This document shows, one piece after another, positions 1-64,000 of a stretch of 64,000 nt of DNA (the first letter of the stretch is position 1; every line of letters starts with the position of its first letter). The position numbers were made by a program, and so were the translations under genes. Origin of the DNA: Stagnihabitans tardus (lineage in GTDB: Bacteria; Pseudomonadota; Alphaproteobacteria; Rhodobacterales; Rhodobacteraceae); assembly GCF_009925085.1 (NCBI RefSeq), contig NZ_JAABNR010000012.1:62001-126000 (forward strand). The letters run 5' to 3'. The notes under the pieces are model-generated. The model worked only from the letters and a program-made list of their open reading frames with translations. It was not told the origin of the DNA and did not search any database.

Positions 1-729
1 TTGCTTGGCGTCAAACCCGCCATGCCGCGCCGCGTTGGGCGAAGAGCCCACGACCCGGACCTGGTAGCCAAAGGTCGAGCGCGACATCAAGAGCCAGAAG
101 GCAAAGGGCAGGATCAGCGCCACGATGATGCCGAGATGCATGGTCGACCCTTCGAGGCTCGGCAGCATCTGGCTCTCGGGCAGGGGGGCGGTGGCGGGGA
201 AGTTGCGCCCGTTGGGGTCCTTCCAGGGCCCGCCCACCAGGTAGCCCAGGACCTGGAGCGAGACATAGGTCAACATCAGCGAGGACAGGACCTCGTTGAC
301 CGAAAAGCGCGTGCGCAGGACCGCCGGGATCAAGGCCCAAAGGGCGCCGCCGATCACCCCGGCGGCGATCATCAGGAGGATGACGAAGAAGCCCCCGGCC
401 TGCCCGAAGGCCAGCCCGACGCCCGCCGCACAAAGCGCGCCGATGATATACTGCCCCTCGGCCCCGATGTTCCAGACCTGCGCCCGGTTCCCCAAGGACA
501 GCCCCAGCGCGATGATGACCAAAGGCGCGGCCTTGACCGCCACGTCCTGCCATTTGTGGCTGGCGAGAAGCGGCGTCAGGAAGATATCGCGCACCGCAGC
601 CCAGCCATCGACGCCCAAGGCGTCAAAGGCCAGGATGCCGATCAGCATGGTGACGATGACCGAGGCCACCGGCGTCACGACCAGCATCGTGGTCGAGGGC
701 TCGCGGCGTTTCTCGAGCTTATACCGCAT
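1..729 (-). CDS. BmpA-type nucleoside/purine ABC transporter permease (3' end outside window)
   Basis: Reading the minus strand from an ATG at 729 gives 243 uninterrupted codons that run off the window edge, so the C-terminus is missing. The protein begins MRYKLEKRREP and is followed by a hydrophobic segment, then by GNRAQVWNIGAEGQYIIGAL, which is typical of YufP/RnsC-type permeases of the Bmp (nucleoside) ABC family. Its start overlaps the last 11 bases of the upstream ATPase gene, so the two are translationally coupled. The expected role is a membrane channel for purine nucleosides or bases, in keeping with the purine enzymes nearby. The second permease and the lipoprotein receptor should lie beyond the edge. 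The substrate is inferred from family and context. Confidence 0.88.
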   Translation of the reverse strand, partial: MRYKLEKRREPSTTMLVVTPVASVIVTMLIGILAFDALGVDGWAAVRDIFLTPLLASHKWQDVAVKAAPLVIIALGLSLGNRAQVWNIGAEGQYIIGALCAAGVGLAFGQAGGFFVILLMIAAGVIGGALWALIPAVLRTRFSVNEVLSSLMLTYVSLQVLGYLVGGPWKDPNGRNFPATAPLPESQMLPSLEGSTMHLGIIVALILPFAFWLLMSRSTFGYQVRVVGSSPNAARHGGFDAKQ

Positions 730-2248
730 GGGCAACCTCTCCCGGAGTTTGTTCGCCGTGAATGCCGCCCATGAGCAGGCCGATTTCGTCGATCTTGGCG
801 TCAGAGACCGCCATCGGGGTCGAAAGCCTGCCGCCATTGATCACCGCCAGGGTGTCGCAGAGGGACAGAAGCTCGTCCAGGTCCTGGGAGATCACCACGA
901 TGGCCGAGCCCTCGGCCGCCAGGTCCACCAGGGCCTGGTGGATCGCCGCAGCCGCCCCGGCATCGACGCCCCAGGTCGGCTGGCTGACCACCAGAACCTG
1001 CGGTTTTTGCAGGATTTCCCGCCCCATGATGTATTTCTGAAGGTTCCCGCCCGAGAGGCTTTCGGCCATGGCCCCCGGCCCCGTGGCCTTGACCGAGAAA
1101 GCCTCGATGACCTCTCCGGCATAGGTCCGCGCGGCCTTGGCGTCCAGAAGACCGCGGTTCACCATCCCCAGCCGATCCCGCGCCGTCAGGATCGCATTGT
1201 CGGCCAAGGTAAAGACCGGCACCGCCGCATGGCCATTGCGCTCCTCGGGCACGGAAGAGACGCCTTGCCCCCGCCGATCCCGCGCCCGCATATGGCCGAC
1301 CTCGGTGCCGTTGACCGTTACGGCATGGCGCGCCGTGGGCTCCTCGCCCGACAGCGCGAGGAGCAGCGCATTCTGCCCGTTCCCCGCCACGCCCGCGACG
1401 CCAAAGATCTCGCCCGCCCGCACGGTGAAGGAGATATCCTTCAAGGCCGTGCCAAAGGGCCCATCGGCGGGAAGGTTCAGACCCTTGACCACCAGCTTCT
1501 CGCCGCCAAGGCCGCGCCCCTCGCGCTTGATGTCCTTGAGACTGCCGCCGATCATCTTCTCGGCCATCGAGCGCGAGGTCTCGACCTTGGGTTCACAGGT
1601 ATCGACCAGCTTGCCCCCGCGCAGGATCGTCGCCGTATCGCACAAGGCTTTGATTTCATGCAGCTTGTGGGAGATATAAAGGATCGAGCACCCTTCCGAG
1701 GCCAGCTTCCGCAGCACCACGAAAAGCTGATCGACCTCCTGCGGGGTCAGCACCGAGGTCGGCTCGTCCATGATCAGAAGCGAGGGGTTCAAGAGGAGCG
1801 CCCGCACGATCTCGATCCGCTGACGCTCGCCCACCGACAGGGTCGAGACCACGCGGGAGGGGTCGAGGAGAAGCCCGTATTGCGTCATGACGGCGCGGAT
1901 CTTCGCTTCCAGCTCGCGGGCGGGGATATTGGCGTCCATGCCAAGGGCGATGTTTTCCAAGACCGTCAGCGCCTCGAAGAGCGAGAAGTGCTGAAAGACC
2001 ATGCCGATGCCGAGCTTGCGCGCGGCCTTGGGGTTGGCGACCGTGATCCGGGCGCCGTTCCACAGGATCTCGCCCTCGTCGGGCTGCATGATGCCGTAGA
2101 TCATCTTGACGAGGGTGGACTTGCCCGCCCCGTTCTCGCCCAGAAGCGCATGAATCTCTCCGGGCTGAACCGCAAAGCCCACATGGTCATTGGCCAGGAC
2201 GCCCGGAAAGCGCTTGGTGATGCCCTTCAACTCCAGCCTTGCCGTCAT
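719..2248 (-). CDS. BmpA-type nucleoside/purine ABC transporter, dual ATPase
   Basis: This 509-aa protein carries two fused ABC ATPase domains, as in YufO/RnsB/RbsA-type proteins. The N-terminal domain has Walker A GENGAGKST near residue 37, signature LSVGERQRIEIVRALL and Walker B LLIMDEPTS. The C-terminal domain has a degenerate P-loop (GVAGNGQNALL), signature LSGGNLQKYIMGRE and VVSQPTWGVD. Loss of one catalytic site is normal for this family. It powers uptake through the permease that overlaps its 3' end. The divergent neighbour is a nucleobase-deaminase-like enzyme, which suggests purine import coupled to salvage. Nucleoside is favoured over sugar because of this context and Bmp-family resemblance. 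Confidence 0.9.
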   Translation of the reverse strand: MTARLELKGITKRFPGVLANDHVGFAVQPGEIHALLGENGAGKSTLVKMIYGIMQPDEGEILWNGARITVANPKAARKLGIGMVFQHFSLFEALTVLENIALGMDANIPARELEAKIRAVMTQYGLLLDPSRVVSTLSVGERQRIEIVRALLLNPSLLIMDEPTSVLTPQEVDQLFVVLRKLASEGCSILYISHKLHEIKALCDTATILRGGKLVDTCEPKVETSRSMAEKMIGGSLKDIKREGRGLGGEKLVVKGLNLPADGPFGTALKDISFTVRAGEIFGVAGVAGNGQNALLLALSGEEPTARHAVTVNGTEVGHMRARDRRGQGVSSVPEERNGHAAVPVFTLADNAILTARDRLGMVNRGLLDAKAARTYAGEVIEAFSVKATGPGAMAESLSGGNLQKYIMGREILQKPQVLVVSQPTWGVDAGAAAAIHQALVDLAAEGSAIVVISQDLDELLSLCDTLAVINGGRLSTPMAVSDAKIDEIGLLMGGIHGEQTPGEVAHAV

Positions 2249-2580
2249 GTGGCCCCCTTGGTTCGGCCCACAGGAGAAAGCGGATCGGCGGTTCTGACTA
2301 TGCCGGTCGCATTTGAAGCAGCTTCACAAAAGCGCAACAAACCGCCGCAATTCCGGGCAAATGCCCCGATGCCGTGCCGCAAACCGTCCCCCTGGGTTTC
2401 GTCAGCCCTCTGATGTGACTGATCTTTGCCCAAAGGCTAGCCCCAGAGCCGGTGCGAGACAAGCAAAACCGCCCGATCTGCTCAAAGCCAAGGCAAAGGG
2501 CACCAGGCTGCCCGGGCTTTAGGCAAAGCCCCTTGCCGGGCGGGCGGGGGCGCGGCAGGCTGGCGGGAAAGGAGGCCCCC
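2249..2580. other. Divergent intergenic region, no gene seen
   Basis: This 332-base gap separates the divergent ABC transporter and deaminase genes. Short open frames cross it but lack family resemblance and are rejected. It should hold promoters in both directions. The only clear element is a strong Shine-Dalgarno (GGAAAGGAGG) just before the deaminase ATG at 2581. I found no convincing purine riboswitch core or strong operator palindrome. Confidence 0.5.
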
Positions 2581-3057
2581 ATGCCCGAACTTGACCACAA
2601 GGCCCTGTTGCGCCGCGCCATCGCCGAATCCGCCAAGGCACGCGAGGCGGGAAACCATCCCTTCGCCTGCATCCTGGTGGGGCCGGAGGGCGATGTGCTG
2701 ATGGTGCAGCACAATGCCTATATGCCCGACCATGACATGACGGGCCATGCCGAGCGCGTGCTGATGACCCGCGCCTCGACCCAGTTGCCGCATGAGCTGT
2801 TGAAGGACTGCACGATCTATACCTCGGCCGAGCCCTGCGCCATGTGTTCGGGGGCGATCTATTGGACGGGGCTGAAACGGGTGGTCTATGGCCTGACGGA
2901 AAAGGCGCTGAAGGAGATCACCGGCAACCACCCCGAGAACCCGACGCTGGACCTGCCCTGCGAGGTCGTTTTCGCGGCTGGTCAGCGCAAGGTCGAGGTG
3001 ATCGGTCCGATGCTGGAAGACGAGGCGGCGGCCGTCCACAAGGGCTTCTGGGGCTGA
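2581..3057 (+). CDS. CDA-fold nucleobase deaminase (guanine deaminase-like)
   Basis: The open frame extends upstream, but the ATG at 2581 follows GGAAAGGAGG and yields a 158-aa protein of normal family length. Zinc-site motifs of the cytidine/deoxycytidylate deaminase superfamily are present: HAE (TGHAERV) and the pair in SAEPCAMCSGAIYW. The GAIYW segment and the C-terminal HKGFW resemble the small CDA-type guanine deaminases (B. subtilis GuaD type) more than TadA, and a separate TadA is encoded at 44817. It probably converts guanine or a related base to its deaminated product in the cytosol. It is divergent from a purine-type ABC transporter. Substrate is inferred; other nucleobases are possible. 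Confidence 0.78.
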   Translation: MPELDHKALLRRAIAESAKAREAGNHPFACILVGPEGDVLMVQHNAYMPDHDMTGHAERVLMTRASTQLPHELLKDCTIYTSAEPCAMCSGAIYWTGLKRVVYGLTEKALKEITGNHPENPTLDLPCEVVFAAGQRKVEVIGPMLEDEAAAVHKGFWG

Positions 3058-3151
3058 TCCAGGGCCCCGGCCAGGCGGCGCGCCTGCCCCGTCCCGACGG
3101 TTCCGCTTGCGGCACGGTCGGACCTCGGGGCAGACCCGGTCAGGGGAGAAA

Positions 3152-3193
3152 GGCGGGGGCGCGGGGGGGCCTTGGCCCCCCCGCGCCCCCGCC
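3152..3193. repeat. Perfect 20-bp inverted repeat between convergent genes
   Basis: Positions 3152-3171 and 3174-3193 are exact reverse complements separated by TT. Both arms are almost pure G/C. The element sits between the convergent deaminase and marR genes. It could act as a bidirectional transcription stop or be a REP-like element. No U-run follows, so a classical intrinsic terminator is less certain. Confidence 0.75.
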
Positions 3194-3255
3194 TCCCCCC
3201 GCCCCCTGGGTCGGGGGCCATGAGAGAGGGGCAGCGCTGCGGCACGCGCGGAGGC

Positions 3256-3708
3256 CTAGATCTTGGACAGCAGCGCCGCTATGGCGCGGGCCTGGCCGTC
3301 GAGCTCTTCGGCCAGTTTCGCATGTTCTGATTTCCACAAGGGCGCCGCCTCGGTCACCACCTTGCGCCCCTCTTCGGTCAAGACCGGGCGGCGGATGCGG
3401 CCATCGGCCTCGTCGGGGGCCAGGGTCAGAAGCCCCCGCTTCTCCAGCGTCTTGACCGCCGCCGTCATCGTCGCCTGGTCCATGGCCAGGAACTGCGCCA
3501 GCTCTGAGAGCTTGGGCCGCCACTGCCCCGTCAGCGCCACCATCATCGAGAACTGCCCATTGGTGATCCCCAAGGGCGCGAAGAGCCGGTCGAAGCGCCG
3601 CGCCAGAACCCGGGCCGCGCGCTGTGTCGCCAGGCACAGGCAGCTGTCGCGGATCTGGTGGACCAGTTCGATGGTCAGCGGCGGAGCGCCGGGGCTTGCG
3701 TCAGTCAT
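3256..3708 (-). CDS. MarR-family transcriptional regulator
   Basis: The 150-aa protein has the MarR winged-helix layout: an N-terminal dimer helix, LFAPLGITNGQFSMM, then a recognition region LSELAQFLAMDQATMTAAVKTLEKRGLL and the wing PDEADGRIRRPVLTEEG. It starts at ATG 3708, and a perfect palindrome lies five bases upstream, so autoregulation is likely. It is divergent from the MFS transporter gene at 3889, a frequent pairing in which the regulator controls an exporter or substrate permease. The ligand is unknown. Confidence 0.9.
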   Translation of the reverse strand: MTDASPGAPPLTIELVHQIRDSCLCLATQRAARVLARRFDRLFAPLGITNGQFSMMVALTGQWRPKLSELAQFLAMDQATMTAAVKTLEKRGLLTLAPDEADGRIRRPVLTEEGRKVVTEAAPLWKSEHAKLAEELDGQARAIAALLSKI

Positions 3709-3713
3709 GTTCG

Positions 3714-3725
3714 TTTGATATCAAA
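3714..3725. promoter_or_regulatory. Palindromic operator candidate for MarR
   Basis: TTTGATATCAAA is a perfect 12-bp palindrome located just upstream of the marR start and within the marR/MFS intergenic region. MarR proteins commonly bind short AT-rich palindromes near their own gene. Binding here is inferred. Confidence 0.55.
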
Positions 3726-3888
3726 GTTCGGCGCCCCGCACAAGCTTGACCCCCCGCGAGGGTGTCTCAGCCATGCGGCGCGTCAAGGTCATTCTGCTTT
3801 GGGGCCATAATTCATCGGGCCGCGAGACGAAAGGGCCCGGAATTCAGGGGCTGCAGTTTTGGGCCCTGGTGTCCTGGAAGGGGGGGAG

Positions 3889-5091
3889 ATGGAACCGCGC
3901 TATCGTTGGGTCGTCGTGGTCGCAGGCGGCCTCATGGGCTGCGTCGCCATGGGCGCGCTTTTCGCCCTGCCGGTGGTCTTGCAATCGATGGACAAGGCCA
4001 CGGGCTGGGGCGCGGCGGGGATCGGCTCGGCCATGACCTTCGCCTTCCTGGCCATGGCCGTGACCTCGATGGTCTGGGGCGGCCTTTCGGACCGCTTCGG
4101 CGCAAGGCCGGTCGTCCTGGTGGGGGCGGGCCTCTTTGCTGCAAGCCTCTGGGCGGCGGGGCAGGCGCAGACGCTGTGGCAGTTCCAGGTGATCTTCGGC
4201 CTCTGCGCAGGGGGCGCGGTCGCGGCCTTCTTCGCGCCGATGATGTCGACGGTCACGGGCTGGTTCACCACGAACCGGGGGCTTGCGGTCTCGCTCGTCT
4301 CGGCCGGCATGGGGCTGGCACCGGTCACCATGTCGCCCCTGGCGGCCAAGCTGATCGAAAGCCAAGACTGGCGCGGCGTCTTCACCACCATGGCCTTGAT
4401 CGTGGCCGTCATCACCCTTCCCGCAGCGCTTTTCCTGCGCCGCCCGCCCGCCCAGACCGCGGCCCCCACCGAAGACGCCCCGCCCGAGACCATGACGGTG
4501 CGTGAGGCCGTGACCTCGGCCCCCTTCCTGACCTTGGTCCTGACCAATTTCTTCTGCTGCGCCACCCATGCCGGGCCGATCTTCCACACCGTCTCTTACG
4601 CCCAACTCTGCGGCCTGTCGGTCATGGCCGCCGTCTCGATCTATTCGGTCGAGGGCGTGGCGGGGATGTTCGGGCGCCTGGGCTTTGGCCTGATGGGAGA
4701 CCGCTGGGGCGCCAAGCGCGTCCTGGCCACGGGGCTCATGGCCCAGGCCATCGGGGCGGCGGCCTATGCCTTTGCGGGCAGCCTCTGGCAGTTCTACGCC
4801 GTCGGAGCGCTGTTCGGCTTCATCTACGCAGGCATCATGCCGCTTTACGCCGTGCTGATCCGCGAGAATTTCCCGATGCGGATCATGGGGACGCTGATGG
4901 GCGGGACGGGCATGGCGGGGAGCCTCGGCATGGCCTCGGGGCCCTGGCTGGGGGGCTGGATCTACGACACGACGGGCGGCTATGGCGCGATGTATGCGAC
5001 CTGCTTCGTCTTTGGCCTCGCCGCCTTTGCCATCATGATGACCTTCCGGCCCTTTCCGAAGCGCGAGATGTCGGCGCATCCGGCGGAGTGA
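3889..5091 (+). CDS. MFS transporter
   Basis: A 400-aa protein with about 12 hydrophobic segments. Major-facilitator signatures are visible: the loop after TM2 has GGLSDRFGARPVV, and the equivalent second-half motif is GLMGDRWGAKRVL. The internal repeat supports a full-length transporter. I chose ATG 3889 (MEPRYRWVVV) because it follows a G-rich Shine-Dalgarno and places TM1 directly after the start; an in-frame start 30 bases upstream is possible. It resembles the monocarboxylate/oxalate-formate type of MFS. Substrate is unknown. The divergent MarR protein is its probable regulator. Confidence 0.88.
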   Translation: MEPRYRWVVVVAGGLMGCVAMGALFALPVVLQSMDKATGWGAAGIGSAMTFAFLAMAVTSMVWGGLSDRFGARPVVLVGAGLFAASLWAAGQAQTLWQFQVIFGLCAGGAVAAFFAPMMSTVTGWFTTNRGLAVSLVSAGMGLAPVTMSPLAAKLIESQDWRGVFTTMALIVAVITLPAALFLRRPPAQTAAPTEDAPPETMTVREAVTSAPFLTLVLTNFFCCATHAGPIFHTVSYAQLCGLSVMAAVSIYSVEGVAGMFGRLGFGLMGDRWGAKRVLATGLMAQAIGAAAYAFAGSLWQFYAVGALFGFIYAGIMPLYAVLIRENFPMRIMGTLMGGTGMAGSLGMASGPWLGGWIYDTTGGYGAMYATCFVFGLAAFAIMMTFRPFPKREMSAHPAE

Positions 5092-5096
5092 GCAAT

Positions 5097-5119
5097 CCCG
5101 GGGTATACCCCGGGCTACG
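5097..5119 (+). repeat. REP-like family A copy 1
   Basis: An 18-bp perfect palindrome CCCGGGGTATACCCCGGG followed by CTACG. The identical 23-mer recurs at 14976, and two variants with one or two changes are at 35509 and 35582. All copies sit next to 3' ends of genes, here between the convergent MFS gene and the 5139-6602 gene. Confidence 0.85.
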
Positions 5120-5138
5120 GGGCGGAGAGCGCGCGCTT

Positions 5139-6602
5139 TCAGCCAGGCGCCGCGAGCGCGATGGCCGCATCGAAGAGCCCCCGGGCCGTCGGCTCATCCA
5201 GTGCTGTCCGGGCCAGGGCCAGGCCGGCCCGGTGGCGCAGGACCGGCAGATGGAGGACCCCTGCCGCCTTCGCAAGGCAGTCAAGGCCCTCAGGACCGTA
5301 TCCCCCCAAGTCCTGGGTCAGCGCTGCGCGCAGGGTTTGCCGCGCCCATTCTCTCTCGCCGTCAGAGGCGCGGGCCTGGGCGGCGCAGGCTTGCAGGTCG
5401 GCCCTTTGGCCCGGCTCCAGCACCTTGGCGGCCTCGGCCAGAACAGCGGGGACGACCGCATCGGGCATGGGCCTTTCCAGCACCTCGAGCCAGTCCCAGA
5501 AGGGTCGCCTGTCGCCCGTGATCCAGGCGGCGGCCTGGCCCACCTCACCCAGCGCGGCGTGAAGGGCGGCCAGGTCCCGCCGCGCGCTGCGCGTCTCCCT
5601 GTCCCGTGCGGTCTGGCCCCCGGGCATCGCGGCCTCGGCCCGGGCCAGCGCGGCGCGTACCTCTTCCGGAGGCGCCCCCTTGGCCAGGAGCAACTTCGTC
5701 ACGGTCAGATGGGGAAACTCCGCAGGGCCGCCCGGCAGCGCCTCGGCCAGCACCTCCAGACCGCGGGCAAGGATCAACCCGGCCTCGGGGCTGGCCCGGG
5801 CGACGAGGCGGCCAAGCCTGTCGATGTCCGGTCCGGGGGGGATTGCTGCGATCCGATCAAAGGCACGGTTCAGGGCGGCGAGGTCGCCCGGGTCCAGTGC
5901 GATGCGCATGGCATCCCGGCAGGTCTCGTCGTGGCAAAGCGTCAGGGCCTCGGGGCCGATGGCGCGGAGGGTCTCGGGGTCGAGGAGTTGGGGAAGCTCG
6001 GCCGCCTCGATCTTGCGCAGGGCGGCAAGGGCTTGCGCGGGCTGGCCCAAGAGGGCGCGGAGCCGGGCAGCATTGGCCAGCTGGGAGAGTCCTCTGGAGC
6101 GGGTTTCGACCAACCCGGCGAGGGTCGCCGCCTGGTCGGGGGAACCTGGAGCTTGGGCGACTTTGGGGCTGTAGGGCTCTTGGCCCAGAAGGTCGAGGGC
6201 GGCAAGATAGAGCTGGTCGGAGTTCAAGCCGCGGGCGGCGGTTTCGACGCCCTGGCCCTGCCGGATGGCAAAGGCCAGGAGGGGGGCGGCGAAGCGCCTG
6301 TCCGCCCGTCCGATGGCCTCGGCCGAGGAAAGCCCCTGCGCCTGCAAGAGCCTGATCTCCAGCGCCCGCGCCTGATCGCCGTAGCCAAGGGTGGCCAAGG
6401 CGTCGAGTTCGGGCAGGTGACTCGGCAGGGGAATGCGCATGGCCTCGGTGAAGCCGGCCTCGATCAGGCAATCGACCGTGGGGGCGGCGCGGCAGGCGGC
6501 GAGGGCCGCGCGGCGGGCGCGCTCGGCGGGCAGGAGGGCCTGCGCCAGGGGGAGGAGGGCAAGGGCAAGGAGCAGGACAAAGAAGAGCCGCGCGGGGCGC
6601 AA
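5139..6602 (-). CDS. Secreted protein of unknown function, alanine/leucine-rich
   Basis: I recognise no family. The frame is open to 6728, but the TTG at 6602 follows GGAAAGG at good spacing and gives a 487-aa protein starting with a signal-peptide-like stretch (LRPARLFFVLLLALALLPLAQA). The mature part is rich in Ala, Leu and Arg and looks like an all-helical repeat protein of TPR type. Four cysteines could form disulfides (AACRAAPTVDCL and CHDETCRD). It is probably periplasmic. It is a single gene between a REP element and the deaminase gene. Start choice and function are uncertain; the reading frame is well supported by coding character. Confidence 0.72.
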   Translation of the reverse strand: MRPARLFFVLLLALALLPLAQALLPAERARRAALAACRAAPTVDCLIEAGFTEAMRIPLPSHLPELDALATLGYGDQARALEIRLLQAQGLSSAEAIGRADRRFAAPLLAFAIRQGQGVETAARGLNSDQLYLAALDLLGQEPYSPKVAQAPGSPDQAATLAGLVETRSRGLSQLANAARLRALLGQPAQALAALRKIEAAELPQLLDPETLRAIGPEALTLCHDETCRDAMRIALDPGDLAALNRAFDRIAAIPPGPDIDRLGRLVARASPEAGLILARGLEVLAEALPGGPAEFPHLTVTKLLLAKGAPPEEVRAALARAEAAMPGGQTARDRETRSARRDLAALHAALGEVGQAAAWITGDRRPFWDWLEVLERPMPDAVVPAVLAEAAKVLEPGQRADLQACAAQARASDGEREWARQTLRAALTQDLGGYGPEGLDCLAKAAGVLHLPVLRHRAGLALARTALDEPTARGLFDAAIALAAPG

Positions 6603-6711
6603 GGGAATGCCTTTCCACGAAACCCCCGGGCGCGCCGAGGTTAACAATTTCCTAACGAGACAGAGAAAACTGCTCTGTGTCAAGCACTTGTGCCCTCTTG
6701 CACGCGTGCAA

Positions 6712-8001
6712 TCAATACTCGGGCGCAAAGCCCTGGCCCGGGTCGATCAGGGCCTCGCGGCCCGGAATCATCAGCTCCCCGATCCGGGGGGCGGTGCGGG
6801 CGATGACGCGGCCGCGCCGGATGACATGCAGCTTCACTGCCTTCAGCCGCAGGGCCTCGGCCGGGTCGCGGGCCTGAAGGACCACGAGATCGGCCTTGCA
6901 GCCCTTGTGCAGGCCATAGTCCTCCAGCCCCATGGTCCGCGCCGAATTCACCGTCAGCGCGTCGAAGATCGCGCTCTTGTCCGCGAGCGAGCCCATCTGC
7001 GCCACATGGATCGCCATGTGGCCGACCTCGAGCATGTCGCCCGAGCCCATCGCATACCAGGGGTCCATGACGCAGTCGTGCCCGAAGGAGACATTGAGCC
7101 CCGCCGCCATCAGCTCGCGCACCCGCGTCATGCCGCGCCTTTTGGGGTAAGTGTCGTGGCGGCCCTGGAGCATGATGTTGATCAAGGGGTTGGGGATGAC
7201 ATTCATCCGCGCCTCGACCATCAGGGGGATCAGCTTGGACACGTAGTAATTGTCCATCGAATGCATCGAGGTCAGGTGCGAGCCCGCGACGCGGCCTTGC
7301 AGCCCGTGGCGGATCGTCTCTGACGCCAGGGTCTCGACATGGCGCGAGAGGGGGTCGTCGGTCTCGTCGCAATGCATGTCGACGGGAAGGCCGCGGTCGG
7401 CGGCCAGGCGGCAAAGCGCTTCGACCGAGGCGCGGCCCGCCTCCATCGTGCGTTCGAAATGCGGGATGCCGCCGACGATATCGCATCCCATGTCCAGTGC
7501 GCGCGCCAGGGAGGCCACGCCGTCCTTGGCGCGGAAGTAGCCATCCTGCGGGAAGGCCACGACTTGCAGGTCGAGATAGGGCTTCACGAGGTCGCGGACC
7601 TCGAGCATGGCCTCGACCGTCACGAGGCGGGGGTCGGAGGTATCGACATGGGTGCGGATCGCCCCCATCCCTTGGGTGACGGCCAGGTCGATGTATTTCA
7701 GCGCCCTTTGGACCAGGGCCTCGCGGGTGAGACTGGGGCGCAATTCCCCCCAGAGCGCGATCCCCTCGAGGAGCGTGCCCGAGCGGTTCATCCGCGGCAG
7801 GCCCAAGGAGAGCGTCGCGTCCATGTGGAAATGCGGGTCGCAGAATTGCGGGCTGACGAGGCGGCCGGTGGCGTCGATGACCTCGCGCGCCTCGGCCGTG
7901 ATGGCGGGCTCGATTGCGGCGATCCGGGTCCCGGAGATCGCGATGTCGATGTCGCGGCGACCGTCGGGGAGATTGGCGTGGCGGAGGATCAGGTCGAACA
8001 T
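6712..8001 (-). CDS. codA: Cytosine deaminase-type amidohydrolase
   Basis: This 429-aa amidohydrolase matches E. coli CodA in length and motif order: metal site DPHFHMDAT, then HCDETDDPLSRHVET, then SFGHDCVMDPWYAMGSGDMLEVGHM, which parallels the CodA region holding the catalytic Asp. CodA-type enzymes deaminate cytosine and also isoguanine. The ATG at 8001 was chosen because residues upstream come from the repeat at 8058-8110 and have no family resemblance. It lies downstream of xdhC in the same direction and may be the last gene of the xdh operon. Substrate could also be another pyrimidine or purine base. Confidence 0.85.
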   Translation of the reverse strand: MFDLILRHANLPDGRRDIDIAISGTRIAAIEPAITAEAREVIDATGRLVSPQFCDPHFHMDATLSLGLPRMNRSGTLLEGIALWGELRPSLTREALVQRALKYIDLAVTQGMGAIRTHVDTSDPRLVTVEAMLEVRDLVKPYLDLQVVAFPQDGYFRAKDGVASLARALDMGCDIVGGIPHFERTMEAGRASVEALCRLAADRGLPVDMHCDETDDPLSRHVETLASETIRHGLQGRVAGSHLTSMHSMDNYYVSKLIPLMVEARMNVIPNPLINIMLQGRHDTYPKRRGMTRVRELMAAGLNVSFGHDCVMDPWYAMGSGDMLEVGHMAIHVAQMGSLADKSAIFDALTVNSARTMGLEDYGLHKGCKADLVVLQARDPAEALRLKAVKLHVIRRGRVIARTAPRIGELMIPGREALIDPGQGFAPEY

Positions 8002-8057
8002 CAGGGTGCTTTCTTGCGGTTCCGTCCGGGGGGCACACCCCCGGACCCGAGGGAAAG

Positions 8058-8110
8058 CCGGGGGTTTCACACCCCCGGACCCCCGTGGGATATTTGGGCC
8101 AAGGTGAAAG
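8058..8110 (+). repeat. Family B palindromic repeat copy 1, contains the end of xdhC
   Basis: The element consists of a GC hairpin (CCGGGGG...CCCCCGG) followed by a core GTGGGATATTTGGGCCAAGG and then TGAAAG. It matches copies at 10231, 12301, 38101, 38216, 44759 and 56553. Here the final residues of XdhC (PFTLAQISHGGPGV and the stop codon) are encoded by the antisense strand of the repeat, so the insertion appears to have replaced or extended the native C-terminus. Confidence 0.85.
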
Positions 8111-8996
8111 GGGAAGAGGCGCGGGTGAGAAGGGTCCGCATCAGCTGATGCGCGACGCCGATGGCGATGGCCTGGGGATGTTTGCCAAGGCGCGGGTCGC
8201 CGATCGGGCAGGTGATGGCGGTGGGGTCCTGTCCCAGGGCCTGCAAGCGCGACCGGAATCGGGCCCATTTGGTTTCGCTGCCGATCAGGCCGCAGGAGGC
8301 GAACCCATGGGCAAGGAGGCGGTGGCAGAGTTCCAGGTCAAGCTGGTGCGAGAAGGTGACGATCAGGTGATGGGCCTCCCTGGGGGCCAGGGTCACGGCT
8401 GTCGCGGGGTCGGGGACCGGGAGTTGGGTCGTGTTCGGCTGCCTTGGGAAGCGGTCCTGGGCGATGTCGATCCAGGTGATACCCAGGTTTGGCAGGGGGG
8501 AGAGGGTGGCTGCGATGGCCCGGCCGACATGGCCCGCGCCCCAGAGCCAGACGGGGATGCGCGGCGGGGCGATGGGGTCGATCAGCCAGCCTTGCAGGAT
8601 CTGCGTCTCGGGCAGGGCGCCTTGGGCGCGGGCCTGGGCCATGAGGCGCTTGACGGCCAGGGGCATGGGCGAGCCGTCCAGAGAGACGGCGTGCAGCGGG
8701 CCCTTGGGCAGCTCGGCCAGGGTCTCGGTCACGAGCGTCACGGCGCCGCCGCAGCATTGGCCCAGCGCGGGGCCGAGGGGGATGCGGCTGACCTGCGGCG
8801 GTCCCAGGTGGCGCCTTGCGGCCTGGGTCGCCTGATGCTCCAGCGCTCCGCCGCCGATCGTGCCATGGGTCCTCGTCGGGGTCACCAGCATCGAGGTGCC
8901 CGGCTCGCGCGGGGAGGAGCCGTCATGGGCGGCGATCAGGACCCGGGTCACCGGGCCTTCGCGCAGGGCATCCTGGAGGGCGGTCAGATCAAGCAT
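8067..8996 (-). CDS. xdhC: XdhC, xanthine dehydrogenase maturation chaperone
   Basis: The 309-aa protein has the XdhC/CoxI layout: N-terminal GSSPREPGTSMLV and GTIGGGALEHQ, the cysteine motif LGQCCGGAVT, and a C-terminal Rossmann-like domain (WLWGAGHVGRAIA). In Rhodobacter capsulatus XdhC binds sulfurated molybdenum cofactor and delivers it to XdhB. It follows xdhB by 95 bases on the same strand, matching the known xdhABC order. Its last ~14 residues are encoded by a family B repeat and are unlikely to be ancestral. Confidence 0.93.
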   Translation of the reverse strand: MLDLTALQDALREGPVTRVLIAAHDGSSPREPGTSMLVTPTRTHGTIGGGALEHQATQAARRHLGPPQVSRIPLGPALGQCCGGAVTLVTETLAELPKGPLHAVSLDGSPMPLAVKRLMAQARAQGALPETQILQGWLIDPIAPPRIPVWLWGAGHVGRAIAATLSPLPNLGITWIDIAQDRFPRQPNTTQLPVPDPATAVTLAPREAHHLIVTFSHQLDLELCHRLLAHGFASCGLIGSETKWARFRSRLQALGQDPTAITCPIGDPRLGKHPQAIAIGVAHQLMRTLLTRASSPFTLAQISHGGPGV

Positions 8997-9091
8997 TCAG
9001 CCCCCCTGTCGCCGGGGCTGGGCCGGGCCCGACCGCGCCGCGCAAAGACGGGTGCCGCGCGAAAGGGGCCGCGCCGCCCGGGCAAGGGCAC

Positions 9092-11461
9092 TCAGCCATG
9101 GCGGACCCTTTCCACCGCCATCAGCACGCGCTCGGCCGTGGCGGGGGCGTCCAGCGCAGGATAAGCGGTTCCGCAGAAGGAAAGCGCGTGGCTCAGCGCC
9201 ATCAGCGCCGAGATGCCAAGGTTGAAGGGCGGCTCGCCCACGGCTTTCGACTTGCCGACCGTGTCCTCCTGGTTGGGCTCGGTCCAGAGCGCGACGTTGA
9301 AGATGGCGGGGCGGTCGGAAACGGCGGGGATCTTGTAGGTCGAGGGCGCATGGGTCGCCAGGCGACCCTTCGCGTCCCAGACCAGTTCCTCGGTGGTCAG
9401 CCAGCCTGCGCCCTGGACATAGGCGCCCTCGACCTGGCCGATATCCAGCGCCGGGTTCAGCGACCTGCCACAGTCGTGCAGGATGTCCGTGCGCAGGATG
9501 CGGTTCTCGCCGGTCAGCGTGTCGATCACCACCTCGGTGACCGCCGCGCCATAGGCGAAATAGAGGAAGGGCCGGCCCTGGCCCCGCACCCGGTCCCAGG
9601 TGATCTTGGGCGTGGCGTAGAAGCCGGTGGAGGAGAGCGAAATCCGCGCCTGCCAGACCCATTCGGCGACGCGGGCGAAGGCGTGGCTTTCGCCCGCCAC
9701 CAGGACCTCGCCGCCCTTGAAGCGCACTGTATCGGCGGCGACTCCGTATTTGCCCGCAAGGAACTCCGCCATCCGGGCGCGGATCGTCAGGGCAGCCGCC
9801 TCGGCCGCCTTGCCGTTCAGATCCGACCCCGAAGAGGCCGCCGTGGCCGAGGTATTGGGCACCTTGCCCGTATCGGCCGCCGTGATCTGGATGTCGCGCG
9901 CCGATAGCCCGAACACCTCGGCCACGACCTGGGCCACCTTCTGGTTCAGCCCCTGTCCCATCTCGGTCCCGCCATGGGACAGATGGACCGAGCCATCCTG
10001 GTAGACATGGACCAGGGCCCCCGCCTGGTTCAGGAAGGTCAGCGTGAAGGAGATCCCGAACTTCACCGGCGTCACCGCGATCCCGCGCTTTAACACCGGG
10101 CTGCCCGCATTCCACTCCGCAATCGCGGCCTTGCGGGCGTGGTAATCGCAATCCGCCAGAAGCTTGCCCACCAGCCGCCCCGAGACCGAATCCTCGACCT
10201 CCATCCCGTATTGCGTGGTCTGAACCTCGCCTTTCAACTTGGCGGAAATATCCTGGGGGCCCGGGGGTGAAACCCCCGGACTTGCCTTTGCGGGTGAACC
10301 CCCCGGCCGTTCCGCATAGAAATTCGCCTGCATGATCGCGACCGGATCCCGCCCCGTCGCATGGGCGAGGTGGTCGATGATCCGCTCCATCCCCACGATG
10401 CCCTGCGGCCCGCCAAAGCCGCGATAGGCCGTGGCGCTTTGGGTGTTGGTCTTCAGCCTGTGGCTTTCGATGCGGATGTTGGGAATGAAATAGGCGTTGT
10501 CGGCATGCAGCATGGCGCGGTCGGCCACCGCGAGGCTCAGGTCCTGGCTCCAGCCGCAGCGCATCAGATGCACGACCTCCATGGCGGTGATGCGGCCCTG
10601 CGCATCGCAGCCCGCCCGGTAGCGGATCTTCAGGTCATGACGCTTGCCGGTGATCATCATGTCGTCGTCACGGTCATAGCGCATCTTGGCGGGCCGCCCG
10701 GTGCGCGAGGCCACCACGGCGCAAGCCACGGCCAAGGCATTGCCCTGGCTCTCTTTCCCGCCAAAGCCGCCGCCCATCCGCCGCATCTCGACCCGGACCG
10801 CCGCCATGGGCAGGTGCAGGGCATGGGCGACCTTGTGCTGGATCTCGGTCGGGTGCTGGGTCGAGGCCATGACCTGGACCCCATCCTCCGTCGGGATCGC
10901 GGCGGCGACCTGGCCTTCCAGGTAGAAATGCTCCTGGCCGCCCACTTCCATCTCGCCCTCGACCACCGTCTTTGCCGCCGCAAAACCCGTGGAAAGGTCG
11001 CCGCGTGCCCAGGTGATCGGCCCGGTTTCAAAGCGGGAGCCCGCCGCAAGGGCCTCTTCGACCGTCAGGATGGCGGGCCTTTCGCGGTAGGTCACCTTTG
11101 CCAGCCGCGCGGCCTTGCGGGCCGCAAGGTGGCTGGTCGCGGCCACCAGGAAGACCGCCTGGCCAAGGTAATGGACGGTGCCATCGGCCAAGAGCGGCTC
11201 GTCCCCCGCCACGGGCGAGACATCCGGCACATGGTCGAAATCCTGCGCGGTCAGGACCAGAACCACGCCGGGGGCGGCGCGGACGGCCGAGAGGTCCAGG
11301 GCTTCGATCTCGGCATGGGCCACGGTCGAAAGGCCGAAGGCCAGGTGCAGGGCATCGCCGGGCAGCTTCAGGTCATCGACATAGGGCGCGCGGCCCGTCA
11401 CATGCAGGGGGGCGCTGTCATGGGGAAGGGCGGCCCCGAGGGCTCCGGCTTGCTTTCTCAT
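9092..11461 (-). CDS. xdhB: Xanthine dehydrogenase, molybdopterin-binding subunit
   Basis: The 789-aa subunit holds the molybdenum-cofactor domain that oxidises hypoxanthine and xanthine to urate. Visible family motifs are [54 protein letters not shown] and the catalytic-Glu region [11 protein letters not shown]. Its ATG overlaps the xdhA stop (ATGA), giving coupled translation of the two subunits. Residues about 384-411 (from [10 protein letters not shown] to SAKLKGE) are encoded by a family B repeat on its coding orientation and interrupt the sequence between ANFYAE and [11 protein letters not shown]. The frame stays open, so the enzyme is probably intact with an added surface loop. Confidence 0.95.
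10231..10279 (-). repeat. Family B palindromic repeat copy 2, inside xdhB
   Basis: On the minus strand the element reads GGGGGTTTCACCCCCGGG, then a short GC run, then GGATATTTCCGCCAAGTTG and AAAG. It is wholly inside the xdhB coding frame and is read through in frame. Hairpin and core match copy 1 closely, which lies in the opposite orientation relative to its host gene. Confidence 0.85.
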
Positions 11462-12867
11462 GGCGCGACCTCCAGCACCGAGGTGGGGATTCCCCCTGCC
11501 TCGAGCGCATAGCGGGTCAGGAGGTTTTGGGCGACCTTGAGCCGATAGGCGGCGGAGGCGCGCATGTCGGAAAGGGGCTGGAAGTCTTGGGCGAAGGCGG
11601 GCAGGGCGGGGGCGATGCCCTCTGGCGTCAAGGCGCGGCCGATGAGGGCTTGTTCCACCGCAAGGGCGCGTTTCGGCGTGCCCGCCATGCCGCCAAAGGC
11701 GATGCGGGCGGATCGGATGATGCCGCCCTCTGCCGCCAGGTCGAAACAGCCGAGAACCGCCGAAATGTCCTGGTCGAAGCGCTTGGAGACCTTGTAGCAG
11801 CGCAGGTTGGGCGCCGAGGCGGGGATCGTGACGCTTTCGACGAACTCGCCGGGCTGGCGGTCCTGTTTGCGGTAGGCGAGGAAGAAGTCCTCCAGCGGGA
11901 TGGTCCTGCGGCTGGCGCCCTTGCGCAGGGTGAGCGTGGCGCCCATGGCGATCAGCGCGGGCGGGCCGTCGCCGATGGGCGAGCCATTGGCGATATTGCC
12001 GCCGATGGTCGCGGCGTTCCTCACCTGGAGCGAGGCATAGCGGCGCAGCATCCGGGCAAAACCGGGGTGAGAGGCGCTCAGCGCCTTGCGCAGGGTCTCG
12101 ATGGTGACGCCCGCGCCAATGGTGAGGGCGGCGCCATCGGAGGTGATCTGGTTGAGTTCGGAAAGGGGGGCGAGGAAGACGGGTTTCGGCAGGTCGCGCA
12201 GTTGTTTCGTCACCCAGAGGCCGACATCGGTGGCCCCGGCGATCAGGGTGGCGTCGGGGTTCTCTTCATACCAGGTGGCGAAAGCGTCCAGCGAGGTCGG
12301 GGGGCTGCTCGCCCCCCGAACCCCCTCGCCCAAGGGGGGCACGCCCCCCTTGGGGAACCCCGTGGATATTTCGGCCAAATTGAAAGCGATATGCGGCGGT
12401 GAGGGGAGGTCTTTTGCGGCCTCGGCGGCCCTTATGATCGGCGCATAGCCCGTGCAGCGGCAGAGGTTGCCGGCCAGAACCATGTCGTGGTCGCGCTCGC
12501 CCGTCAGGTGGGCGGTGGCCAGCGACATGACGAAGCCTGGGGTGCAAAAGCCGCATTGCGACCCGTGATGGGTCACCATCGCCTCTTGCACCGGGTGGGG
12601 GGAGCCGTCGGGCGCGGTCAGGCCCTCGACCGTGGTGATCGCCTTGCCGTCGAGCTGGCCCATGAAGAGGATGCAGGCGTTCAGCGCCCTTGGCCCCTGG
12701 TCGTCCTGCACCATGACCGTGCAGGCGCCGCAATCGCCCTCGTTGCAGCCCTCCTTGGTGCCTTTCAACCCGCGGCTCTCGCGCAGCCAGTCGAGGAGCG
12801 TCACGGTGGGGGGGACATCCGTCAGACGGACCGGCGTTCCGTTCAGGAGAAACGCAAGCTCTGCCAT
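11458..12867 (-). CDS. xdhA: Xanthine dehydrogenase, FeS/FAD subunit
   Basis: The 469-aa protein combines two [2Fe-2S] clusters and an FAD domain. Cysteines of the plant-type cluster are at 41, 46, 49 and 65 (CNEGDCGAC and NAC). The second cluster uses 105, 108, 136 and 138 (CGFC and LCRC). The FAD site is [12 protein letters not shown] and [16 protein letters not shown] 12867 has a GAGG Shine-Dalgarno; an upstream extension is not family-like. Residues about 160-191, between the FeS and FAD domains, are encoded by a family B repeat. It is the first gene of xdhA-xdhB-xdhC; electrons pass from the Mo site through these centres to NAD. Confidence 0.95.
12301..12386 (+). repeat. Family B palindromic repeat copy 3, inside xdhA
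   Basis: The plus strand shows a first hairpin (GGGGCTGCTCGCCCC), a second hairpin (CCCAAGGGGGGCACG pairing with CGCCCCCCTTGGG), then CCCCGTGGATATTTCGGCC and AAATTGAAAG. The same two-hairpin plan occurs in copy 4 at 38101 with different bases but conserved pairing. It is read in frame as part of XdhA on the opposite strand. Confidence 0.85.
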
Positions 12868-13029
12868 GGTTCTGCCTCGCCGCGGTCTGGTCCTGCGCTT
12901 CGCCCCCCGATGCGGCGGAAAGGGGCGTGGCGCCTCCATTGGGCGATGGATTGGGCCGCTTGTCCAGCCTTGCCTGCGGGGGGCCTGCGAAAGCACTTTC
13001 CGGGAATGCCGGAAAATCGGGCAGGGGAT

Positions 13030-13060
13030 GAAAAAACCGGCCCGAGTTTCCTCGGGCCGG
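13030..13060 (-). terminator. Intrinsic terminator of metF
   Basis: On the minus strand a perfect 10-bp stem CCGGCCCGAG / CTCGGGCCGG with a GAAA loop is followed by six T. It lies 60 bases after the metF stop and before xdhA, so it separates metF from the xdh operon. Confidence 0.9.
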
Positions 13061-13117
13061 AGGGACGCCAGGCGCTTTCGCGCCCAACAGGGAGACGGGA
13101 TGGCCTGGCCTTGCGGC

Positions 13118-13975
13118 TCAGGCCACCTTTTCCAGCGCCACTTCCGGGGCCAGCCCCAGGGCGCGCACCACTTCCCGCGTCAGATGCGGGCGGTTGAGCG
13201 TGTAGAAATGCAAGGCGCCCACGCCCTCGGAGATCAGCCGGTCGCAGAGCGTCGTGCATTGCGCCAGCGCGAAGAGGTCTTCGCGGCCGTCGCGGGTGGC
13301 GACGGTGAAGCCCTCGTCCAGGCGGCCGGGGACATGGGCGCCGCAGCGCTGGGCGAAGCGTTTCGCGCCCTCCCAGGACTGGATCGGCAGGATGCCGGGG
13401 ATGAGTTCGGCGGTGATGCCCTCCTTCACGCAGGCATCGCGGAAGCGCAGGAAGGTCTCGGCCTCGAAGAAGAATTGCGTGATGGCGGAAGTGGCGCCGG
13501 CATCGAGCTTGGCCTTCAGCCAGTGGATATCGGCGCGGGCGTCGGCCGCATCGGGGTGACGCTCGGGATAGGCGCCGACGCGGACCTTGAAGCCCTTGGC
13601 CGCCAGCGCGCCCACCAGTTCCGCCGCATGGGCAAAGCCCTGGGGATGGGGGGTGAAGCGGGGGGCGCCCTTGGGGGCATCGCCGCGCAGCGCCACGATC
13701 TCGGTCACGCCCTCGGCCTTGTAGGCATCGGCGATTTCCAGCGTTTCCGCCTTGGTCGCATCGACACAGGTCAGGTGGGCGGCCACGTTCAGCCCGTAGT
13801 TCCGGCGGATCGTGCCCACCGCCTCATGGGTCAGTTTCCGCGTCGTGCCGCCCGCGCCATAGGTGACCGAGACGAATTCGGGGGCCATCGGGGCCAGGGC
13901 CTGCACGGTCTCGAACAGCCGGAAGGAAGCGTCCAGCGTCTGGGGCGGGAAGAATTCGAACGAGATACGGGTCAT
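13118..13975 (-). CDS. metF: Methylenetetrahydrofolate reductase
   Basis: The 285-aa protein begins [13 protein letters not shown], the MetF N-terminal signature, and shows [26 protein letters not shown] and GILPIQS, all typical of the bacterial flavoprotein. It reduces 5,10-methylene-THF to 5-methyl-THF for methionine synthesis. ATG 13975 follows AAAGGAG; the much longer upstream frame is antisense to the regulator gene. It is divergent from a MetR-like regulator with a matching operator between them. It also links to the C1 theme of the window. Confidence 0.96.
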
Positions 13976-14018
13976 GGCAGGCTCCTTTGCTTGACCCCTT
14001 ATCCCAGATCGACGATTG

Positions 14019-14031
14019 TGAATCCAATTCA
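14019..14031. promoter_or_regulatory. MetR-type operator between metF and its regulator
   Basis: TGAATCCAATTCA fits the MetR site pattern TGAA-N5-TTCA. It lies midway in the 87-base divergent gap, 44 bases from the metF ATG. E. coli MetR activates met genes from such sites with homocysteine as coeffector. Regulation here is inferred from site plus gene order. Confidence 0.65.
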
Positions 14032-14062
14032 TAGTTTTCACGAAGATGATGAGGTTGGACTC

Positions 14063-14968
14063 ATGTACCTGGAGCTGCGGCACTTCCGGACGCTGCGGGC
14101 GATCCACCAGGCGGGGGGCTTGGCCAAGGCCGCCGATATCCTGAACACGACGCAATCGGCGCTGTCGCACCAGGTGGCGGGGCTGGAGGCGCAGGTCGGG
14201 ATGGAGCTTTTCGTGCGCCGCTCCAAACCCATGCGGCTTTCGGCGGCGGGGGTCAGGATGCTGCGGGCGGCCGAACGGATCCTGCCCGAGGTGGCGGCGC
14301 TGGAGGAAGAGTTCCGCGCGCTGCAATCGGGCAAGACGGGGCGGCTGCATATCGCCATCCAGTGCCATGCCTGTTTCGACTGGCTGTTTCCGGTCCTGGA
14401 GATGTTCCGCCACGCCTGGCCCGAGGTCGATGTCGATATCCGCGCGGGGCTTGCCTTTGACAGCTTCCCGGCCCTGGTGCGGGAGGAGGTCGACCTGGTG
14501 ATCTCCTCCAACCCCGAGGGGCTGGAGGGGCTGACCGCCCATCCGCTTTTTGACTATCACCCGACCTTCGTGGCCTCGTCGAAGAACCCGCTGGCCGCCA
14601 AGCCCATGATCGAGGCCGAGGATTTCCGCGACCAGGTCCTGATCACCTATCCCGTGGGCCGCGACAAGCTGGACATCTTCACCGAAATGCTCACCGAGGC
14701 GCGGGTAGAGCCCCGGGCGCATCGGACGGTGGAGCTGACGGCGGTGATCCTGATGCTGGTGGGATCGGATCGCGGTGTGGCGGTCTTGCCCGACTGGGTG
14801 ATCCGCGATGTGAAGGCCCATGCGGACTATGTCACGCGCCCCCTTGGCCCCCAGGTCATCACCAAGCGCCTCTGCGCCGTGACCCGGGAAGAGGATGCGG
14901 CCAAACCCTATATGGCGCATTTCCTGCGGCTCTGCCGGTCAGAGCCGGTGAAGTTGCAAAGGGGGTAA
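14063..14968 (+). CDS. metR: LysR-family regulator, MetR-like
   Basis: The 301-aa protein has an N-terminal LysR helix-turn-helix (LAKAADILNTTQSALSHQVA) and a substrate-binding domain whose segments GRLHIAIQCHACFDWLFP and LVISSNPE resemble MetR. ATG 14063 begins MYLELRHFRTL, the standard LysR start; upstream extension is antisense to xdhA/metF. It is divergent from metF with a MetR-type palindrome between. It therefore probably activates metF and perhaps other methionine genes in response to homocysteine. Confidence 0.85.
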   Translation: MYLELRHFRTLRAIHQAGGLAKAADILNTTQSALSHQVAGLEAQVGMELFVRRSKPMRLSAAGVRMLRAAERILPEVAALEEEFRALQSGKTGRLHIAIQCHACFDWLFPVLEMFRHAWPEVDVDIRAGLAFDSFPALVREEVDLVISSNPEGLEGLTAHPLFDYHPTFVASSKNPLAAKPMIEAEDFRDQVLITYPVGRDKLDIFTEMLTEARVEPRAHRTVELTAVILMLVGSDRGVAVLPDWVIRDVKAHADYVTRPLGPQVITKRLCAVTREEDAAKPYMAHFLRLCRSEPVKLQRG

Positions 14969-14975
14969 CAGAGAA

Positions 14976-14998
14976 CCCGGGGTATACCCCGGGCTACG
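14976..14998 (+). repeat. REP-like family A copy 2
   Basis: Identical over 23 bases to the copy at 5097 (palindrome CCCGGGGTATACCCCGGG plus CTACG). It begins 8 bases after the metR stop and directly precedes the multi-stem element at 15019. Confidence 0.85.
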
Positions 14999-15018
14999 CA
15001 GCGCCACGGTATCACAAT

Positions 15019-15112
15019 CTCCCCGCCGTCCCGGGCCTGACCCGGGACCTCGACGGCTTGGGGCAGCGCCTTGGGTCGAGGCCCCGGGGCACAAGCCCGG
15101 GGCGGCGGGGAG
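15019..15112. repeat. Multi-stem palindromic element between convergent genes
   Basis: An outer 10-bp stem CTCCCCGCCG / CGGCGGGGAG (15019-15028 with 15103-15112) encloses three further stems: GTCCCGGG / CCCGGGAC (15028-15048), CCTCGAC / GTCGAGG (15048-15081) and CCCCGGG / CCCGGGG (15082-15102). The arrangement resembles a four-way junction. It fills the gap between the convergent metR and HDAC-like genes. The CCCGGG-rich hairpins resemble REP elements common in alphaproteobacteria. Confidence 0.75.
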
Positions 15113-15119
15113 AGAGAGC

Positions 15120-16136
15120 TCAGGTCCAGGCCCCCAGCACCGCCGCCAGGTTCTCTCCGAGTTCGGGGCAAAGATAGCCGCCCTCCTGGACAATCAAGGT
15201 CGGCAGGCCCAAGGCGCGGATGTCGCGGCCGATTTGTGCAAAGCCCGGCGTCGTCACGGCGAGCCCCGCGAAAGGGTCTCCGATGAAGGCATCGAGCCCC
15301 AGGGCCAGGACCAGCGTATCCGCGCCCCAAAGCGTGATCCGCTCCAAGGCTTGCGCCAGCGCCCGGCGGAAGGGATCATCCGCGCTGCCCCGCTCCAGCG
15401 CGAGGTTCAGGTTCGCGCCCTCTCCGGCGCCGGAGCCATGCTCCCCGGGATAGCCCCAGAAGAAGGGGTAGAACCGCTCGGGATGGGCATGGAGCGAGAC
15501 GGTCAGCACATCGGGCCGGTCATAGAAGATGCCCTGGGTGCCGTTGCCGTGGTGCAGGTCGATGTCGAGGATTGCCACCTTGCGGCCCGAAAGCGTCAGG
15601 GACTGCGCCGCAATCGCCGTGTTGTTCAGGTAGCAAAAGCCCCCCGCGAGTTCCGCGAAACAATGGTGGCCGGGGGGGCGGCAGAGCGCATAGGCGGCGC
15701 GGGCTCCGGCCATGATCTCCTCGGCCCCGGCGATGGCGCATTGGGCGGAGAGATAGGCGGCCTCATGGGTCTGCGGCCCGATGGGGCAGGAGGTGTCGGT
15801 CTGGTGGAACCCCGCCTGGCCCACGGCCGAGAGCGGGTAGCCATCGGTGCGGTTGGCGGGGTGGATATTGGGGATGACCTCGGGAGAGGCGCCTTCGATC
15901 TTCGTCCAGCGCTGGTGGATGGTCTGCAGGAAGGTCAGATAGCGGGAGGGGTGGATGGCGGCGATCGGGTCCAGGCCGAAGTCCTGGGGGAGGTCCGGCG
16001 TGATGGACAGCCGCGCGAGGCCGGAGAGGAGCGCATCGATCCGGGCGGGTTTCTCGGGGCAGGGGCGCGGGGCGCCGCTGGAGAGGAAGAACTGCGGGTC
16101 ATGGGCGCGCTGGCCGGGGTGGTGGAAGGCTTTCAC
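15120..16136 (-). CDS. Histone-deacetylase-family amidohydrolase (acetylpolyamine type)
   Basis: The 338-aa protein carries arginase/deacetylase-fold motifs of the class II HDAC superfamily: RPPGHHC (catalytic His pair), DIDLHHGNGTQ (zinc ligands), LGLDAFIGDP (third zinc ligand) and VQEGGY. Bacterial members often remove acetyl groups from acetylated polyamines. Its ATG overlaps the stop of the GNAT gene (ATGA), as do the other members of this four-gene operon led by a BKACE enzyme. Pairing an acetyltransferase with a deacylase suggests acylated-amine metabolism. The exact substrate is unknown. Confidence 0.87.
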   Translation of the reverse strand: MKAFHHPGQRAHDPQFFLSSGAPRPCPEKPARIDALLSGLARLSITPDLPQDFGLDPIAAIHPSRYLTFLQTIHQRWTKIEGASPEVIPNIHPANRTDGYPLSAVGQAGFHQTDTSCPIGPQTHEAAYLSAQCAIAGAEEIMAGARAAYALCRPPGHHCFAELAGGFCYLNNTAIAAQSLTLSGRKVAILDIDLHHGNGTQGIFYDRPDVLTVSLHAHPERFYPFFWGYPGEHGSGAGEGANLNLALERGSADDPFRRALAQALERITLWGADTLVLALGLDAFIGDPFAGLAVTTPGFAQIGRDIRALGLPTLIVQEGGYLCPELGENLAAVLGAWT

Positions 16137-16561
16137 AGGGACTCGGGCTCCATATGGATCAGGGCCTCGGAGCCTCGGGATGCGAAGCCCGCCTTGGCAT
16201 AGAAGGCGCGGGCGAGGTCGTTGTCATGGGAAACGGTCAGGGCGATGAAGCGCGCGCCCCAGTCCTGGTGGGCGAGCGTGGCTTTCAGAAGCGCCCGCGC
16301 CAGGCCCTGGCCGCGCGCCTGAGGTGCGACGTAGAGGTCCTGGACGAAGACACCGGGGAGGCCGCGATGGGTCGAGAACTCGGGGAAGTAGATCACCATG
16401 CCATGCTCGGCGATCAGGGCGCGGATCAGGGGGCGGGGGCCGAAAGCTGCGGCCTCCAGAGCCTCGAGGCTGGCCACGGCGGTCCCGCCCTCGTGGTCGG
16501 CCAGGGCCTGGAGCATCTCGCGCAGGCGGGGGAGGTCGGAAGGGGTGATGGGGCGGATCAT
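16133..16561 (-). CDS. GNAT-family N-acetyltransferase
   Basis: The 142-aa protein starts MIRPITPSDLPRLREM at ATG 16561. It shows the GNAT core: VQDLYVAPQARGQGLARALL (acetyl-CoA-binding motif A) and NDLARAFYAKAGF near the C-terminus, followed by an IHMEPESL tail. This resembles the diamine/spermidine acetyltransferase-like branch but specificity cannot be read. It overlaps both neighbours by 4 bases, so it is made together with the HDAC-type enzyme and the small secreted protein. Confidence 0.87.
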   Translation of the reverse strand: MIRPITPSDLPRLREMLQALADHEGGTAVASLEALEAAAFGPRPLIRALIAEHGMVIYFPEFSTHRGLPGVFVQDLYVAPQARGQGLARALLKATLAHQDWGARFIALTVSHDNDLARAFYAKAGFASRGSEALIHMEPESL

Positions 16562-17112
16562 GGGGTGGGGAGCATCTTGCAGATTGAGTGATCCCACTTG
16601 GCTAGGTCATCCATGCAGGCAACGATCAACTCTCGGATGTATCCGACTTGCAAGGCGCGCATCGCTACGAGAGGCAGAGTGTTTTCCAAGCCTCTGTTCA
16701 GACTTCGAAAGTTCGTCTCTTCATGGTCGAAAGGAAAGGTCATCTGGACATAGCTTGTCCATGCGGCCTGCTGCTCGTCGAAAGCTCGCCGCGCTGGGCC
16801 ATCTGGGAGCCACTCCCGGATGTCCTTGATATCGCTCTCCAGCCTTTCGTTCCACACCTTCAGTTCTGCCTCGTAACACCAGTTCCAAGGCTCTATGGAG
16901 GGTTTGGGCGCCAGGAACACCGGCTTGATCGGCGCAAGCTCGGTTCTCAGACATGCCATCGCGGCCTGGCCGATGCAGCCCCATTGCTCTTGCAGGCAGG
17001 ACTCCACAAGGGTCTGGACCGCAGCTTGCGCATCCTTCTCGGCGGCAAGGTCGATCTCCGCTTGCGCAACGGTGGGCAGGGCCATGAGAAGCAAGAGGGT
17101 CAGGCGGATCAA
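16558..17112 (-). CDS. Small secreted Cys-containing protein, LprI/DUF1311-like
   Basis: A 184-aa protein with a clear signal peptide (MIRLTLLLLMALPTVAQA). The mature part has cysteines at CLQEQWGCIG, CLRTE, WCYE, CMDD and ICKM and a segment WNERLESDIKDIREW followed by QQAAWTSYVQ that recalls the DUF1311/LprI fold (lysozyme inhibitor-like). The resemblance is weak and I am not sure of the family. It is translationally coupled to BKACE upstream and GNAT downstream. Its base composition looks less GC-rich than its neighbours, so it may be a later addition to the operon. Confidence 0.7.
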   Translation of the reverse strand: MIRLTLLLLMALPTVAQAEIDLAAEKDAQAAVQTLVESCLQEQWGCIGQAAMACLRTELAPIKPVFLAPKPSIEPWNWCYEAELKVWNERLESDIKDIREWLPDGPARRAFDEQQAAWTSYVQMTFPFDHEETNFRSLNRGLENTLPLVAMRALQVGYIRELIVACMDDLAKWDHSICKMLPTP

Positions 17113-18023
17113 AACGCCACCTCGCTTGCGCCCTTCAGGCCCAGCATGGCCCTTGCCTCTTCCGGTGTGGCGGGGGTGCGGCCGAGGCGCTCCACGATCT
17201 CGCGGATCAGGGTGACTTGCGCGGCGTTGGAGGGGGCGAGGACGCCCTTCGCCAGGTAGAGGTTGTCTTCCAGGCCGACCCTCACATGGCCTCCCATGCT
17301 GGCCGCCATCGTGGCCATGGGGATCTGCTGACGGCCGGCGGCGAGGACGGAGAAGAGATAGTCCTCGCCGAAGAGCCGGTCGGCTTGGCGCTTCATCAGC
17401 ATCAGGATATCGGGTTCGGGGGGCATGCCGCCGAGGACGCCGAAGACGAATTGCAGGAAGAAGGGCGGCTTGACCAGGCCTCGGTCGGCGAAATGGCGCA
17501 GCATGGTCAGGTGGCCGATGTCATAGCATTCGAACTCGAACCGCGCGCCGCGCCCGCCCATCTCGGTCAGGACATGGGCGATGTCGCGCGGGGTGTTCTT
17601 GAAGACCAGGTCGTCGGAGTTGCGCAGGAAGGGCTCTTCCCAGTCGTGCAGGAAGGTCTTGATGCGGTCGGCCATGGGGTAGAGCGCGAAGTTCATGCTG
17701 CCCATGTTCAGGCTGCACATCTCGGGCGCATAGGCTTTCGGCGCCGCAAGCCGTTGATCCAGCGACATGATCGCCGAGCCTCCGGTCGTCATGTTGACGA
17801 CCGCATGGGGCTTGAGCGCGGGCAGGAAGGACCAATGCGCGGGGTCGGAGGAGGGGCGGCCGTCCAGCGGGTTGCGGGCGTGCAGGTGCAGGATGGCGGC
17901 CCCGGCGCGGGCGGCCTCGATGGCCTGGGAGGCGATGGTCTCGGGCGTCACGGGCAGGTGTGGCGACTGCGAGGGGACGTGGATCGAGCCCGTGACGGCG
18001 CAGGAGATGAGGATTTTCGACAT
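17109..18023 (-). CDS. BKACE family beta-keto acid cleavage enzyme (DUF849)
   Basis: The 304-aa protein shows the BKACE TIM-barrel signatures: ISCAVTGSIHVP at the N-terminus, ILHLHARNPLDGRPS (zinc His pair), VVNMTTGG, FECYDIGHL and HVRVGLEDN. BKACEs condense a beta-keto acid with acetyl-CoA to give acetoacetyl-CoA and a new product; members act in lysine fermentation and in carnitine breakdown. It is the first gene of a coupled operon and divergent from the TMADH-like/MttB genes. A role on a quaternary-amine keto acid such as dehydrocarnitine is plausible but inferred. Confidence 0.9.
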   Translation of the reverse strand: MSKILISCAVTGSIHVPSQSPHLPVTPETIASQAIEAARAGAAILHLHARNPLDGRPSSDPAHWSFLPALKPHAVVNMTTGGSAIMSLDQRLAAPKAYAPEMCSLNMGSMNFALYPMADRIKTFLHDWEEPFLRNSDDLVFKNTPRDIAHVLTEMGGRGARFEFECYDIGHLTMLRHFADRGLVKPPFFLQFVFGVLGGMPPEPDILMLMKRQADRLFGEDYLFSVLAAGRQQIPMATMAASMGGHVRVGLEDNLYLAKGVLAPSNAAQVTLIREIVERLGRTPATPEEARAMLGLKGASEVAF

Positions 18024-18186
18024 GGGGCAAGGGTGGCACTTCTTTTGCCCTCCGACAACGGCGGTGAGGGGCGGCCAGCGATTTTTCGTGGAAATGTCGT
18101 CGGCAGGGTTACGATGGCTGCAGGCCGGATCGGGTTCTTGTTGAACGGTTGTTTAAGATATGTGACACTGCTGAGGGAGGTGCGCC

Positions 18187-20190
18187 ATGGACCCTGCACA
18201 TGCGATTCTGTTCGAACCCGTGCGGATCGGGCCCGTTGTGGCGCCGAACCGGTTCTACCAGACGCCCCATGCCACGGGCTTTGGCTGGCAAAGGCCGCAA
18301 TCGGGGGCTGCCTTGCGAAAGGTCAAGGCCGAGGGCGGCTGGGGCGTGGTTTGCACCGAATATTGTTCGATCCATCCAACTTCGGACGACAGCCCCTATG
18401 CCTTTCTGACGCTGTGGGATGATGCCGATATCGCTCCGCTGGCCCTGACCGCCGAGGCGATCAAGGGGCAGGGGGCGCTGGCGGGGATCGAGTTGTGGCA
18501 CGGCGGGGCCCATGCCTCCAACCGCATGACAAGGCTGCCGGCCATTGCGCCAAGGGTGCAGCCGGCGCTTTACCACCTGCCGACGACGGCGCGGGGGATG
18601 GACCTGGAGGATATCCGCAGCTTCCGCCGCTGGCAGCGTGACGCGGCCTTGCGCGCCAAGCGGGCGGGGTTCGACATCATCTATGTCTATGCCGGGCATG
18701 ATTATTTGCCCTTCCAGTTCCTGTCGTCGCGCACCAACGACCGGGGCGACGCCTATGGCGGCTCTTTGGAGAACCGCACGCGGCTGTTGCGGGAAATGCT
18801 GGAGGAAACCCGCGAGGCCGTGGGTGACACCTGCGCCGTGGCGATCAGGCTCGCGGTGGATGAGCTGCATGGGCCCTCGGGCGTGACCTCGGAGGCCGAG
18901 GGGCGTGAGGCGGTGGCGCTTTTGGCGGAACTGCCGGACCTTTGGGATGTGAATATCGCGGGGGCCCTGGGCAATGACAGCAAGTCGGCGCGGTTCTCCG
19001 AGGAGGGCTTTCAGGAGGACTATATCCGCTTCGTCAAGGGCGTGACTTCGAAGCCCGTGGTTTCGGTGGGGCGCTTTACCTCGCCGGACCGGATGGTCAG
19101 CCAGATCAAGCGCGGCATCCAGGATTTCATCGGCGCGGCGCGGCCCTCGATTGCTGACCCCTTCCTGCCCATGAAGATCAAGGAAGGCCGGGCGGATGAG
19201 ATCCGCGAATGCATCGGCTGCAACATCTGCCGGGCGGCGAACAACGAGGGCGTGGGGCTGCGCTGCACGCAGAACCCGACCATGGGCGAGGAATGGCGGC
19301 GCGGGTGGCATCCCGAGCGGGTGCCGCCCCACCGCCGCGAAAAGGCGCTGGTGGTGGGCGGCGGTCCGGCGGGGCTCGAGGCCGCGCTGACGCTGGCGCG
19401 GCGGGGGCTCGAGGTTCACCTGGCCGACCGCGACCGCCGCTTTGGCGGGCGGGTGAACCGGGAATCCACGCTTCCGGGGCTCGCGACCTGGGGGCGGGTG
19501 AGGGATCACCGGCTGCATATGCTGGGCAAGACCGACGCCATGCTTTACCCCGAAAGCGCGATGACCGCCCAGGATATCCGCGATTTTGGCGCCGATCACG
19601 TGGTGATCGCGACGGGGAGCCTTTGGCGCCGCGATGGGATGGGGGTCTTGGGCATGGGCGGCGCCTTCCTCGGGGCGCTGACGCCGGATGACCTTTTCGC
19701 CGGGGCGGTGCCGGGGCCCGAGGTCGTGATCTATGACGACGAGCACTACTTCATGGCCGGTGCCTGGGCCGAGAAGCTCGCCCGCGCGGGGCACCTTGTG
19801 ACCTATGTGACGCCGCAGACCCTGGTCTCGTCCTGGACGGCCTATACCGATGAACAGGGCTTCATCCAGGCGCGGTTGATTGAGCTGGGGGTGAAGATCG
19901 TCACCGGCCAACTGGCGACGGGCTGGCGGGACGGGTTGCACACCGTCTGCGCCTATACCGGGCGCGAGGGCTTTGTCCCCGGCGAAAGCCTGGTCCTTTG
20001 CACCGGGCGCTTGCCGGTCACCACGCTTCATGATGAGCTGAAGGGCATGAGGGGCCTCGGCCTGGTGGGGGATGCGCTGCAACCCTCCTCCATCGCCGAT
20101 GCGGTCCATTCCGCCCACCGCTTCGCCCGCGAGATCGACGGGCCAGAGCCCTTCCGCCGCGAAATGGCACCCTTGGGAGAGAGAGCATGA
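18187..20190 (+). CDS. Trimethylamine dehydrogenase-like flavoprotein with altered active site
   Basis: The 667-aa protein has the TMADH/2,4-dienoyl-CoA reductase architecture: an FMN TIM barrel (residues 1-340), a [4Fe-4S] site (C342, C345, C348, C360) and an FAD/NAD-type domain from VVGGGPAGLEAAL. Catalytic residues equivalent to TMADH Tyr169, His172 and Asp267 are kept (Y168, H171, D264), as is Tyr60 (Y59). From memory of Methylophilus TMADH, the covalent-FMN Cys30 is Ala29 here, Trp264 is L261 and Trp355 is N352. So it is likely an N-demethylating or related oxidase for an amine other than trimethylamine. It overlaps the MttB-like gene by ATGA. Electron acceptor ETF is not encoded nearby. 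Confidence 0.88.
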   Translation: MDPAHAILFEPVRIGPVVAPNRFYQTPHATGFGWQRPQSGAALRKVKAEGGWGVVCTEYCSIHPTSDDSPYAFLTLWDDADIAPLALTAEAIKGQGALAGIELWHGGAHASNRMTRLPAIAPRVQPALYHLPTTARGMDLEDIRSFRRWQRDAALRAKRAGFDIIYVYAGHDYLPFQFLSSRTNDRGDAYGGSLENRTRLLREMLEETREAVGDTCAVAIRLAVDELHGPSGVTSEAEGREAVALLAELPDLWDVNIAGALGNDSKSARFSEEGFQEDYIRFVKGVTSKPVVSVGRFTSPDRMVSQIKRGIQDFIGAARPSIADPFLPMKIKEGRADEIRECIGCNICRAANNEGVGLRCTQNPTMGEEWRRGWHPERVPPHRREKALVVGGGPAGLEAALTLARRGLEVHLADRDRRFGGRVNRESTLPGLATWGRVRDHRLHMLGKTDAMLYPESAMTAQDIRDFGADHVVIATGSLWRRDGMGVLGMGGAFLGALTPDDLFAGAVPGPEVVIYDDEHYFMAGAWAEKLARAGHLVTYVTPQTLVSSWTAYTDEQGFIQARLIELGVKIVTGQLATGWRDGLHTVCAYTGREGFVPGESLVLCTGRLPVTTLHDELKGMRGLGLVGDALQPSSIADAVHSAHRFAREIDGPEPFRREMAPLGERA

Positions 20191-21686
20191 GGAAGCCCCG
20201 CCGCCAGGTCGCCCTCCCGCAGCCCGCCTGGGGCCAGGTGCCGCGCCCCTATGCGCCGATCAAGGTGATCAGCGACGACCAGGTGGAGGCGATCCACCAG
20301 GCGGGCCTGCGCATCCTGCGCGACCTCGGGATGAAGGTGCTGCATGGGCCTGCGCGTGAGGCCTTCCGCACCGCAGGGGCCAGGATCGAGGGCGAGATGG
20401 TGTTCTTCGACCCGGCGATGGTCGAAGAGACCCGCTCCACCGCGCCCGAGACCTTTACCCTTGCCGCCCGCAACCGGGCGAAGGATCTGAAGGTGGGCGG
20501 TGACCACATGATCTTTACCTCGGTCGGCGGGCCAGCCTATGTCATGGACCTCGACCGGGGCAGGCGGGACGGCACGCACCAAGACATGTGCGACTTCCTG
20601 CGGCTCTGCCAAAGCCTGAACGTCGTCCAGCAGGAATCGGGCGGACCCTTGGAGCCGATGGACCTTCCCGCCCGCACCCGTCACCTCGACCTGTATCACG
20701 CGCAGATCACGCTTCTGGACAAGTCCTGGGAGCTGAATGCCCTGGGGCGCGGCCGCACGATGGACGGGCTGGAGCTGGCCGCCCGGATGATGGGCTGGAG
20801 CCTCGATGACCTTTTGGCACAGCCGATCATGATGGGGGTGATCAACACCAACTCTCCGCGCCAGTTGGATATTCCCATGGCCGAGGGGCTGATGACCTTG
20901 GCCGAACATGGCCAATGCGCGGTGGTGACGCCCTTCACGCTGGCAGGCGCCATGGCTCCGGTGACGCTGGCCGGCGCCTTGGCGCTGCAACATGCCGAGG
21001 CGCTGTGCGGCGTGGTGTTGACCCAGCTGGTGCGCAAGGGCGCGCCGGTGGTCTATGGCGGGTTCACCTCCAATGTCGACATGAAGTCGGGGGCGCCCGC
21101 CTTCGGGACGCCGGAATATGCCAAGGCGGCCCAGGCCTCGGGGCAGCTGGCGCGGCATCTGCGGCTCCCGTTCCGCTCTTCGAACGTCACGGCGGCCAAT
21201 GCGCTGGACGCCCAGGCGGCTTACGAGAGCCAGATGGCGCTTTGGGGCAGCCTGATGGGGGGCGCCAACCTTCTGATGCATGGCGCGGGCTGGATGCATG
21301 GCGGGCTGACGGCGAGCTATGAGAAGCTGATCCTTGATGCCGAGATGCTGGCGATGATGCAGGCCTATTTCACCCCCATCGAAGTCTCCGAGGCCTCGCT
21401 GGCCTTGGAGGCCATTGCCGAGGCGGGCGCGGGGGGGCATTTCTTCGGGACGCAGCACACGATGGAGCGCTTCGAGACCGCTTTCCATGCGCCGATGCTG
21501 TCGAATTGGGACAATTACCCGGCTTGGCTCGCCAAGGGGGGGGAGGAGGTCCCGGCCCGCGCCAACCGGATCTGGAAGGAGCTTCTGGGATCCTATGAGC
21601 AGCCCGCGCTGGACCCTGCAAGGCGCGAGGATGTCGAGGACTATATCGCGCGGCGCAAGGCCGAGGGCGGGGTCGAGACGAACTGA
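20187..21686 (+). CDS. MttB-family methyltransferase, non-pyrrolysine
   Basis: The 499-aa protein belongs to the trimethylamine methyltransferase (MttB) superfamily: an N-terminal region with RILRDLGMKVLHGPAREAF, then VGGPAYVMDLDRGRRDGTHQD, PFTLAGAMAPVTLAGAL, VYGGFTSNVDMKSGAPAFG and GANLLMHGAGWMHGGLTAS. The frame has no internal amber codon, so it is not a pyrrolysine enzyme. Characterised non-Pyl members such as MtgB demethylate glycine betaine or similar quaternary amines to a corrinoid protein. No corrinoid protein gene is visible here. It is coupled by ATGA to the TMADH-like gene, so the two probably act on successive N-methyl groups of one substrate. Confidence 0.9.
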   Translation: MRKPRRQVALPQPAWGQVPRPYAPIKVISDDQVEAIHQAGLRILRDLGMKVLHGPAREAFRTAGARIEGEMVFFDPAMVEETRSTAPETFTLAARNRAKDLKVGGDHMIFTSVGGPAYVMDLDRGRRDGTHQDMCDFLRLCQSLNVVQQESGGPLEPMDLPARTRHLDLYHAQITLLDKSWELNALGRGRTMDGLELAARMMGWSLDDLLAQPIMMGVINTNSPRQLDIPMAEGLMTLAEHGQCAVVTPFTLAGAMAPVTLAGALALQHAEALCGVVLTQLVRKGAPVVYGGFTSNVDMKSGAPAFGTPEYAKAAQASGQLARHLRLPFRSSNVTAANALDAQAAYESQMALWGSLMGGANLLMHGAGWMHGGLTASYEKLILDAEMLAMMQAYFTPIEVSEASLALEAIAEAGAGGHFFGTQHTMERFETAFHAPMLSNWDNYPAWLAKGGEEVPARANRIWKELLGSYEQPALDPARREDVEDYIARRKAEGGVETN

Positions 21687-21778
21687 GGTTTTCTTTGGGG
21701 GGGAAGCGTCCACCCCAAGCCCCGGGCCAGGGCCGGGGACGGGGCGTCCGCTGTTGGTGCTGGCGGATCCCTTGTGCT

Positions 21779-22384
21779 TCAGGCCAGGGCTTGGGCGAGG
21801 GCGGCATGGCGGGCGCGCATCGCGGTCAGGAGACTTGCCATCTCCATCTCTTCGACCCGCACGAAATCGGTGAAGGCCTGGTTCAGGCTGCCGAAGATCA
21901 TGTCGGCGAGGGGCGCCAAGGCCAGCCCCGGCCGTAGCTGCCCGCGACAGGCGATCAGGAGATCGGCCACCTGCGCCCTGAGCCGGTCATCCAGCCCCGC
22001 ATAGATCAGCGAGAACCTTGTCCCCGGCGCGCCGATGGTCAGGGCAATCGCCTGCCGCCAGAGGTCCTTGGTCAGATAGGTCAGCGAGTGCTCGTAATAG
22101 CCCCCGATCAGCGCGTCCAAAGCCTCGGCCAGCCCCTCGGGCGGGGCGGCCACCACGGCGGCGCCAAGCTCCAGCACCTCCTCGACCTCCAGCGACACGA
22201 GCGCCAGGAGCACATCGCCCTTGGTCGCGAAATAATTATAGACCGTGCCCGTCGACACCTCGGCCGCCGCCGCTATGTCCTCCATGCGCACGGCGTCGAA
22301 ACTGGCCTCATGGAACAGCGCCATGGCCTGCGCCAGGATCCGGTCGGCCCGCTCTGCCTTATGTTTCGCCCTTAAGCCCGCCAA
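21779..22384 (-). CDS. TetR-family transcriptional regulator
   Basis: The 201-aa protein has an N-terminal TetR helix-turn-helix (FDAVRMEDIAAAAEVSTGTV followed by YNYFATKGD) and a helical ligand domain. It is divergent from the PotD-type ABC transporter operon; a perfect 18-bp palindrome lies between. It most likely represses the transporter operon and itself until an amine-type ligand appears. The ligand is unknown. Confidence 0.92.
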   Translation of the reverse strand: MAGLRAKHKAERADRILAQAMALFHEASFDAVRMEDIAAAAEVSTGTVYNYFATKGDVLLALVSLEVEEVLELGAAVVAAPPEGLAEALDALIGGYYEHSLTYLTKDLWRQAIALTIGAPGTRFSLIYAGLDDRLRAQVADLLIACRGQLRPGLALAPLADMIFGSLNQAFTDFVRVEEMEMASLLTAMRARHAALAQALA

Positions 22385-22401
22385 GTTGGCCGCCCTTGAA
22401 G

Positions 22402-22419
22402 TTTGAAGTTGACTTCAAA
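22402..22419. promoter_or_regulatory. TetR operator candidate
   Basis: TTTGAAGTTGACTTCAAA is a perfect inverted repeat with 8-bp arms and a TG centre. It lies 17 bases from the tetR ATG and 49 bases from the receptor ATG. A further half-site copy TTGAAG lies directly upstream at 22396. Size and position fit a TetR operator controlling both directions. Confidence 0.75.
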
Positions 22420-22468
22420 AATGAACCGACCCCATCCTGAATGCAAGAACGACCTTCAGGAGAGAGAG

Positions 22469-23521
22469 ATGACCCGCCGCTTTTCGACCAACCTGACCGC
22501 CCTTGCCCTGGTTCTGGCCTCGCCCGCCCTGGCCGAGGATCAGCTGAACGCGCTTGTCTGGTGCGACCATACCGACCCCGCGCTGCTGGAGCCCTTCGAG
22601 AAGGCCAACAACGTCAAGGTCAATGTCAAGGAATACGAGGGCACGGCAGCGGGGATGGCGATCCTGGACCAAAGCGCGCCCGGCGATTGGGATGTCATGG
22701 TGGTCGATTCGGTCGATGTGGCGCGCGTCGCCGCTGCGGGCCGCCTGGCGCCGATCCCGGCCGAGGCCCTGCCCACCGCCGATTTCTTCCCCGAACTGGT
22801 GATGGCCGCGCAGAATGTCATCGACGGCAAGACCTATGCCGTGACCGAGAAATACGGTTACAACACGATCTCTTTCGACAAGACCAAGGTCGATCCGGCG
22901 GATATGGAGGACATGGCCGCCCTGACCTCGGGGAAATATGACGGCAAGATCGGGATTTACGACTATTACCTTCCCGTTCTGGGCCTGGTGGGCCTGGGCC
23001 AGGGCGTGGCCACGGCGGACCTGAACGCCGGCGCGCTGGCGGGGCTGAAAGAGCCGCTGATGGCGCTGCGCAAGGCCTCGCGCCAGGTGTCCGACGTGGT
23101 CTCGTCGCAGACGGCGCTGGCCACCGGAGAGGTCGATATCGTCGTCGGCGGCGGCGAGTGGCTGACGGCGGTGCTGGCGGCGGACAATCCCAACCTCGAC
23201 TGGACGATCCCCAAGCAGGGCGGCCTGCGCTGGAGCCAGTCCATCGGCGTGGTCGAGGGCGCGGCCAATCCCGATCTCGCGCTGAAGTTCGTGCAGTATA
23301 TCGTCTCGCCCGAGGGTCAGGCGGCCCTGGCGCAGTCCTCCTGCTATTGGGGGATGCCTGCAAACATGAAGGCCGGCGACCTGCTCAGCGCAGAGGCCAA
23401 GGCCACGCTGCGGTGGGACCAGCAGCCGGATTACCTCGCCCGGGCGCAGCTTTACCCGATCCCGGATGCGGCGACCGATACGGCGATGCAGGACCTCTGG
23501 ACCGAGATGCTGAACCAGTGA
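22469..23521 (+). CDS. PotD/F-type ABC transporter substrate-binding protein
   Basis: The 350-aa protein has a signal peptide (MTRRFSTNLTALALVLASPALA) and matches the extracellular spermidine/putrescine-type receptor family, for example YEGTAAGMAILDQ, YGYNTISFDKTKVDP, LALKFVQYIVSPEGQAAL. ATG 22469 follows CAGGAGAGAGAG. It would bind an amine in the periplasm and pass it to the two permeases. Its stop codon overlaps the GTG start of the next gene. The location after the TMADH-like/MttB genes suggests a methylated or quaternary amine, but classic polyamines are possible. Confidence 0.9.
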   Translation: MTRRFSTNLTALALVLASPALAEDQLNALVWCDHTDPALLEPFEKANNVKVNVKEYEGTAAGMAILDQSAPGDWDVMVVDSVDVARVAAAGRLAPIPAEALPTADFFPELVMAAQNVIDGKTYAVTEKYGYNTISFDKTKVDPADMEDMAALTSGKYDGKIGIYDYYLPVLGLVGLGQGVATADLNAGALAGLKEPLMALRKASRQVSDVVSSQTALATGEVDIVVGGGEWLTAVLAADNPNLDWTIPKQGGLRWSQSIGVVEGAANPDLALKFVQYIVSPEGQAALAQSSCYWGMPANMKAGDLLSAEAKATLRWDQQPDYLARAQLYPIPDAATDTAMQDLWTEMLNQ

Positions 23522-24357
23522 GCCGCGAGGATCGCCTCGGCTGGGGCCTCGTGGCCCCGGCGCTTCTGTGGACGGCGGCCTTTTTCGTCCTGCCCTTCCT
23601 TGCCATGCTGGCGCTGTCCTTTGCGCATATGGAGGGGCGGGAGGTCGTCCACGGCTTTTCCTTTGGCAACTATGTCAAGGCCTTCGGCGACTGGAGCCAG
23701 TTGAAGGCCCTGGTCAATTCCATCGAGATCACGCTGACCGTGACGGTCCTGTCGGTGCTCCTGGCCTGGCCCCTGGCCGCCACCATTGCCTGGAGCGTCC
23801 CCCCGCGCTGGCAGCGCGCGGCGCTCTTGGCGGCGATCCTGCCGTTCTGGACCTCTTACGTCGTGCGGTCTTATTCCTGGGCGCTGGTCCTGGGGAAAAC
23901 CGGAGTCTTGAACCGGGGTTTCGGGCTGATCGGCCTTGGTCCCTACGAGATGGCCTCGACGCGGTTTGCCACGGTCATCGGCTTTACCCATTTCTTCGTC
24001 ATGCTTCTGACGCTGACGATCTATGCCAACCTGGTGCAGCTTTCCCCCAATTACCTGAGGGCGGCCCAAGACCTTGGCGCCTCGCGTCTGCGGGCCTTCG
24101 TCCATGTCATATTGCCCCTGACCCTGCCGGGCATCGTGACGGGGGCCTTCGTGACCTTCACCCTATGCATCGGAGACTATATCACTCCGCAAATCCTGGG
24201 CGGAAACAACGAGTTGACCCTGCCGCAACTGATCATGCTGCAGATGGGACGGGGCGGAAACTTCCCCATGGCCTCGGCCTTGTCGGTCATCCTGATGGCG
24301 GTGGTGACCCTGGCCTATGCGGCTTGCGCGCGCTGGCTGAGGCTGGACCGGCTATGA
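23518..24357 (+). CDS. PotB-type ABC transporter permease
   Basis: The 279-aa protein starts at GTG 23518, overlapping the receptor stop. It has about six membrane segments and the permease EAA-type loop LRAAQDLGASRLRAFVHVILPLTLPGI. Segments YVVRSYSWALVLGKTGVLN and CIGDYITPQILGG are typical of PotB. It forms the membrane channel with the PotC-type partner next to it. The stop overlaps the next start (ATGA). Confidence 0.92.
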   Translation: MSREDRLGWGLVAPALLWTAAFFVLPFLAMLALSFAHMEGREVVHGFSFGNYVKAFGDWSQLKALVNSIEITLTVTVLSVLLAWPLAATIAWSVPPRWQRAALLAAILPFWTSYVVRSYSWALVLGKTGVLNRGFGLIGLGPYEMASTRFATVIGFTHFFVMLLTLTIYANLVQLSPNYLRAAQDLGASRLRAFVHVILPLTLPGIVTGAFVTFTLCIGDYITPQILGGNNELTLPQLIMLQMGRGGNFPMASALSVILMAVVTLAYAACARWLRLDRL

Positions 24358-25118
24358 AGCGGCTCTCTTTCCTGTACCTGGCGCTGGCTTACGCCTTCAT
24401 CTTCCTGCCGGTGGCGGTGCTTGTGGTGTTTTCCTTCCAGGACGGGCGCTTGCCGGTGCCGCCGTTTCAGGGGGTGACCCTGAAATGGTATGAGAAGGTT
24501 CTGTCGGACGAGGGTCTGATGACGGCGCTGGGCCATTCTGCGCTGGTGGCCTTCGGGTCTTCGGGCGTGGCGCTGGCCTTGGGCTTTCTCGCCGCCCATG
24601 GCCTGGCGCGGGTGGCCCTGCCGGGGAGCCTGTTGATGCGCGGGCTCTTGATCGCGCCGATGACGGTCTCTTACCTGATCATCGGGCTGGGGCTTTTGAC
24701 GGTGTTCAACCAGGCGGGGATCAAGCCCTCTCTGGTGGCCACGGGGATCGGCCATGTCGTCATCAACCTGCCGCTCTGCTTTGCCATCTGCTTCGCCGCC
24801 ATGGGGGACCACCAGAAATCGGCCGAACGTGCCGCCCGCGACCTTGGCGCCTCCGAGGTCCAGGTCCTGTGGCACATCTCGGCCCCCATGCTGGCCCCCG
24901 CGCTTGCGGCGGCCTTCTTCCTCTCGGTCACCTTCTCCTGGGACGAGTTCATCATCGCCTTCCTTCTGACCCGCTTCGAGGTCACCCTTCCCGTGGAGAT
25001 CTGGTCCATGCTGCGCTCTGGCCTCTCGCCTGCCACCAACGCCATAGGCTCCTTGGTCTTCCTGGTCTCTGCCCTGGTCGTGATCGTGCTGGAAACCCTG
25101 ATGCGGAGGAAGGCATGA
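24354..25118 (+). CDS. PotC-type ABC transporter permease
   Basis: The 254-aa membrane protein has six hydrophobic segments and the loop ERAARDLGASEVQVLWHISAP, which docks on the ATPase. FSWDEFIIAFLLTRFEVTLP is characteristic of PotC. It overlaps both the PotB-type gene and the ATPase gene by 4 bases, showing one tightly coupled operon. Confidence 0.92.
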   Translation: MKRLSFLYLALAYAFIFLPVAVLVVFSFQDGRLPVPPFQGVTLKWYEKVLSDEGLMTALGHSALVAFGSSGVALALGFLAAHGLARVALPGSLLMRGLLIAPMTVSYLIIGLGLLTVFNQAGIKPSLVATGIGHVVINLPLCFAICFAAMGDHQKSAERAARDLGASEVQVLWHISAPMLAPALAAAFFLSVTFSWDEFIIAFLLTRFEVTLPVEIWSMLRSGLSPATNAIGSLVFLVSALVVIVLETLMRRKA

Positions 25119-26104
25119 CCGCCTCTGTCACCATCGACCGCGTGACCCAGACCTATGGCGGGGCCATGGCCCTGCATGACGTGTCCTTGCAGATCGCAGC
25201 CGGGGAGTTCGTGGTGCTTCTGGGTCCCTCGGGCTGCGGGAAGACCACGCTTTTGAACCTGATCGGCGGGTTTGCAGCGCCGGCAAGCGGCCGCATCCTG
25301 ATCGGAGACCGCGATATGGCGGGGGTTGCGCCGGCGCAAAGGCCGACGACGACGGTCTTCCAGGACTACGCTCTGTTTCCGCACATGAGCCTGGCCGACA
25401 ACGTGGGCTTCGGCCTGCGGATGCGTGGGGTCTCGCGGGGGGAGCGGCGGGCGAAGGCCGCGCAGATGCTGGCGCTGGTGGGCCTGCCGGGGCGCGAGGA
25501 CCGCCGCCCGCATGAGCTCTCGGGCGGGCAGCGGCAGAGGGTGGCGCTGGCCCGGGCGCTGGCGGTCAGTCCGGATGTGCTGCTGCTGGACGAGCCCCTC
25601 GGCGCGCTGGACCTGAAGCTGCGGCGCCAGATGCAGGATGAGTTGAAGGCGATCCAGCGCCAGGTGGGCACGACCTTTGTCCATGTCACCCATGACCAGG
25701 AAGAGGCCATGGCGCTGGCCGACCGCATCGTGGTGATGTCGGAGGGCCGGATTGCCGACCAGGGCCCCCCGCGCGAGGTCTACCTCAGGCCCAGGAGCCT
25801 CTTCTCTGCCGCCTTCATGGGCGAGATCAACCAGGTCCCCGTGGTGCAGGGTCAAAGCGCCATCGGTCCCTATCCCGGGACCGGGATGCTTCTGATCCGC
25901 CCCGAGGCGATCAATGTGACCGGGGGCCTGCCCCTGGGCGAGGCGGTCGTCACCGACGCCGCCTTCTTCGGCACCCATGTCCGCGCCCATGCGCGTTTGG
26001 GCGACTTGACCCTGACCCTGCACTTGCCTCAGGGGTCCGACCCGCAGCCCGGCCAGGTCCTGGCGCTTTACGCCAGCGCCCATGCCTTCCTGGAGACAGA
26101 GTGA
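25115..26104 (+). CDS. PotA-type ABC transporter ATPase
   Basis: The 329-aa protein has Walker A GPSGCGKTT, Q-loop FQDYALFPHM, signature LSGGQRQRVALARAL, Walker B VLLLDEPLGALD and switch His HVTHDQEEAMAL. The C-terminal part (from about residue 245) is the TOBE-like regulatory domain with LLIRPEAINV. It energises the preceding permeases. Its stop codon overlaps the MBL-fold gene start by one base. Confidence 0.94.
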   Translation: MTASVTIDRVTQTYGGAMALHDVSLQIAAGEFVVLLGPSGCGKTTLLNLIGGFAAPASGRILIGDRDMAGVAPAQRPTTTVFQDYALFPHMSLADNVGFGLRMRGVSRGERRAKAAQMLALVGLPGREDRRPHELSGGQRQRVALARALAVSPDVLLLDEPLGALDLKLRRQMQDELKAIQRQVGTTFVHVTHDQEEAMALADRIVVMSEGRIADQGPPREVYLRPRSLFSAAFMGEINQVPVVQGQSAIGPYPGTGMLLIRPEAINVTGGLPLGEAVVTDAAFFGTHVRAHARLGDLTLTLHLPQGSDPQPGQVLALYASAHAFLETE

Positions 26105-26835
26105 TGTCCTTGCCCCAAGCCCAGAAGCAAGACTGGTGGCGCATCCGCCCCATGGGCGACGGTGTCACCCATATCGACGAGCCCCATATCCGCGAGTTCT
26201 ACCGCTGCAATGTCTGGCATGTGCGGGGGCGGGATACGGATATGCTGGTGGATTCGGGCATGGGCGTGGTCTCCTTGCGCGACTGGGTGCCCCTGGTGAC
26301 GGAAAAGCCCCTGCAGGCCGTGGCGAGCCATACCCATTTCGACCATATCGGCTGTCACCACGAATTCCCCTGCAGGCTTTGCCATGAGGCCGAGGCGCAT
26401 CTGATGGCGGCCCCCACCCGCGAGAACACCTTCGCCGACAAATATGTGACGGATGAGATTTTCACCACGCTTCCGCCGCAGCCCTACCTGTCCTCGACCT
26501 ATGCGGTTAAAGCCGCGCCCGCGACGCGGGTGCTGGTGGACGGCGATGTGGTTGACCTCGGCGACCGGCATTTCGAGGTGATCCATACGCCGGGGCACTC
26601 CCCGGGTGGCATCGCCTTATGGGAGGCGGCGACGGGGGTCCTGTTCTCGGGCGACATCGTCTATGACGGCGAGCTGATCGAGGGGACTTCGGCGCTGGAG
26701 CAGGCGCAATATGTGGCCTCGATGAAGCGATTGCTGGAGTTGCCGGTCCGGGTCGTGCATGGCGGGCATTTCCCGAGCTATTCCGGCGAGAGGCACCGGC
26801 AGATCATCCGCGACTGGCTGGTGGGCAAGGCCTGA
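26104..26835 (+). CDS. MBL-fold metallohydrolase linked to the amine transporter
   Basis: The 243-aa protein has the metallo-beta-lactamase fold metal ligands: SHTHFDHIGCHH, then TPGHSPGG and LFSGDIVYDGE, then HGGHFPSY. A GTG three bases upstream is an alternative start. It is the last gene of the ABC operon, with a one-base overlap to the ATPase. The substrate is unknown; MBL enzymes hydrolyse thioesters, lactones and phosphodiesters, so it may process an ester or lactone form of the imported amine. Confidence 0.88.
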   Translation: MSLPQAQKQDWWRIRPMGDGVTHIDEPHIREFYRCNVWHVRGRDTDMLVDSGMGVVSLRDWVPLVTEKPLQAVASHTHFDHIGCHHEFPCRLCHEAEAHLMAAPTRENTFADKYVTDEIFTTLPPQPYLSSTYAVKAAPATRVLVDGDVVDLGDRHFEVIHTPGHSPGGIALWEAATGVLFSGDIVYDGELIEGTSALEQAQYVASMKRLLELPVRVVHGGHFPSYSGERHRQIIRDWLVGKA

Positions 26836-26860
26836 GGGGGGGGGAGCGTCTGGCCGCCCT

Positions 26861-26957
26861 CGGGCCAAGGCCCGGGTCGGCCATCCGCTGGTCGGGGGCT
26901 TTGGCCCCCGACGGTCTCGCGGTGCGGGCGCGCTGTGGCCGAGGCAGTGCCTCGGCC
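26861..26957. repeat. Tandem hairpins in convergent intergenic region
   Basis: Three separate inverted repeats occur: CGGGCC-AA-GGCCCG (26861-26874), GTCGGGGGC-TTTG-GCCCCCGAC (26891-26912) and GGCCGAGGCA-G-TGCCTCGGCC (26937-26957). They fill the gap between the convergent MBL-fold and GntR genes and could stop transcription from both sides. Confidence 0.6.
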
Positions 26958-26970
26958 TGGCGGGCCCCGA

Positions 26971-27639
26971 TCAGCTTGCCAGGTGGCGCAGGCCCTGGGT
27001 CACATCGGTGCGGACGGCAAGGCGCAGTCCGGGCTCGTCCCCGGCCTTCAAGGCGGCCAGGATCAGGCGGTGGTGGTGGGGCACATCCCGGCGTCTCAGC
27101 TTGTCATACAAAGCCCGCATCGTGGGGCCGAGTTGCAGCCAGACCGTCTCGCAGATGGCCAGCATGGCAGGGGTCTGGGCGCGGAGATAGAGCGTGCGGT
27201 GGAATTCGAGGTTGGTGCGCACATAGGCCACGGCGTCATGGTTGATCACCGCCTCCTGGTTCTTGCCGTTGATCGCGGCCAGGCGGTCGATCAGGGCAAA
27301 GTGCGCGCGGGGCAGGGCGCGGGAGGCCATCTCGGGCTCCAGCATGGCGCGGATCGCGGCCAGTTCCTCGATCCGTTCGGGGGAAAGCTCCGGCGTCGTC
27401 ACCCGGCCGGAGGAGGAGATCGTCAGGGCGCCCTCGGCCGCGAGCCGCCGGACGGCCTCGCGGGCGGGGGTCATCGACATGTCATGCGCCTCGGCCAGGC
27501 CCCGCAGGGTCAGGGAATGGCCGGGCGCCAGCTCGCCATGCATGATCTGCTGGCGCAGCAGCCGGTAAAGCCGCTCATGCGCCGGGGCGGAGGGGTCTGC
27601 AAGGCGCAAGCTGGCGGGGCGGGGATGGGGTTCGCTCAT
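26971..27639 (-). CDS. GntR-family (FCD) transcriptional regulator
   Basis: The 222-aa protein has an N-terminal GntR winged helix (LYRLLRQQIMHGELAPGHSL to TPAREAVRRLAAEGAL) and a C-terminal helical FCD domain with metal-type ligands (D in AVINHDAVAYV, EFHRTLY, HHHRLILAAL). An in-frame ATG at 27657 is an alternative start. Such proteins usually sense carboxylates. It may control the amine catabolic genes to its right or left; the target is not shown by the sequence. Confidence 0.88.
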   Translation of the reverse strand: MSEPHPRPASLRLADPSAPAHERLYRLLRQQIMHGELAPGHSLTLRGLAEAHDMSMTPAREAVRRLAAEGALTISSSGRVTTPELSPERIEELAAIRAMLEPEMASRALPRAHFALIDRLAAINGKNQEAVINHDAVAYVRTNLEFHRTLYLRAQTPAMLAICETVWLQLGPTMRALYDKLRRRDVPHHHRLILAALKAGDEPGLRLAVRTDVTQGLRHLAS

Positions 27640-27670
27640 GGCCCAGCGTTCCCCCATGACGGGCCCCGGG

Positions 27671-28369
27671 TCAACTCTCAAACCGGATGGCATGCAGGCC
27701 TTGGCCCTGGGTGCGCAGCCAGTCGCGCTGGGTCTGCCAGCCGGGGTAAAGCCGCTCGACGACCTCCCAAAAGGCGCTGGAGTGGTTCATCTCGACCAGA
27801 TGGGCGCATTCATGGGCGGCGACATAGGCAAGGACGGACGGAGGGGCCATGACCAGCCGCCAGGAATACATGAGAGCGCCGTCATGGGTGCAGGAGCCCC
27901 AGCGGCTTCGCGTGTCGCGCAGGGTGATCCGTTTGGGCTTGCGACCCAGAAGCCCCGCATAGTGATCCGAGGCCTGGGCCAGCCTGTCCCGCGCCTGGGC
28001 CTTGATCCAGGCCGCAACCCTTGCGCCAAGCTGCGCGGCCTCGCCGGGCACCAGGAGCCTGTCGCCCTCGACCCGTAGGCGGCCCGCCCCAGGCGTGAGC
28101 GTCAGCGCCCGGCCTTCAAAGGGAATGACCGCGCCCCAGTCCAGGCTTTGCACCGGCACCTGCCGGGCAAGCGCCTTCTTCAGCCAATCCTCGTGGCTGC
28201 GGGCGAAATCCAGCGCCTCGGCGACCCTTGCGCGCTTGGGCATGGACAAAGTCACCCGCCCGTCCAGCGCCGAGACCCGGAGCGAAAACCGCCTTGTTCG
28301 GGCCGAGCGGCGCAGGGTGATTTCCACCAGGGGAAGGCCGGGCAGGGTGACGGGGGAGGGGGGCGGCAT
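27671..28369 (-). CDS. YgjP-like M48-type metallopeptidase (DUF45)
   Basis: The 232-aa protein shows the YgjP/SprT-like zinc motif HECAHLVEMNHSSAFW (HExxH with a third His) near residue 185 and the upstream signature RDTRSRWGSCTHDGALMYSW, both diagnostic of the family. The start ATG 28369 precedes MPPPSPVTLPG; upstream frame lacks support. It is probably a cytosolic zinc protease of unknown target. It is divergent from the FYDLN protein. Confidence 0.92.
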   Translation of the reverse strand: MPPPSPVTLPGLPLVEITLRRSARTRRFSLRVSALDGRVTLSMPKRARVAEALDFARSHEDWLKKALARQVPVQSLDWGAVIPFEGRALTLTPGAGRLRVEGDRLLVPGEAAQLGARVAAWIKAQARDRLAQASDHYAGLLGRKPKRITLRDTRSRWGSCTHDGALMYSWRLVMAPPSVLAYVAAHECAHLVEMNHSSAFWEVVERLYPGWQTQRDWLRTQGQGLHAIRFES

Positions 28370-28511
28370 GAGACCTCTTGCAACTGGCGTCCAGAATAGC
28401 CAGATTGCGCCCCAGAACAACCGGCTGGATGCCGCCCCAAAGCCTTTGACTCCGCCCTGAGTCTGTGGCATTGGGGCGCTCTCTGGCCCATAGCCGTTTG
28501 CAAGGATCACC

Positions 28512-28847
28512 ATGCCCAAAGCTGAATGGGGCACGAAGCGCATCTGCCCGACCACTGGCAAGCGTTTCTATGACCTGAACCGCAGCCCGATCGTCAGCCC
28601 CTATACGGGCGAGGTCGTGGATATCGAATCGGCGCGCCGCAAGATGGCCGCCTCGGTCATCGCTCGCGTGGCCCCCGAGAAGGACGACGAACTCCTGGTC
28701 GACGACCTGGAAGCCGATGACGATCTGCTGGCCCCGGGCGTGGCAGACGACGCGGACCTGGACGACGAGCTTCTGGAAGAAGATGCCGACGACAATGTCT
28801 CGCTGGACGACCTGACGGAAGTCGCGGGCGACGAAGAAGAAGTCTGA
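28512..28847 (+). CDS. FYDLN-acid family protein (TIGR02300)
   Basis: The 111-aa protein begins MPKAEWGTKRICPTTGKRFY followed by DLNRSPIVSPYTGE, the defining N-terminus of the alphaproteobacterial FYDLN-acid family. The C-terminal half is strongly acidic (runs of D and E). The CP..G segment may be half of a zinc ribbon. The molecular function is not known. It is followed by a terminator and then tRNA-Ala. Confidence 0.93.
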   Translation: MPKAEWGTKRICPTTGKRFYDLNRSPIVSPYTGEVVDIESARRKMAASVIARVAPEKDDELLVDDLEADDDLLAPGVADDADLDDELLEEDADDNVSLDDLTEVAGDEEEV

Positions 28848-28867
28848 GGCCGAAAGCCCGGACGGTG

Positions 28868-28901
28868 AAAGGGGTCGGCTTCGGTCGGCCCCTTTGCTTT
28901 T
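28868..28901 (+). terminator. Intrinsic terminator after FYDLN gene
   Basis: Stem AAAGGGG / CCCCTTT extended by TCGG pairing, around a CTTCGG loop, followed by GCTTTTG. It lies 20 bases after the stop codon. Confidence 0.75.
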
Positions 28902-28965
28902 GGGCGTGCTTTCAAAGGCTTGGCGGGAAATCTGCGGAAAAATCGGGGGCTTTGCATTTTTCCTC

Positions 28966-28994
28966 TTGCGGCTCTCGGCGGGGTTCCATAAATA
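28966..28994 (+). promoter_or_regulatory. Sigma-70-like promoter for tRNA-Ala
   Basis: TTGCGG at 28966-28971 and TAAATA at 28989-28994 are separated by 17 bases, about 57 bases before the tRNA. A G/C-rich stretch (GCCCCT) follows the -10 element as in stable-RNA promoters. Confidence 0.5.
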
Positions 28995-29051
28995 GCCCCT
29001 CACCGAAGGCGCCCAGCCAGAGGGACGGCGGAAACGCCGGGACGGTTGAAC

Positions 29052-29127
<76 letters not shown>

Positions 29128-29137
29128 ACCGAACACA

Positions 29138-29170
29138 AAGGCCCGTGCGCAAGCGCGGGCCTTGTTGTTT
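29138..29170 (+). terminator. Terminator of tRNA-Ala
   Basis: AAGGCCCG (29138-29145) pairs with CGGGCCTT (29156-29163) and is followed by GTTGTTT. It lies 11 bases after the tRNA. Confidence 0.8.
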
Positions 29171-29189
29171 GGGGCGTCAGGGTTTCCTT

Positions 29190-29774
29190 TCACCCCAGCG
29201 CGACCTGCACCTTCAGCCCCAAGGCGAACAGCGCCACCACGGATTGCGGGGTCAGGACCGGGACCCGGCCTTCTAGGCGCGGGCGGGGGGAGTAGCCGGC
29301 AAAGCTCCAGTCATGAGGACCCTGCCACAGAAGGACCGGACCCGAGGGGCCCAGGACCATGGTCCCATCGGGCAGCTCGGCGATATCGGCCTGCCAGGTG
29401 ACCTTCTGGCGCCGATGGATGCGCTGGGCGTGGAGGATTCGGTCGATCTCGCCGATGGTCATGGCGCCATGGGCCTGGGTCCAGGCCGCCACGAAGGCGC
29501 GGTAGGCCGCGCGGCGGCATTCGCCACAGGGGCGGTGGCCCGAAGCATAGGCCGTGGCCTCGTCGAGGAAGAAGAGCTCGGTATAGCGGCCCGGGGCCAT
29601 CAGGGGGCGCTTGCGGCCCTTGAAGTCGAGGACACAGGTCACCCAATGCGGATGGCTATGGGTCTTGGTGACCTCGGCTCCCTTGTGCAGGATGCCGCGA
29701 TTGCCCATCAGCCCGCCGCGTTCGGGTGCCGCCACGATCTGCCCCTGGGGATCGACGCGATTCTGCCGGGCCAT
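29190..29774 (-). CDS. Conserved-looking protein of unknown function with CGEC motif
   Basis: The 194-aa protein (MARQNRVDPQGQIVAAPERG...) contains HSHPHWVTCVLDFKGRKR, ATAYASGHRPCGECRRAAY and a C-terminal beta-like region. The GHRPCGEC segment with nearby His residues looks like a metal or nucleic-acid binding site, but I cannot name a family. The C-terminus VALFALGLKVQVAL is hydrophobic. The start ATG 29774 lies two bases after the stop of the ScfR-type regulator, so the two are probably cotranscribed. Confidence 0.72.
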   Translation of the reverse strand: MARQNRVDPQGQIVAAPERGGLMGNRGILHKGAEVTKTHSHPHWVTCVLDFKGRKRPLMAPGRYTELFFLDEATAYASGHRPCGECRRAAYRAFVAAWTQAHGAMTIGEIDRILHAQRIHRRQKVTWQADIAELPDGTMVLGPSGPVLLWQGPHDWSFAGYSPRPRLEGRVPVLTPQSVVALFALGLKVQVALG

Positions 29775-29776
29775 GG

Positions 29777-31150
29777 TCACACGTCGAATCGGGTGGCGCC
29801 GCGGCGATGGGCGTCCACCGGCTCGGTCTGGATCATCGCCTGGTGGGCGCGCTGGTCGCAGCCCTGGCGCGGGCAGATGCGGCAGTTGATGCCGATCTGG
29901 GTGACGGGGGCGGAGAGGCTCAGCGCCTCGGCATAGCCCACGGCACCCGCGTGCTCGCTGGCGCAGCCCATGGCAACCGCCAGGCGGTTGTCCTGGGCGT
30001 GGCGGGCCCAGGTCGGGCGGTCGACCGTGCGGGAGAAGGTGAAGAAGCGGCTCCCATCCGGCATTTCCACATATTGCGGCACGATCCGGCCCGGGGTGCG
30101 GAAGGAGGTATGGACATCCAGCCGGGGGCAGGCGCCGCCATATTCGGCCAGGGGAAATTCGGTGGCGTTGAAGCGCTTGGTGACATTGCCGCCCTTGTCG
30201 ATGCGCAGGAAGAAGAAGGGCACGCCTTGGGCGCCCTCGCGCTGAAGGGTCGTGGCGCGGTGGCAGGCCTGTTCGAAGCTGACGCCAAAGCGGGTGGCCA
30301 GGTGGTCGAAGTCGTATTTCGTGGCCCGGGCCTCGGCCAGGAAGGCGGCATAGGGCATCAGCACGGCTGCGGCGAAGTAGTTGGCCAGCTCGACCCGCAG
30401 CCGCGCCTGGACCGCCGCCCCGGCGACGCCCGAGGTCAGGCTGTCGAGAAGGTCGCGGTGCCCCAGCAAAGCGCACATATGGACCAGCTGGAAGGCGCGG
30501 TTGGGGTGGTCCAGCGCCTCGGAGAGCTGGATCTCGCGCCGCGCCTCGTCATAACTCCGCAGCGTGGCGGGCATTTCCTCGACCCGGGCGAGGCGCGTCG
30601 TCACGCCATGCATCTCGCGCAGGCGGGTCTTCAGCGCGGTATAGACCTCGTCGCGCGGCGGCGGGGTCCAGAAGCGCTCCGCCGCCTCCTCCAGCGCGGG
30701 GAAGTGGTTGCGGTGGCGGCGAAAGGCCAGGTGGACGGCGGCCTCGGGGCTGGGCAGGCTCTCGCTGTCGGTCAGGGCCGAGAGCCGGTCCATGGCGGCC
30801 CCTTGCGCCCGATGCAGCCGCAGAAAGGCCGAGACCAGGTCGGGCGCATGGACCATGGCCGCGCGCAGCTGGGTCAGGTCGGGGCGGCGGTCTGTAAAGA
30901 GCGGATCCTGCAAGGCCGCCCGCAGGTCCGAGAGGATCGCCGCGCTATCGTCCTTTTCGATAGACCGCCAATCGACGCCATAGGTCTCGAAGAGCCGCAA
31001 AAGCACCGCGACAGAGACAGATCTTTCGTTGTTTTCCAAAAGGTTGACGTAAGATGGCGAGATCCCCAGCGCCTTGGCCATGGCGCCTTGCGTCTCGCCC
31101 CGCTCTTGGCGCAGGCGTCTTAGTTGCGGTCCGAGGAAGGTCTTTTGCAT
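29777..31150 (-). CDS. ScfR-family XRE regulator (short-chain acyl-CoA sensing)
   Basis: The 457-aa protein starts with an XRE helix-turn-helix (LRRLRQERGETQGAMAKALG and ISPSYVNLLENNERS), continues with a DUF955/IrrE-like domain (RVELANYFAAAVLMPYAAFL) and ends with the DUF2083-type Cys cluster INCRICPRQGCDQRAHQ. This is the layout of RamB, PccR and MccR, which sense CoA thioesters and control propionate, acetate or glyoxylate-bypass genes. It is divergent from the serine-cycle operon, so it may control sgaA-mcl-mtkAB. ATG 31150 preferred; a GTG at 31162 is possible. Confidence 0.88.
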   Translation of the reverse strand: MQKTFLGPQLRRLRQERGETQGAMAKALGISPSYVNLLENNERSVSVAVLLRLFETYGVDWRSIEKDDSAAILSDLRAALQDPLFTDRRPDLTQLRAAMVHAPDLVSAFLRLHRAQGAAMDRLSALTDSESLPSPEAAVHLAFRRHRNHFPALEEAAERFWTPPPRDEVYTALKTRLREMHGVTTRLARVEEMPATLRSYDEARREIQLSEALDHPNRAFQLVHMCALLGHRDLLDSLTSGVAGAAVQARLRVELANYFAAAVLMPYAAFLAEARATKYDFDHLATRFGVSFEQACHRATTLQREGAQGVPFFFLRIDKGGNVTKRFNATEFPLAEYGGACPRLDVHTSFRTPGRIVPQYVEMPDGSRFFTFSRTVDRPTWARHAQDNRLAVAMGCASEHAGAVGYAEALSLSAPVTQIGINCRICPRQGCDQRAHQAMIQTEPVDAHRRGATRFDV

Positions 31151-31170
31151 ACCGTTGCACACAAATCACA

Positions 31171-31195
31171 TCTGTCAAGTTCACATTATGACAGA
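31171..31195. promoter_or_regulatory. Inverted repeat 1 in regulator/serine-cycle gap
   Basis: TCTGTCA (31171-31177) and TGACAGA (31189-31195) form a perfect 7-bp inverted repeat with 11-base spacer, just upstream of the ScfR-type gene. It may be an operator or overlap its promoter. Confidence 0.45.
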
Positions 31196-31204
31196 ACATC
31201 GCTT

Positions 31205-31226
31205 CTGTAAATCTTTGCATTTACAG
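31205..31226. promoter_or_regulatory. Inverted repeat 2 (ScfR-type operator candidate)
   Basis: CTGTAAAT and ATTTACAG (perfect 8-bp arms) flank CTTTGC; the centre includes TTTGCATTT, close to the TTTGCAAA motif reported for ScfR-family regulators such as PccR and RamB. It lies 67 bases before the sgaA start. Confidence 0.6.
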
Positions 31227-31292
31227 CGCGACCCGGGATCATTTGCCGGAATTTTAACCACGGCGCAAAGTCCCCCCAAGAGGGAGACAAAC

Positions 31293-32471
31293 ATGCGTAC
31301 TGGGACCAATCACCTGTTCATTCCGGGGCCGACCAATGTCCCCGAATCTGTGCGCCGCGCGATGAACGTGGCGCAGGAAGACCAGCGGGGGCCGGAGTTC
31401 GGGGCCTTTGTCCTCGGGCTTCTGCGCGACCTGAAGCCGGTCTTTGGCACGAAGCAAAGGGTCATGCTGATCCCGGGTTCGGGCTCGGCGGCCTGGGAAG
31501 CCTCCATCGTCAACACGCTGCAACCGGGCGACCGGGTCTTGATGGCGCGGCATGGGCAGTTCTCGACGCTTTGGGCCAAGATGGCCATGGATCTGGGGCT
31601 GGATGTCGAGGTCGTCGACGTCTCCTGGGGGGCGGGGACGCCGGTGAACGAGTTCGCCCGGCGGTTGGGTGCCGACCGTGAGGGCAAGATCAAGGCGGTC
31701 TTCGTCACGCATAACGAGACGGCGACCGGGGTAACCTCTTCGGTCGCGGCGGTGCGGCGGGCGCTGGATGAGGCGATGCATGATGCGCTCTTGTTCGTCG
31801 ATGGCGTGTCCTCGATCGGCTCGGTGCCCTTCGAGATGGACGAATGGGGCGTCGACCTGGCGGTGACGGGCAGCCAGAAGGGGCTGATGTGTCCCTCGGG
31901 CCTGGGGATTCTGGCGGTCTCGGACAAGGCGCGGGCGTGCAAGGGCATGCGGCGCGGCTTCTTCGCCTTCGAGGATTTCGAACTGCAAGCCGCCCAGGGC
32001 TACTTCCCCCATACCCCGCCGTCGCCCGTCCTGCACGGTCTGCGCGCCGCCTTGGACCGGATGGCCGCCGAAACCCTTCCGGCCGTCTTCGCCCGCCATG
32101 CGCGCCTGGCCCAGGGCATCCGCGCCGCCGTCGCCGCCTGGGGGCTGGAGACCTGCTGCGAGAGCCCGTCCTTGGCCTCCAACACCGTGACGGCGGTCAG
32201 AACGCCCCCGGGCGTCGATGCCCGGGACGTCATCCGGATCGGCTTCCAGCGCTATAACGCCTCCTTCGGCTCGGGGCTGGGGCCCCTGGCGGGCAAGGTT
32301 TTCCGGATCGGCCACCTGGGCGATCTGAACGAGGGCATGTGCCTGACCGCGATTGCGCTGGCCGAGATGTGCCTGCGCGAGGCGGGGGCCAAGGTCACCC
32401 TGGGTTCGGGCGTCGCGGCGGCGCAGGCAGTTTACGAGCCCCGGGCCGAAATGGCCCTGGCGGCGGAATGA
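31293..32471 (+). CDS. sgaA: Serine-glyoxylate aminotransferase
   Basis: The 392-aa class V aminotransferase begins MRTGTNHLFIPGPTNVPE, the SGAT N-terminus. The PLP-binding lysine lies in VTGSQKGLMCPSGLG, with FVDGVSSIGS carrying the conserved Asp. It transfers the amino group of serine to glyoxylate, making glycine and hydroxypyruvate in the serine cycle. ATG 31293 follows AGGGAG. It heads an operon with malyl-CoA lyase and malate-CoA ligase, which fixes the assignment against alanine-glyoxylate aminotransferase. Confidence 0.93.
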   Translation: MRTGTNHLFIPGPTNVPESVRRAMNVAQEDQRGPEFGAFVLGLLRDLKPVFGTKQRVMLIPGSGSAAWEASIVNTLQPGDRVLMARHGQFSTLWAKMAMDLGLDVEVVDVSWGAGTPVNEFARRLGADREGKIKAVFVTHNETATGVTSSVAAVRRALDEAMHDALLFVDGVSSIGSVPFEMDEWGVDLAVTGSQKGLMCPSGLGILAVSDKARACKGMRRGFFAFEDFELQAAQGYFPHTPPSPVLHGLRAALDRMAAETLPAVFARHARLAQGIRAAVAAWGLETCCESPSLASNTVTAVRTPPGVDARDVIRIGFQRYNASFGSGLGPLAGKVFRIGHLGDLNEGMCLTAIALAEMCLREAGAKVTLGSGVAAAQAVYEPRAEMALAAE

Positions 32472-32481
32472 GGAGGACATC

Positions 32482-33420
32482 ATGAGCCACAGACTTTACC
32501 CTTTGAAGAAGCAGCGCCTGCAACGGTCGGAACTGGCGGTTCCGGCGTCCAATCCCACGATGATCGACAAGGCGGCGGAGGGGGCGGCGGATTACGTCTT
32601 CCTCGACCTGGAAGACGCGGTCGCGCCCCCCGAGAAGGAGCAGGCACGGAAGAACGCGATCCAGGCCCTGAACGACATCGACTGGGCGGGGAAGGGCAAG
32701 ACGGTCTCGGTGCGGATCAATGGGCTCGACACGCATTACATGTACCGCGACGTGGTGGATGTGATGGAGCAGGCGGGCGACCGGGTGCATACGCTCCTGG
32801 TCCCCAAGGTCGGCGAGACCGGCGACCTCTACATGGTCGAGGCCATGGTCAACCAGATCGAGATGGCCAAGGGCTTCAAGACCCGGGTGGGGCTGGAAGC
32901 GCTGATCGAGACCGCGCTTGGCATGGCGAATGTGGAAGACATCGCCAGGTTCGGAGGCCGCTTGGAGGCCATGCATTTCGGCGTGGCGGATTTCGCGGCC
33001 TCGATGCGGGCGCGGACGGTGAACATCGGGGGCCTGAACCCGGTCTATCCGGGCGACCAATGGCATGCGGCGATTGCGCGGATGGTCACGGCCTGCCGGG
33101 CCTTCGGCCTGCGGGCGATTGACGGGCCCTTCGGCGATTTCAGCGACCCCGAGGGCTACAAGGCCGGGGCGCGGCGGGCTGCGGCTTTGGGCTGTGAGGG
33201 GAAATGGGCAATCCATCCCTCTCAGGTCGCCTTGGCCAACGAGGTCTTCTCGCCCACCGAGGCGGAAGTGACCAAGGCGCGCCGCATCATCGAGGAGCTG
33301 CGGGCGGCGGAGGCGAAAGGAAAAGGGGCGGCCAGCCTCGATGGCAAGATGATCGATGCGGCATCAGAGCGGATGGCGGCCAATGTCCTGGTCGTCGCCG
33401 ATGCGATTGCGGGGAGGTAG
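32482..33420 (+). CDS. mcl: Malyl-CoA lyase, serine-cycle type
   Basis: The 312-aa CitE-like TIM-barrel protein has [59 protein letters not shown] and [13 protein letters not shown], and a C-terminal [17 protein letters not shown]. By memory these segments fit the Methylobacterium serine-cycle enzyme better than the Rhodobacter Mcl1 of the ethylmalonyl-CoA pathway. It cleaves malyl-CoA to glyoxylate and acetyl-CoA. AGGAGG precedes ATG 32482. It sits between sgaA and mtkA in one operon. Confidence 0.92.
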
Positions 33421-33422
33421 GA

Positions 33423-34595
33423 ATGGACATTCACGAATACCAGGCGAAAGAGATCCTCGCGCGCTTTGGCGTGCCGGTGCCTCGGGGCGGGCTGGCCTAT
33501 AGCCCCGAACAGGCGGCCTACCGGGCGCGGGAGCTGGGCGGCTCGGCTTGGGTCGTCAAGGCGCAGATCCATGCGGGCGGGCGCGGTGCGGCGGGCGGGG
33601 TCAAGGTCTGCAAGTCGGTGGACGAGGTGCAGGGCTTCGCGGCCAGCCTCTTCGGCCGCCAGCTGGTGACCAAGCAGACCGATGCTTCGGGCAAGGGCGT
33701 CTACCGGCTTTGGGTCGAGGGCGCCTCGGATATCGCGCGGGAGCTCTATCTGGGCTTCGTGCTCGACCGGAAGTCCGAGCGCATCATGATCGTGGCCTCG
33801 GCCCATGGCGGGATCGAGATCGAGGACCTGGCCGAGGAAGACCCCGCAAGCTTGCGCCGCATGACCATCGACCCGGCGACGGGGCTCCTGGAGTATCAGG
33901 CGCGGGAGCTGGCCTTCGGGCTGGGCCTCACGGGCGGACAGGTGGCGCAGATGGTCACGATCCTGAAGGCCTGTTTCGCGGCCTACCAGGACATGGATGC
34001 GACCATGGTCGAGATCAACCCGCTGGTCATCACCGGCGCGGGCGACCTTGTGGCCCTGGACGCCAAGATGTCCTTTGACACCAATGCGCTCTATCGCCGT
34101 CCCGAGGTCGCCGAACTCCGCGACCGCAGCCAGGAAGACCCGCGCGAGTCGACGGCCGGAGACCATGGGCTCGCCTATGTGGGCCTCACGGGCGACATCG
34201 GCTGCATCATCAACGGCGCTGGGCTCGCCATGGCGACGATGGACATGATCAAGCTGGCGGGGGGCGAGCCTGCGAATTTCCTCGACATCGGCGGCGGCGC
34301 CTCGCCGGAGCGGGTGGTCAGGGCCTTCCGCACGGTCCTGGCCGACCCGGAGGTCCAGGTGATCCTGGTCAACATCTTCGCCGGCATCAACCGCTGCGAC
34401 TGGGTGGCGGAGGGCGTGGTCAAGGCCTACCGCGAAGTGGGGATGACCATCCCGGTCGTGGTGCGCCTGGCAGGCACCAATGTCGAGGAGGGCCAGGCGA
34501 TCCTGCGCGGCTCCGGTCTGCCGCTGATCACGGCCGATACCTTGGCCGAGGCGGCCGAACGCGCCGTTGCGGCGCGCGTAAAACTGGCGGCGTAA
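33423..34595 (+). CDS. mtkA: Malate-CoA ligase subunit beta
   Basis: The 390-aa ATP-grasp subunit begins [20 protein letters not shown] and has [38 protein letters not shown] and the phosphate-site region [17 protein letters not shown], as in succinyl-CoA synthetase beta. The length equals MtkA and the operon context (mcl just upstream, mtkB just downstream) favours malate over succinate as substrate. With MtkB it makes malyl-CoA from malate, CoA and ATP for the lyase. Confidence 0.9.
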
Positions 34596-34606
34596 GGGAG
34601 GAACCC

Positions 34607-35503
34607 ATGGCCATTCTCATCACGGAAAAGACCAAGGTGATCGTGCAGGGCATGTCGGGTCGGATCGGCCAGTTCCATGCCGCCGACATGATCAAGAACG
34701 GCACCCAGGTGGTTGGCGGCGTGACGCCCGGCAAGGGCGGGCAAAGCCTGCTGGAGCGCCCGCTCTTCAACACGGTGCGCGAGGCGGTGGAGGCGACCGG
34801 GGCAGATGCCTCCCTCATCTTCGTCCCCCCGCCCTTCGCCGCCGATGCGATCATGGAGGCGGCCGATGCGGGGATCCGCACGGCGGTCTGCGTGACCGAC
34901 GGGCTGCCCTCGCAGGACATGATGCGGGTGAAGCGGTTTCTCCGCCGCTATCCTGAAAGCCGCAAGATGCGGCTGATCGGGCCGAATTGCGCGGGGGTCA
35001 TTTCTCCGGGCGTGGGCTTCATGGGCATCATGCCGCCCCATATCTACATGAAGGGCCGGGTTGGGATCGTGGGGCGGTCGGGCACCTTGGGCTATGAGGC
35101 GGCCTCCCAGATGAAGGCCCTGGGGATCGGGGTTTCGACCTCGGTCGGGATCGGGGGCGACCCGGTGAACGGGTCGAGCTTCAAGGACATCCTGGAGATG
35201 TTCCAGGCCGATCCCGAGACCGATGCGGTGATGATGATTGGCGAGATCGGCGGCCCGCAAGAGGCAGAGGCCGCCGCCTGGGTCGCGCGCCATATGACCA
35301 AGCCCGTGGTGGCCTATATCGCGGGGCTTTCCGCGCCCAAGGGGCGCAAGATGGGCCACGCGGGGGCGATCATCTCGGCTTTCGGTGAAAGCGCGCAGGA
35401 GAAGGTCGAGATCCTGACCGCGGCGGGCATCGTCGTGGCGCCGAACCCCAGTGCGATGGGCGAGACCATGGCGCGGGTGCTCATGCGGCGCGCGGCGGCG
35501 TAA
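34607..35503 (+). CDS. mtkB: Malate-CoA ligase subunit alpha
   Basis: The 298-aa protein has the CoA-binding Rossmann domain (VIVQGMSGRIGQFHAADMI) and the ligase domain with phosphohistidine motif KMGHAGAIISA, plus LIGPNCAGVISPG and VGIVGRSGTLGYEA. It begins MAILITEKTKVIVQGMSG, close to MtkB. It completes the four-gene serine-cycle operon. A REP pair and terminator follow it. Confidence 0.91.
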   Translation: MAILITEKTKVIVQGMSGRIGQFHAADMIKNGTQVVGGVTPGKGGQSLLERPLFNTVREAVEATGADASLIFVPPPFAADAIMEAADAGIRTAVCVTDGLPSQDMMRVKRFLRRYPESRKMRLIGPNCAGVISPGVGFMGIMPPHIYMKGRVGIVGRSGTLGYEAASQMKALGIGVSTSVGIGGDPVNGSSFKDILEMFQADPETDAVMMIGEIGGPQEAEAAAWVARHMTKPVVAYIAGLSAPKGRKMGHAGAIISAFGESAQEKVEILTAAGIVVAPNPSAMGETMARVLMRRAAA

Positions 35504-35508
35504 GGGGC

Positions 35509-35604
35509 CCCGGGGTCTACCCCGGGCTACGCAAAATGAAACAGAGCGCCCTTCCGACGAGGGGCGCTCTTTCGGCATCCGCGTAGCCCGGGGTAGACCC
35601 CGGG
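35509..35604. repeat. Paired inverted REP-like family A copies around a terminator
   Basis: Copy 3 (35509-35531, plus) and copy 4 (35582-35604, minus) face each other. Each has CCCGGGGT..ACCCCGGG with CTACG. Between them lies GAGCGCCCCT-type hairpin GAGCGCCC...GGGGCGCTC followed by TTTC (about 35541-35572). The unit resembles a BIME and sits exactly between the convergent mtkB and dtd genes. Confidence 0.8.
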
Positions 35605-35605
35605 T

Positions 35606-36046
35606 TTACAGCGTCTCCGTGTCCATCCAGATCGTGACCGGCCCGTCGTTGTTCAAGGACACATCCATATCCGCGCCGAAGATGCCGTTTGCGACCGGCA
35701 GGGTCTCGGCCAGCTTGGCGGAGAAGTGGTCGTAAAGCCGCTTCCCCTCCTCCGGGGCGGCGGCATAGGAAAACCCCGGCCGGTTGCCGCGCAGATCGGC
35801 GGCGAGGGTAAACTGGCTGACGACCAGGGCGCTGCCTTGGGTATCCACCACGGATTTGTTCATCTTGCCCGCCTCGTCCTTGAAGATCCGCAGCTTCAGG
35901 ATCTTGGCGGCGAGCTTGTCGGCCTCGGCCTCGGTGTCGCCCTGCATGGCACAGACCAGGATGAGGAGCCCGGGGCCGATCTCTCCGGTCACCGCGCCAT
36001 CGACGGTCACCGAAGCCCGGCTGACACGTTGCAGAAGCGCCCTCAC
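35606..36046 (-). CDS. dtd: D-aminoacyl-tRNA deacylase
   Basis: The 146-aa protein (start GTG 36046, [17 protein letters not shown]) has the DTD signatures [19 protein letters not shown] and the C-terminal [10 protein letters not shown] with the cross-subunit Gly/Pro region. It hydrolyses D-amino acids and glycine mischarged on tRNA. Its start overlaps the kinase stop (GTGA). Length equals the family norm of about 145. Confidence 0.95.
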
Positions 36047-36966
36047 AATTCGTGCGCCCAGGGCGGGTTGGCGCCGGGGCGCGAGACGGTGACGGCGGCG
36101 GCCTTGGTGCCCAGCGTGAGGGCGGCGTCCAGTTCCGCATCGGTCACCGAAGCGATGCGCGCCTTGGTCAGCGCCCCTGCTTGGTGCAAGGCGCAAAGCG
36201 CGCCCGCGTTGAACGTGTCGCCCGCGCCGACGGTATCGGCAACGGTCACCTTGGTCGCGGCCACGAAGCGGTTTTGCGTCGCGGTGATCGCCCGGGCCCC
36301 CTCGGCGCCCTCGGTGATGAAGACGAGCTTCGGCCCCTTGGCGAGGATCTGACCCGCCAGCGCCGAGACATCGCCCTCGCCCATCAGCCAATGCAGGTCT
36401 TCGTCCGAGAGCTTCACGATATCGGCGGTGGCAATCATTCCCTTGATCCGGGCGCGGTATTGCGCCTCTTTGCCCGCGATGAAGCCGGGGCGGATATTGG
36501 GGTCGATCATGGTGACGCGGATGGCGGCTTCGCGGGCCTGCAGCGCGGCATAGGTCGAGGCGGCGGGGTCGTTGACCAGGGAGATGCCGCCGAAGAAGAG
36601 GGTGGAGATGCTTGCGGGCAGGACCGGCAGCTGATCCTGGGTCAGCATCAGGCCGGCCGTGTTCTCGTCGTAGAAAGCATAGGTCGCCTGGCCGTTCACC
36701 AGCTTGACGAAGGCCACGGTCGTCGGCCGACCGGACCGCGCGCAATACTGCGTATCGACCTTGGAGGCCTGGAGCGTATCGGCCAGGATCTCGCCCAGCA
36801 TGTCGGTGGAGATGCCCGAAAAGAAGGCCGAGGGCGCGCCGAGGCGGCCCAAGGCGATGGCGGTGTTGAAGACCGCGCCTCCGGCATAGGGGGCGAAGGC
36901 GGGTTCGCCTTCGGTGGACATGCGGGGCAGCATGTCGATCAGGGCTTCGCCACAGCTGAGAATCAT
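36043..36966 (-). CDS. PfkB-family sugar kinase (fructokinase-like)
   Basis: The 307-aa ribokinase-fold protein begins [14 protein letters not shown] and carries the PfkB signature [14 protein letters not shown] with the catalytic Asp. PGGAVFNTA-like [16 protein letters not shown] is the sugar-site region, and [11 protein letters not shown] resembles bacterial fructokinases. Fructose is the most likely substrate but other hexoses or nucleosides cannot be excluded. It is coupled to dtd. Confidence 0.87.
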
Positions 36967-37023
36967 TCGGAACCTCCCGGGTTTTCGGCAGATTAGCCTT
37001 TCAGGGGCTGTTAGCGCAAACAG

Positions 37024-37986
37024 TCAGGCGAAAAAGGGCTGCAAAGCGGTTCGGATGCGCTCCAAGGGCGTGGCGCCGTTGAGGTCAGGGGTGAAACGCT
37101 CGCCGGTGATCGCCTCATAGGCCTGGATGTAGACGGCGCTGGTCTGTTCGATCATCGCCGCCGGGATCTCGGGGATCTCGTCCTTGTAGGGGTCGCAGCG
37201 GGCGGCGACCCAGGATCGGATCACGTCCTTGTCGAAGGAGGGCGGGCGGGTGCCAGCCTCGAAGGCCTGGGCATAGCCATCGGCCAGCCAATAGCGCGAG
37301 GAGTCCGGGGTGTGGATCTCGTCGGCGATCAGGATATTGCCCGCGAGATCGGTGCCGAACTCGTATTTCGTGTCCACCAGGATCAGCCCGCGCTCGGCCG
37401 CCATCTTCTGCCCGCGCTCAAACAGCGCCAGGGCGGCCTCGGAGACCTTGTCCCATTGCGCCTTGGTCAGAAGCCCCTGGGCGAGGATTTCAGCCGAGGT
37501 CAGGGGCTCGTCATGGCCGCCGTCGAAGGCCTTGGAGGTCGGCGTGATGATCGCCTGGGGCAGGGCCTGGTTGTCGCGCAGGCCCTCGGGGAGGGTATGG
37601 CCATACATTTGACGGACCCCCGCCCGGTATTGCGTGAGCACCGAGGTCGAGGTCGTCCCCGCCAGATAGCCACGCACCACGACTTCCACGGGAAGGATCG
37701 TCAAGCGCTTGCCGATGACCACATTGGGGTCGGGATAGGAGATCACGTGGTTGGGGAGGATATCGGCGGTGCGCTCGAACCAGAACCGCGCGATCTGGGT
37801 CAGGACCTGGCCCTTGAAGGGGATGGCAGCAAGGATGCGGTCGAAGGCGGAAATCCGGTCCGAGGCCACCAGGATGCGCCGGCCATCGGGGTTTTCCGCA
37901 TCGGCGGGCAGGTCGTAACAGTCGCGGACCTTGCCGAAATAGGGATTGGGCAGCTCGGGAATGCGGGCGTGGTCAAGGGTGCGCAT
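37024..37986 (-). CDS. purC: SAICAR synthase
   Basis: The 320-aa protein shows [50 protein letters not shown] and [15 protein letters not shown], all diagnostic of PurC. It joins CAIR and aspartate with ATP in purine synthesis. The length is that of the long (about 300 aa) type rather than the 237-aa E. coli type. The 268-base gap upstream holds family B repeats and a long hairpin. Confidence 0.96.
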
Positions 37987-38049
37987 GTTTGCCTCCGGGG
38001 TTCAGGGCCATGTGCAACGGGACCGGGTCCATGTCAACGGGCAGGCGGG

Positions 38050-38094
38050 TCCGCCAGGGACCAGAGCGCCAAAGGCGCTTTGGTCCCTGGCGGA
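38050..38094. repeat. 21-bp-stem hairpin upstream of purC
   Basis: Positions 38050-38070 and 38074-38094 pair over 21 bases with a single G-T position and an AAA loop. It directly precedes the family B element at 38101 and may be its outer module. Confidence 0.75.
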
Positions 38095-38100
38095 GGAGGC

Positions 38101-38185
38101 GGGGGCTGCCGCCCCCGCACCCCCGCTTCAAGGGGAGCACGCTCCCTTTGAAAATCCCCGTGGATATTTGGGCCAGTGTGAAAAG
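38101..38185 (+). repeat. Family B palindromic repeat copy 4
   Basis: Hairpin GGGGGCTGCCGCCCCC, then a second hairpin TTCAAGGGGAGC / GCTCCCTTTGAA, then CCCCGTGGATATTTGGGCC and AGTGTGAAAAG. The plan matches copy 3 in xdhA with paired base changes. Confidence 0.85.
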
Positions 38186-38215
38186 CAAGGGGCGCGGAGG
38201 TTTGGCGCCGCGCCT

Positions 38216-38240
38216 CTTTCAGCTTGGGTCAAATATTCAT
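38216..38240 (-). repeat. Family B core copy 5, inverted
   Basis: On the minus strand GAATATTTGACCCAAGC followed by TGAAAG matches the core of the family. It faces copy 4 across 30 bases, forming an inverted pair in the gap after the zinc-ribbon gene. Confidence 0.65.
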
Positions 38241-38254
38241 CTGGTGGCCTGGCA

Positions 38255-39376
38255 TCAGGCGTTTTGCGTGACGTACCAGACCACGCCCGCCACCACGGCG
38301 GCAGCCAGCACGGCGAAGGCGATCTTCCAGACGGACCAGGGGCGTTCGCCCTGGACCTCGCCGGTCTGGCCGTTCACCAGGAAGCGATAGCTTTTGCCGT
38401 TGTACTTGTAGGCCGCCATCCAGATCGGCAGCAGGATGTGCTTGAAAGTCTCGTCCTGCCAATCGACATCCATCTTGTCGATCCGCTGTTCATCCCCGCC
38501 GATGTCGCGGCGGATGTCGCCCTGGATCACATATTCCATCTTCTGCCGCGCCACCTGGTGGCCATCGGCCAAGGCCACCGTATAGCCCTCGGCCGAAAAG
38601 CCTGCGAGGTAATCCGGGCGGTAGGGCTCCAGGAGCGAGAGGTCCCAGGGCTCCAGGTGCTCGGCCAGGTTGGTGGGGAGCGCCGTCGAGGCGATGGCCA
38701 GAACGTCGTCGAAATCGCGGGCGACATGGCCGCGCACATTCGACCAGCGGATCTTGCGGACCTGTTCCTGGCGCTGTTCGTTGCGGCCGTTGACATTGAC
38801 CGTCACCGTGCGCGTCTCGTAATAGGCATCGCCGCGCTGGCCACGGTAATCGGTCTCGGTATCGGCGTCGAAGGTCCAATAGGGGACATAGATGCCGTTC
38901 ATCTCGCGCCCCGAGCGGGTGTATTGCAGGAGCCCGTTGGGCGCGAACCACAAGGAGCCCAGCCAATCCAGCATCGCCTTGTGAGCGGTCTTTTCGTCCA
39001 GCTGGAAGGGCAGGACGGCCTGCGGCTTCAGCTTGCGTGTCGACCCGGTGTCCACCACGACCGGCGAGGCGCAGAAGGGGCATTCGGCCGCATGCTTGGC
39101 GCCGTCGAACTGCACCTGGGCGCCGCAATTGGGGCATTTCGTCGCCCGGACCTCGGCGGTCTGGGCCAGGGGCATGTCGTTGGAGAGGCCGCGCGCCAGG
39201 GGGATTTCCTCGAAGCGCTTGACCTTGGTGCCCGCGCCCCAGGGGCCCTTGGAGGCCTCGCCCGCGATCTCTTGCTCATGGCCGCAATGGGCGCATTTCA
39301 GGCGGGTAGCGCCGGGGGCAAAGCGCAGCTCTGCCCCGCATTGCCCGCAGGGATAGCGGTGTTCTTCGGCGATCAT
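38255..39376 (-). CDS. Zinc-ribbon protein with C-terminal membrane anchor (YdjG-like)
   Basis: The 373-aa protein has two double-CxxC zinc ribbons: CGQC...CAHC (residues 10-31) and CPNC...CPFC (residues 81-100). A beta-rich middle region follows (PYWTFDADTETDYRGQRGD, ILLPIWMAAYKYNGKSYRFL) and one membrane helix at the C-terminus (WKIAFAVLAAAVVAGVVWYV). This arrangement recalls B. subtilis YdjG, which works with the SPFH protein YdjI. The SPFH-type gene lies one base upstream here, which supports that reading. It is often misannotated as a PriA-like helicase, but there are no helicase motifs. Confidence 0.82.
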   Translation of the reverse strand: MIAEEHRYPCGQCGAELRFAPGATRLKCAHCGHEQEIAGEASKGPWGAGTKVKRFEEIPLARGLSNDMPLAQTAEVRATKCPNCGAQVQFDGAKHAAECPFCASPVVVDTGSTRKLKPQAVLPFQLDEKTAHKAMLDWLGSLWFAPNGLLQYTRSGREMNGIYVPYWTFDADTETDYRGQRGDAYYETRTVTVNVNGRNEQRQEQVRKIRWSNVRGHVARDFDDVLAIASTALPTNLAEHLEPWDLSLLEPYRPDYLAGFSAEGYTVALADGHQVARQKMEYVIQGDIRRDIGGDEQRIDKMDVDWQDETFKHILLPIWMAAYKYNGKSYRFLVNGQTGEVQGERPWSVWKIAFAVLAAAVVAGVVWYVTQNA

Positions 39377-39377
39377 C

Positions 39378-40460
39378 TCAGACCCCGGGCGGAGGCGGCG
39401 GCGGCACCTGGCCGAAGAGACGGGTGAGCTCGGTCTCTCCGGCGGCTTTCCAGCCGTCCTGGCCGGCCGTCCAGACCATGGAGGCCCGCCCGAAGCCGGG
39501 CTGCTGGGTCAGCTGGGCCTCGGTGAAGGGCCCTTGCGTCTGGCCATTCACCGCCAGGTGCCATTGCTTGCCCATGGGCGGAGGGGGCGGCGGGGCGGCG
39601 GCAGGCTGGGCTCCCCAAGGCCCGGCGGCCTGGGCGCCCATATTGAACCCCATGCCCGCCCCCATGGCCGCGCCCATCGTGGCCCCCATGGCGGAACCGG
39701 GCTGAGCCATGCCCTCGGCCGCGTTGAACTGCATGTATTTGTTGAGGTCGCCCGCAATCCCCATAGAGGTGCGCTTGTCGAGCACCTTTTCGACCTCGTC
39801 GGGCAGCGAGATATTCTCGATGTAGAATTCCGGCAGGGTCAGGCCATAACCCGCCACCGTGGGCGCAATCGCCTGGCCCACCAGTTTCGCCAGGTCGACC
39901 GTATTGGCCGCCATGTCCAGGACCGGGATGCCGGATTTCGCCAGCGCCTGGCTCATCTGCTGGACGATGATGTTGCGGATCTGGGTCGAGACCTCATCGG
40001 CGGTGAATTCGCCATCGGTGCCGACGATCTCTTTCAGGAACAGGCCGGGGTCGGAGACCCGCATGGAATAGTTGCCGAAGGCGCGGATGCGGACCGGCCC
40101 GAACTCCGGGTCGCGGCACATGATCGGGTTCTGCGTGCCCCATTTCAGGTCGTTGAAGCGGGTGGTCGAGACGAAATAGACCTCGGCCTTGAAGGGCGAC
40201 TGGAAGGCGTGGTCCCAGTGCTGCAGGGTCGTCATGATCGGCATGTTGTTGGTCTGAAGCTCGTAGAGCCCCGGGCCGAAGACATCGGCGATCTGGCCCT
40301 CGTTGACGAAGACCGCCGCCTGGCCCTCACGCACCGTCAGCTTGGCGCCGTATTTGATCGCATTGTCGCGCCGTTCAAAGCGCCAGACCATCGTGTCGCG
40401 GGTGTCATCGGTCCAGGAAATGACGTCGATGAACTCGCCTTTGAGAAATCCGAAAACCAT
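39378..40460 (-). CDS. SPFH-domain virion-core-like protein with C-terminal GYF domain (YdjI-like)
   Basis: The 360-aa protein begins with MVFGFLKGEFIDVISWTDD, then RDNAIKYGAKLTVREGQAAV and FGPGLYELQTNNMPI, which are typical of the YdjI/virion-core SPFH family. A Gly/Ala/Met-rich linker follows (residues about 255-300), then a GYF_2-like domain WHLAVNGQTQGPFTEAQL and a PPPPPP end. SPFH proteins form membrane-bound oligomers. It is adjacent to the zinc-ribbon membrane protein, as YdjG and YdjI are in Bacillus. A role in membrane stress is inferred. Confidence 0.85.
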   Translation of the reverse strand: MVFGFLKGEFIDVISWTDDTRDTMVWRFERRDNAIKYGAKLTVREGQAAVFVNEGQIADVFGPGLYELQTNNMPIMTTLQHWDHAFQSPFKAEVYFVSTTRFNDLKWGTQNPIMCRDPEFGPVRIRAFGNYSMRVSDPGLFLKEIVGTDGEFTADEVSTQIRNIIVQQMSQALAKSGIPVLDMAANTVDLAKLVGQAIAPTVAGYGLTLPEFYIENISLPDEVEKVLDKRTSMGIAGDLNKYMQFNAAEGMAQPGSAMGATMGAAMGAGMGFNMGAQAAGPWGAQPAAAPPPPPPMGKQWHLAVNGQTQGPFTEAQLTQQPGFGRASMVWTAGQDGWKAAGETELTRLFGQVPPPPPPGV

Positions 40461-40475
40461 GGGTCACCTCCGGGG

Positions 40476-41408
40476 TCAGGTTTGACCGTCCATCAGACGG
40501 GTTGCAAGGCTTTCCACCACGGGCCGCGCCTCTTCGGCTGTCATGCCGGGGCGCAGGTCGGGGGAATAGAGGATCCGCAGCATCAGCTCGTCCATCCGCG
40601 TCAGAAGCGCGAATTCCTGGTCGTCGTTGAAGATCGAGGGCCGGGCGATGTTGCTGTCATTGGGCAGGCCAAGTGCCTGGGCCAGTTCCTCATGCAGGCA
40701 GGTCTGCATCAGGAGGAGCGGGTGTTCGGCGGGGATCACGGCGGCGGCGCGGGTATAGATCGGGCTGTCGCCATCGGACTGGCTGAGCACCTGACAATAG
40801 GCGCTGTCGGGCATATGGGTGGCCGCCGCAAGCTGGCTGTCGGTCAGGCCCGGCATCTCGGCGGCGATCTTCGGCCCCAGGGCCGCACGTTCTTCCAGGC
40901 TGCCGATATGGATGAAGAAATTCGGGTTGCTTGCGTTCAGCGTGATCGGCAGGCCGGTCAGCCGCGAGAGGCGGGCGAGGTAAGAGCTGACCATGACCCG
41001 ATCCGCCGCCGCCTGGTCCGGGGGCACCGAGGCGCCGATCTGCAAGGACACGCGGATCGGCCCGTTCCAGCGCTGCAAGGGGATGGCGTTGCGCTGGCCC
41101 GTGATCTCGCCGCCCGAAAACTCCTCGAAGAAGGCGACCGAGAGGAAGGCGCGGGCCAGCATGGCATCGGTGAAGGGCGTGTCCTCGCCGCCGCCATCGG
41201 TGCGCAAGAGGCCGTTGTCCAAGAGCCGGGCCTGGACGGCGGCATAGCGCGCCGACAGCGCCTGGCTTGCGGCCGAGGCCACGGGAGCGGGCGGAGGGGC
41301 CGCCATGGGCGCGGGGGCCCGTGGTGGCTGCACCGGCGCGCAGGCCGCGAGGGCCAAAAGCCCAGCCGCCAGCGCGCCCCCTGCCCAAAGGGTCCTTCCG
41401 TCGCGCAT
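40476..41408 (-). CDS. DUF2927 lipoprotein
   Basis: The 310-aa protein has a lipoprotein signal (LLALAAC, lipidated Cys about residue 23) and a Pro/Ala-rich linker. The body includes FFEEFSGG, RWNGPIRVSLQIG and the segment CLHEELAQALGLPNDS, a protease-like HExxQ motif of the DUF2927 family. It is probably anchored in the outer or inner membrane leaflet facing the periplasm. Its start overlaps the TelA stop by one base, tying it to the XpaC/TelA/SPFH set. Confidence 0.82.
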   Translation of the reverse strand: MRDGRTLWAGGALAAGLLALAACAPVQPPRAPAPMAAPPPAPVASAASQALSARYAAVQARLLDNGLLRTDGGGEDTPFTDAMLARAFLSVAFFEEFSGGEITGQRNAIPLQRWNGPIRVSLQIGASVPPDQAAADRVMVSSYLARLSRLTGLPITLNASNPNFFIHIGSLEERAALGPKIAAEMPGLTDSQLAAATHMPDSAYCQVLSQSDGDSPIYTRAAAVIPAEHPLLLMQTCLHEELAQALGLPNDSNIARPSIFNDDQEFALLTRMDELMLRILYSPDLRPGMTAEEARPVVESLATRLMDGQT

Positions 41409-42583
41409 CAGCCCGAGATCGCCCCGCCCGCCGTCGCCCGGGACCGAGAGGCCGAGAGCGTGTCGCGCAGCTGGGTCTCCATCTTGCCGAGCTCTTCTTC
41501 GGCGGCGATGCGCTTGGCCTTGCCCTCGTCGGCGATGCGAAGGCTATCCTCGATCGTGGCGATGAGGGTGTCGTTGGCCTTCTTCACCGCCTCGATGTCG
41601 AAGATGCCACGCTCCATCTCGGTGCGGACGATCTGGTTCGCCTCGCGCAGGTTCTCGGCGTTCTTGGTCAGAAGCTCGTTGGTCAGGTCATTGGCATCCT
41701 TGATCGCCTCGGCCGCATCGCGGCTCCGCTGGATGGTGACGGCCTGGGCGAGCTGGGTCTCCCAGAGCGGAACGGTGTTCAGAAGCGTCGAGCTGATCTT
41801 GCCGACCAGGCTCTTGTCATTCTCCTGCACCAGGCGGATCGAGGGCAGGGACTGCATCGTCACTTGCCGGGTCAGCTGCAGGTCCATCACGCGACGTTCC
41901 AGGTCGTCGCGGGCGGCGCGGATGTCGCGGAGCTCTTGCGCTTTCTTGACCTGGTCGTCAGCCGGGGCGGCGGTCACCGCAGCCTCGGCGGCGGGGATGG
42001 TCTTGGTGTCCAGTTCCGCGATCTTGGCCTTGCCAGCGGCGATGTAAAGGCCCAGTTCATCGAAGAAGGTCAGGGTCTTGGCGTAAAGGATGTCCAGCGC
42101 CTTGATGTCTTTCAGCAAAGCGGTCTGGTGGCCCATCAGGTTGCCCGTGATCTTGTCGATCTGGGTCTGGACCTCTTCATAGCGCTCCATGAACTGCACC
42201 ACGGGCGTCGCGGCGCCGGTCAGCTTTTCCCACCAGGACCGCTCGCGGCCGGGGTCGAGCTCGCTGCCCGAAAAGCCGCGGATCGTCGCCACGATCTCGG
42301 TCAGGGCGGCGCCCGCCGGGCCCACGTCCTTGTTCTTGACGCCGTTCAGCATCTCTTGGGAGATGACCTGAAGCTCGGCCTGGGCGCCTGCCCCGAAAGA
42401 GATGATCGATTGCGTGTTGGTCAGGTCGATTTCCGCCATGCGCTTTTCGATCTCGGCGGCTTGCGGGGCGGTGGCGGCTTCCAGCGCCACGACCTCGGAG
42501 ACCGGGACGGGCAGGATCGCCCGGGTCACTTGTTCGACCTCGGCGAGCGCGGTGGTGGCGGCGGCTTGGATGGTCTCGGACAT
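41408..42583 (-). CDS. TelA-family (toxic anion resistance) protein
   Basis: The 391-aa, mostly helical, cytoplasmic protein matches the TelA/KlaA family: FMERYEEVQTQIDKITGNLM, LDILYAKTLTFFDELGLYIA, VMDLQLTRQVTMQSLPSIRL and WETQLAQAVTIQRSRDAAEA. TelA proteins occur with Ter stress-response and XpaC proteins and affect resistance to tellurite, nisin and membrane stress. Direct function is unclear. It lies between the XpaC and DUF2927 genes in one operon. Confidence 0.92.
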   Translation of the reverse strand: MSETIQAAATTALAEVEQVTRAILPVPVSEVVALEAATAPQAAEIEKRMAEIDLTNTQSIISFGAGAQAELQVISQEMLNGVKNKDVGPAGAALTEIVATIRGFSGSELDPGRERSWWEKLTGAATPVVQFMERYEEVQTQIDKITGNLMGHQTALLKDIKALDILYAKTLTFFDELGLYIAAGKAKIAELDTKTIPAAEAAVTAAPADDQVKKAQELRDIRAARDDLERRVMDLQLTRQVTMQSLPSIRLVQENDKSLVGKISSTLLNTVPLWETQLAQAVTIQRSRDAAEAIKDANDLTNELLTKNAENLREANQIVRTEMERGIFDIEAVKKANDTLIATIEDSLRIADEGKAKRIAAEEELGKMETQLRDTLSASRSRATAGGAISG

Positions 42584-42595
42584 GGTAAACCCCTA

Positions 42596-43456
42596 TCAGG
42601 CTTGAAATTTGAGACGGTCGCGGAGGACCTGGATTTCGATGTCCAAACCGGTCTGGTCATTGGACAGAAGCTTTTGCGTGCGGTCGGCGAAGTTGGTTTC
42701 AAGATCGGTCAGAAGCGCCTCGTAATCGGCGCGGGCCTTCGGGTTGGGACCTGCGGCCAGGAGGTCCGCAAGCTTGATCGTCGCATCCCGCGCGCCTTGC
42801 AGATAGACCGACAGATAGGCGCGGGCGGCGCTGAGGTCGCGGGGGTCGTTCTCCACCTGTCGGAAGAGCTTGCGGGCGGCCTGGGAGAAGCTTTCGACGC
42901 GGGATTCCAGGGCGCCGTCGCGGGCGCGCAGGATGGCGTCCTTCATCTGGGCCAGGGTCGCCTCGGCCTCCGAGACCGCGCGGGCGACGCGGTCGGTCTG
43001 GTAGAGGTCGACACCCTCCATCCCCTTGTCCTTCAAGGGGTCGATGCCGAAGGCGCCCAGGTGCAGCCCCGCGCCGATCATGCCGATGGCGAAGAGCGCC
43101 AGGGGATTGACCTGCCAGAGGAAGGCGCCCGCCATCAGCGCGGCTCCGGTCAGGCAGGCGGCGAGGATCTTGCGCGGCAGGGCCGGGCGGCGCGAGACGC
43201 GCCGCGCCTGGTATTCGGCCTCGGCCTTCAGCCCCTCACGGGTCAGCCAGGCGGCAAGGATCATGAGGCCCGCGGCCAGGAGGCCCGAGAACAGCGCGGG
43301 CGTGCCGCCCGAGAAGGCCTTGAACAGGAAGGGAAAAGCCAAAGCGAACATCAGGCCCGACTTCAGCCCCGTGCCAGAGGGCGGCGGGGTGGCCGGAACG
43401 GTCGTATCTCCCTGCGGCGCCCCGGGGGAATATTTGCCGACGATCCTGCGGGCCAT
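42596..43456 (-). CDS. XpaC-family membrane protein
   Basis: The 286-aa protein has four hydrophobic segments near residues 30-65 and 100-135, followed by a cytoplasmic helical domain with VARAVSEAEATLAQMKDAI and FRQVENDPRDLSAARAYLSV, typical of XpaC (annotated as 5-bromo-4-chloroindolyl phosphate hydrolysis protein). XpaC and TelA are consistent genomic partners. Its start overlaps the stop of a 27-aa membrane peptide gene (TGATG). Confidence 0.87.
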   Translation of the reverse strand: MARRIVGKYSPGAPQGDTTVPATPPPSGTGLKSGLMFALAFPFLFKAFSGGTPALFSGLLAAGLMILAAWLTREGLKAEAEYQARRVSRRPALPRKILAACLTGAALMAGAFLWQVNPLALFAIGMIGAGLHLGAFGIDPLKDKGMEGVDLYQTDRVARAVSEAEATLAQMKDAILRARDGALESRVESFSQAARKLFRQVENDPRDLSAARAYLSVYLQGARDATIKLADLLAAGPNPKARADYEALLTDLETNFADRTQKLLSNDQTGLDIEIQVLRDRLKFQA

Positions 43457-43539
43457 CAGAGACCTCCTCCGAAAGCGGTGTAGAGCGTCAGGGCGATCAG
43501 GACGAGGAAAGACAGGGTCTGCAAGGCTTTGACCGACAT
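43456..43539 (-). CDS. 27-aa single-pass membrane peptide
   Basis: ATG 43539 is preceded by GGGGAG and encodes MSVKALQTLSFLVLIALTLY then TAFGGGL and a stop that overlaps the xpaC start. A Lys near the N-terminus and a hydrophobic stretch of about 17 residues suggest a short transmembrane peptide. A longer frame exists upstream but is low-complexity and lacks a Shine-Dalgarno. Coupling to xpaC supports expression; function is unknown. Confidence 0.55.
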   Translation of the reverse strand: MSVKALQTLSFLVLIALTLYTAFGGGL

Positions 43540-43625
43540 TCCGGGCTCCCCAGTTAGGTCGGGGCGAATATAGGGGGCAGCTTGCGGCTTGGCTATGGGC
43601 TTGGGGGAAATCCGCCGGGGGGAAT

Positions 43626-43644
43626 GGGGGGAAATATTCCCCCC
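43626..43644. terminator. GC palindrome at the end of the rluB-like gene
   Basis: GGGGGGAA-ATA-TTCCCCCC forms a perfect 8-bp inverted repeat that ends two bases before the rluB-like stop codon region on the minus strand. It may stop transcription or be a degenerate family B copy. Confidence 0.45.
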
Positions 43645-43645
43645 G

Positions 43646-44704
43646 TCAGGGTTTGCGTGGCCGGGGCGTCGAGGGCTTGCGCGGCCCGCCATCGGCTTTC
43701 GGCCCGGCGCCTGCGGGGCGCGGGGCCTTGGGCGCGCCGGGGCGGGCGCCAGGGGACTTGAAGGCGGCCCCCCTTGCGGCGGACTTCTCGCGCGGGCTTT
43801 CCAGCCGGGTCATGCCCGCCCGGTCTTGGCCAGAGCGGTCGGGACGCGGCTTCAGGCTGCGTTTGCCCTCGGGCTTGGGCTTGTCCTCGGGCAGGTCCGA
43901 GGCATCGCCGGTCAGCCCCAATTGGTCGCGCATGACGCGGGTCTTGACCTCGGTCACCTGGCCGGGCTCGAGCTCTCCAAGCGAGAAGGGCCCGTAGGAG
44001 GTGCGGATCAGGCGGTTCACCTGAAGGCCTATGGCCGACATGGCGCGGCGGATCTCGCGGTTCTTGCCCTCGCGGAGGCCCACGGTCAGCCAGGCATTGG
44101 CGCCCTGGATGCGGTCAAGCGAGACGATCATCGGCTGGAACTTCTCGCCATCCACGACGATGCCCTTGCGCAGCGGATCGAGGTCCGGGTCCATCGGGTT
44201 GCCATTGACCCGCACGCGATACTTGCGCAGCCAGCCGGTCGAGGGAAGCTCCAGCCGCCGTTTTATCTCGCCGTCGTTGGTCAAGAGGAGCAGGCCCTCG
44301 GAGTTCAGGTCAAGCCGTCCCACGGTCATGACCCGGGGCAGGTCCTCGGGCAGGTGGTCGAAAACCGTGTCGCGGCCCTTTTCGTCGGATTCCGAGGTCA
44401 CGAGGCCATCGGGCTTGTAGTAGAGCCACAGCCGGGGCGGCTCGGGCGCGCCGATCGGGTGGCCGGAAACGGTGATCTTGTCCTTCGCGGTGACGTTCAG
44501 CGCCGGAGAGGTGATGAGCTTGCCGTTGACCGTGACCTCGCCCGCCTCGATCATGCGCTCGACCTCGCGGCGCGAGGCCACGCCCGCGCGGGAGAGGACC
44601 TTGGCGATGCGCTCGCCCTCGGGCGGCTTTGCGGCGGGTTTGGGCGGGGCGGAGGGCTTGGACGCCGTCGCTTTCTTCGGTGCGGGCTTTTCTTCGGCGG
44701 CCAT
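43646..44704 (-). CDS. rluB: 23S rRNA pseudouridine synthase, RluB/RsuA family
   Basis: The 352-aa protein has an S4 domain (RIAKVLSRAGVASRREVERM), the catalytic motif VGRLDLNSEGLLLLTNDGE with Asp, and GLREGKNREIRRAMSAIGL. N- and C-terminal tails are basic and low-complexity (KPAPKKATASKPSAPPKP at the start, about 95 residues at the end), common in Rhodobacterales homologues. I chose ATG 44704 (MAAEEKP) with AAGGA upstream; the longer frame runs into a family B repeat. The symbol is by similarity; RluE/F roles are possible. Confidence 0.9.
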   Translation of the reverse strand: MAAEEKPAPKKATASKPSAPPKPAAKPPEGERIAKVLSRAGVASRREVERMIEAGEVTVNGKLITSPALNVTAKDKITVSGHPIGAPEPPRLWLYYKPDGLVTSESDEKGRDTVFDHLPEDLPRVMTVGRLDLNSEGLLLLTNDGEIKRRLELPSTGWLRKYRVRVNGNPMDPDLDPLRKGIVVDGEKFQPMIVSLDRIQGANAWLTVGLREGKNREIRRAMSAIGLQVNRLIRTSYGPFSLGELEPGQVTEVKTRVMRDQLGLTGDASDLPEDKPKPEGKRSLKPRPDRSGQDRAGMTRLESPREKSAARGAAFKSPGARPGAPKAPRPAGAGPKADGGPRKPSTPRPRKP

Positions 44705-44758
44705 AATTGTCATCCTTGGCCCTGGTGGCCGGCTTCGGGGGTTGTCTGCCCTCCGCTT

Positions 44759-44823
44759 GTCAGCTTTTCGGCTGACAAGCCAGCCGAAGATGCCCCCGAG
44801 AGATATTTGAGCCAGTATGAAAG
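44759..44823 (+). repeat. Family B palindromic repeat copy 6, supplies tadA start
   Basis: Hairpin TGTCAGC-TTTTCG-GCTGACA, then CCCCCGAGAGATATTTGAGC and CAGTATGAAAGAG. The TGAAAG end block overlaps the ATG AAA start of tadA at 44817. It also lies in the rluB-like upstream region. Confidence 0.75.
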
Positions 44824-45275
44824 AGCAACCTGCCTTCCTGAGTTTCATGAATCTCGCGCTGGAGGAGGCGCGGGCGGCGGACGCGCGTGGCGAAGTGCCG
44901 GTGGGGGCGGTGGTGGTGTTCCAAGGCCAGGTCGTGGCGCGGGCGGGGAACCGGACGCGGGAGCTGTCCGATCCGACCGCCCATGCCGAGGTCCTGGCGA
45001 TCCGGGCGGCCTGCGCGGCCCTGGGGTCAGAGCGGCTGGTGGGGCATGATCTTTACGTCACGCTGGAGCCTTGCCCCATGTGTGCGGCGGCGATTGCGGC
45101 GGCACGGGTAGCGCGGGTCTATTATGGCGCCTCGGATCCCAAGAGCGGGGGCGTGGCCCAGGGGCCGCGGGTTTTCTCCCATCCGCAGTGCCATCATGTG
45201 CCGGAGGTCTATGACGGGATCGGGGCCCAGGCCTCGGAAGAGCTTTTGCGGGCGTTTTTCTCGCGCCTGCGGTGA
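44817..45275 (+). CDS. tadA: tRNA-specific adenosine deaminase TadA
   Basis: The 152-aa CDA-fold enzyme has zinc motifs TAHAEVLAIR and TLEPCPMCAAAI, GEVPVGAVVV and YGASDPKSGGV, all typical of TadA, which makes inosine-34 in tRNA-Arg. The start ATG 44817 is embedded in a family B repeat; an internal ATG at 44847 (MNLALEEAR) also fits the family and could be the ancestral start. Confidence 0.94.
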   Translation: MKEQPAFLSFMNLALEEARAADARGEVPVGAVVVFQGQVVARAGNRTRELSDPTAHAEVLAIRAACAALGSERLVGHDLYVTLEPCPMCAAAIAAARVARVYYGASDPKSGGVAQGPRVFSHPQCHHVPEVYDGIGAQASEELLRAFFSRLR

Positions 45276-45520
45276 AATTCCATTTTGGAAACCGCGAGAG
45301 CCGTGGTAACGGCTGCATGTCCACAACCAGAGGGAGGGCATCAGATGATCCAATGCATGCGCTCCGCAGGTCCTGTCGGGCAGGCCTATCGACGCGTCTG
45401 ACGCGCGAGAGCCATCGGGGCCGAGGCTCCTTCCTGAAACCGTGATGTGATCTTCCGCCTGCGGGCGAGGTCCGTCCATTTTCCCCAAGAGGCATGCCCG
45501 TGATCCGGGCATGGAACATC

Positions 45521-45715
45521 ATGACGTTGCACGAAACGGATCTTCCGTTGCCCTCCCTGCGGGCGCTGATCGATCAGCACGGGACCCTGTCGGTGGGCTG
45601 GGCCTATCTCCGGGCGGCGCTTGCCCGCAGAAAGCATCCCCCGGACCTGCGGGCCGAGACCCTGTCCCTGCATATAAGGCGGGACATCGGGCTTGACCGG
45701 ACCGGCTGGGAATAG
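45521..45715 (+). CDS. Small DUF1127-like protein
   Basis: A 64-aa frame MTLHETDLPLPSLRALIDQH ending LSLHIRRDIGLDRTGWE. The HIRRDIGL end matches the C-terminal signature of DUF1127/YjiS-type small proteins. I see no strong Shine-Dalgarno; an ATG at 45494 is an alternative start. The 245 bases before it show nothing recognisable. Function unknown; DUF1127 proteins have been linked to RNA turnover and phosphate or stress responses. Confidence 0.5.
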   Translation: MTLHETDLPLPSLRALIDQHGTLSVGWAYLRAALARRKHPPDLRAETLSLHIRRDIGLDRTGWE

Positions 45716-45796
45716 GCCCGCCGGGCCGATCCCCGCCCAGACCTGCGAGACCCCATGGGCTTCGCGGGCCTGGGTGGGGGCTTCTCGGCAGAAGGG

Positions 45797-46477
45797 TCAG
45801 AGCGTGATGGGCTCCATGACCTGGGGCTCGATCACCTTCACGCCGGGCAGGGCATCGGCCAGGACCTGGGCCGATTGCTCCAGCGCCGGGAAGGTCCGGT
45901 AGTGGCAGGGGATCACGGTCTGGAAGTTGAAATAGCGGCGGGCCGCATAGGCGGCGCGGGCCATGTCCATCGTGTAATGGCCCCCGGCGCTGAGGATGCC
46001 CACGGTTGGCCTGTGCAGGTCGCCCATCCAGTCCATGTCAGCCATGATATCGGTATCGCCCGAGACATAGATCACATGGCCCTCACCGGCGATCATGAAG
46101 CCCGCTTCCGAGCCGATGGGCACCCCGTCGAAGGTCGAGGAGTGGCTGGCATTGACCATGGTCACCTTTGCGCCGCCCGCATCCACCGTGCCGCCCTTGT
46201 TGAAGCCGATGATCTCGACCCCATGCTTCTGCGCGAGATGGCCCATCAGGTCATAGATCCCTGCCATGGGGATGTTCAGCTCCTTGGCAATCGCCGGGCC
46301 ATCGCCGGTGTGATCGCCGTGGCCATGGGTCAGGAAGACATGGGTGGCGCCCTGGATCGCCTCGGCCCGGCGTTCGGCCGGGAACATCGGGTTGCCGGTC
46401 AGCCAGGGGTCGATGAGCAGGACGGCGCCTTCGATTTCGATGCGGAAGCCGGAATGGCCAAGCCAGGTGATGCGCAT
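45797..46477 (-). CDS. UPF0173 metal-dependent hydrolase
   Basis: The 226-aa MBL-like protein begins [17 protein letters not shown] and has [43 protein letters not shown] and [10 protein letters not shown], which match the UPF0173 family (YtkL/TTHA-type). The reaction is unknown. It is convergent with nothing and divergent from gatC. Confidence 0.92.
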
Positions 46478-46589
46478 GATGGGTCTCCTTTGGATGCCAA
46501 CCTAGGGCGCCCGGCCAAAAACCCAAGCGCTTCTTGCACTGGCGCGGCCCCTTGGCTAAACGGAGCCGATCATCACCGGAGAGTTCCCC

Positions 46590-46877
46590 ATGTCCATCGA
46601 CATTGCGACCGCGGCCAAGGTGGCCAAGCTCGCCCGCATCCGCGTCGAGGAAGACCAGTTGCCCAAGTTGGCCGAGCAGCTTTCGGGCATCCTGGGCTTC
46701 ATGGAGCAGTTGAACGAGGTCAATGTCGACGGGATCGAGCCCATGGTCTCGGTCACGCCGATGCGGCTTGTCCGCCGCAAGGATGCGGTGACCGATGGCA
46801 ATATCCAGGCCCAGGTGTTGAAGAACGCGCCCGATGCGCGCGAGGGCTTTTTCGCTGTGCCGAAGGTGGTGGAATGA
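46590..46877 (+). CDS. gatC: Aspartyl/glutamyl-tRNA amidotransferase subunit C
   Basis: The 95-aa protein begins [20 protein letters not shown] and has [20 protein letters not shown] and [13 protein letters not shown], the standard GatC pattern. It stabilises GatA/GatB in forming Gln-tRNA(Gln) or Asn-tRNA(Asn). ATGA overlap with gatA. Confidence 0.96.
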
Positions 46878-48349
46878 ACGCTAATGAACTGACCATCGCG
46901 GCGGCGCGGGATGCGCTGCGCAAGCGCGAGATCTCGGCTGTCGACCTGACCATGGCCTGCCTGACCGCCATCGACGCGGGCGATGCGCTGAACGCCTTTG
47001 TCCACAAGACGCCCGAGATCGCGCTGGATCAGGCGCGGGCGGCGGATGAGCGGCTGAAGGGCGAGGCGCCGGACCTGTGCGGGATTCCGCTGGGGATCAA
47101 GGACCTCTTCTGCACCAAGGGGGTGCCGTCTCAGGCGGCCAGCGGCATCCTGAAGGGCTTCAAGCCGGAATATGAATCGACCGTGACCTCGAAGCTTTTC
47201 GATGCGGGCGCGGTCATGCTGGGCAAACTCAACATGGACGAGTTTGCCATGGGGTCCAGCAATGAGACCTCGGTCTATGGCAATGCGGTCAACCCCTGGA
47301 AGGTCGATGACCGCAAGCTGACGCCGGGCGGCTCCTCGGGCGGCTCGGCGGCGGCGGTGGCGGCGGACCTTTGCCTTGGGGCGACGGGGACGGATACCGG
47401 CGGCTCGATCCGCCAGCCTGCGGCCTTCACCGGCATCACGGGCATCAAGCCGACCTATGGGCGTGTGAGCCGCTGGGGCATCGTGGCCTTCGCCTCCAGC
47501 CTCGATCAGGCGGGGCCGATGACCAAGTCGGTGCGCGATGCGGCGATCCTTCTGCAGGCCATGTCGGGCCATGACCCGAAGGATTCGACCTCTGCCGATA
47601 TCCCGGTGCCGGATTTCGAGGCGGCCCTGACCGGCGACATTCGCGGCAAGAAGATCGGGATTCCGAAGGAATACCGCATGGATGGCATGCCGGCCGAGAT
47701 CGATGCGCTTTGGGCCCAGGGCATCGCCATGATGAAGGATGCCGGGGCGGAGATCGTCGACATCTCCTTGCCGCATACGAAATACGCGCTGCCCACCTAT
47801 TACGTGATCGCCCCGGCCGAGGCGTCGTCGAACCTCGCCCGCTATGACGGGGTGCGCTATGGCCACCGGGCCAAGCTCGCGGCGGGGGATGGCATCACCG
47901 ACATGTACGAAAAGACCCGGGCCGAGGGCTTTGGGCCGGAGGTTCAGCGCCGGATCATGGTCGGGACCTATGTCCTGTCGGCGGGCTTCTACGACGCCTA
48001 TTACAACCGTGCGCGCAAGGTGCGGGCCCTGATCAAGCGCGACTTCGAGCAGGTCTTTGCGGCGGGGGTCGATGCGATCCTGACGCCCGCGACGCCGTCG
48101 TCTGCCTTTGGGTTGGGCGAGATGGCCAATGCCGATCCGGTCGAGATGTATCTGAACGACGTCTTCACCGTGACGGTGAACCTGGCCGGTCTGCCGGGGG
48201 TTTCCGTGCCGGTGGGGCTGGATTCCAAGGGCCTGCCCCTGGGTCTGCAGCTGATCGGGCGGCCCTGGGACGAGGCGGGGTTGCTGAACCATGCCCATGT
48301 GCTGGAGCGTGCGGCGGGTTTTGTGGCCAAGCCTGCCAAATGGTGGTAA
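46874..48349 (+). CDS. gatA: Aspartyl/glutamyl-tRNA amidotransferase subunit A
   Basis: The 491-aa amidase-signature protein has the catalytic Lys in [14 protein letters not shown] and the Ser-cisSer-Lys triad region [20 protein letters not shown] followed by [16 protein letters not shown]. It releases ammonia from glutamine for GatB. gatB is not adjacent here, so the genes are split, as in many alphaproteobacteria. Confidence 0.97.
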
Positions 48350-48375
48350 GCGGACCGAAAAGAAGAGGCGAGCAG

Positions 48376-49179
48376 ATGCGCAAGGCTTATCTTGGACTGG
48401 CAGCAGTGGCGGCGCTTGCGGCTTGCCAGTCGTCGGTGCCCGACAGCAACCCCCAGGGGGCGGGCTTCCAGGACTATAACTCCTATGTCCGCAACCGGGC
48501 GGCAGGGGTTCCGATGCAGGGCTCGGCCTATGGCGCGCAAGGTGGCGTGATGGGCGAGGGCGTGGCGACGCAACCCATGGCCAGCACGGGCTTTTCGCCC
48601 GATGCGGCGGCGGCGGCGATTGCGGCGGCCGAGGGCGGAAGCACGGCGCCGATGAACGCGACCGGGCTGGTGACGGGCGGGCAAACCGTGGCGAGCGGCG
48701 CGGCCTTGCCGCCCATCGATCCGGCCTGCCAGGGCCGTGGCCAGACCATGGCCGGGATCCAGGAGACGACCTCCGAGATGAACTATGCCTCGGGCGGGGT
48801 CTCGGACGAGCAGGATTTCGGCGCGGTGACGCAACGCGAATCGATCGAGAGCGACAAGCAGCGCATCGCCTGCAACCGCCAGCAATATGTCGTGGTCCAG
48901 CCCGGGGCCATCCCGCAGCGCCCGGGCGACGAGGGGCCGAATATCGCGGCCTATGCCCTGGCCACGACCAATGCGCCGGGGGTGAAGCTTTACACCCGTC
49001 CGCCCTTCTACCTGACCAATCCGGAAAAGGCCTGCGCCAAGTTCACCTCTTCGGACAAGGCGCAGCAGGCTTTCCTGGCAGCGGGCGGGCCGCAGCGCGA
49101 CAGCAAGGCCCTGGACCCCGATGGCGACGGCTTTGCCTGTTCCTGGGACCCGCGCCCCTTCCGGGCTGCGGCGCAGTAA
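48376..49179 (+). CDS. Lipoprotein with C-terminal Excalibur-like motif
   Basis: The 267-aa protein has a lipobox (AAVAALAAC, lipidated Cys about residue 17), a low-complexity Ala/Gly region, and a C-terminal DPDGDGFACSWDP segment that fits the Excalibur calcium-binding motif. It lies just ahead of a peptidoglycan amidase gene, suggesting a cell-envelope role. Function is otherwise unknown. Confidence 0.78.
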   Translation: MRKAYLGLAAVAALAACQSSVPDSNPQGAGFQDYNSYVRNRAAGVPMQGSAYGAQGGVMGEGVATQPMASTGFSPDAAAAAIAAAEGGSTAPMNATGLVTGGQTVASGAALPPIDPACQGRGQTMAGIQETTSEMNYASGGVSDEQDFGAVTQRESIESDKQRIACNRQQYVVVQPGAIPQRPGDEGPNIAAYALATTNAPGVKLYTRPPFYLTNPEKACAKFTSSDKAQQAFLAAGGPQRDSKALDPDGDGFACSWDPRPFRAAAQ

Positions 49180-49181
49180 GC

Positions 49182-49826
49182 ATGTCTTCTCCCAATCATT
49201 CGGAAAGGCGCGGGGGCATGACCCCGCGCCTTGTCGTTTTGCACTATACCGCCATGGCGAGCTTTGCCGAGGCGAAGGCGCGGCTTTGCGATCCGGCCCA
49301 TGAGGTCTCCGCCCATTGGCTGGTCGATGTGGATGGGCGGGCCGAGGCGCTGGTGGATGAGGCGCGCCGGGCCTGGCATGCGGGCGCCGGGGCCTGGGGG
49401 GGCTGTCAGGATGTGAACTCGGCCTCGGTGGGGATCGAGATCCAGAATGACGGCATGAGCCCCTTTCCGGCGCGGCAGATGGCGGGGGTGGAGCGGCTTT
49501 TGGGCGATGTGCTGGGGCGCTGGGGGATCTCTCCGGCGGGGGTGATCGCGCATTCCGACATGGCGCCCTTGCGCAAGCGCGACCCGGGGCCGAGGTTCGA
49601 CTGGCGGCGGCTGGCCTTGGGCGGCCTCTCGGTCTGGCCCGAGGACCGGGTGGCCAAGGCGCAGGGCTTTTCGTCCTGGGCGGCGGAGTTTGGCTATCGC
49701 GGGCCGGAGGAAGCGGTGCTGGGCGCTTTCCGGCTGCGGTTCCGGCCCTGGGGGCGCGGTCCGGTCTCGGCGGTGGATGCGGGGCTCATGCAGGACCTCG
49801 CGCAGCGCTTTCCTGCGGTTCTTTAG
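49182..49826 (+). CDS. N-acetylmuramoyl-L-alanine amidase (amidase_2)
   Basis: The 214-aa protein has the AmpD/AmiD zinc-site pattern: LVVLHYTAM (first His), EVSAHWLVDVDG, RAWHAGAGAWGG, SASVGIEIQNDG and VIAHSDMAPLRKRDPGPRFDW with the second His and catalytic residues. The C-terminal 45 residues (from VLGAFRLRFRP) resemble a small peptidoglycan-binding unit. No signal peptide is visible, so it is probably cytosolic and recycles muropeptides. It starts two bases after the lipoprotein stop. Confidence 0.9.
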   Translation: MSSPNHSERRGGMTPRLVVLHYTAMASFAEAKARLCDPAHEVSAHWLVDVDGRAEALVDEARRAWHAGAGAWGGCQDVNSASVGIEIQNDGMSPFPARQMAGVERLLGDVLGRWGISPAGVIAHSDMAPLRKRDPGPRFDWRRLALGGLSVWPEDRVAKAQGFSSWAAEFGYRGPEEAVLGAFRLRFRPWGRGPVSAVDAGLMQDLAQRFPAVL

Positions 49827-49917
49827 TGGAGCGGCTTCGCCGCATTGTTTTTGTCTCGCCTCTGGCCTGCGGCCAACCTGCTCGGGGTCGGGGCTTGCGG
49901 CCCAACCGGCTCGGGGC

Positions 49918-49946
49918 TTGACGCTGCGGGCGGCTTGAGGCATTGC
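49918..49946 (+). promoter_or_regulatory. Promoter of rnpB
   Basis: TTGACG (49918-49923) and CATTGC (49941-49946) are 17 bases apart and about 5 bases before the predicted 5' end of the RNA. Confidence 0.6.
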
Positions 49947-49950
49947 GCCC

Positions 49951-50372
49951 TTGCGCGGAGGGCTGGATGACCGCGGGGGCAACCTCGAGGAAAGTCCGGA
50001 CTCCAGGAAGTAAGGGTGCCGGGTAACGCCCGGCGGGGGCAACCCCAGGGAAAGCGCCACAGAGAAGAGTCTGCCGGGCCTAAGAGGTTCGCCCTTGGCG
50101 GCTGGCGATGGTGAAACGGTGGGGTAAGAGCCCACCACGGACCTGGCAACAGGGACGGTATGGCAAGCCCCACCCGGAGCAATGCCGAATAGGGGTCCTG
50201 TCGCGGAAAGGTCCGGGCCGACAGCGAAAGCTGCCGGAGACCTCCGCGGGGGAGCTTCGACCCAGGGACCCGGGTTGGCAGCTTGACCGCCGTGGCGACA
50301 CGGTTGGCAGAGGAATGGTCATCCAGGGGCGCAAGCCCCGGACAGAATCCGGCTTACAGGCTCTCCGCGCAA
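49951..50372 (+). ncRNA. rnpB: RNase P RNA (type A)
   Basis: The universally conserved core sequences are present: GAGGAAAGTCCGGACTCC at 49987-50004 and AGAATCCGGCTTACAGG near 50344-50360, with ACAGAGAAGA-like and GGTGAAACGGTGGGGTAAGA segments between. Helix P1 forms from TTGCGCGGAG (49951-49960) and CTCCGCGCAA (50363-50372), which sets the ends. The RNA processes tRNA 5' ends. Exact ends may differ by a few bases. Confidence 0.95.
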
Positions 50373-50566
50373 ATCTGCCTTTGGAACAGGGGCTTGGGGG
50401 CGGCAGGACCCGCGCGCCCCGGGCTTCGATTTCACCCCGGATGGTTTGGGGCAAAAACGCCCCGGAATCGCTTCGGGGCCTGTTGACTCTGGCGGGCTTC
50501 CGAGTAAAAGGCAGGCTGATCATTTTGACGGGAGCCTATGGCTTTCCCGCTGCAGGAGAGACGACC

Positions 50567-50734
50567 ATGGCCAAACCGGCGACGATCAAGATCCGTCTGA
50601 ACTCGACGGCTGGCACCGGGCACTTCTATGTCACCAAGAAGAACGCCCGGACCATGACCGAAAAGATGACGGTCACCAAGTATGACCCCGTCAAGCGGGA
50701 GCATGTCGAATACAAGGAAGGCAAGATCAAGTAA
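50567..50734 (+). CDS. rpmG: 50S ribosomal protein L33
   Basis: The 55-aa protein [20 protein letters not shown] ... [17 protein letters not shown] is the Cys-free L33. ATG 50567 follows GCAGGAGAG. A possible promoter TTGACT lies about 100 bases upstream. Confidence 0.97.
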
Positions 50735-50759
50735 GATCGCGCCAGGCCGGACTTTGCAG

Positions 50760-50784
50760 AGCCGCTCCTTCGGGGGCGGCTTTT
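50760..50784 (+). terminator. Intrinsic terminator of rpmG
   Basis: AGCCGCTCC-TTCG-GGGGCGGCT (one G-T pair) followed by TTTGCTTTTG, 25 bases after the rpmG stop. Confidence 0.88.
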
Positions 50785-50877
50785 GCTTTTGCTGCGCCTG
50801 GTGGCCTTGGGGGACGACGCGCCTATTTGGACAAGTCTGAATCGGGCTTTTGCGGCTCTGATTGCGGGGGGGCGGCG

Positions 50878-51009
50878 ATGCGGGTGATGATCGTGGGGCA
50901 GCCGGGGTCGGGGAAGAGCTGGCTCGCGCGGCAGGTGGCGGGGCCGAAGCTGCGCCATCTTGCGGGGCGGGGCGCGGTGGTTGATTTCCTGCACGGGCTG
51001 GGCAAATGA
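50878..51009 (+). pseudogene. Remnant of an adenylate-kinase-like P-loop gene
   Basis: The 43-codon frame starts MRVMIVGQPGSGKSWLARQV, a complete Walker A beginning of the AdK/'topology modulation' type P-loop proteins (normally about 160-180 aa), but is followed at once by GPKLRHLAGRGAVVDFLHGL, which looks like the C-terminal end of the same family. The centre with Walker B and substrate site is missing. An internal in-frame deletion is the likeliest origin; a genuine micro-protein is less likely. Confidence 0.55.
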
Positions 51010-51010
51010 A

Positions 51011-51035
51011 AAAGGCCGGGGTCTCCCCCGGCCTT
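51011..51035. terminator. Bidirectional terminator
   Basis: AAAGGCCGGGG and CCCCGGCCTTT form a perfect 11-bp stem, with T-runs on both strands. It separates the P-loop remnant from the convergent BI-1 gene. Confidence 0.88.
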
Positions 51036-51054
51036 TCGCGTCATGTTGGTCCGA

Positions 51055-51834
51055 TCACTCGTTCCGCTGACCCAGGAACTGGAGCAGGAAGGTGAAGAGG
51101 TTGATGAAGTCGAGATAGAGCGTCAGGGCGCCCATGATCGCCGACTTCTCCAGCCAGGCCGCGTCACCGCCACGGGCGTGCTGGATGTAGTTCACCTTGA
51201 TCGCCTGGGTGTCATAGACCGTCAGGCCGGCGAACAAGAGGACGCCGATGAAGGAGATCGCGAAGGCCAGCGCGCCCGAGCCAAGCCAGAGATTGACCAG
51301 CGAGGCGACCAGGAGGCCGATCACGCCCATCATCAGGAACGAGCCAAAGCCCGACAGGTCGCGCTTGGTCGTGTAGCCGTAAAGGCTCAGGCCCGCGAAG
51401 GAGGCGGAGGTGGCCAGGAAGGTCGAGGCGATCGAGCCGCCGGTGTAGATCAGGAAGATCGAGGACAGCGACAGGCCCATGGCCACGGCGAAGACGTAGA
51501 AGAACAGCTGCGCCGCAGCGGCCGACAGGCGGGGCACCATGGCCGAGAAGCCAAAGACCATGACCAGCGGCAGGAACATGATCACCCATTTCAGGGGCGA
51601 CATGTAGAGCGCCTCACCCAGGCCCGTCAGATAGGCGGTCGACGAGATCTGCACCGCCTCGGCCGAACCGGGGACCGTCGTGACCGCAAGGCCCGAGATC
51701 GCCCAGGCCGCCGCAGCGGTCACCAGCATGCCCACGGACATCGTGCCGTAGACCTTGTTCATATGCGCGCGCAGGCCCTCGTCGATGGCAAGGCCGGCAC
51801 TGGCGCCGTAAGTCCGCGTCTGAAAGTCAGCCAT
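51055..51834 (-). CDS. Bax inhibitor-1 family membrane protein (YccA-like)
   Basis: The 259-aa protein has seven membrane segments and the BI-1 signature regions: RAHMNKVYGTMSVGM, QLFFYVFAVAMGLSLSSIFL, YGYTTKRDLSGFGSFLMMG, and the C-terminal LTVYDTQAIKVNY and GALTLYLDFINLFTFLLQFL. It is an inner-membrane protein; E. coli YccA inhibits FtsH and BsYetJ leaks calcium. The downstream terminator and single-gene layout suggest independent expression. Confidence 0.94.
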   Translation of the reverse strand: MADFQTRTYGASAGLAIDEGLRAHMNKVYGTMSVGMLVTAAAAWAISGLAVTTVPGSAEAVQISSTAYLTGLGEALYMSPLKWVIMFLPLVMVFGFSAMVPRLSAAAAQLFFYVFAVAMGLSLSSIFLIYTGGSIASTFLATSASFAGLSLYGYTTKRDLSGFGSFLMMGVIGLLVASLVNLWLGSGALAFAISFIGVLLFAGLTVYDTQAIKVNYIQHARGGDAAWLEKSAIMGALTLYLDFINLFTFLLQFLGQRNE

Positions 51835-51963
51835 TTTTCCCTCTGTCTGTCATAGGGGCCGGAACTACCGACCACTTGGGCAGAATATCGGGACTGACCT
51901 TGTCGATTTCAAGGATTTCCGCGCAGGTTTTCGCAAGACTTCATTTTGCGCCCGACCTCGGGC

Positions 51964-52164
51964 TCAGCGCGCCTGCCAATGCCCGGGCGCGTCCCAGAGC
52001 GGCCTCTCGGCCTCGGCTTCTGCCTCGGCCCGCGTCAGGCCGATGTCGCGCAACATGTGGTCATCCAGTGCGGCCAGGCCCCTGCGGCTGCGGTGCAAGG
52101 TCAGGGCGCGGACAAGACCGGACCAGGGGCGGCGGCGGCGGGGCAGGGAGAGAGCGAGTTCCAT
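51964..52164 (-). CDS. DUF1127 protein
   Basis: The 66-aa protein has RSRRGLAALDDHMLRDIGLT, the DUF1127 core, followed by an acidic RAEAEAEAERP stretch. ATG 52164 was chosen as DUF1127 starts are short. It is divergent from a LysR gene, a layout repeated in many Rhodobacterales, so the LysR protein may control it. Confidence 0.85.
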   Translation of the reverse strand: MELALSLPRRRRPWSGLVRALTLHRSRRGLAALDDHMLRDIGLTRAEAEAEAERPLWDAPGHWQAR

Positions 52165-52271
52165 CACAAATCCTGATATCGTTGAGGGTTTCATCTGTCT
52201 TGCAGATGATGCGCCGTTCTGCGACACAACGGAAATGAATGATCGTTGTCCCCTGCATCAGGATTGGTGAT

Positions 52272-53162
52272 ATGCCGCGCAACCTTGACCTGACCGCCCT
52301 GCGGTCCTTCGTCACCATCGTCGATGCCGGGGGCGTCACCCGGGCGGCGGGGTTCCTGAACCTGACGCAATCCGCCGTCTCGATGCAGATGCGGCGGCTG
52401 GAAGATGGCCTTGGCGTCCAGCTTCTGGACCGCAGCTCACGCAAACTTGTCCCGACGGCGGCGGGCGAACAGCTTCTGTCCTATGCGCGGCGGATGCTGG
52501 GGCTGAACGACGAGGTCTACGGGCTTTTGACCCAGGCGCGGTTCGAAGGCGAGCTGACGCTTGGCGTGCCCCATGACATCGTCTATCCCGCCATCCCCCA
52601 GGTGCTTCAGCGCTTTGCCGCAGAGTTTCCCAATGTGAAGGTGCGACTCCTGTCCTCGTTCACCCGCATCCTGAAGGAGCAGTTCGGGCGCGGCGAGGCT
52701 GACGTGATCCTGACCACCGAGGATGGGGTCGAAGAGGGCGGGGTCTCTTTGGCCGAATTGCAGCTGGTCTGGGTCGGGGCTCCGGGGGGGCAGGCCTGGC
52801 GGCAGCGGCCCTTGCCCCTGGCCTATGAACAGCGCTGCATCTTCCGCAAGGGGGTGCAAGAGCGGCTGGACGCGGCGGGCATCCCCTGGACCCTGACGGT
52901 GGACAGCGACAACACCCGCACGGTCGAAGCGACGGTCAGCGCCGATCTCGCTGTCCATACCGTGCTGGAGGGCACCGAGCCGCGCCATGTCGAGCGCATC
53001 AGTCATGGCGGGGCGCTGCCCGAGCTGGGGCGGCTGAAGATCAACCTCTACCAGGGCCATGTGCCGAGCCCCGCCAGCGAGCGTCTCGCTCAGTTGATTC
53101 GCGCCGCCTATGCGCCGGGCCGCCCGCGCAGCCAGCCCAAAGAAGACCTGATGCCCGCCTGA
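52272..53162 (+). CDS. LysR-family regulator
   Basis: The 296-aa protein has the LysR helix-turn-helix (GGVTRAAGFLNLTQSAVSMQ) and a substrate domain with GELTLGVPHDIVYPAIP and ADVILTTEDGV. ATG 52272 (MPRNLDLTALRSF) fits the family; an ATG at 52239 is in frame. It is divergent from the DUF1127 gene. Ligand unknown. Confidence 0.9.
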   Translation: MPRNLDLTALRSFVTIVDAGGVTRAAGFLNLTQSAVSMQMRRLEDGLGVQLLDRSSRKLVPTAAGEQLLSYARRMLGLNDEVYGLLTQARFEGELTLGVPHDIVYPAIPQVLQRFAAEFPNVKVRLLSSFTRILKEQFGRGEADVILTTEDGVEEGGVSLAELQLVWVGAPGGQAWRQRPLPLAYEQRCIFRKGVQERLDAAGIPWTLTVDSDNTRTVEATVSADLAVHTVLEGTEPRHVERISHGGALPELGRLKINLYQGHVPSPASERLAQLIRAAYAPGRPRSQPKEDLMPA

Positions 53163-53460
53163 GGCGCAGAGGACGGGGAGAATCATTGCATTTTGCGAAA
53201 GTTTACCCCGGGGATTTTTGCAAAATGCATTGCAATTTGCCACTCTCCCTTAGGGAGAATGGCTGACCGTTCAAAACCCTTTTCGGCGATTTCGACAGTC
53301 AGAGATTGATTTCTTGTCCGGCCGTATAATTGAACCTGTTCAAAAAGACAGGCGCCATGTCGATAAACCGTTTGGTTGCAGCTTTGTCGCGTCCTGCGGG
53401 AAATTGGCATGTTTCTTGCTTATAGAGTGGTGGGGACGGTACAGAGTCAGGAGCAAGCTC
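53163..53460. promoter_or_regulatory. Intergenic region with nested TTTGCAAA-type palindromes
   Basis: Between lysR and the XRE gene. It contains overlapping palindromes TTTTGCAAAA (53216-53225), AATGCATT (53224-53231) and TTGCAA (53230-53235), plus TTGCATTTTGCGAAA near 53186. TTTGCAAA is the motif reported for ScfR-family regulators. No gene or RNA is evident; the tail near 53410-53460 should hold the promoter of the XRE gene. Confidence 0.5.
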
Positions 53461-53814
53461 ATGAAACACCCGGTTGACGCCCATGTGGGCAAGCGTATCC
53501 GCCATCGGCGCTGGATGGTCGGCATCACGCAACAGCAACTGGCCGAAAAGGTCGGCATCAAGTTCCAGCAGGTTCAAAAGTATGAGACCGGGATGAACCG
53601 CGTTTCGGCCTCCCGTCTTTGGGACATCGCCGAAACCCTGGGCGTGTCGATCAGCTTCTTCTTCGAAGGTCTCTCGGGCGCCGAAACGGCCCAGACCAGC
53701 GACATGATGAACGACAAGGAGGCCGCCGAACTGGTGCGCTCCTACTACGCCATCCCCGAGGCCCAGCGTCGCCGCCTCTTCGATCTCGCCCGGGTTCTCT
53801 CCGAGGCTGCTTGA
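53461..53814 (+). CDS. XRE-family HTH protein, PraR-like
   Basis: The 117-aa protein begins MKHPVDAHVGKRIRHRRWMV and has the helix-turn-helix GITQQQLAEKVGIKFQQVQK followed by YETGMNRVSASRLWDIAETL, nearly the canonical alphaproteobacterial PraR/SinR-like sequence. The tail LVRSYYAIPEAQRRRLFDLA is typical too. PraR in rhizobia represses biofilm and quorum-sensing genes. Target here unknown. It overlaps no neighbour; the hisN-type gene follows by 47 bases. Confidence 0.9.
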   Translation: MKHPVDAHVGKRIRHRRWMVGITQQQLAEKVGIKFQQVQKYETGMNRVSASRLWDIAETLGVSISFFFEGLSGAETAQTSDMMNDKEAAELVRSYYAIPEAQRRRLFDLARVLSEAA

Positions 53815-53861
53815 CCGATCCGTCTCGCCCCTCTATCGCCGTTTCAGCGATGGAGGGCGGC

Positions 53862-54650
53862 ATGGACAAGACGCTGGCAGATGAGCTTATGAGCGTGGCC
53901 GATGCGCTGGCAGATGCAGCGCGCGCGGCCACGCTCTTGCATTTCCGCACCGAGCTTTCGGCGGAAAACAAGGAGACCGACCGCTTCGATCCGGTGACCG
54001 TGGCCGACCGCCTGTCGGAAACCCGGATGCGCGAGATCCTTGCGGCGCGCAGGCCGCAGGACGGCATCCTGGGCGAGGAGTTCGGCACGACCACCGGGAC
54101 CTCGGGCCTGACCTGGGTGCTGGACCCGATCGACGGGACGCGCAGCTACCTGGCGGGCACGCCGACCTGGGGCGTCTTGATCGCCGTCATGGATGAGACG
54201 GGGCCGATCTATGGCCTGATCGACCAACCCTATATCGGAGAACGTTTTTCGGGCGGCCTCGGCCGCGCCGAGGTCGTGGGGCCGATGGGCCGCCGCCAGC
54301 TCAAGACCCGCGCCGCGCGGCCCCTGTCGCAGGCCATCCTCTTCACCACCTTCCCCGAAGTCGGCACGCCGGAGGAGGGCGCAGCCTTCAACCGCGTCAA
54401 GGCCCAGGCCCGGATGACGCGCTATGGCACCGACTGCTATGCCTATGGGCTCATCGCGGCGGGGCAGATCGACCTGGTGATCGAGGCGGGGCTCCAGGCC
54501 TATGACGTCCAGGGCCCCATCGCGGTGATCGAGGCGGCGGGCGGCGTCGTCACCAACTGGGAGGGTGGCCGCGCCCATATGGGCGGCCGCGTCCTGGCGG
54601 CGGCCAACAGGGCGATCCATGCCGAGGCCCTGGCGCTGTTGAACGCCTGA
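53862..54650 (+). CDS. hisN: Histidinol-phosphatase, inositol monophosphatase family
   Basis: The 262-aa protein carries IMPase metal sites: GEEFG, WVLDPIDGTRSYLAG and the C-terminal YDVQGPIAVIEAAGG. The specific pattern DPIDGTRSY and TPTWGVLIA fits the HisN subgroup that removes phosphate from histidinol-phosphate. Start ATG 53862 follows GGAGGG; ATG 53850 is possible. Other sugar phosphates cannot be excluded. Confidence 0.86.
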   Translation: MDKTLADELMSVADALADAARAATLLHFRTELSAENKETDRFDPVTVADRLSETRMREILAARRPQDGILGEEFGTTTGTSGLTWVLDPIDGTRSYLAGTPTWGVLIAVMDETGPIYGLIDQPYIGERFSGGLGRAEVVGPMGRRQLKTRAARPLSQAILFTTFPEVGTPEEGAAFNRVKAQARMTRYGTDCYAYGLIAAGQIDLVIEAGLQAYDVQGPIAVIEAAGGVVTNWEGGRAHMGGRVLAAANRAIHAEALALLNA

Positions 54651-54875
54651 GCCGGGCTTCCGGCCTCGCCCTGGCCAAGGTCGAGCCGAAATCGGCTTGT
54701 CGGCTGTCGTGTCGCAAAACCAGGCGGCTTGATCTTTCGGCCTGAGCGGAAAGAGTTTCCGCTGGCCTCCCCCTTTGTCTGCGCCCGCCTTTCTGGCACT
54801 CTGTCCCCGCGCGAGTCCTTCTCCCCTTCTGTCGCGCAGATGACCCGGCACCGAAGGGGGTGAAAGGGTCCTCTC

Positions 54876-56201
54876 ATGTCCGAAATCCTGATCCGTGGTG
54901 GCCATGTCCTGACGATGGACCAGAGAGCCGAGTTCGAGGGCGATGTCCTGATCCGGGATGGCGTGATCGTGGCGGTTGGGCCGGGCCTGACGACGCAGGG
55001 CCGCGTGGTTCAGGCGCGGGGCAGGGTGGTGACGCCGGGCCTCGTGAACACCCACCATCACCTGTACCAAAGCCTCACCCGGGCGGTTCCCGGCGGTCAG
55101 GATGCGCTGCTCTTTGGCTGGCTGAAGACGCTCTACCCGATCTGGGCGAAGTTCGGGCCGGAGGAGATCTTCACCTCGACCCAGGTGGGCCTCGCGGAAC
55201 TGGCGCTGTCGGGCTGCACCCTGACCAGCGACCACCTTTATCTTTACCCCAACGGCTCGCGCCTGGATGATTCCATCGCGGCGGCGGCAGAGGTCGGCCT
55301 GCGCTTTCACCCGACGCGCGGCGCCATGTCGATCGGCGAGAGTGACGGCGGTTTGCCGCCCGACAGCCTGGTCGAACGCGAGCCCGCGATCCTGGAAGAC
55401 ATGATCCGCCTGGTCGATGCCCACCACGACCCGCGCCCGGGCGCCATGGTCCGCGTGGGTCTTGCCCCCTGTTCGCCCTTCAGCGTCTCGCGCGATCTTA
55501 TGCGCGAGGCGGCGATCCTGGCCCGGGACAAGAAGGTCATGCTCCACACCCACCTGGCCGAGAATGACGAGGACATCGCCTATAGCCTCGCCAAGTTCGG
55601 CTGCCGCCCGGGTCAATATGTCGAGGATCTGGGCTGGACGGGCGATGACGTCTGGCATGCCCATTGTGTCAAGCTGAATAGTTCGGAAATTGCAATGTTT
55701 GCCGGGTCAGGCACCGGGATTGCCCATTGCCCATGTTCGAATTGTCGCCTCGGCTCGGGCATCGCGCCCATCCGCCAGATGCGGGATGCCGGGGTGAAGG
55801 TGGGGCTCGGCGTCGATGGATCGGCCTCCAACGACATGGGCAACCTGATCGCCGAGGCCCGCCAGGCCATGCTCCTCCAGCGCGTCTCGCGCGGGGCCGA
55901 TGCCATGTCCGCGCGTGAGGCCCTGGAGATCGCGACCCTCGGCGGCGCCCGGGTCCTGGGCCGCGACGACTGCGGCATGATCGCCCCGGGCAAGCGCGCC
56001 GATATCGCAATCTGGGACACCAGCGGCATCGAAAGCGCCGGCTCCTGGGACCCCGCCGCCCTGGTCCTGGCTGGGCCTACCCGCGTGCATGACCTCTTCG
56101 TCGAGGGCCGCCAGGTCGTGGGCTCCGGCCAGATGCTGACCATCGATCTGCCCCGTGTGATCGAGCGGCAAAACCATCTGGCCCGCCGCTTGGCCGCGTG
56201 A
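54876..56201 (+). CDS. 8-oxoguanine deaminase
   Basis: The 441-aa amidohydrolase has TPGLVNTHHHLYQSLTRAVP, DALLFGWLKTLYPIW, HTHLAENDEDI, HCPCSNCRLGSG and GVDGSASND, matching the characterised 8-oxoguanine deaminase (Pseudomonas Pa0142 type), which turns 8-oxoguanine into urate. AAAGGG precedes ATG region. It is followed by RraB-like and opposite-strand guanine deaminase genes. Isocytosine and other purines are minor substrates in the family. Confidence 0.88.
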   Translation: MSEILIRGGHVLTMDQRAEFEGDVLIRDGVIVAVGPGLTTQGRVVQARGRVVTPGLVNTHHHLYQSLTRAVPGGQDALLFGWLKTLYPIWAKFGPEEIFTSTQVGLAELALSGCTLTSDHLYLYPNGSRLDDSIAAAAEVGLRFHPTRGAMSIGESDGGLPPDSLVEREPAILEDMIRLVDAHHDPRPGAMVRVGLAPCSPFSVSRDLMREAAILARDKKVMLHTHLAENDEDIAYSLAKFGCRPGQYVEDLGWTGDDVWHAHCVKLNSSEIAMFAGSGTGIAHCPCSNCRLGSGIAPIRQMRDAGVKVGLGVDGSASNDMGNLIAEARQAMLLQRVSRGADAMSAREALEIATLGGARVLGRDDCGMIAPGKRADIAIWDTSGIESAGSWDPAALVLAGPTRVHDLFVEGRQVVGSGQMLTIDLPRVIERQNHLARRLAA

Positions 56202-56212
56202 TACCCAAGACC

Positions 56213-56536
56213 ATGCGCCACAATTTCGAAGCCCAACGCCGCGAGACCTTCGACACCTTCCGCGACATGCCGAAGGGGCCGAAGCTCCCTGACCGCGCCC
56301 CGGTCGATTTCCTCTTCCTGCCCGAGGAAGAGGAGGCCCGCTATGACGCGCTCGGCAAGGCCCTGCGCGCCAAGGGCTTCGACGTGACCCGCGACGACGA
56401 CCTCCTCGTCGCCACGATCACCCTGGCCATCAAGCCCGAAGCGATCTGGGAGGCCGAACGCCTCGCCACCGAAATCGCCCTCGGCTTCGACTTCTACCCC
56501 GACGGCTGGGACCTGGGCGTCGAGGATCAAGCGTAA
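56213..56536 (+). CDS. RraB-like RNase E inhibitor
   Basis: The 107-aa acidic protein MRHNFEAQRRETFDTFRDMP contains DFLFLPEEEEARYDALGKAL and the end GFDFYPDGWDLGVE, consistent with the RraB (ribonuclease E inhibitor B) fold. A GTG at 56198 overlapping the deaminase stop is an alternative start and would mean coupling. Confidence 0.75.
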   Translation: MRHNFEAQRRETFDTFRDMPKGPKLPDRAPVDFLFLPEEEEARYDALGKALRAKGFDVTRDDDLLVATITLAIKPEAIWEAERLATEIALGFDFYPDGWDLGVEDQA

Positions 56537-56552
56537 AGGGCTGAGGCCCTGG

Positions 56553-56608
56553 TTTCATCTTTTCAAAAATATCCCGGGAGGGGTTTGGGGAGGGCTGGCC
56601 CTCCCCAA
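56553..56608 (-). repeat. Family B palindromic repeat copy 7
   Basis: On the minus strand: hairpin TTGGGGAGGG-CCAG-CCCTCCCCAA, then CTCCCGGGATATTTTTG and AAAAGATGAAA. The middle differs from the other copies but hairpin-plus-core order is the same. It is located between convergent RraB-like and guanine deaminase genes. Confidence 0.75.
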
Positions 56609-56612
56609 GCGG

Positions 56613-57875
56613 TCAACGCGCGATTCCCCCCACCCAGACCGCCCTGATTGCCCGATCATCGCCCAGCATGATCGTGGGGAAGACCTGCTCCCAGATATCC
56701 TCGGCCCGGCGCGTCGCCTGTTCGATGGCGGCGGTGCTCTTCAGGTTGACGACCACCAGGTCCGCCTCCATCCCCGATGCGATGTTGCCGACCTTGCCTT
56801 CCGCCCGCAAAGCCCGCGCCGAACCGCAGGTCGCCAGCCACCAAAGCTGTGACGGGTGCAAAGCCTGACCGCGCAGCTGCGCCACCTCATAGGCCGCCGC
56901 CATGGTCCGCAGCATCGAAAAGGACGACCCGCCCCCGGTGTCGGTCGCCAGCCCCACCCTGAGGCGCGCGGCCAGCCCCATGTCGAAAAGCCCCGAGCCG
57001 ATGAAGGTGTTGGACGTCGGGCAATGCACCAGCGAGGCCCCGGCCTCCTCCAACCGCGCCCGCTCGCGGGGGGTCAGGTGGATGGCATGGCCATAGACCG
57101 CCCCCTCGCGCAGCAGCCCTTGCGCCTCGTAAGTATCGAGATAATCACGGCTTTGCGGGAAGAGCTCCTTGACCCAGGCGATCTCGTCGACCTGTTCCGA
57201 CAGATGGGTCTGCATCAGGCAATCGGGATACTCGCGCCAAAGCCCACCCAGGGCCGCCAGTTGCTCGGGCGTCGAGGTGGGCGAGAACCGCGGCGTGATC
57301 ACGTAAGAGAGCCGCTCCACCCCATGCCATTTCTCCAAAAGCGCCTTGCTGTCGTCATAGGCCGATTGCGCCGTGTCGCAGAGGCCCGGGGGCGCATTGC
57401 GGTCCATGCAGGTCTTGCCCGTCCAGGCCCGCATTCCCCGGGCGCGGGCGCCTGCAAAAAACGCATCCACCGAGGCGGGATGGATCGTGGAATAGGAACA
57501 CATCGAGGTCGTCCCATGCGCCAGGGCCAGGTCGAAATAGCGCTCTGCCACCTCCGACGCATAGGCGGGATCGGCGAAGCGCATCTCTTCGGGGAAAGTA
57601 TAGGTGTTCAGCCAGTCGATCAGCCTTTTCCCCCAACTCGCGATGATCGCGGTCTGGGGGTAATGGACATGGGCGTCGATGAACCCGGCCGAGATCAGGT
57701 CCTGGCCATAATCGGTGACCCGGGCCTCCGGATAGGCCGCCCGCAAGGCCCGGGCCCCGCCGCGCGCGAGGATCCGCCCGCCCTCGATCACCAGCGCCTC
57801 GTCCAGCCGCGCCGTGCCGCCCGCGAAGGCGTCACCCGCAAAGGACAGGACCTGTCCCATCAGCAAATCGGCCAT
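56613..57875 (-). CDS. guaD: Guanine deaminase (amidohydrolase type)
   Basis: The 420-aa enzyme has SAGFIDAHVHYPQTAIIASW, YTFPEEMRFAD, GTTSMCSYSTIHP, MQTHLSEQVDEI, YGHAIHLTPRE, HCPTSNTFIGSG and VGLATDTGGGSS, all diagnostic of GuaD. It converts guanine to xanthine, which feeds the XDH encoded at 9-13 kb. The genome also has a CDA-type candidate at 2581, so two unrelated guanine deaminases may coexist. Confidence 0.95.
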   Translation of the reverse strand: MADLLMGQVLSFAGDAFAGGTARLDEALVIEGGRILARGGARALRAAYPEARVTDYGQDLISAGFIDAHVHYPQTAIIASWGKRLIDWLNTYTFPEEMRFADPAYASEVAERYFDLALAHGTTSMCSYSTIHPASVDAFFAGARARGMRAWTGKTCMDRNAPPGLCDTAQSAYDDSKALLEKWHGVERLSYVITPRFSPTSTPEQLAALGGLWREYPDCLMQTHLSEQVDEIAWVKELFPQSRDYLDTYEAQGLLREGAVYGHAIHLTPRERARLEEAGASLVHCPTSNTFIGSGLFDMGLAARLRVGLATDTGGGSSFSMLRTMAAAYEVAQLRGQALHPSQLWWLATCGSARALRAEGKVGNIASGMEADLVVVNLKSTAAIEQATRRAEDIWEQVFPTIMLGDDRAIRAVWVGGIAR

Positions 57876-58053
57876 GACGCTCTCCCCTGTCGTTGCCGCA
57901 ATTCTAGGCGTCGCAGGCGGCGGGGTAAATTCCTTGGGGCTGCCGTTTGATGGAAACTGCTTTCTGCAAGCGGAAGGTAATGGCCGCAGCAGGGGTTTGC
58001 CGATATTATGAACAAGGGAGAGCCGGGTTTTTCATCGGCTGGGGTGGCAGGGC

Positions 58054-58599
58054 ATGGACGACATCAAGGCGCTCGCGCGGAGGGCCGCTTTCGCGAGGCG
58101 CAAAGAGGCTTTTTCTCGCGGGCAGGGGCAGGCGGCAGAGATCCTGGCCGATGTGCTGGCGGGATATGCGCAACTGGCCCTGTCGGGCTATATGCCAATG
58201 CGGACCGAGATCGACCCGCTGCCCGCCATGGCGCGCCATATCGGCCCGGTGGGTGTGCCGGTGATCACCGCCCCCGCGACGCCTCTGCGGTTCCGCCAAT
58301 GGACGCCCGAGGCCCCGATGATGACCGGCGATTTCGGCGCGCTGATCCCCTCCGAGGGCGCCTGGATCGAGCCCCAGGTCATGATCGCCCCGCTTCTGGC
58401 CTTTGACGCCAGGGGCTTTCGGCTGGGCTATGGCGGGGGCTTCTATGACCGCACGGTCCAGGCCCTGCGCGCGCGCCACAAGGTCACGGTCATTGGCTTT
58501 GCCTTTGCCGCGCAGGAGGTGGACGAGGTGCCGATCGACGAACACGACCAGCGGCTTGATGCCATCGTGACAGAAGAGGGCGTGCGATGGTTCGTGTAA
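58054..58599 (+). CDS. 5-formyltetrahydrofolate cyclo-ligase
   Basis: The 181-aa protein has ALARRAAFARRKEAF, YMPMRTEIDP, WIEPQVMIAPLLAFDARGFR and the phosphate loop LGYGGGFYDRTV, the standard 5-FCL (YgfA) motifs. It turns 5-formyl-THF into methenyl-THF. The 178-base gap upstream includes a TATTAT-like -10 near 58002. Its end overlaps the next gene by 13 bases. Confidence 0.94.
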   Translation: MDDIKALARRAAFARRKEAFSRGQGQAAEILADVLAGYAQLALSGYMPMRTEIDPLPAMARHIGPVGVPVITAPATPLRFRQWTPEAPMMTGDFGALIPSEGAWIEPQVMIAPLLAFDARGFRLGYGGGFYDRTVQALRARHKVTVIGFAFAAQEVDEVPIDEHDQRLDAIVTEEGVRWFV

Positions 58600-59135
58600 T
58601 CCTGTGCCTTTGGCTTCTGGCTGGCCCTGCGGCTGCGGCTTGCGTCGATCTGCCCAAGGCCGCCATCTCAGATACCGGAGAGCGGGTGGATTTCCTCGCC
58701 CGCTCGGGCGGCGATGTGACTTACGAAACGGTGATGTCGAACGGCAAGATCGGCCAGTCCACAATGCGCAACGGCTTTTTCCAGATGCGCATGGCGATCA
58801 AGGGGGAAGTGGCGGAACGGGTCTTTACCTGGCCCGAGCAGCTGCCTTTGCCCGAGGAATTGCCACTCGATCAGCCCGTGACCTTCAAGGGCACCATGAC
58901 CGACGGGCAGAAGTCCGGAGAAGTGACCATGACCCTGACGGCGCTGCGCCACGAGACAGTGTCTCTTGGGGGCTGCGACTACCCGGTGATCGTGGTCAAC
59001 CGCGAGATGTGGATGAACGGACAGCCCTGGATTGCCATGACCGTCTGGTATGCCCCGACCCAAGCCATGCCCCTGCAATACGCACCCGACATGAACGACC
59101 CCACCACGCTTCGCCGCATGGTCAGGCTTGAGTGA
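58587..59135 (+). CDS. Secreted protein of unknown function
   Basis: The 182-aa protein has a signal peptide (MVRVILCLWLLAGPAAA) then a beta-rich region with two cysteines (CVDLP and GGCDYP) that may form a disulfide. WYAPTQAMPLQYAP and the pattern of alternating strands hint at a DUF3108-like periplasmic fold, without certainty. It overlaps the cyclo-ligase gene, so it is coexpressed. It is convergent with the AAA ATPase gene and touches it. Confidence 0.72.
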   Translation: MVRVILCLWLLAGPAAAACVDLPKAAISDTGERVDFLARSGGDVTYETVMSNGKIGQSTMRNGFFQMRMAIKGEVAERVFTWPEQLPLPEELPLDQPVTFKGTMTDGQKSGEVTMTLTALRHETVSLGGCDYPVIVVNREMWMNGQPWIAMTVWYAPTQAMPLQYAPDMNDPTTLRRMVRLE

Positions 59136-60458
59136 TCACTTCGCGATCTTTTCGTCCCGCACGAACATGTTGCCCCAGGCGCGGTCGATGAGCTCGGGGG
59201 TCATCTGGTAGGGGATGCCCTCGAACTCGCAGATGGCGATCATCTGGTCGATCAGGAAGACCGGCTGGTAGTTGGCGAAATTGTTGTTGATCGTCGGATA
59301 CTTGACCTTCAACAGATGCAAAAGCGCGGTCTCGTCCAGCGGCATCTTCTTCTTGCGGGCCACCATGGCGAAGATCTTCAGGAAGTTGTCCTGGCTGGGC
59401 CCGTCGATCTTGATCTTGAAGAAGATCCGCCGCAAAGCCGCGCCGTCGAAAATCTCGTTCGGGTGGAAGTTGGTCGAGAAGATGACCAGCGTGTCGAAGG
59501 GCACCGTGAATTTTTCGCCCGATTGCAGCGAGAGGATGTCGCGGCTTTCTTCCAGGGGCACGATCCAGCGGTTCACCAGCTTCTGCGGCGGCTCGGCCTG
59601 GCGGCCCAAGTCGTCGACGATGAAGATGCCGCCCGAGGATTTCAACTGCAGGGGGGCCTGGTAGGTGCGGGCGACGGGGTTGTATTTCAGGTCCAGCATG
59701 TCGAGGGAAAGTTCACCCCCCGTGATGACCGAGGGCCGGTCGCACATGACATAGCGGGTGTCGAAACGAAGCCCGCTGCGGCGGAGCGCGGTCGGGTCAT
59801 CGACCTGCTCCACGGCGGCAGAATGGACGATCGGGTCATAGACCGTGATGATCTGGCCGGAGTATTCGATGGCGCGGGGGATATAGACCTTGTCGCCCAG
59901 GGCCGCCCGGATGCCGTTGGAAATAGAGGATTTCCCGTTGCCCGGCGGGCCATACATCAGGATGGACCGCCCCGAACCCACGGCAGGCCCGAGGTTTCCG
60001 ATCAGGTCATCGGGCAGGATCAGGTGGCCCATGCCCTTCATCAGGTTGTCGCGCGTGATCTTCATGTTGCGCACGGACTGCCGCTTGACCTGTTCGGTAT
60101 AGGCCGCCAGGGGCACGGGCATGGCGCCGTAATACTCCGACTGCGACAGCGCGTCCAAGGCCCGCGCCTTGCCGCCATCGGTCAGCTGATAGCCCATCTC
60201 GCCGCCCGAGGTCGCATGCAGCGTCCCCGTGGCCTCGACGAGGCGCTGCTGGCGGGCCATGTCGATCAGCTCTTGCACCAGGGTGCCGGGCAGGCAGATC
60301 ACCCGGGCCAGCGCCGAGACCTGGTCCAGGTTCATCCGGAACATGGTCTTCAACAGCAGGTCCCGCATCATCACGATCGAGATCCCGACCTCGTCCAGCG
60401 TCTTGGGCTGGGCGGGAGGGGTGACGCCCGAGGCGGGCGGGGCGACTTGCATGTTCAT
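59136..60458 (-). CDS. AAA-type ATPase near Tad locus
   Basis: The 440-aa protein has Walker A MYGPPGNGKSSISNGI (about residue 172), Walker B GGIFIVDDLGRQAEPPQK and sensor-1 LVIFSTNFHP, with arginine finger-like ALRRIFFKIKI. The N-terminal 150 residues form a helical region. I recognise it as a MoxR-like ATPase common in Rhodobacterales beside tad genes but without known function. Start ATG 60458 has GAGG upstream; ATG 60473 is possible. Confidence 0.85.
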   Translation of the reverse strand: MNMQVAPPASGVTPPAQPKTLDEVGISIVMMRDLLLKTMFRMNLDQVSALARVICLPGTLVQELIDMARQQRLVEATGTLHATSGGEMGYQLTDGGKARALDALSQSEYYGAMPVPLAAYTEQVKRQSVRNMKITRDNLMKGMGHLILPDDLIGNLGPAVGSGRSILMYGPPGNGKSSISNGIRAALGDKVYIPRAIEYSGQIITVYDPIVHSAAVEQVDDPTALRRSGLRFDTRYVMCDRPSVITGGELSLDMLDLKYNPVARTYQAPLQLKSSGGIFIVDDLGRQAEPPQKLVNRWIVPLEESRDILSLQSGEKFTVPFDTLVIFSTNFHPNEIFDGAALRRIFFKIKIDGPSQDNFLKIFAMVARKKKMPLDETALLHLLKVKYPTINNNFANYQPVFLIDQMIAICEFEGIPYQMTPELIDRAWGNMFVRDEKIAK

Positions 60459-60527
60459 CTCGGCACCTCGCATGAATATCCGCCTCTTCTACCCGTCAAA
60501 AAGGGCAGAGTGATGGCAGCGGCTTGG

Positions 60528-61016
60528 CTATTTCATCGCCTCTGAGAGCAGGTAAAACACCAGGATGCCGCTGAGGCAGAGGCCGAAGGGCATGTAGCGC
60601 TTGCGCTTCCAGCTTTCCCAATCGGGGGTGGCAGCGGTCACGGCGGGGATGGCTTTGGCCAGGCGGTGGCAGGCCAGGCCGCCGATCATGCAGGCCGAGA
60701 TGAGGAAAAGCGAGAAACGCAGGTCGGCCTGGACGAAGAAGGGCGCCATGGCGGTGGCGAATTTCACGTCGCCTGCGCCCACGCCCATGACGAGATAGGT
60801 GATGAAGCCCACGACAAAGGCGATGGCCGCAAAGCCAAAGCCCCAAAGCCAGTCCGACCAGGGCATGACGAAGGGCCCGATGACCAGCCAGACCGCCCCA
60901 AGGGCCAGCACGGCGAGGTTGGGGATCTTCATGGTCGAAAGGTCTTTCCAGCTGACCCAGATGGCGATGACCAGGGTAAAGGGCAGGAAGATCAGGGCAG
61001 AGGTTGCAGGCATCAT
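60528..61016 (-). CDS. cpaA: Prepilin peptidase, CpaA/TadV type
   Basis: The 162-aa membrane protein has the aspartyl protease signatures WKDLSTMKIPN (first Asp) and MGVGAGDVKFATA (GxGD, second Asp) and about five membrane segments. It cleaves Flp-type prepilins. It overlaps the TPR lipoprotein gene (ATGA), placing it in the tad operon. Confidence 0.93.
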   Translation of the reverse strand: MMPATSALIFLPFTLVIAIWVSWKDLSTMKIPNLAVLALGAVWLVIGPFVMPWSDWLWGFGFAAIAFVVGFITYLVMGVGAGDVKFATAMAPFFVQADLRFSLFLISACMIGGLACHRLAKAIPAVTAATPDWESWKRKRYMPFGLCLSGILVFYLLSEAMK

Positions 61017-61864
61017 TGGCCCTCCAGCGCGGCGAGGCTGCGGGCGGCCTCTTCGAAATAGGTGGGGGCGGTGTCGACGGCCTCTTGCAGCAAGCGCTTG
61101 CCCGTCGTCGGATCGCCCTGTTTCACGGCGGCAAGGCCAGCGGTGTAAAGCAGTTTCGCCCGTTCATCCTGCGTCATGGTGATCACGGGCAGGTCGTATT
61201 TGCGCTGCAGCGCGCGGGCCATGACCAGGTTGTTCTTGGCGGTGAACATCTTGGAATCATAGGTCAAAGCCTGAAGGAAGAGCTTCTCGGCCCCCGGACC
61301 ATCGCCCCGCGTCAGCTTGGAAAAGCCCCAGTTGTTCAGGATCGACTGCGGCTTGTTCGTCAGGCCCACGGCGACGGAGTAAAAGCTGTCGGCCTTCTTC
61401 CAGTCCTTCTTGCTGTCGGCCACCATGGCCTCAAGCCGATAGCGCTCATAGGTCTCGACCGTGGGCGGGATCGCGTTCAACGTCGCCGCCGCCTTGTCCC
61501 ACTCGTTCGACCGGATCAGCACATCGGCGAGCGCCAGGCGGTCGTCGTCATTGGCCTCGGGCAGGGCGAGGATCTCGCCCAAGGTCGCGGTGGCCTCGGC
61601 GTAAAGCCCGGCGCGGGACTGGCTGCGGGCGAGGCCGCGCTTGAGGTCCAGGTTGTCGGGCGTGACGGCCAGCGCGTTCTTGAAATAATTCACCGCCTCC
61701 ATCGGATCGGCGACGGTCAGCATGATATCGGTCAGGTTGGATTGGTCGACGGCCTGGGCCTCGGCGACGGCGCGGTCGGCCTCTTCGCGGCTGAGGCCCT
61801 GTTGACAACCGGCCAGAAGACCCGCGCCCAGAAGGCACAGGACCAGAAGATTGGGGTGGCGCAT
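61013..61864 (-). CDS. TadD-like TPR lipoprotein
   Basis: The 283-aa lipoprotein (LLGAGLLAGC lipobox, Cys about 20) is formed of TPR-like helices: AVNYFKNALAVTPDNLDLKR, KADSFYSVAVGLTNKPQSIL, AEKLFLQALTYDSKMFTAKN. TadD-type pilotins help assemble the outer-membrane secretin of the Tad pilus. It is the second TPR protein in this operon. Confidence 0.86.
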   Translation of the reverse strand: MRHPNLLVLCLLGAGLLAGCQQGLSREEADRAVAEAQAVDQSNLTDIMLTVADPMEAVNYFKNALAVTPDNLDLKRGLARSQSRAGLYAEATATLGEILALPEANDDDRLALADVLIRSNEWDKAAATLNAIPPTVETYERYRLEAMVADSKKDWKKADSFYSVAVGLTNKPQSILNNWGFSKLTRGDGPGAEKLFLQALTYDSKMFTAKNNLVMARALQRKYDLPVITMTQDERAKLLYTAGLAAVKQGDPTTGKRLLQEAVDTAPTYFEEAARSLAALEGQ

Positions 61865-61900
61865 TTTGCGTCCTTTTGCTGCTCGAACCCGGAAGGGCGC

Positions 61901-62452
61901 CTAAAGCTGGCTCAGCAGGACGAAATCACCCGTCCCGCGTCGCACGAGATTGAACTTTGGCGCCTCTTGGGCATCCTCTTCACCATAGACGGTTTTTTCC
62001 GACCGGGCGATAGCCAGCTTCAAATTCTGCCGGATCGAATCCGAATTGCCACTGTCGAGCTCGAAGGCCTGCTGGAAGATCGCCTTGGCCTCGCCGAACT
62101 TGCCCTGTTCCATCAGGACCACGCCCAGGTTGTTCAGGGCGGGGACGAAGGTCGGCTCTTCCGTCAGGGCGCGGCGCAGGACCTGTTCGGCCTGGTTCAG
62201 CCGCCCAAGTTTCAGGTCGGCCGAGCCCACGGCCGAAAGCACATCGACCGACATGCCATCCTCGGCGGCGGCGCGGTAATAGGCCTTGAGCGCGAGTTCA
62301 TATTCCCCCGCCTCCATCAACCGGTGGCCGACCTCCAGCCCATCGACACCGCGCGCGCTGCCATCGACCGCCGGGGGCGTCATGCCGCCAGAAGAAAGCC
62401 CCCCGCCACAGGCAGGGAGCATCAAGAGCGCAATCAGAAGAAGCTTTCGCAA
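61901..62452 (-). CDS. tadD: TadD pilotin-like TPR lipoprotein
   Basis: The 183-aa lipoprotein (LLMLPAC) has three TPR units: GHRLMEAGEYELALKAYYRA, LGRLNQAEQVLRRALTEEPT and ALNNLGVVLMEQGKFGEAKA. The size and order before tadC match TadD. It probably localises the Tad secretin. Symbol assigned by position and size. Confidence 0.87.
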   Translation of the reverse strand: MRKLLLIALLMLPACGGGLSSGGMTPPAVDGSARGVDGLEVGHRLMEAGEYELALKAYYRAAAEDGMSVDVLSAVGSADLKLGRLNQAEQVLRRALTEEPTFVPALNNLGVVLMEQGKFGEAKAIFQQAFELDSGNSDSIRQNLKLAIARSEKTVYGEEDAQEAPKFNLVRRGTGDFVLLSQL

Positions 62453-62473
62453 AACCCACCCCTTGCGGGAGGC

Positions 62474-63460
62474 TCAAGGGCTTCCCATCGCCAGCATCTT
62501 TGTGATGCCCATGACCGAAGGCCCGATCAGAATGATCATCAAGGGCGGCACCGTGAAGAGCATTGTGCCCAAGGTCAGCTTGGTCGGCAAGGTATTGGCC
62601 TTTTCCTCGGCCCGCAACACGCGTTTGTCGCGCATTTCCGAGGAATAGACCCGCAGGGCCTCGGAAATCGAGGTGCCATAGGTGGCCGATTGCACCAGGG
62701 TCGTGACGAAGGAGGAGACGTCGGGCACGTTCACCCGCTCGGCCATGTCCTTCAAGACCATGACGCGCTCCTTGCCCGCCTTGACCTCGTGCGAGACCAT
62801 GTCGAGCTCGTCGGCCAGGGCCGGATAGCCGGCACGGGTTTCCTTGGCCATGCGGTTGATCGACTGGTCCAGCGACTGACCGGCCTCGATGCAGACCAGC
62901 ATCAGGTCCAGCGCATCGGGAAAGCCCTGGATGATCTGCTTCTGCCGCTCGCCCACCCGGCGGGTCACCCAGTATTGCGGCAGGTAATAGCCGCAGGCGC
63001 CGGGGATCAGGACGACGAGGATCTTGAACTGGGTCGAAACCTCCGAGGTCTGGCTGACGATGACCATGTAGATCAGGCCAGCGAGCAGAAGGCCGATGCC
63101 AAGCGCGAACTGGGCGAAGTGGAACATCCGCACCGCGTTCTTGTTGGTATAGCCCGCCCGCACCATGCGCAGCCGCGCGGCCGACATGGTCTCGGCGTCT
63201 TGCGGTTCCAGGAAGGCCGAGAACTTTTGCAGCTTGTCGACCTTGCCATCGCCCCGGCGCAGCGCCTGGCCCTTGTCCTTGGACTTGGGGTCGGCTGCGG
63301 GGGCCCGCATGGCCTTGAGCTTTTCGAAGGGCTCGGGCTTGCGCTTCATCACCTGGGGCAGGACCGCCAGGATCAAGAGAAGCCCAAGCAGGCCAACGAC
63401 ATAGAGCGGACCCAAGGGACCAAGCTTGGCGGTGATGGTGGTCTGGAGAGCGTCGAGCAT
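62474..63460 (-). CDS. tadC: Tad pilus inner-membrane protein TadC
   Basis: The 328-aa protein is a type II secretion F-domain protein with FPDALDLMLVCIEAGQSLDQ and FVTTLVQSATYGTSISEALR, both typical of TadC, and membrane segments at the N- and C-termini. It forms the inner-membrane platform with TadB for Flp pilus assembly. Confidence 0.94.
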   Translation of the reverse strand: MLDALQTTITAKLGPLGPLYVVGLLGLLLILAVLPQVMKRKPEPFEKLKAMRAPAADPKSKDKGQALRRGDGKVDKLQKFSAFLEPQDAETMSAARLRMVRAGYTNKNAVRMFHFAQFALGIGLLLAGLIYMVIVSQTSEVSTQFKILVVLIPGACGYYLPQYWVTRRVGERQKQIIQGFPDALDLMLVCIEAGQSLDQSINRMAKETRAGYPALADELDMVSHEVKAGKERVMVLKDMAERVNVPDVSSFVTTLVQSATYGTSISEALRVYSSEMRDKRVLRAEEKANTLPTKLTLGTMLFTVPPLMIILIGPSVMGITKMLAMGSP

Positions 63461-63465
63461 GTGGG

Positions 63466-64000
63466 TCAGACCTTGATGTTGACCATGACCTTCATGAAGA
63501 TCACGTTGACGGTCAGAAGGACGGCGACGATCAGGCAGGCGGGAATGAAGGCCGCCGTCTCTTTCACGTCGTCATAATAATTGGGCTGGATGACGTTGAT
63601 CATGACCAGCGCGCCGAGCGGGAAGGCCGAGAGGAAGCCGCCCGACCACTTGGCCTCGGCCGTGATGGCGCGGACCCGGCGGAAGAGCTTGAAGCGCGCC
63701 CGGATCACCTTGGCCAGGCCCTCGAGGATCTCGGCCAGGTTGCCGCCCGATTGCTGCTGGATCGTCACGGCGACGGCCAGGAAGCGCAAGTCCTGGTTGT
63801 CCATGCGCTCGGCAAAGGCTTTCAGGCTTTCGGCGATGTCGCGGCCGTAAGAGGCCTCGTCGGCGATGACGCCGAATTCGGTGCCCAAGGGGTCGGCGAC
63901 CTCTTTCGACACATTGGCGATGGCGGACGAAAACGGGTGACCGACGCGCAAGCTGCGGACCATCAGTTCGACCGCGTCAGGCAGCTGTTCCTCCAGAAGC
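63466..64000 (-). CDS. tadB: Tad pilus inner-membrane protein TadB (5' end outside window)
   Basis: The frame stays open to the window edge (reading LLEEQLPDAVELMVRSLRVG), so the N-terminus is cut off. GHPFSSAIANVSKEVADPLG, FLAVAVTIQQQSGGNLAEIL and the last two membrane segments are TadB/T2SSF features. An internal ATG at 63963 is not the start. It is five bases upstream of tadC. Confidence 0.92.
   Translation of the reverse strand, partial: LLEEQLPDAVELMVRSLRVGHPFSSAIANVSKEVADPLGTEFGVIADEASYGRDIAESLKAFAERMDNQDLRFLAVAVTIQQQSGGNLAEILEGLAKVIRARFKLFRRVRAITAEAKWSGGFLSAFPLGALVMINVIQPNYYDDVKETAAFIPACLIVAVLLTVNVIFMKVMVNIKV

Follow-up and report, generated by a model that had tools for sequence, protein, structure and literature searches.

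The window analysed here, a stretch of 64,000 nucleotides from a 4.59 Mb draft genome, contains the XDH genes xdhC, xdhB and xdhA and seven matches to the core of a palindromic repeat, distributed as follows.

8067..8996, minus strand: xdhC (translation, Pfam)
8024..8110, plus strand: repeat copy 3′ of xdhC with two hairpins, core from 8088 (core search)
8088-8108, plus strand: core in the 3′ copy at xdhC (core search)
9092..11461, minus strand: xdhB, molybdenum subunit, aligning to residues 8-786 of 1JRO chain B
10226..10306, minus strand: XdhB linker joining MoCoBD_1 to MoCoBD_2 (residues 386-412), mostly repeat in sense orientation
10233..10253, minus strand: core in the xdhB copy, read DISAKLK (core search)
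11458..12870, minus strand: xdhA, FeS/FAD subunit, aligning to residues 4-470 of 1JRO chain A (E 7.6e-179)
12286..12414, minus strand: XdhA linker joining Fer2_2 to FAD_binding_5, largely repeat; residues 153-195 in the translation of 11458-12870
12297..12386, plus strand: copy of the repeat within xdhA comprising two GC hairpins and the core, antisense to the gene (core search, own-genome matches)
12364-12384, plus strand: core in the xdhA copy (core search)
38162..38238: tail-to-tail core pair, 38162-38182 (plus) and 38218-38238 (minus) (core search)
44801..44821, plus strand: further core copy, 3 mismatches (core search)
56554..56574, minus strand: further core copy, resembling a second own-genome subfamily (..GAAAAGATGAA) (core search)

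The repeat is composed of GC-rich hairpins and the core GGATATTTnnGCCAAnnTGAAAG. The seven core matches (at most 3 mismatches) compare with a mean of 0.10 in 100 shuffles of the window, and they bear out the initial annotation, which had reported copies near the xdh genes and intergenic copies at or near the positions found here. In the genome as a whole, the exact core GGATATTTnnGCCAA occurs 67 times and a relaxed core pattern 186 times, and the reversed control gives no match in either case. A perfect stem of at least 6 lies within 70 nt upstream of the core in 54 of 66 copies versus 11 of 66 shuffled stretches; lowering the minimum stem to 5 gives 57 and 35 (n = 66 each). The element is a dispersed, non-autonomous palindromic repeat of the Rhodobacteraceae, approximately 50-95 nt long, in which one or two GC-rich hairpins are followed by a 22-24 nt core. 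At Rfam gathering score the window yields RNase P and one tRNA only, and the repeat matches no known RNA family in that search. Directly after TATTT, 2-3 bases are highly variable within each of three genomes inspected (G017, G125 and R. capsulatus G121), and both flanks are near-constant.

Two of the copies near the xdh genes are in-frame insertions at domain borders, one in the FeS-FAD linker, the other where the two molybdenum-cofactor domains meet. In XdhA the insert lies between Fer2_2 (residues 80-149) and FAD_binding_5 (191-351), and its hairpins and core are 84-88% identical over 88-93 nt to at least five other copies in the same genome, so that the proposed origin of the extra residues from a dispersed palindromic repeat holds at the DNA level. 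In XdhB it lies between MoCoBD_1 (150-381) and MoCoBD_2 (434-718) and is 80-86% identical over 42-65 nt to at least five other own-genome copies. The peptides and reading directions are those previously described: the core is read antisense in XdhA (FNLAEIS), sense in XdhB (DISAKLK) and antisense in the tail of XdhC (FTLAQIS). The initial annotation had counted xdhC as a third insertion, which we reject; the copy there lies between xdhC and its neighbor, and this 3′-flanking copy takes in the stop codon of xdhC (8067-8069), XdhC ending in SPFTLAQISHGGPGV. A core regex finds the core near the xdhC stop in 3 of 136 loci, and of 19 tails viewed, four run visibly into the repeat (the window, L069, L070 and L101, all of the same genus, L070 in another frame).

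Insertion within genes is uncommon for this repeat. Among the at least 186 core sites of the genome, 150 distinct ones were entered into a coding test that needs codon signal on both sides, and 148 were assessable. The hairpin-side coding region reads towards the repeat at 83 of these, the other way at 33 and is not clear at 32; because such genes mostly read towards the repeat, the usual placement is directly 3′ of a gene. Three of the 148 sites, in XdhA, XdhB and an S15/CocE-type hydrolase, are in frame within a gene, free of stops and flanked on either side by coding signal, and on this count we rejected widespread coding insertion of the Rickettsia type. At L011, L227 and L237 an open frame crosses the copy and coding signal is missing on one side. 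The hydrolase copy (PepX_C/S15; L288:1500, contig C5 near 41909) is read in a different sense frame (GYLGKDE). By eye, L308-L313 show this insert clearly, L314-L316 and L318 show it more weakly, and L317 differs, all of these being from the same genus; it is absent from L319-L323, L326 and L327, which belong to other genera, and L324 and L325 are unreadable.

The XDH insertions are not private to the window genome: across the family, and in R. capsulatus too, copies recur at both sites, each with its constant orientation and nearly always in a single frame. We compared 60 xdh regions of relatives, 80 named loci and the window, which gave 141 XdhB and 134 XdhA linkers, seven loci yielding no XdhA linker; the loci are not independent species samples, and L136, identical to L053, was counted alongside it in the survey of filled states and dropped from the tree. 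With a thresholded score built from eight subfamily consensi, in which decayed copies count as empty, the core is found antisense in 36 of 134 XdhA linkers and sense in one, and in XdhB it is found sense in 56 of 141 and antisense in none; 22 of 3376 control stretches pass the same score. The reading frame is shared by 33 of the 36 XdhA copies and by 55 of the 56 XdhB copies. A thresholded matrix trained on 65 own-genome copies, XDH copies excluded, gives 36 antisense and 2 sense for XdhA and 37 sense and 1 antisense for XdhB. Neither linker holds a copy in 64 of the 134 loci having both linkers, and none of 13 outgroup loci has the repeat in its linkers, this outgroup having been set by hand (nine by title and four, L197, L199, L200 and L205, titled only Alphaproteobacteria; L138 and L181, likewise titled, were kept in the sample). 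In a pattern count alone, tallied by hand over 48 genomes outside the family, there were approximately 150 matches versus approximately 157 for the reversed control.

Short or unrelated linkers occur even among close relatives. Within the genus, the XdhB linker is 6 residues long at nine of 15 loci (L071-L075, L098-L101), is unrelated to the repeat at four (L076, L078, L079, L081) and contains the repeat at two (L069, L070). Different recurring XdhB linkers unrelated to the repeat were also seen, of the approximate form GTGxRFGGxxSP and, elsewhere, DL(T/A)SRGA (L076, L078, L079, L081, L088, L114 and others). The XdhA linker of L071 contains five in-frame hairpins at 36-nt spacing (ASSPPGPGTTAG repeats) and is an expanded copy.

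R. capsulatus XDH has been purified in active form. In R. capsulatus DSM 1710 the xdhA copy comprises both hairpin and core; in xdhB a recognisable hairpin is accompanied by a poor core. The initial annotation had expected the extra segments to be absent from the R. capsulatus structure 1JRO. This expectation failed for XdhA: chain A contains FTLAQLSSGVRGQTAPA, encoded by a copy of the repeat that R. capsulatus itself carries at that site (DNA of strain DSM 1710).

Several lines of evidence indicate that the linkers resemble the repeat as DNA. When each filled linker was compared with 20 synonymous recodings of itself, the actual copy beat all of them in repeat match in 34 of 36 XdhA and 35 of 54 XdhB cases. 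The rare Ile codon ATA makes up 30 of 85 Ile codons in filled XdhA linkers (15-nt flanks included). Outside its linker, XdhB at the same loci uses ATA for 17 of 1222 Ile, and within filled XdhB linkers the count is 1 of 48. In XdhB the base after TATTT is C in 42 of 56 copies, giving the Ser codon TCN, and it is G in 63 of the 67 exact-core own-genome copies, which suggests protein-level selection at that codon. XdhA and XdhB cores of the same genome agree at 10.39 of 14 positions on average versus 7.86 for those of different genomes, and orthologous cores agree at 8.09 (XdhA-XdhA) and 8.02 (XdhB-XdhB). This same-genome similarity was measured on the 18 of 134 loci that have both copies, L152 being a poor match among them, and has a permutation p of 5e-5, the floor for 20,000 permutations.

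Genomes also have private repeat subfamilies, for example GGACAGAAGAAG in G017 and AAAAGATGAAA in G125, and in R. capsulatus CCAAGGTGAAA and GCAAGATGAAA among the 100 of 175 matches listed. G066 appeared repeat-free by the relaxed pattern, yet it has 50 copies of its own subfamily, CCAGAATGAA (control 0); zero counts from the relaxed pattern are therefore no proof of absence. For consensi read by eye in five genomes, one to three per genome, those of the own genome fit best or tied for best with nine of ten XDH cores, G125_A and G066_A tying with the window genome; the exception is the R. capsulatus XdhB core, which fits no consensus well. The XdhA inserts of the window and its sister G001 have a like hairpin layout and cores of different subfamilies (GGCCAAATTGAAAG and GGAAAAGATGAAA), as is expected from replacement in place.

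Linker states show some inheritance and much turnover. On a tree of XdhB without its linker (140 rows), on which the XdhA states were also counted, there are at least 33 filled/empty changes for XdhB and 25 for XdhA, counts that the thresholds inflate by scoring decayed copies as empty; shuffling gives 43.5 and 31.9 on average, with minima of 35 and 25 over 500 shuffles. Once doubtful scores are excluded, the changes number 27 and 24 versus 40.6 and 31.0. The states of the two linkers are not significantly correlated on independent pairs (median p 0.375).

We consider it probable that the inserts represent a REP/RPE-like selfish palindrome that is tolerated between protein domains and overwritten from the repeat pool of the respective genome. 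Copies would have inserted early and in frame at the two XDH joints, antisense in XdhA and sense in XdhB. The insertions would have been tolerated because the encoded peptide serves as linker, and this Gly/Pro/Ser-rich peptide would be harmless, and its insertion neutral, so that the enzyme is translated through the copies, presumably into a stable protein in this organism too. The linker copies would then have been lost repeatedly, and repeatedly rewritten to the repeat subfamily of the host genome, most likely by gene conversion from its other copies. Against this reading stand the modest recoding result for XdhB, the poor fit of the R. capsulatus XdhB core and the search for a mobilising enzyme, which gave none; the state changes on the tree also exceed the need of one insertion and a few losses, though decayed copies inflate them.

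The fixed orientation and frame across many genera could also reflect site-specific insertion, in which a putative enzyme would have placed the host's current repeat independently and repeatedly into the same short target, in both linkers and in each lineage. The many state changes and the host-specific subfamilies of the inserts are consistent with such a process, as are the junctions, which look alike by eye (core lysines followed by QTTPY in XdhB; PVPDW.. to ..PTSSDE in XdhA). We nevertheless regard it as unlikely; a Y1_Tnp profile search found no candidate enzyme, and the third host gene, the hydrolase, uses a different sense frame.

Even less probable, in our estimation, is that the inserts were selected, the mRNA hairpin and rare ATA codons slowing the ribosome at domain joints and thereby aiding folding or cofactor loading, or the peptide tuning the linker. 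Both inserts do lie at domain joints, ATA is strongly enriched in the XdhA copies, and, measured against recodings, folding is slightly stronger in filled than in empty XdhB linkers (p 0.043). However, filled linkers show no gain in folding stability over synonymous recodings of themselves (mean z of +1.11 in 36 XdhA and +0.29 in 54 XdhB linkers, in a comparison restricted to linkers of 60-260 nt at loci other than those of middling score), the XdhB copies are nearly free of ATA, and almost half of the two-linker loci have neither copy. Selection for mRNA structure was accordingly rejected, and a role via mRNA structure has little support. That the linkers are native, protein-conserved segments resembling the repeat by chance is scarcely credible, since their peptides are recognisable across genera but this reading is contradicted by the approximately 90 nt of DNA identity, the recoding test, the ATA excess, the within-genome similarity and the absence from the entire outgroup.

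The tolerated palindrome that we favor has counterparts in known systems. Rickettsia palindromic elements (RPEs) are, according to the accessible text of PMC2229807 and PMC10969869, dispersed palindromes of 105-146 bp that occur between genes and in frame inside many unrelated conserved protein genes, where their product is tolerated. The XDH repeat likewise is found both in intergenic positions and in frame within conserved protein genes, and the likeness drawn by the initial annotation is sound as a way of working. It differs in being approximately 50-95 nt long (longest matched unit approximately 90 nt), outside the RPE range given there, and in that few of its copies in this genome are genic and in frame, whereas the same two XDH sites are filled or rewritten across the family. 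The GTAG/CGTC REPs described in the accessible text of PMC3733652 are small palindromes mostly located 3′ of genes, often in inverted pairs and sometimes within ORFs, the CGTC type being common in alphaproteobacteria without a dedicated transposase. Our repeat resembles them as portrayed there in size, palindromic structure, predominant location 3′ of genes, occurrence in inverted pairs and occasional presence in ORFs, but it has a conserved 22-24 nt core and is not enriched in their tags: counted anywhere within −80 to +40, GTAG/CTAC occurs in 9 of 66 stretches and CGTC/GACG in 25 of 66, versus 57 of 66 for CGTC/GACG in one mononucleotide shuffle.

As in the REPINs of PMC3116915, so far as its accessible text describes them, the conserved core also occurs in inverted pairs. 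Across 30 R. capsulatus loci (L328-L357) there are 10 plus/minus core pairs, tail-to-tail and spanning 49-63 nt, with no other neighbors within 100 nt, and 127 sites of the window genome include six plus/minus pairs, one plus/plus and one minus/minus. Unlike the REPIN/RAYT system, the window genome and its 15 same-genus relatives (G001-G015) yielded no RAYT: the Y1_Tnp profile (PF01797) has no match in these genomes or in R. capsulatus G121, G122, G124 and G125, a partial match in G123, and matches in 6 of 73 same-family genomes (G022, G030, G044, G059, G069, G070). RAYT-driven mobility was therefore rejected.

The main text of PMC3733652 makes no mention of Rhodobacter or Rhodobacteraceae, and the accessible portion of PMC2267715 has no occurrence of Rhodobacter. 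A search of open-licence literature, outside which most subscription journals lie, gave no account of this repeat from Rhodobacterales and none of XDH linkers encoded by a repeat. The earlier statement that such insertion was not known for this order agrees with that search, which showed neither this repeat nor this order, but needs qualification, since coding REP/RPE-type palindromes are known outside Rickettsia (PMC3733652, accessible text). Coding palindromes as such are already known; the recurrent, concerted XDH case looks new.

We are evenly divided on a broader proposition, namely that a palindromic repeat without a known transposase has a standing coding site in the XDH linkers. The two separate joints, read from opposite strands, would change in step with the non-coding copies of their genome, the linker sequence of a housekeeping enzyme would follow the selfish DNA pool rather than the usual descent of proteins, and the crystallised R. 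capsulatus enzyme would consist in part of translated selfish DNA. Coding palindromes have hitherto mostly been reported gene by gene, whereas the XDH linkers offer two protein sites with empty, filled and rewritten states over many genera, in fixed orientation and frame, and with the structure of one carrier enzyme solved. This makes testable how selfish repeats may shape protein linkers, whether gene conversion occurs between coding and non-coding copies, and how palindromes may multiply without a RAYT.
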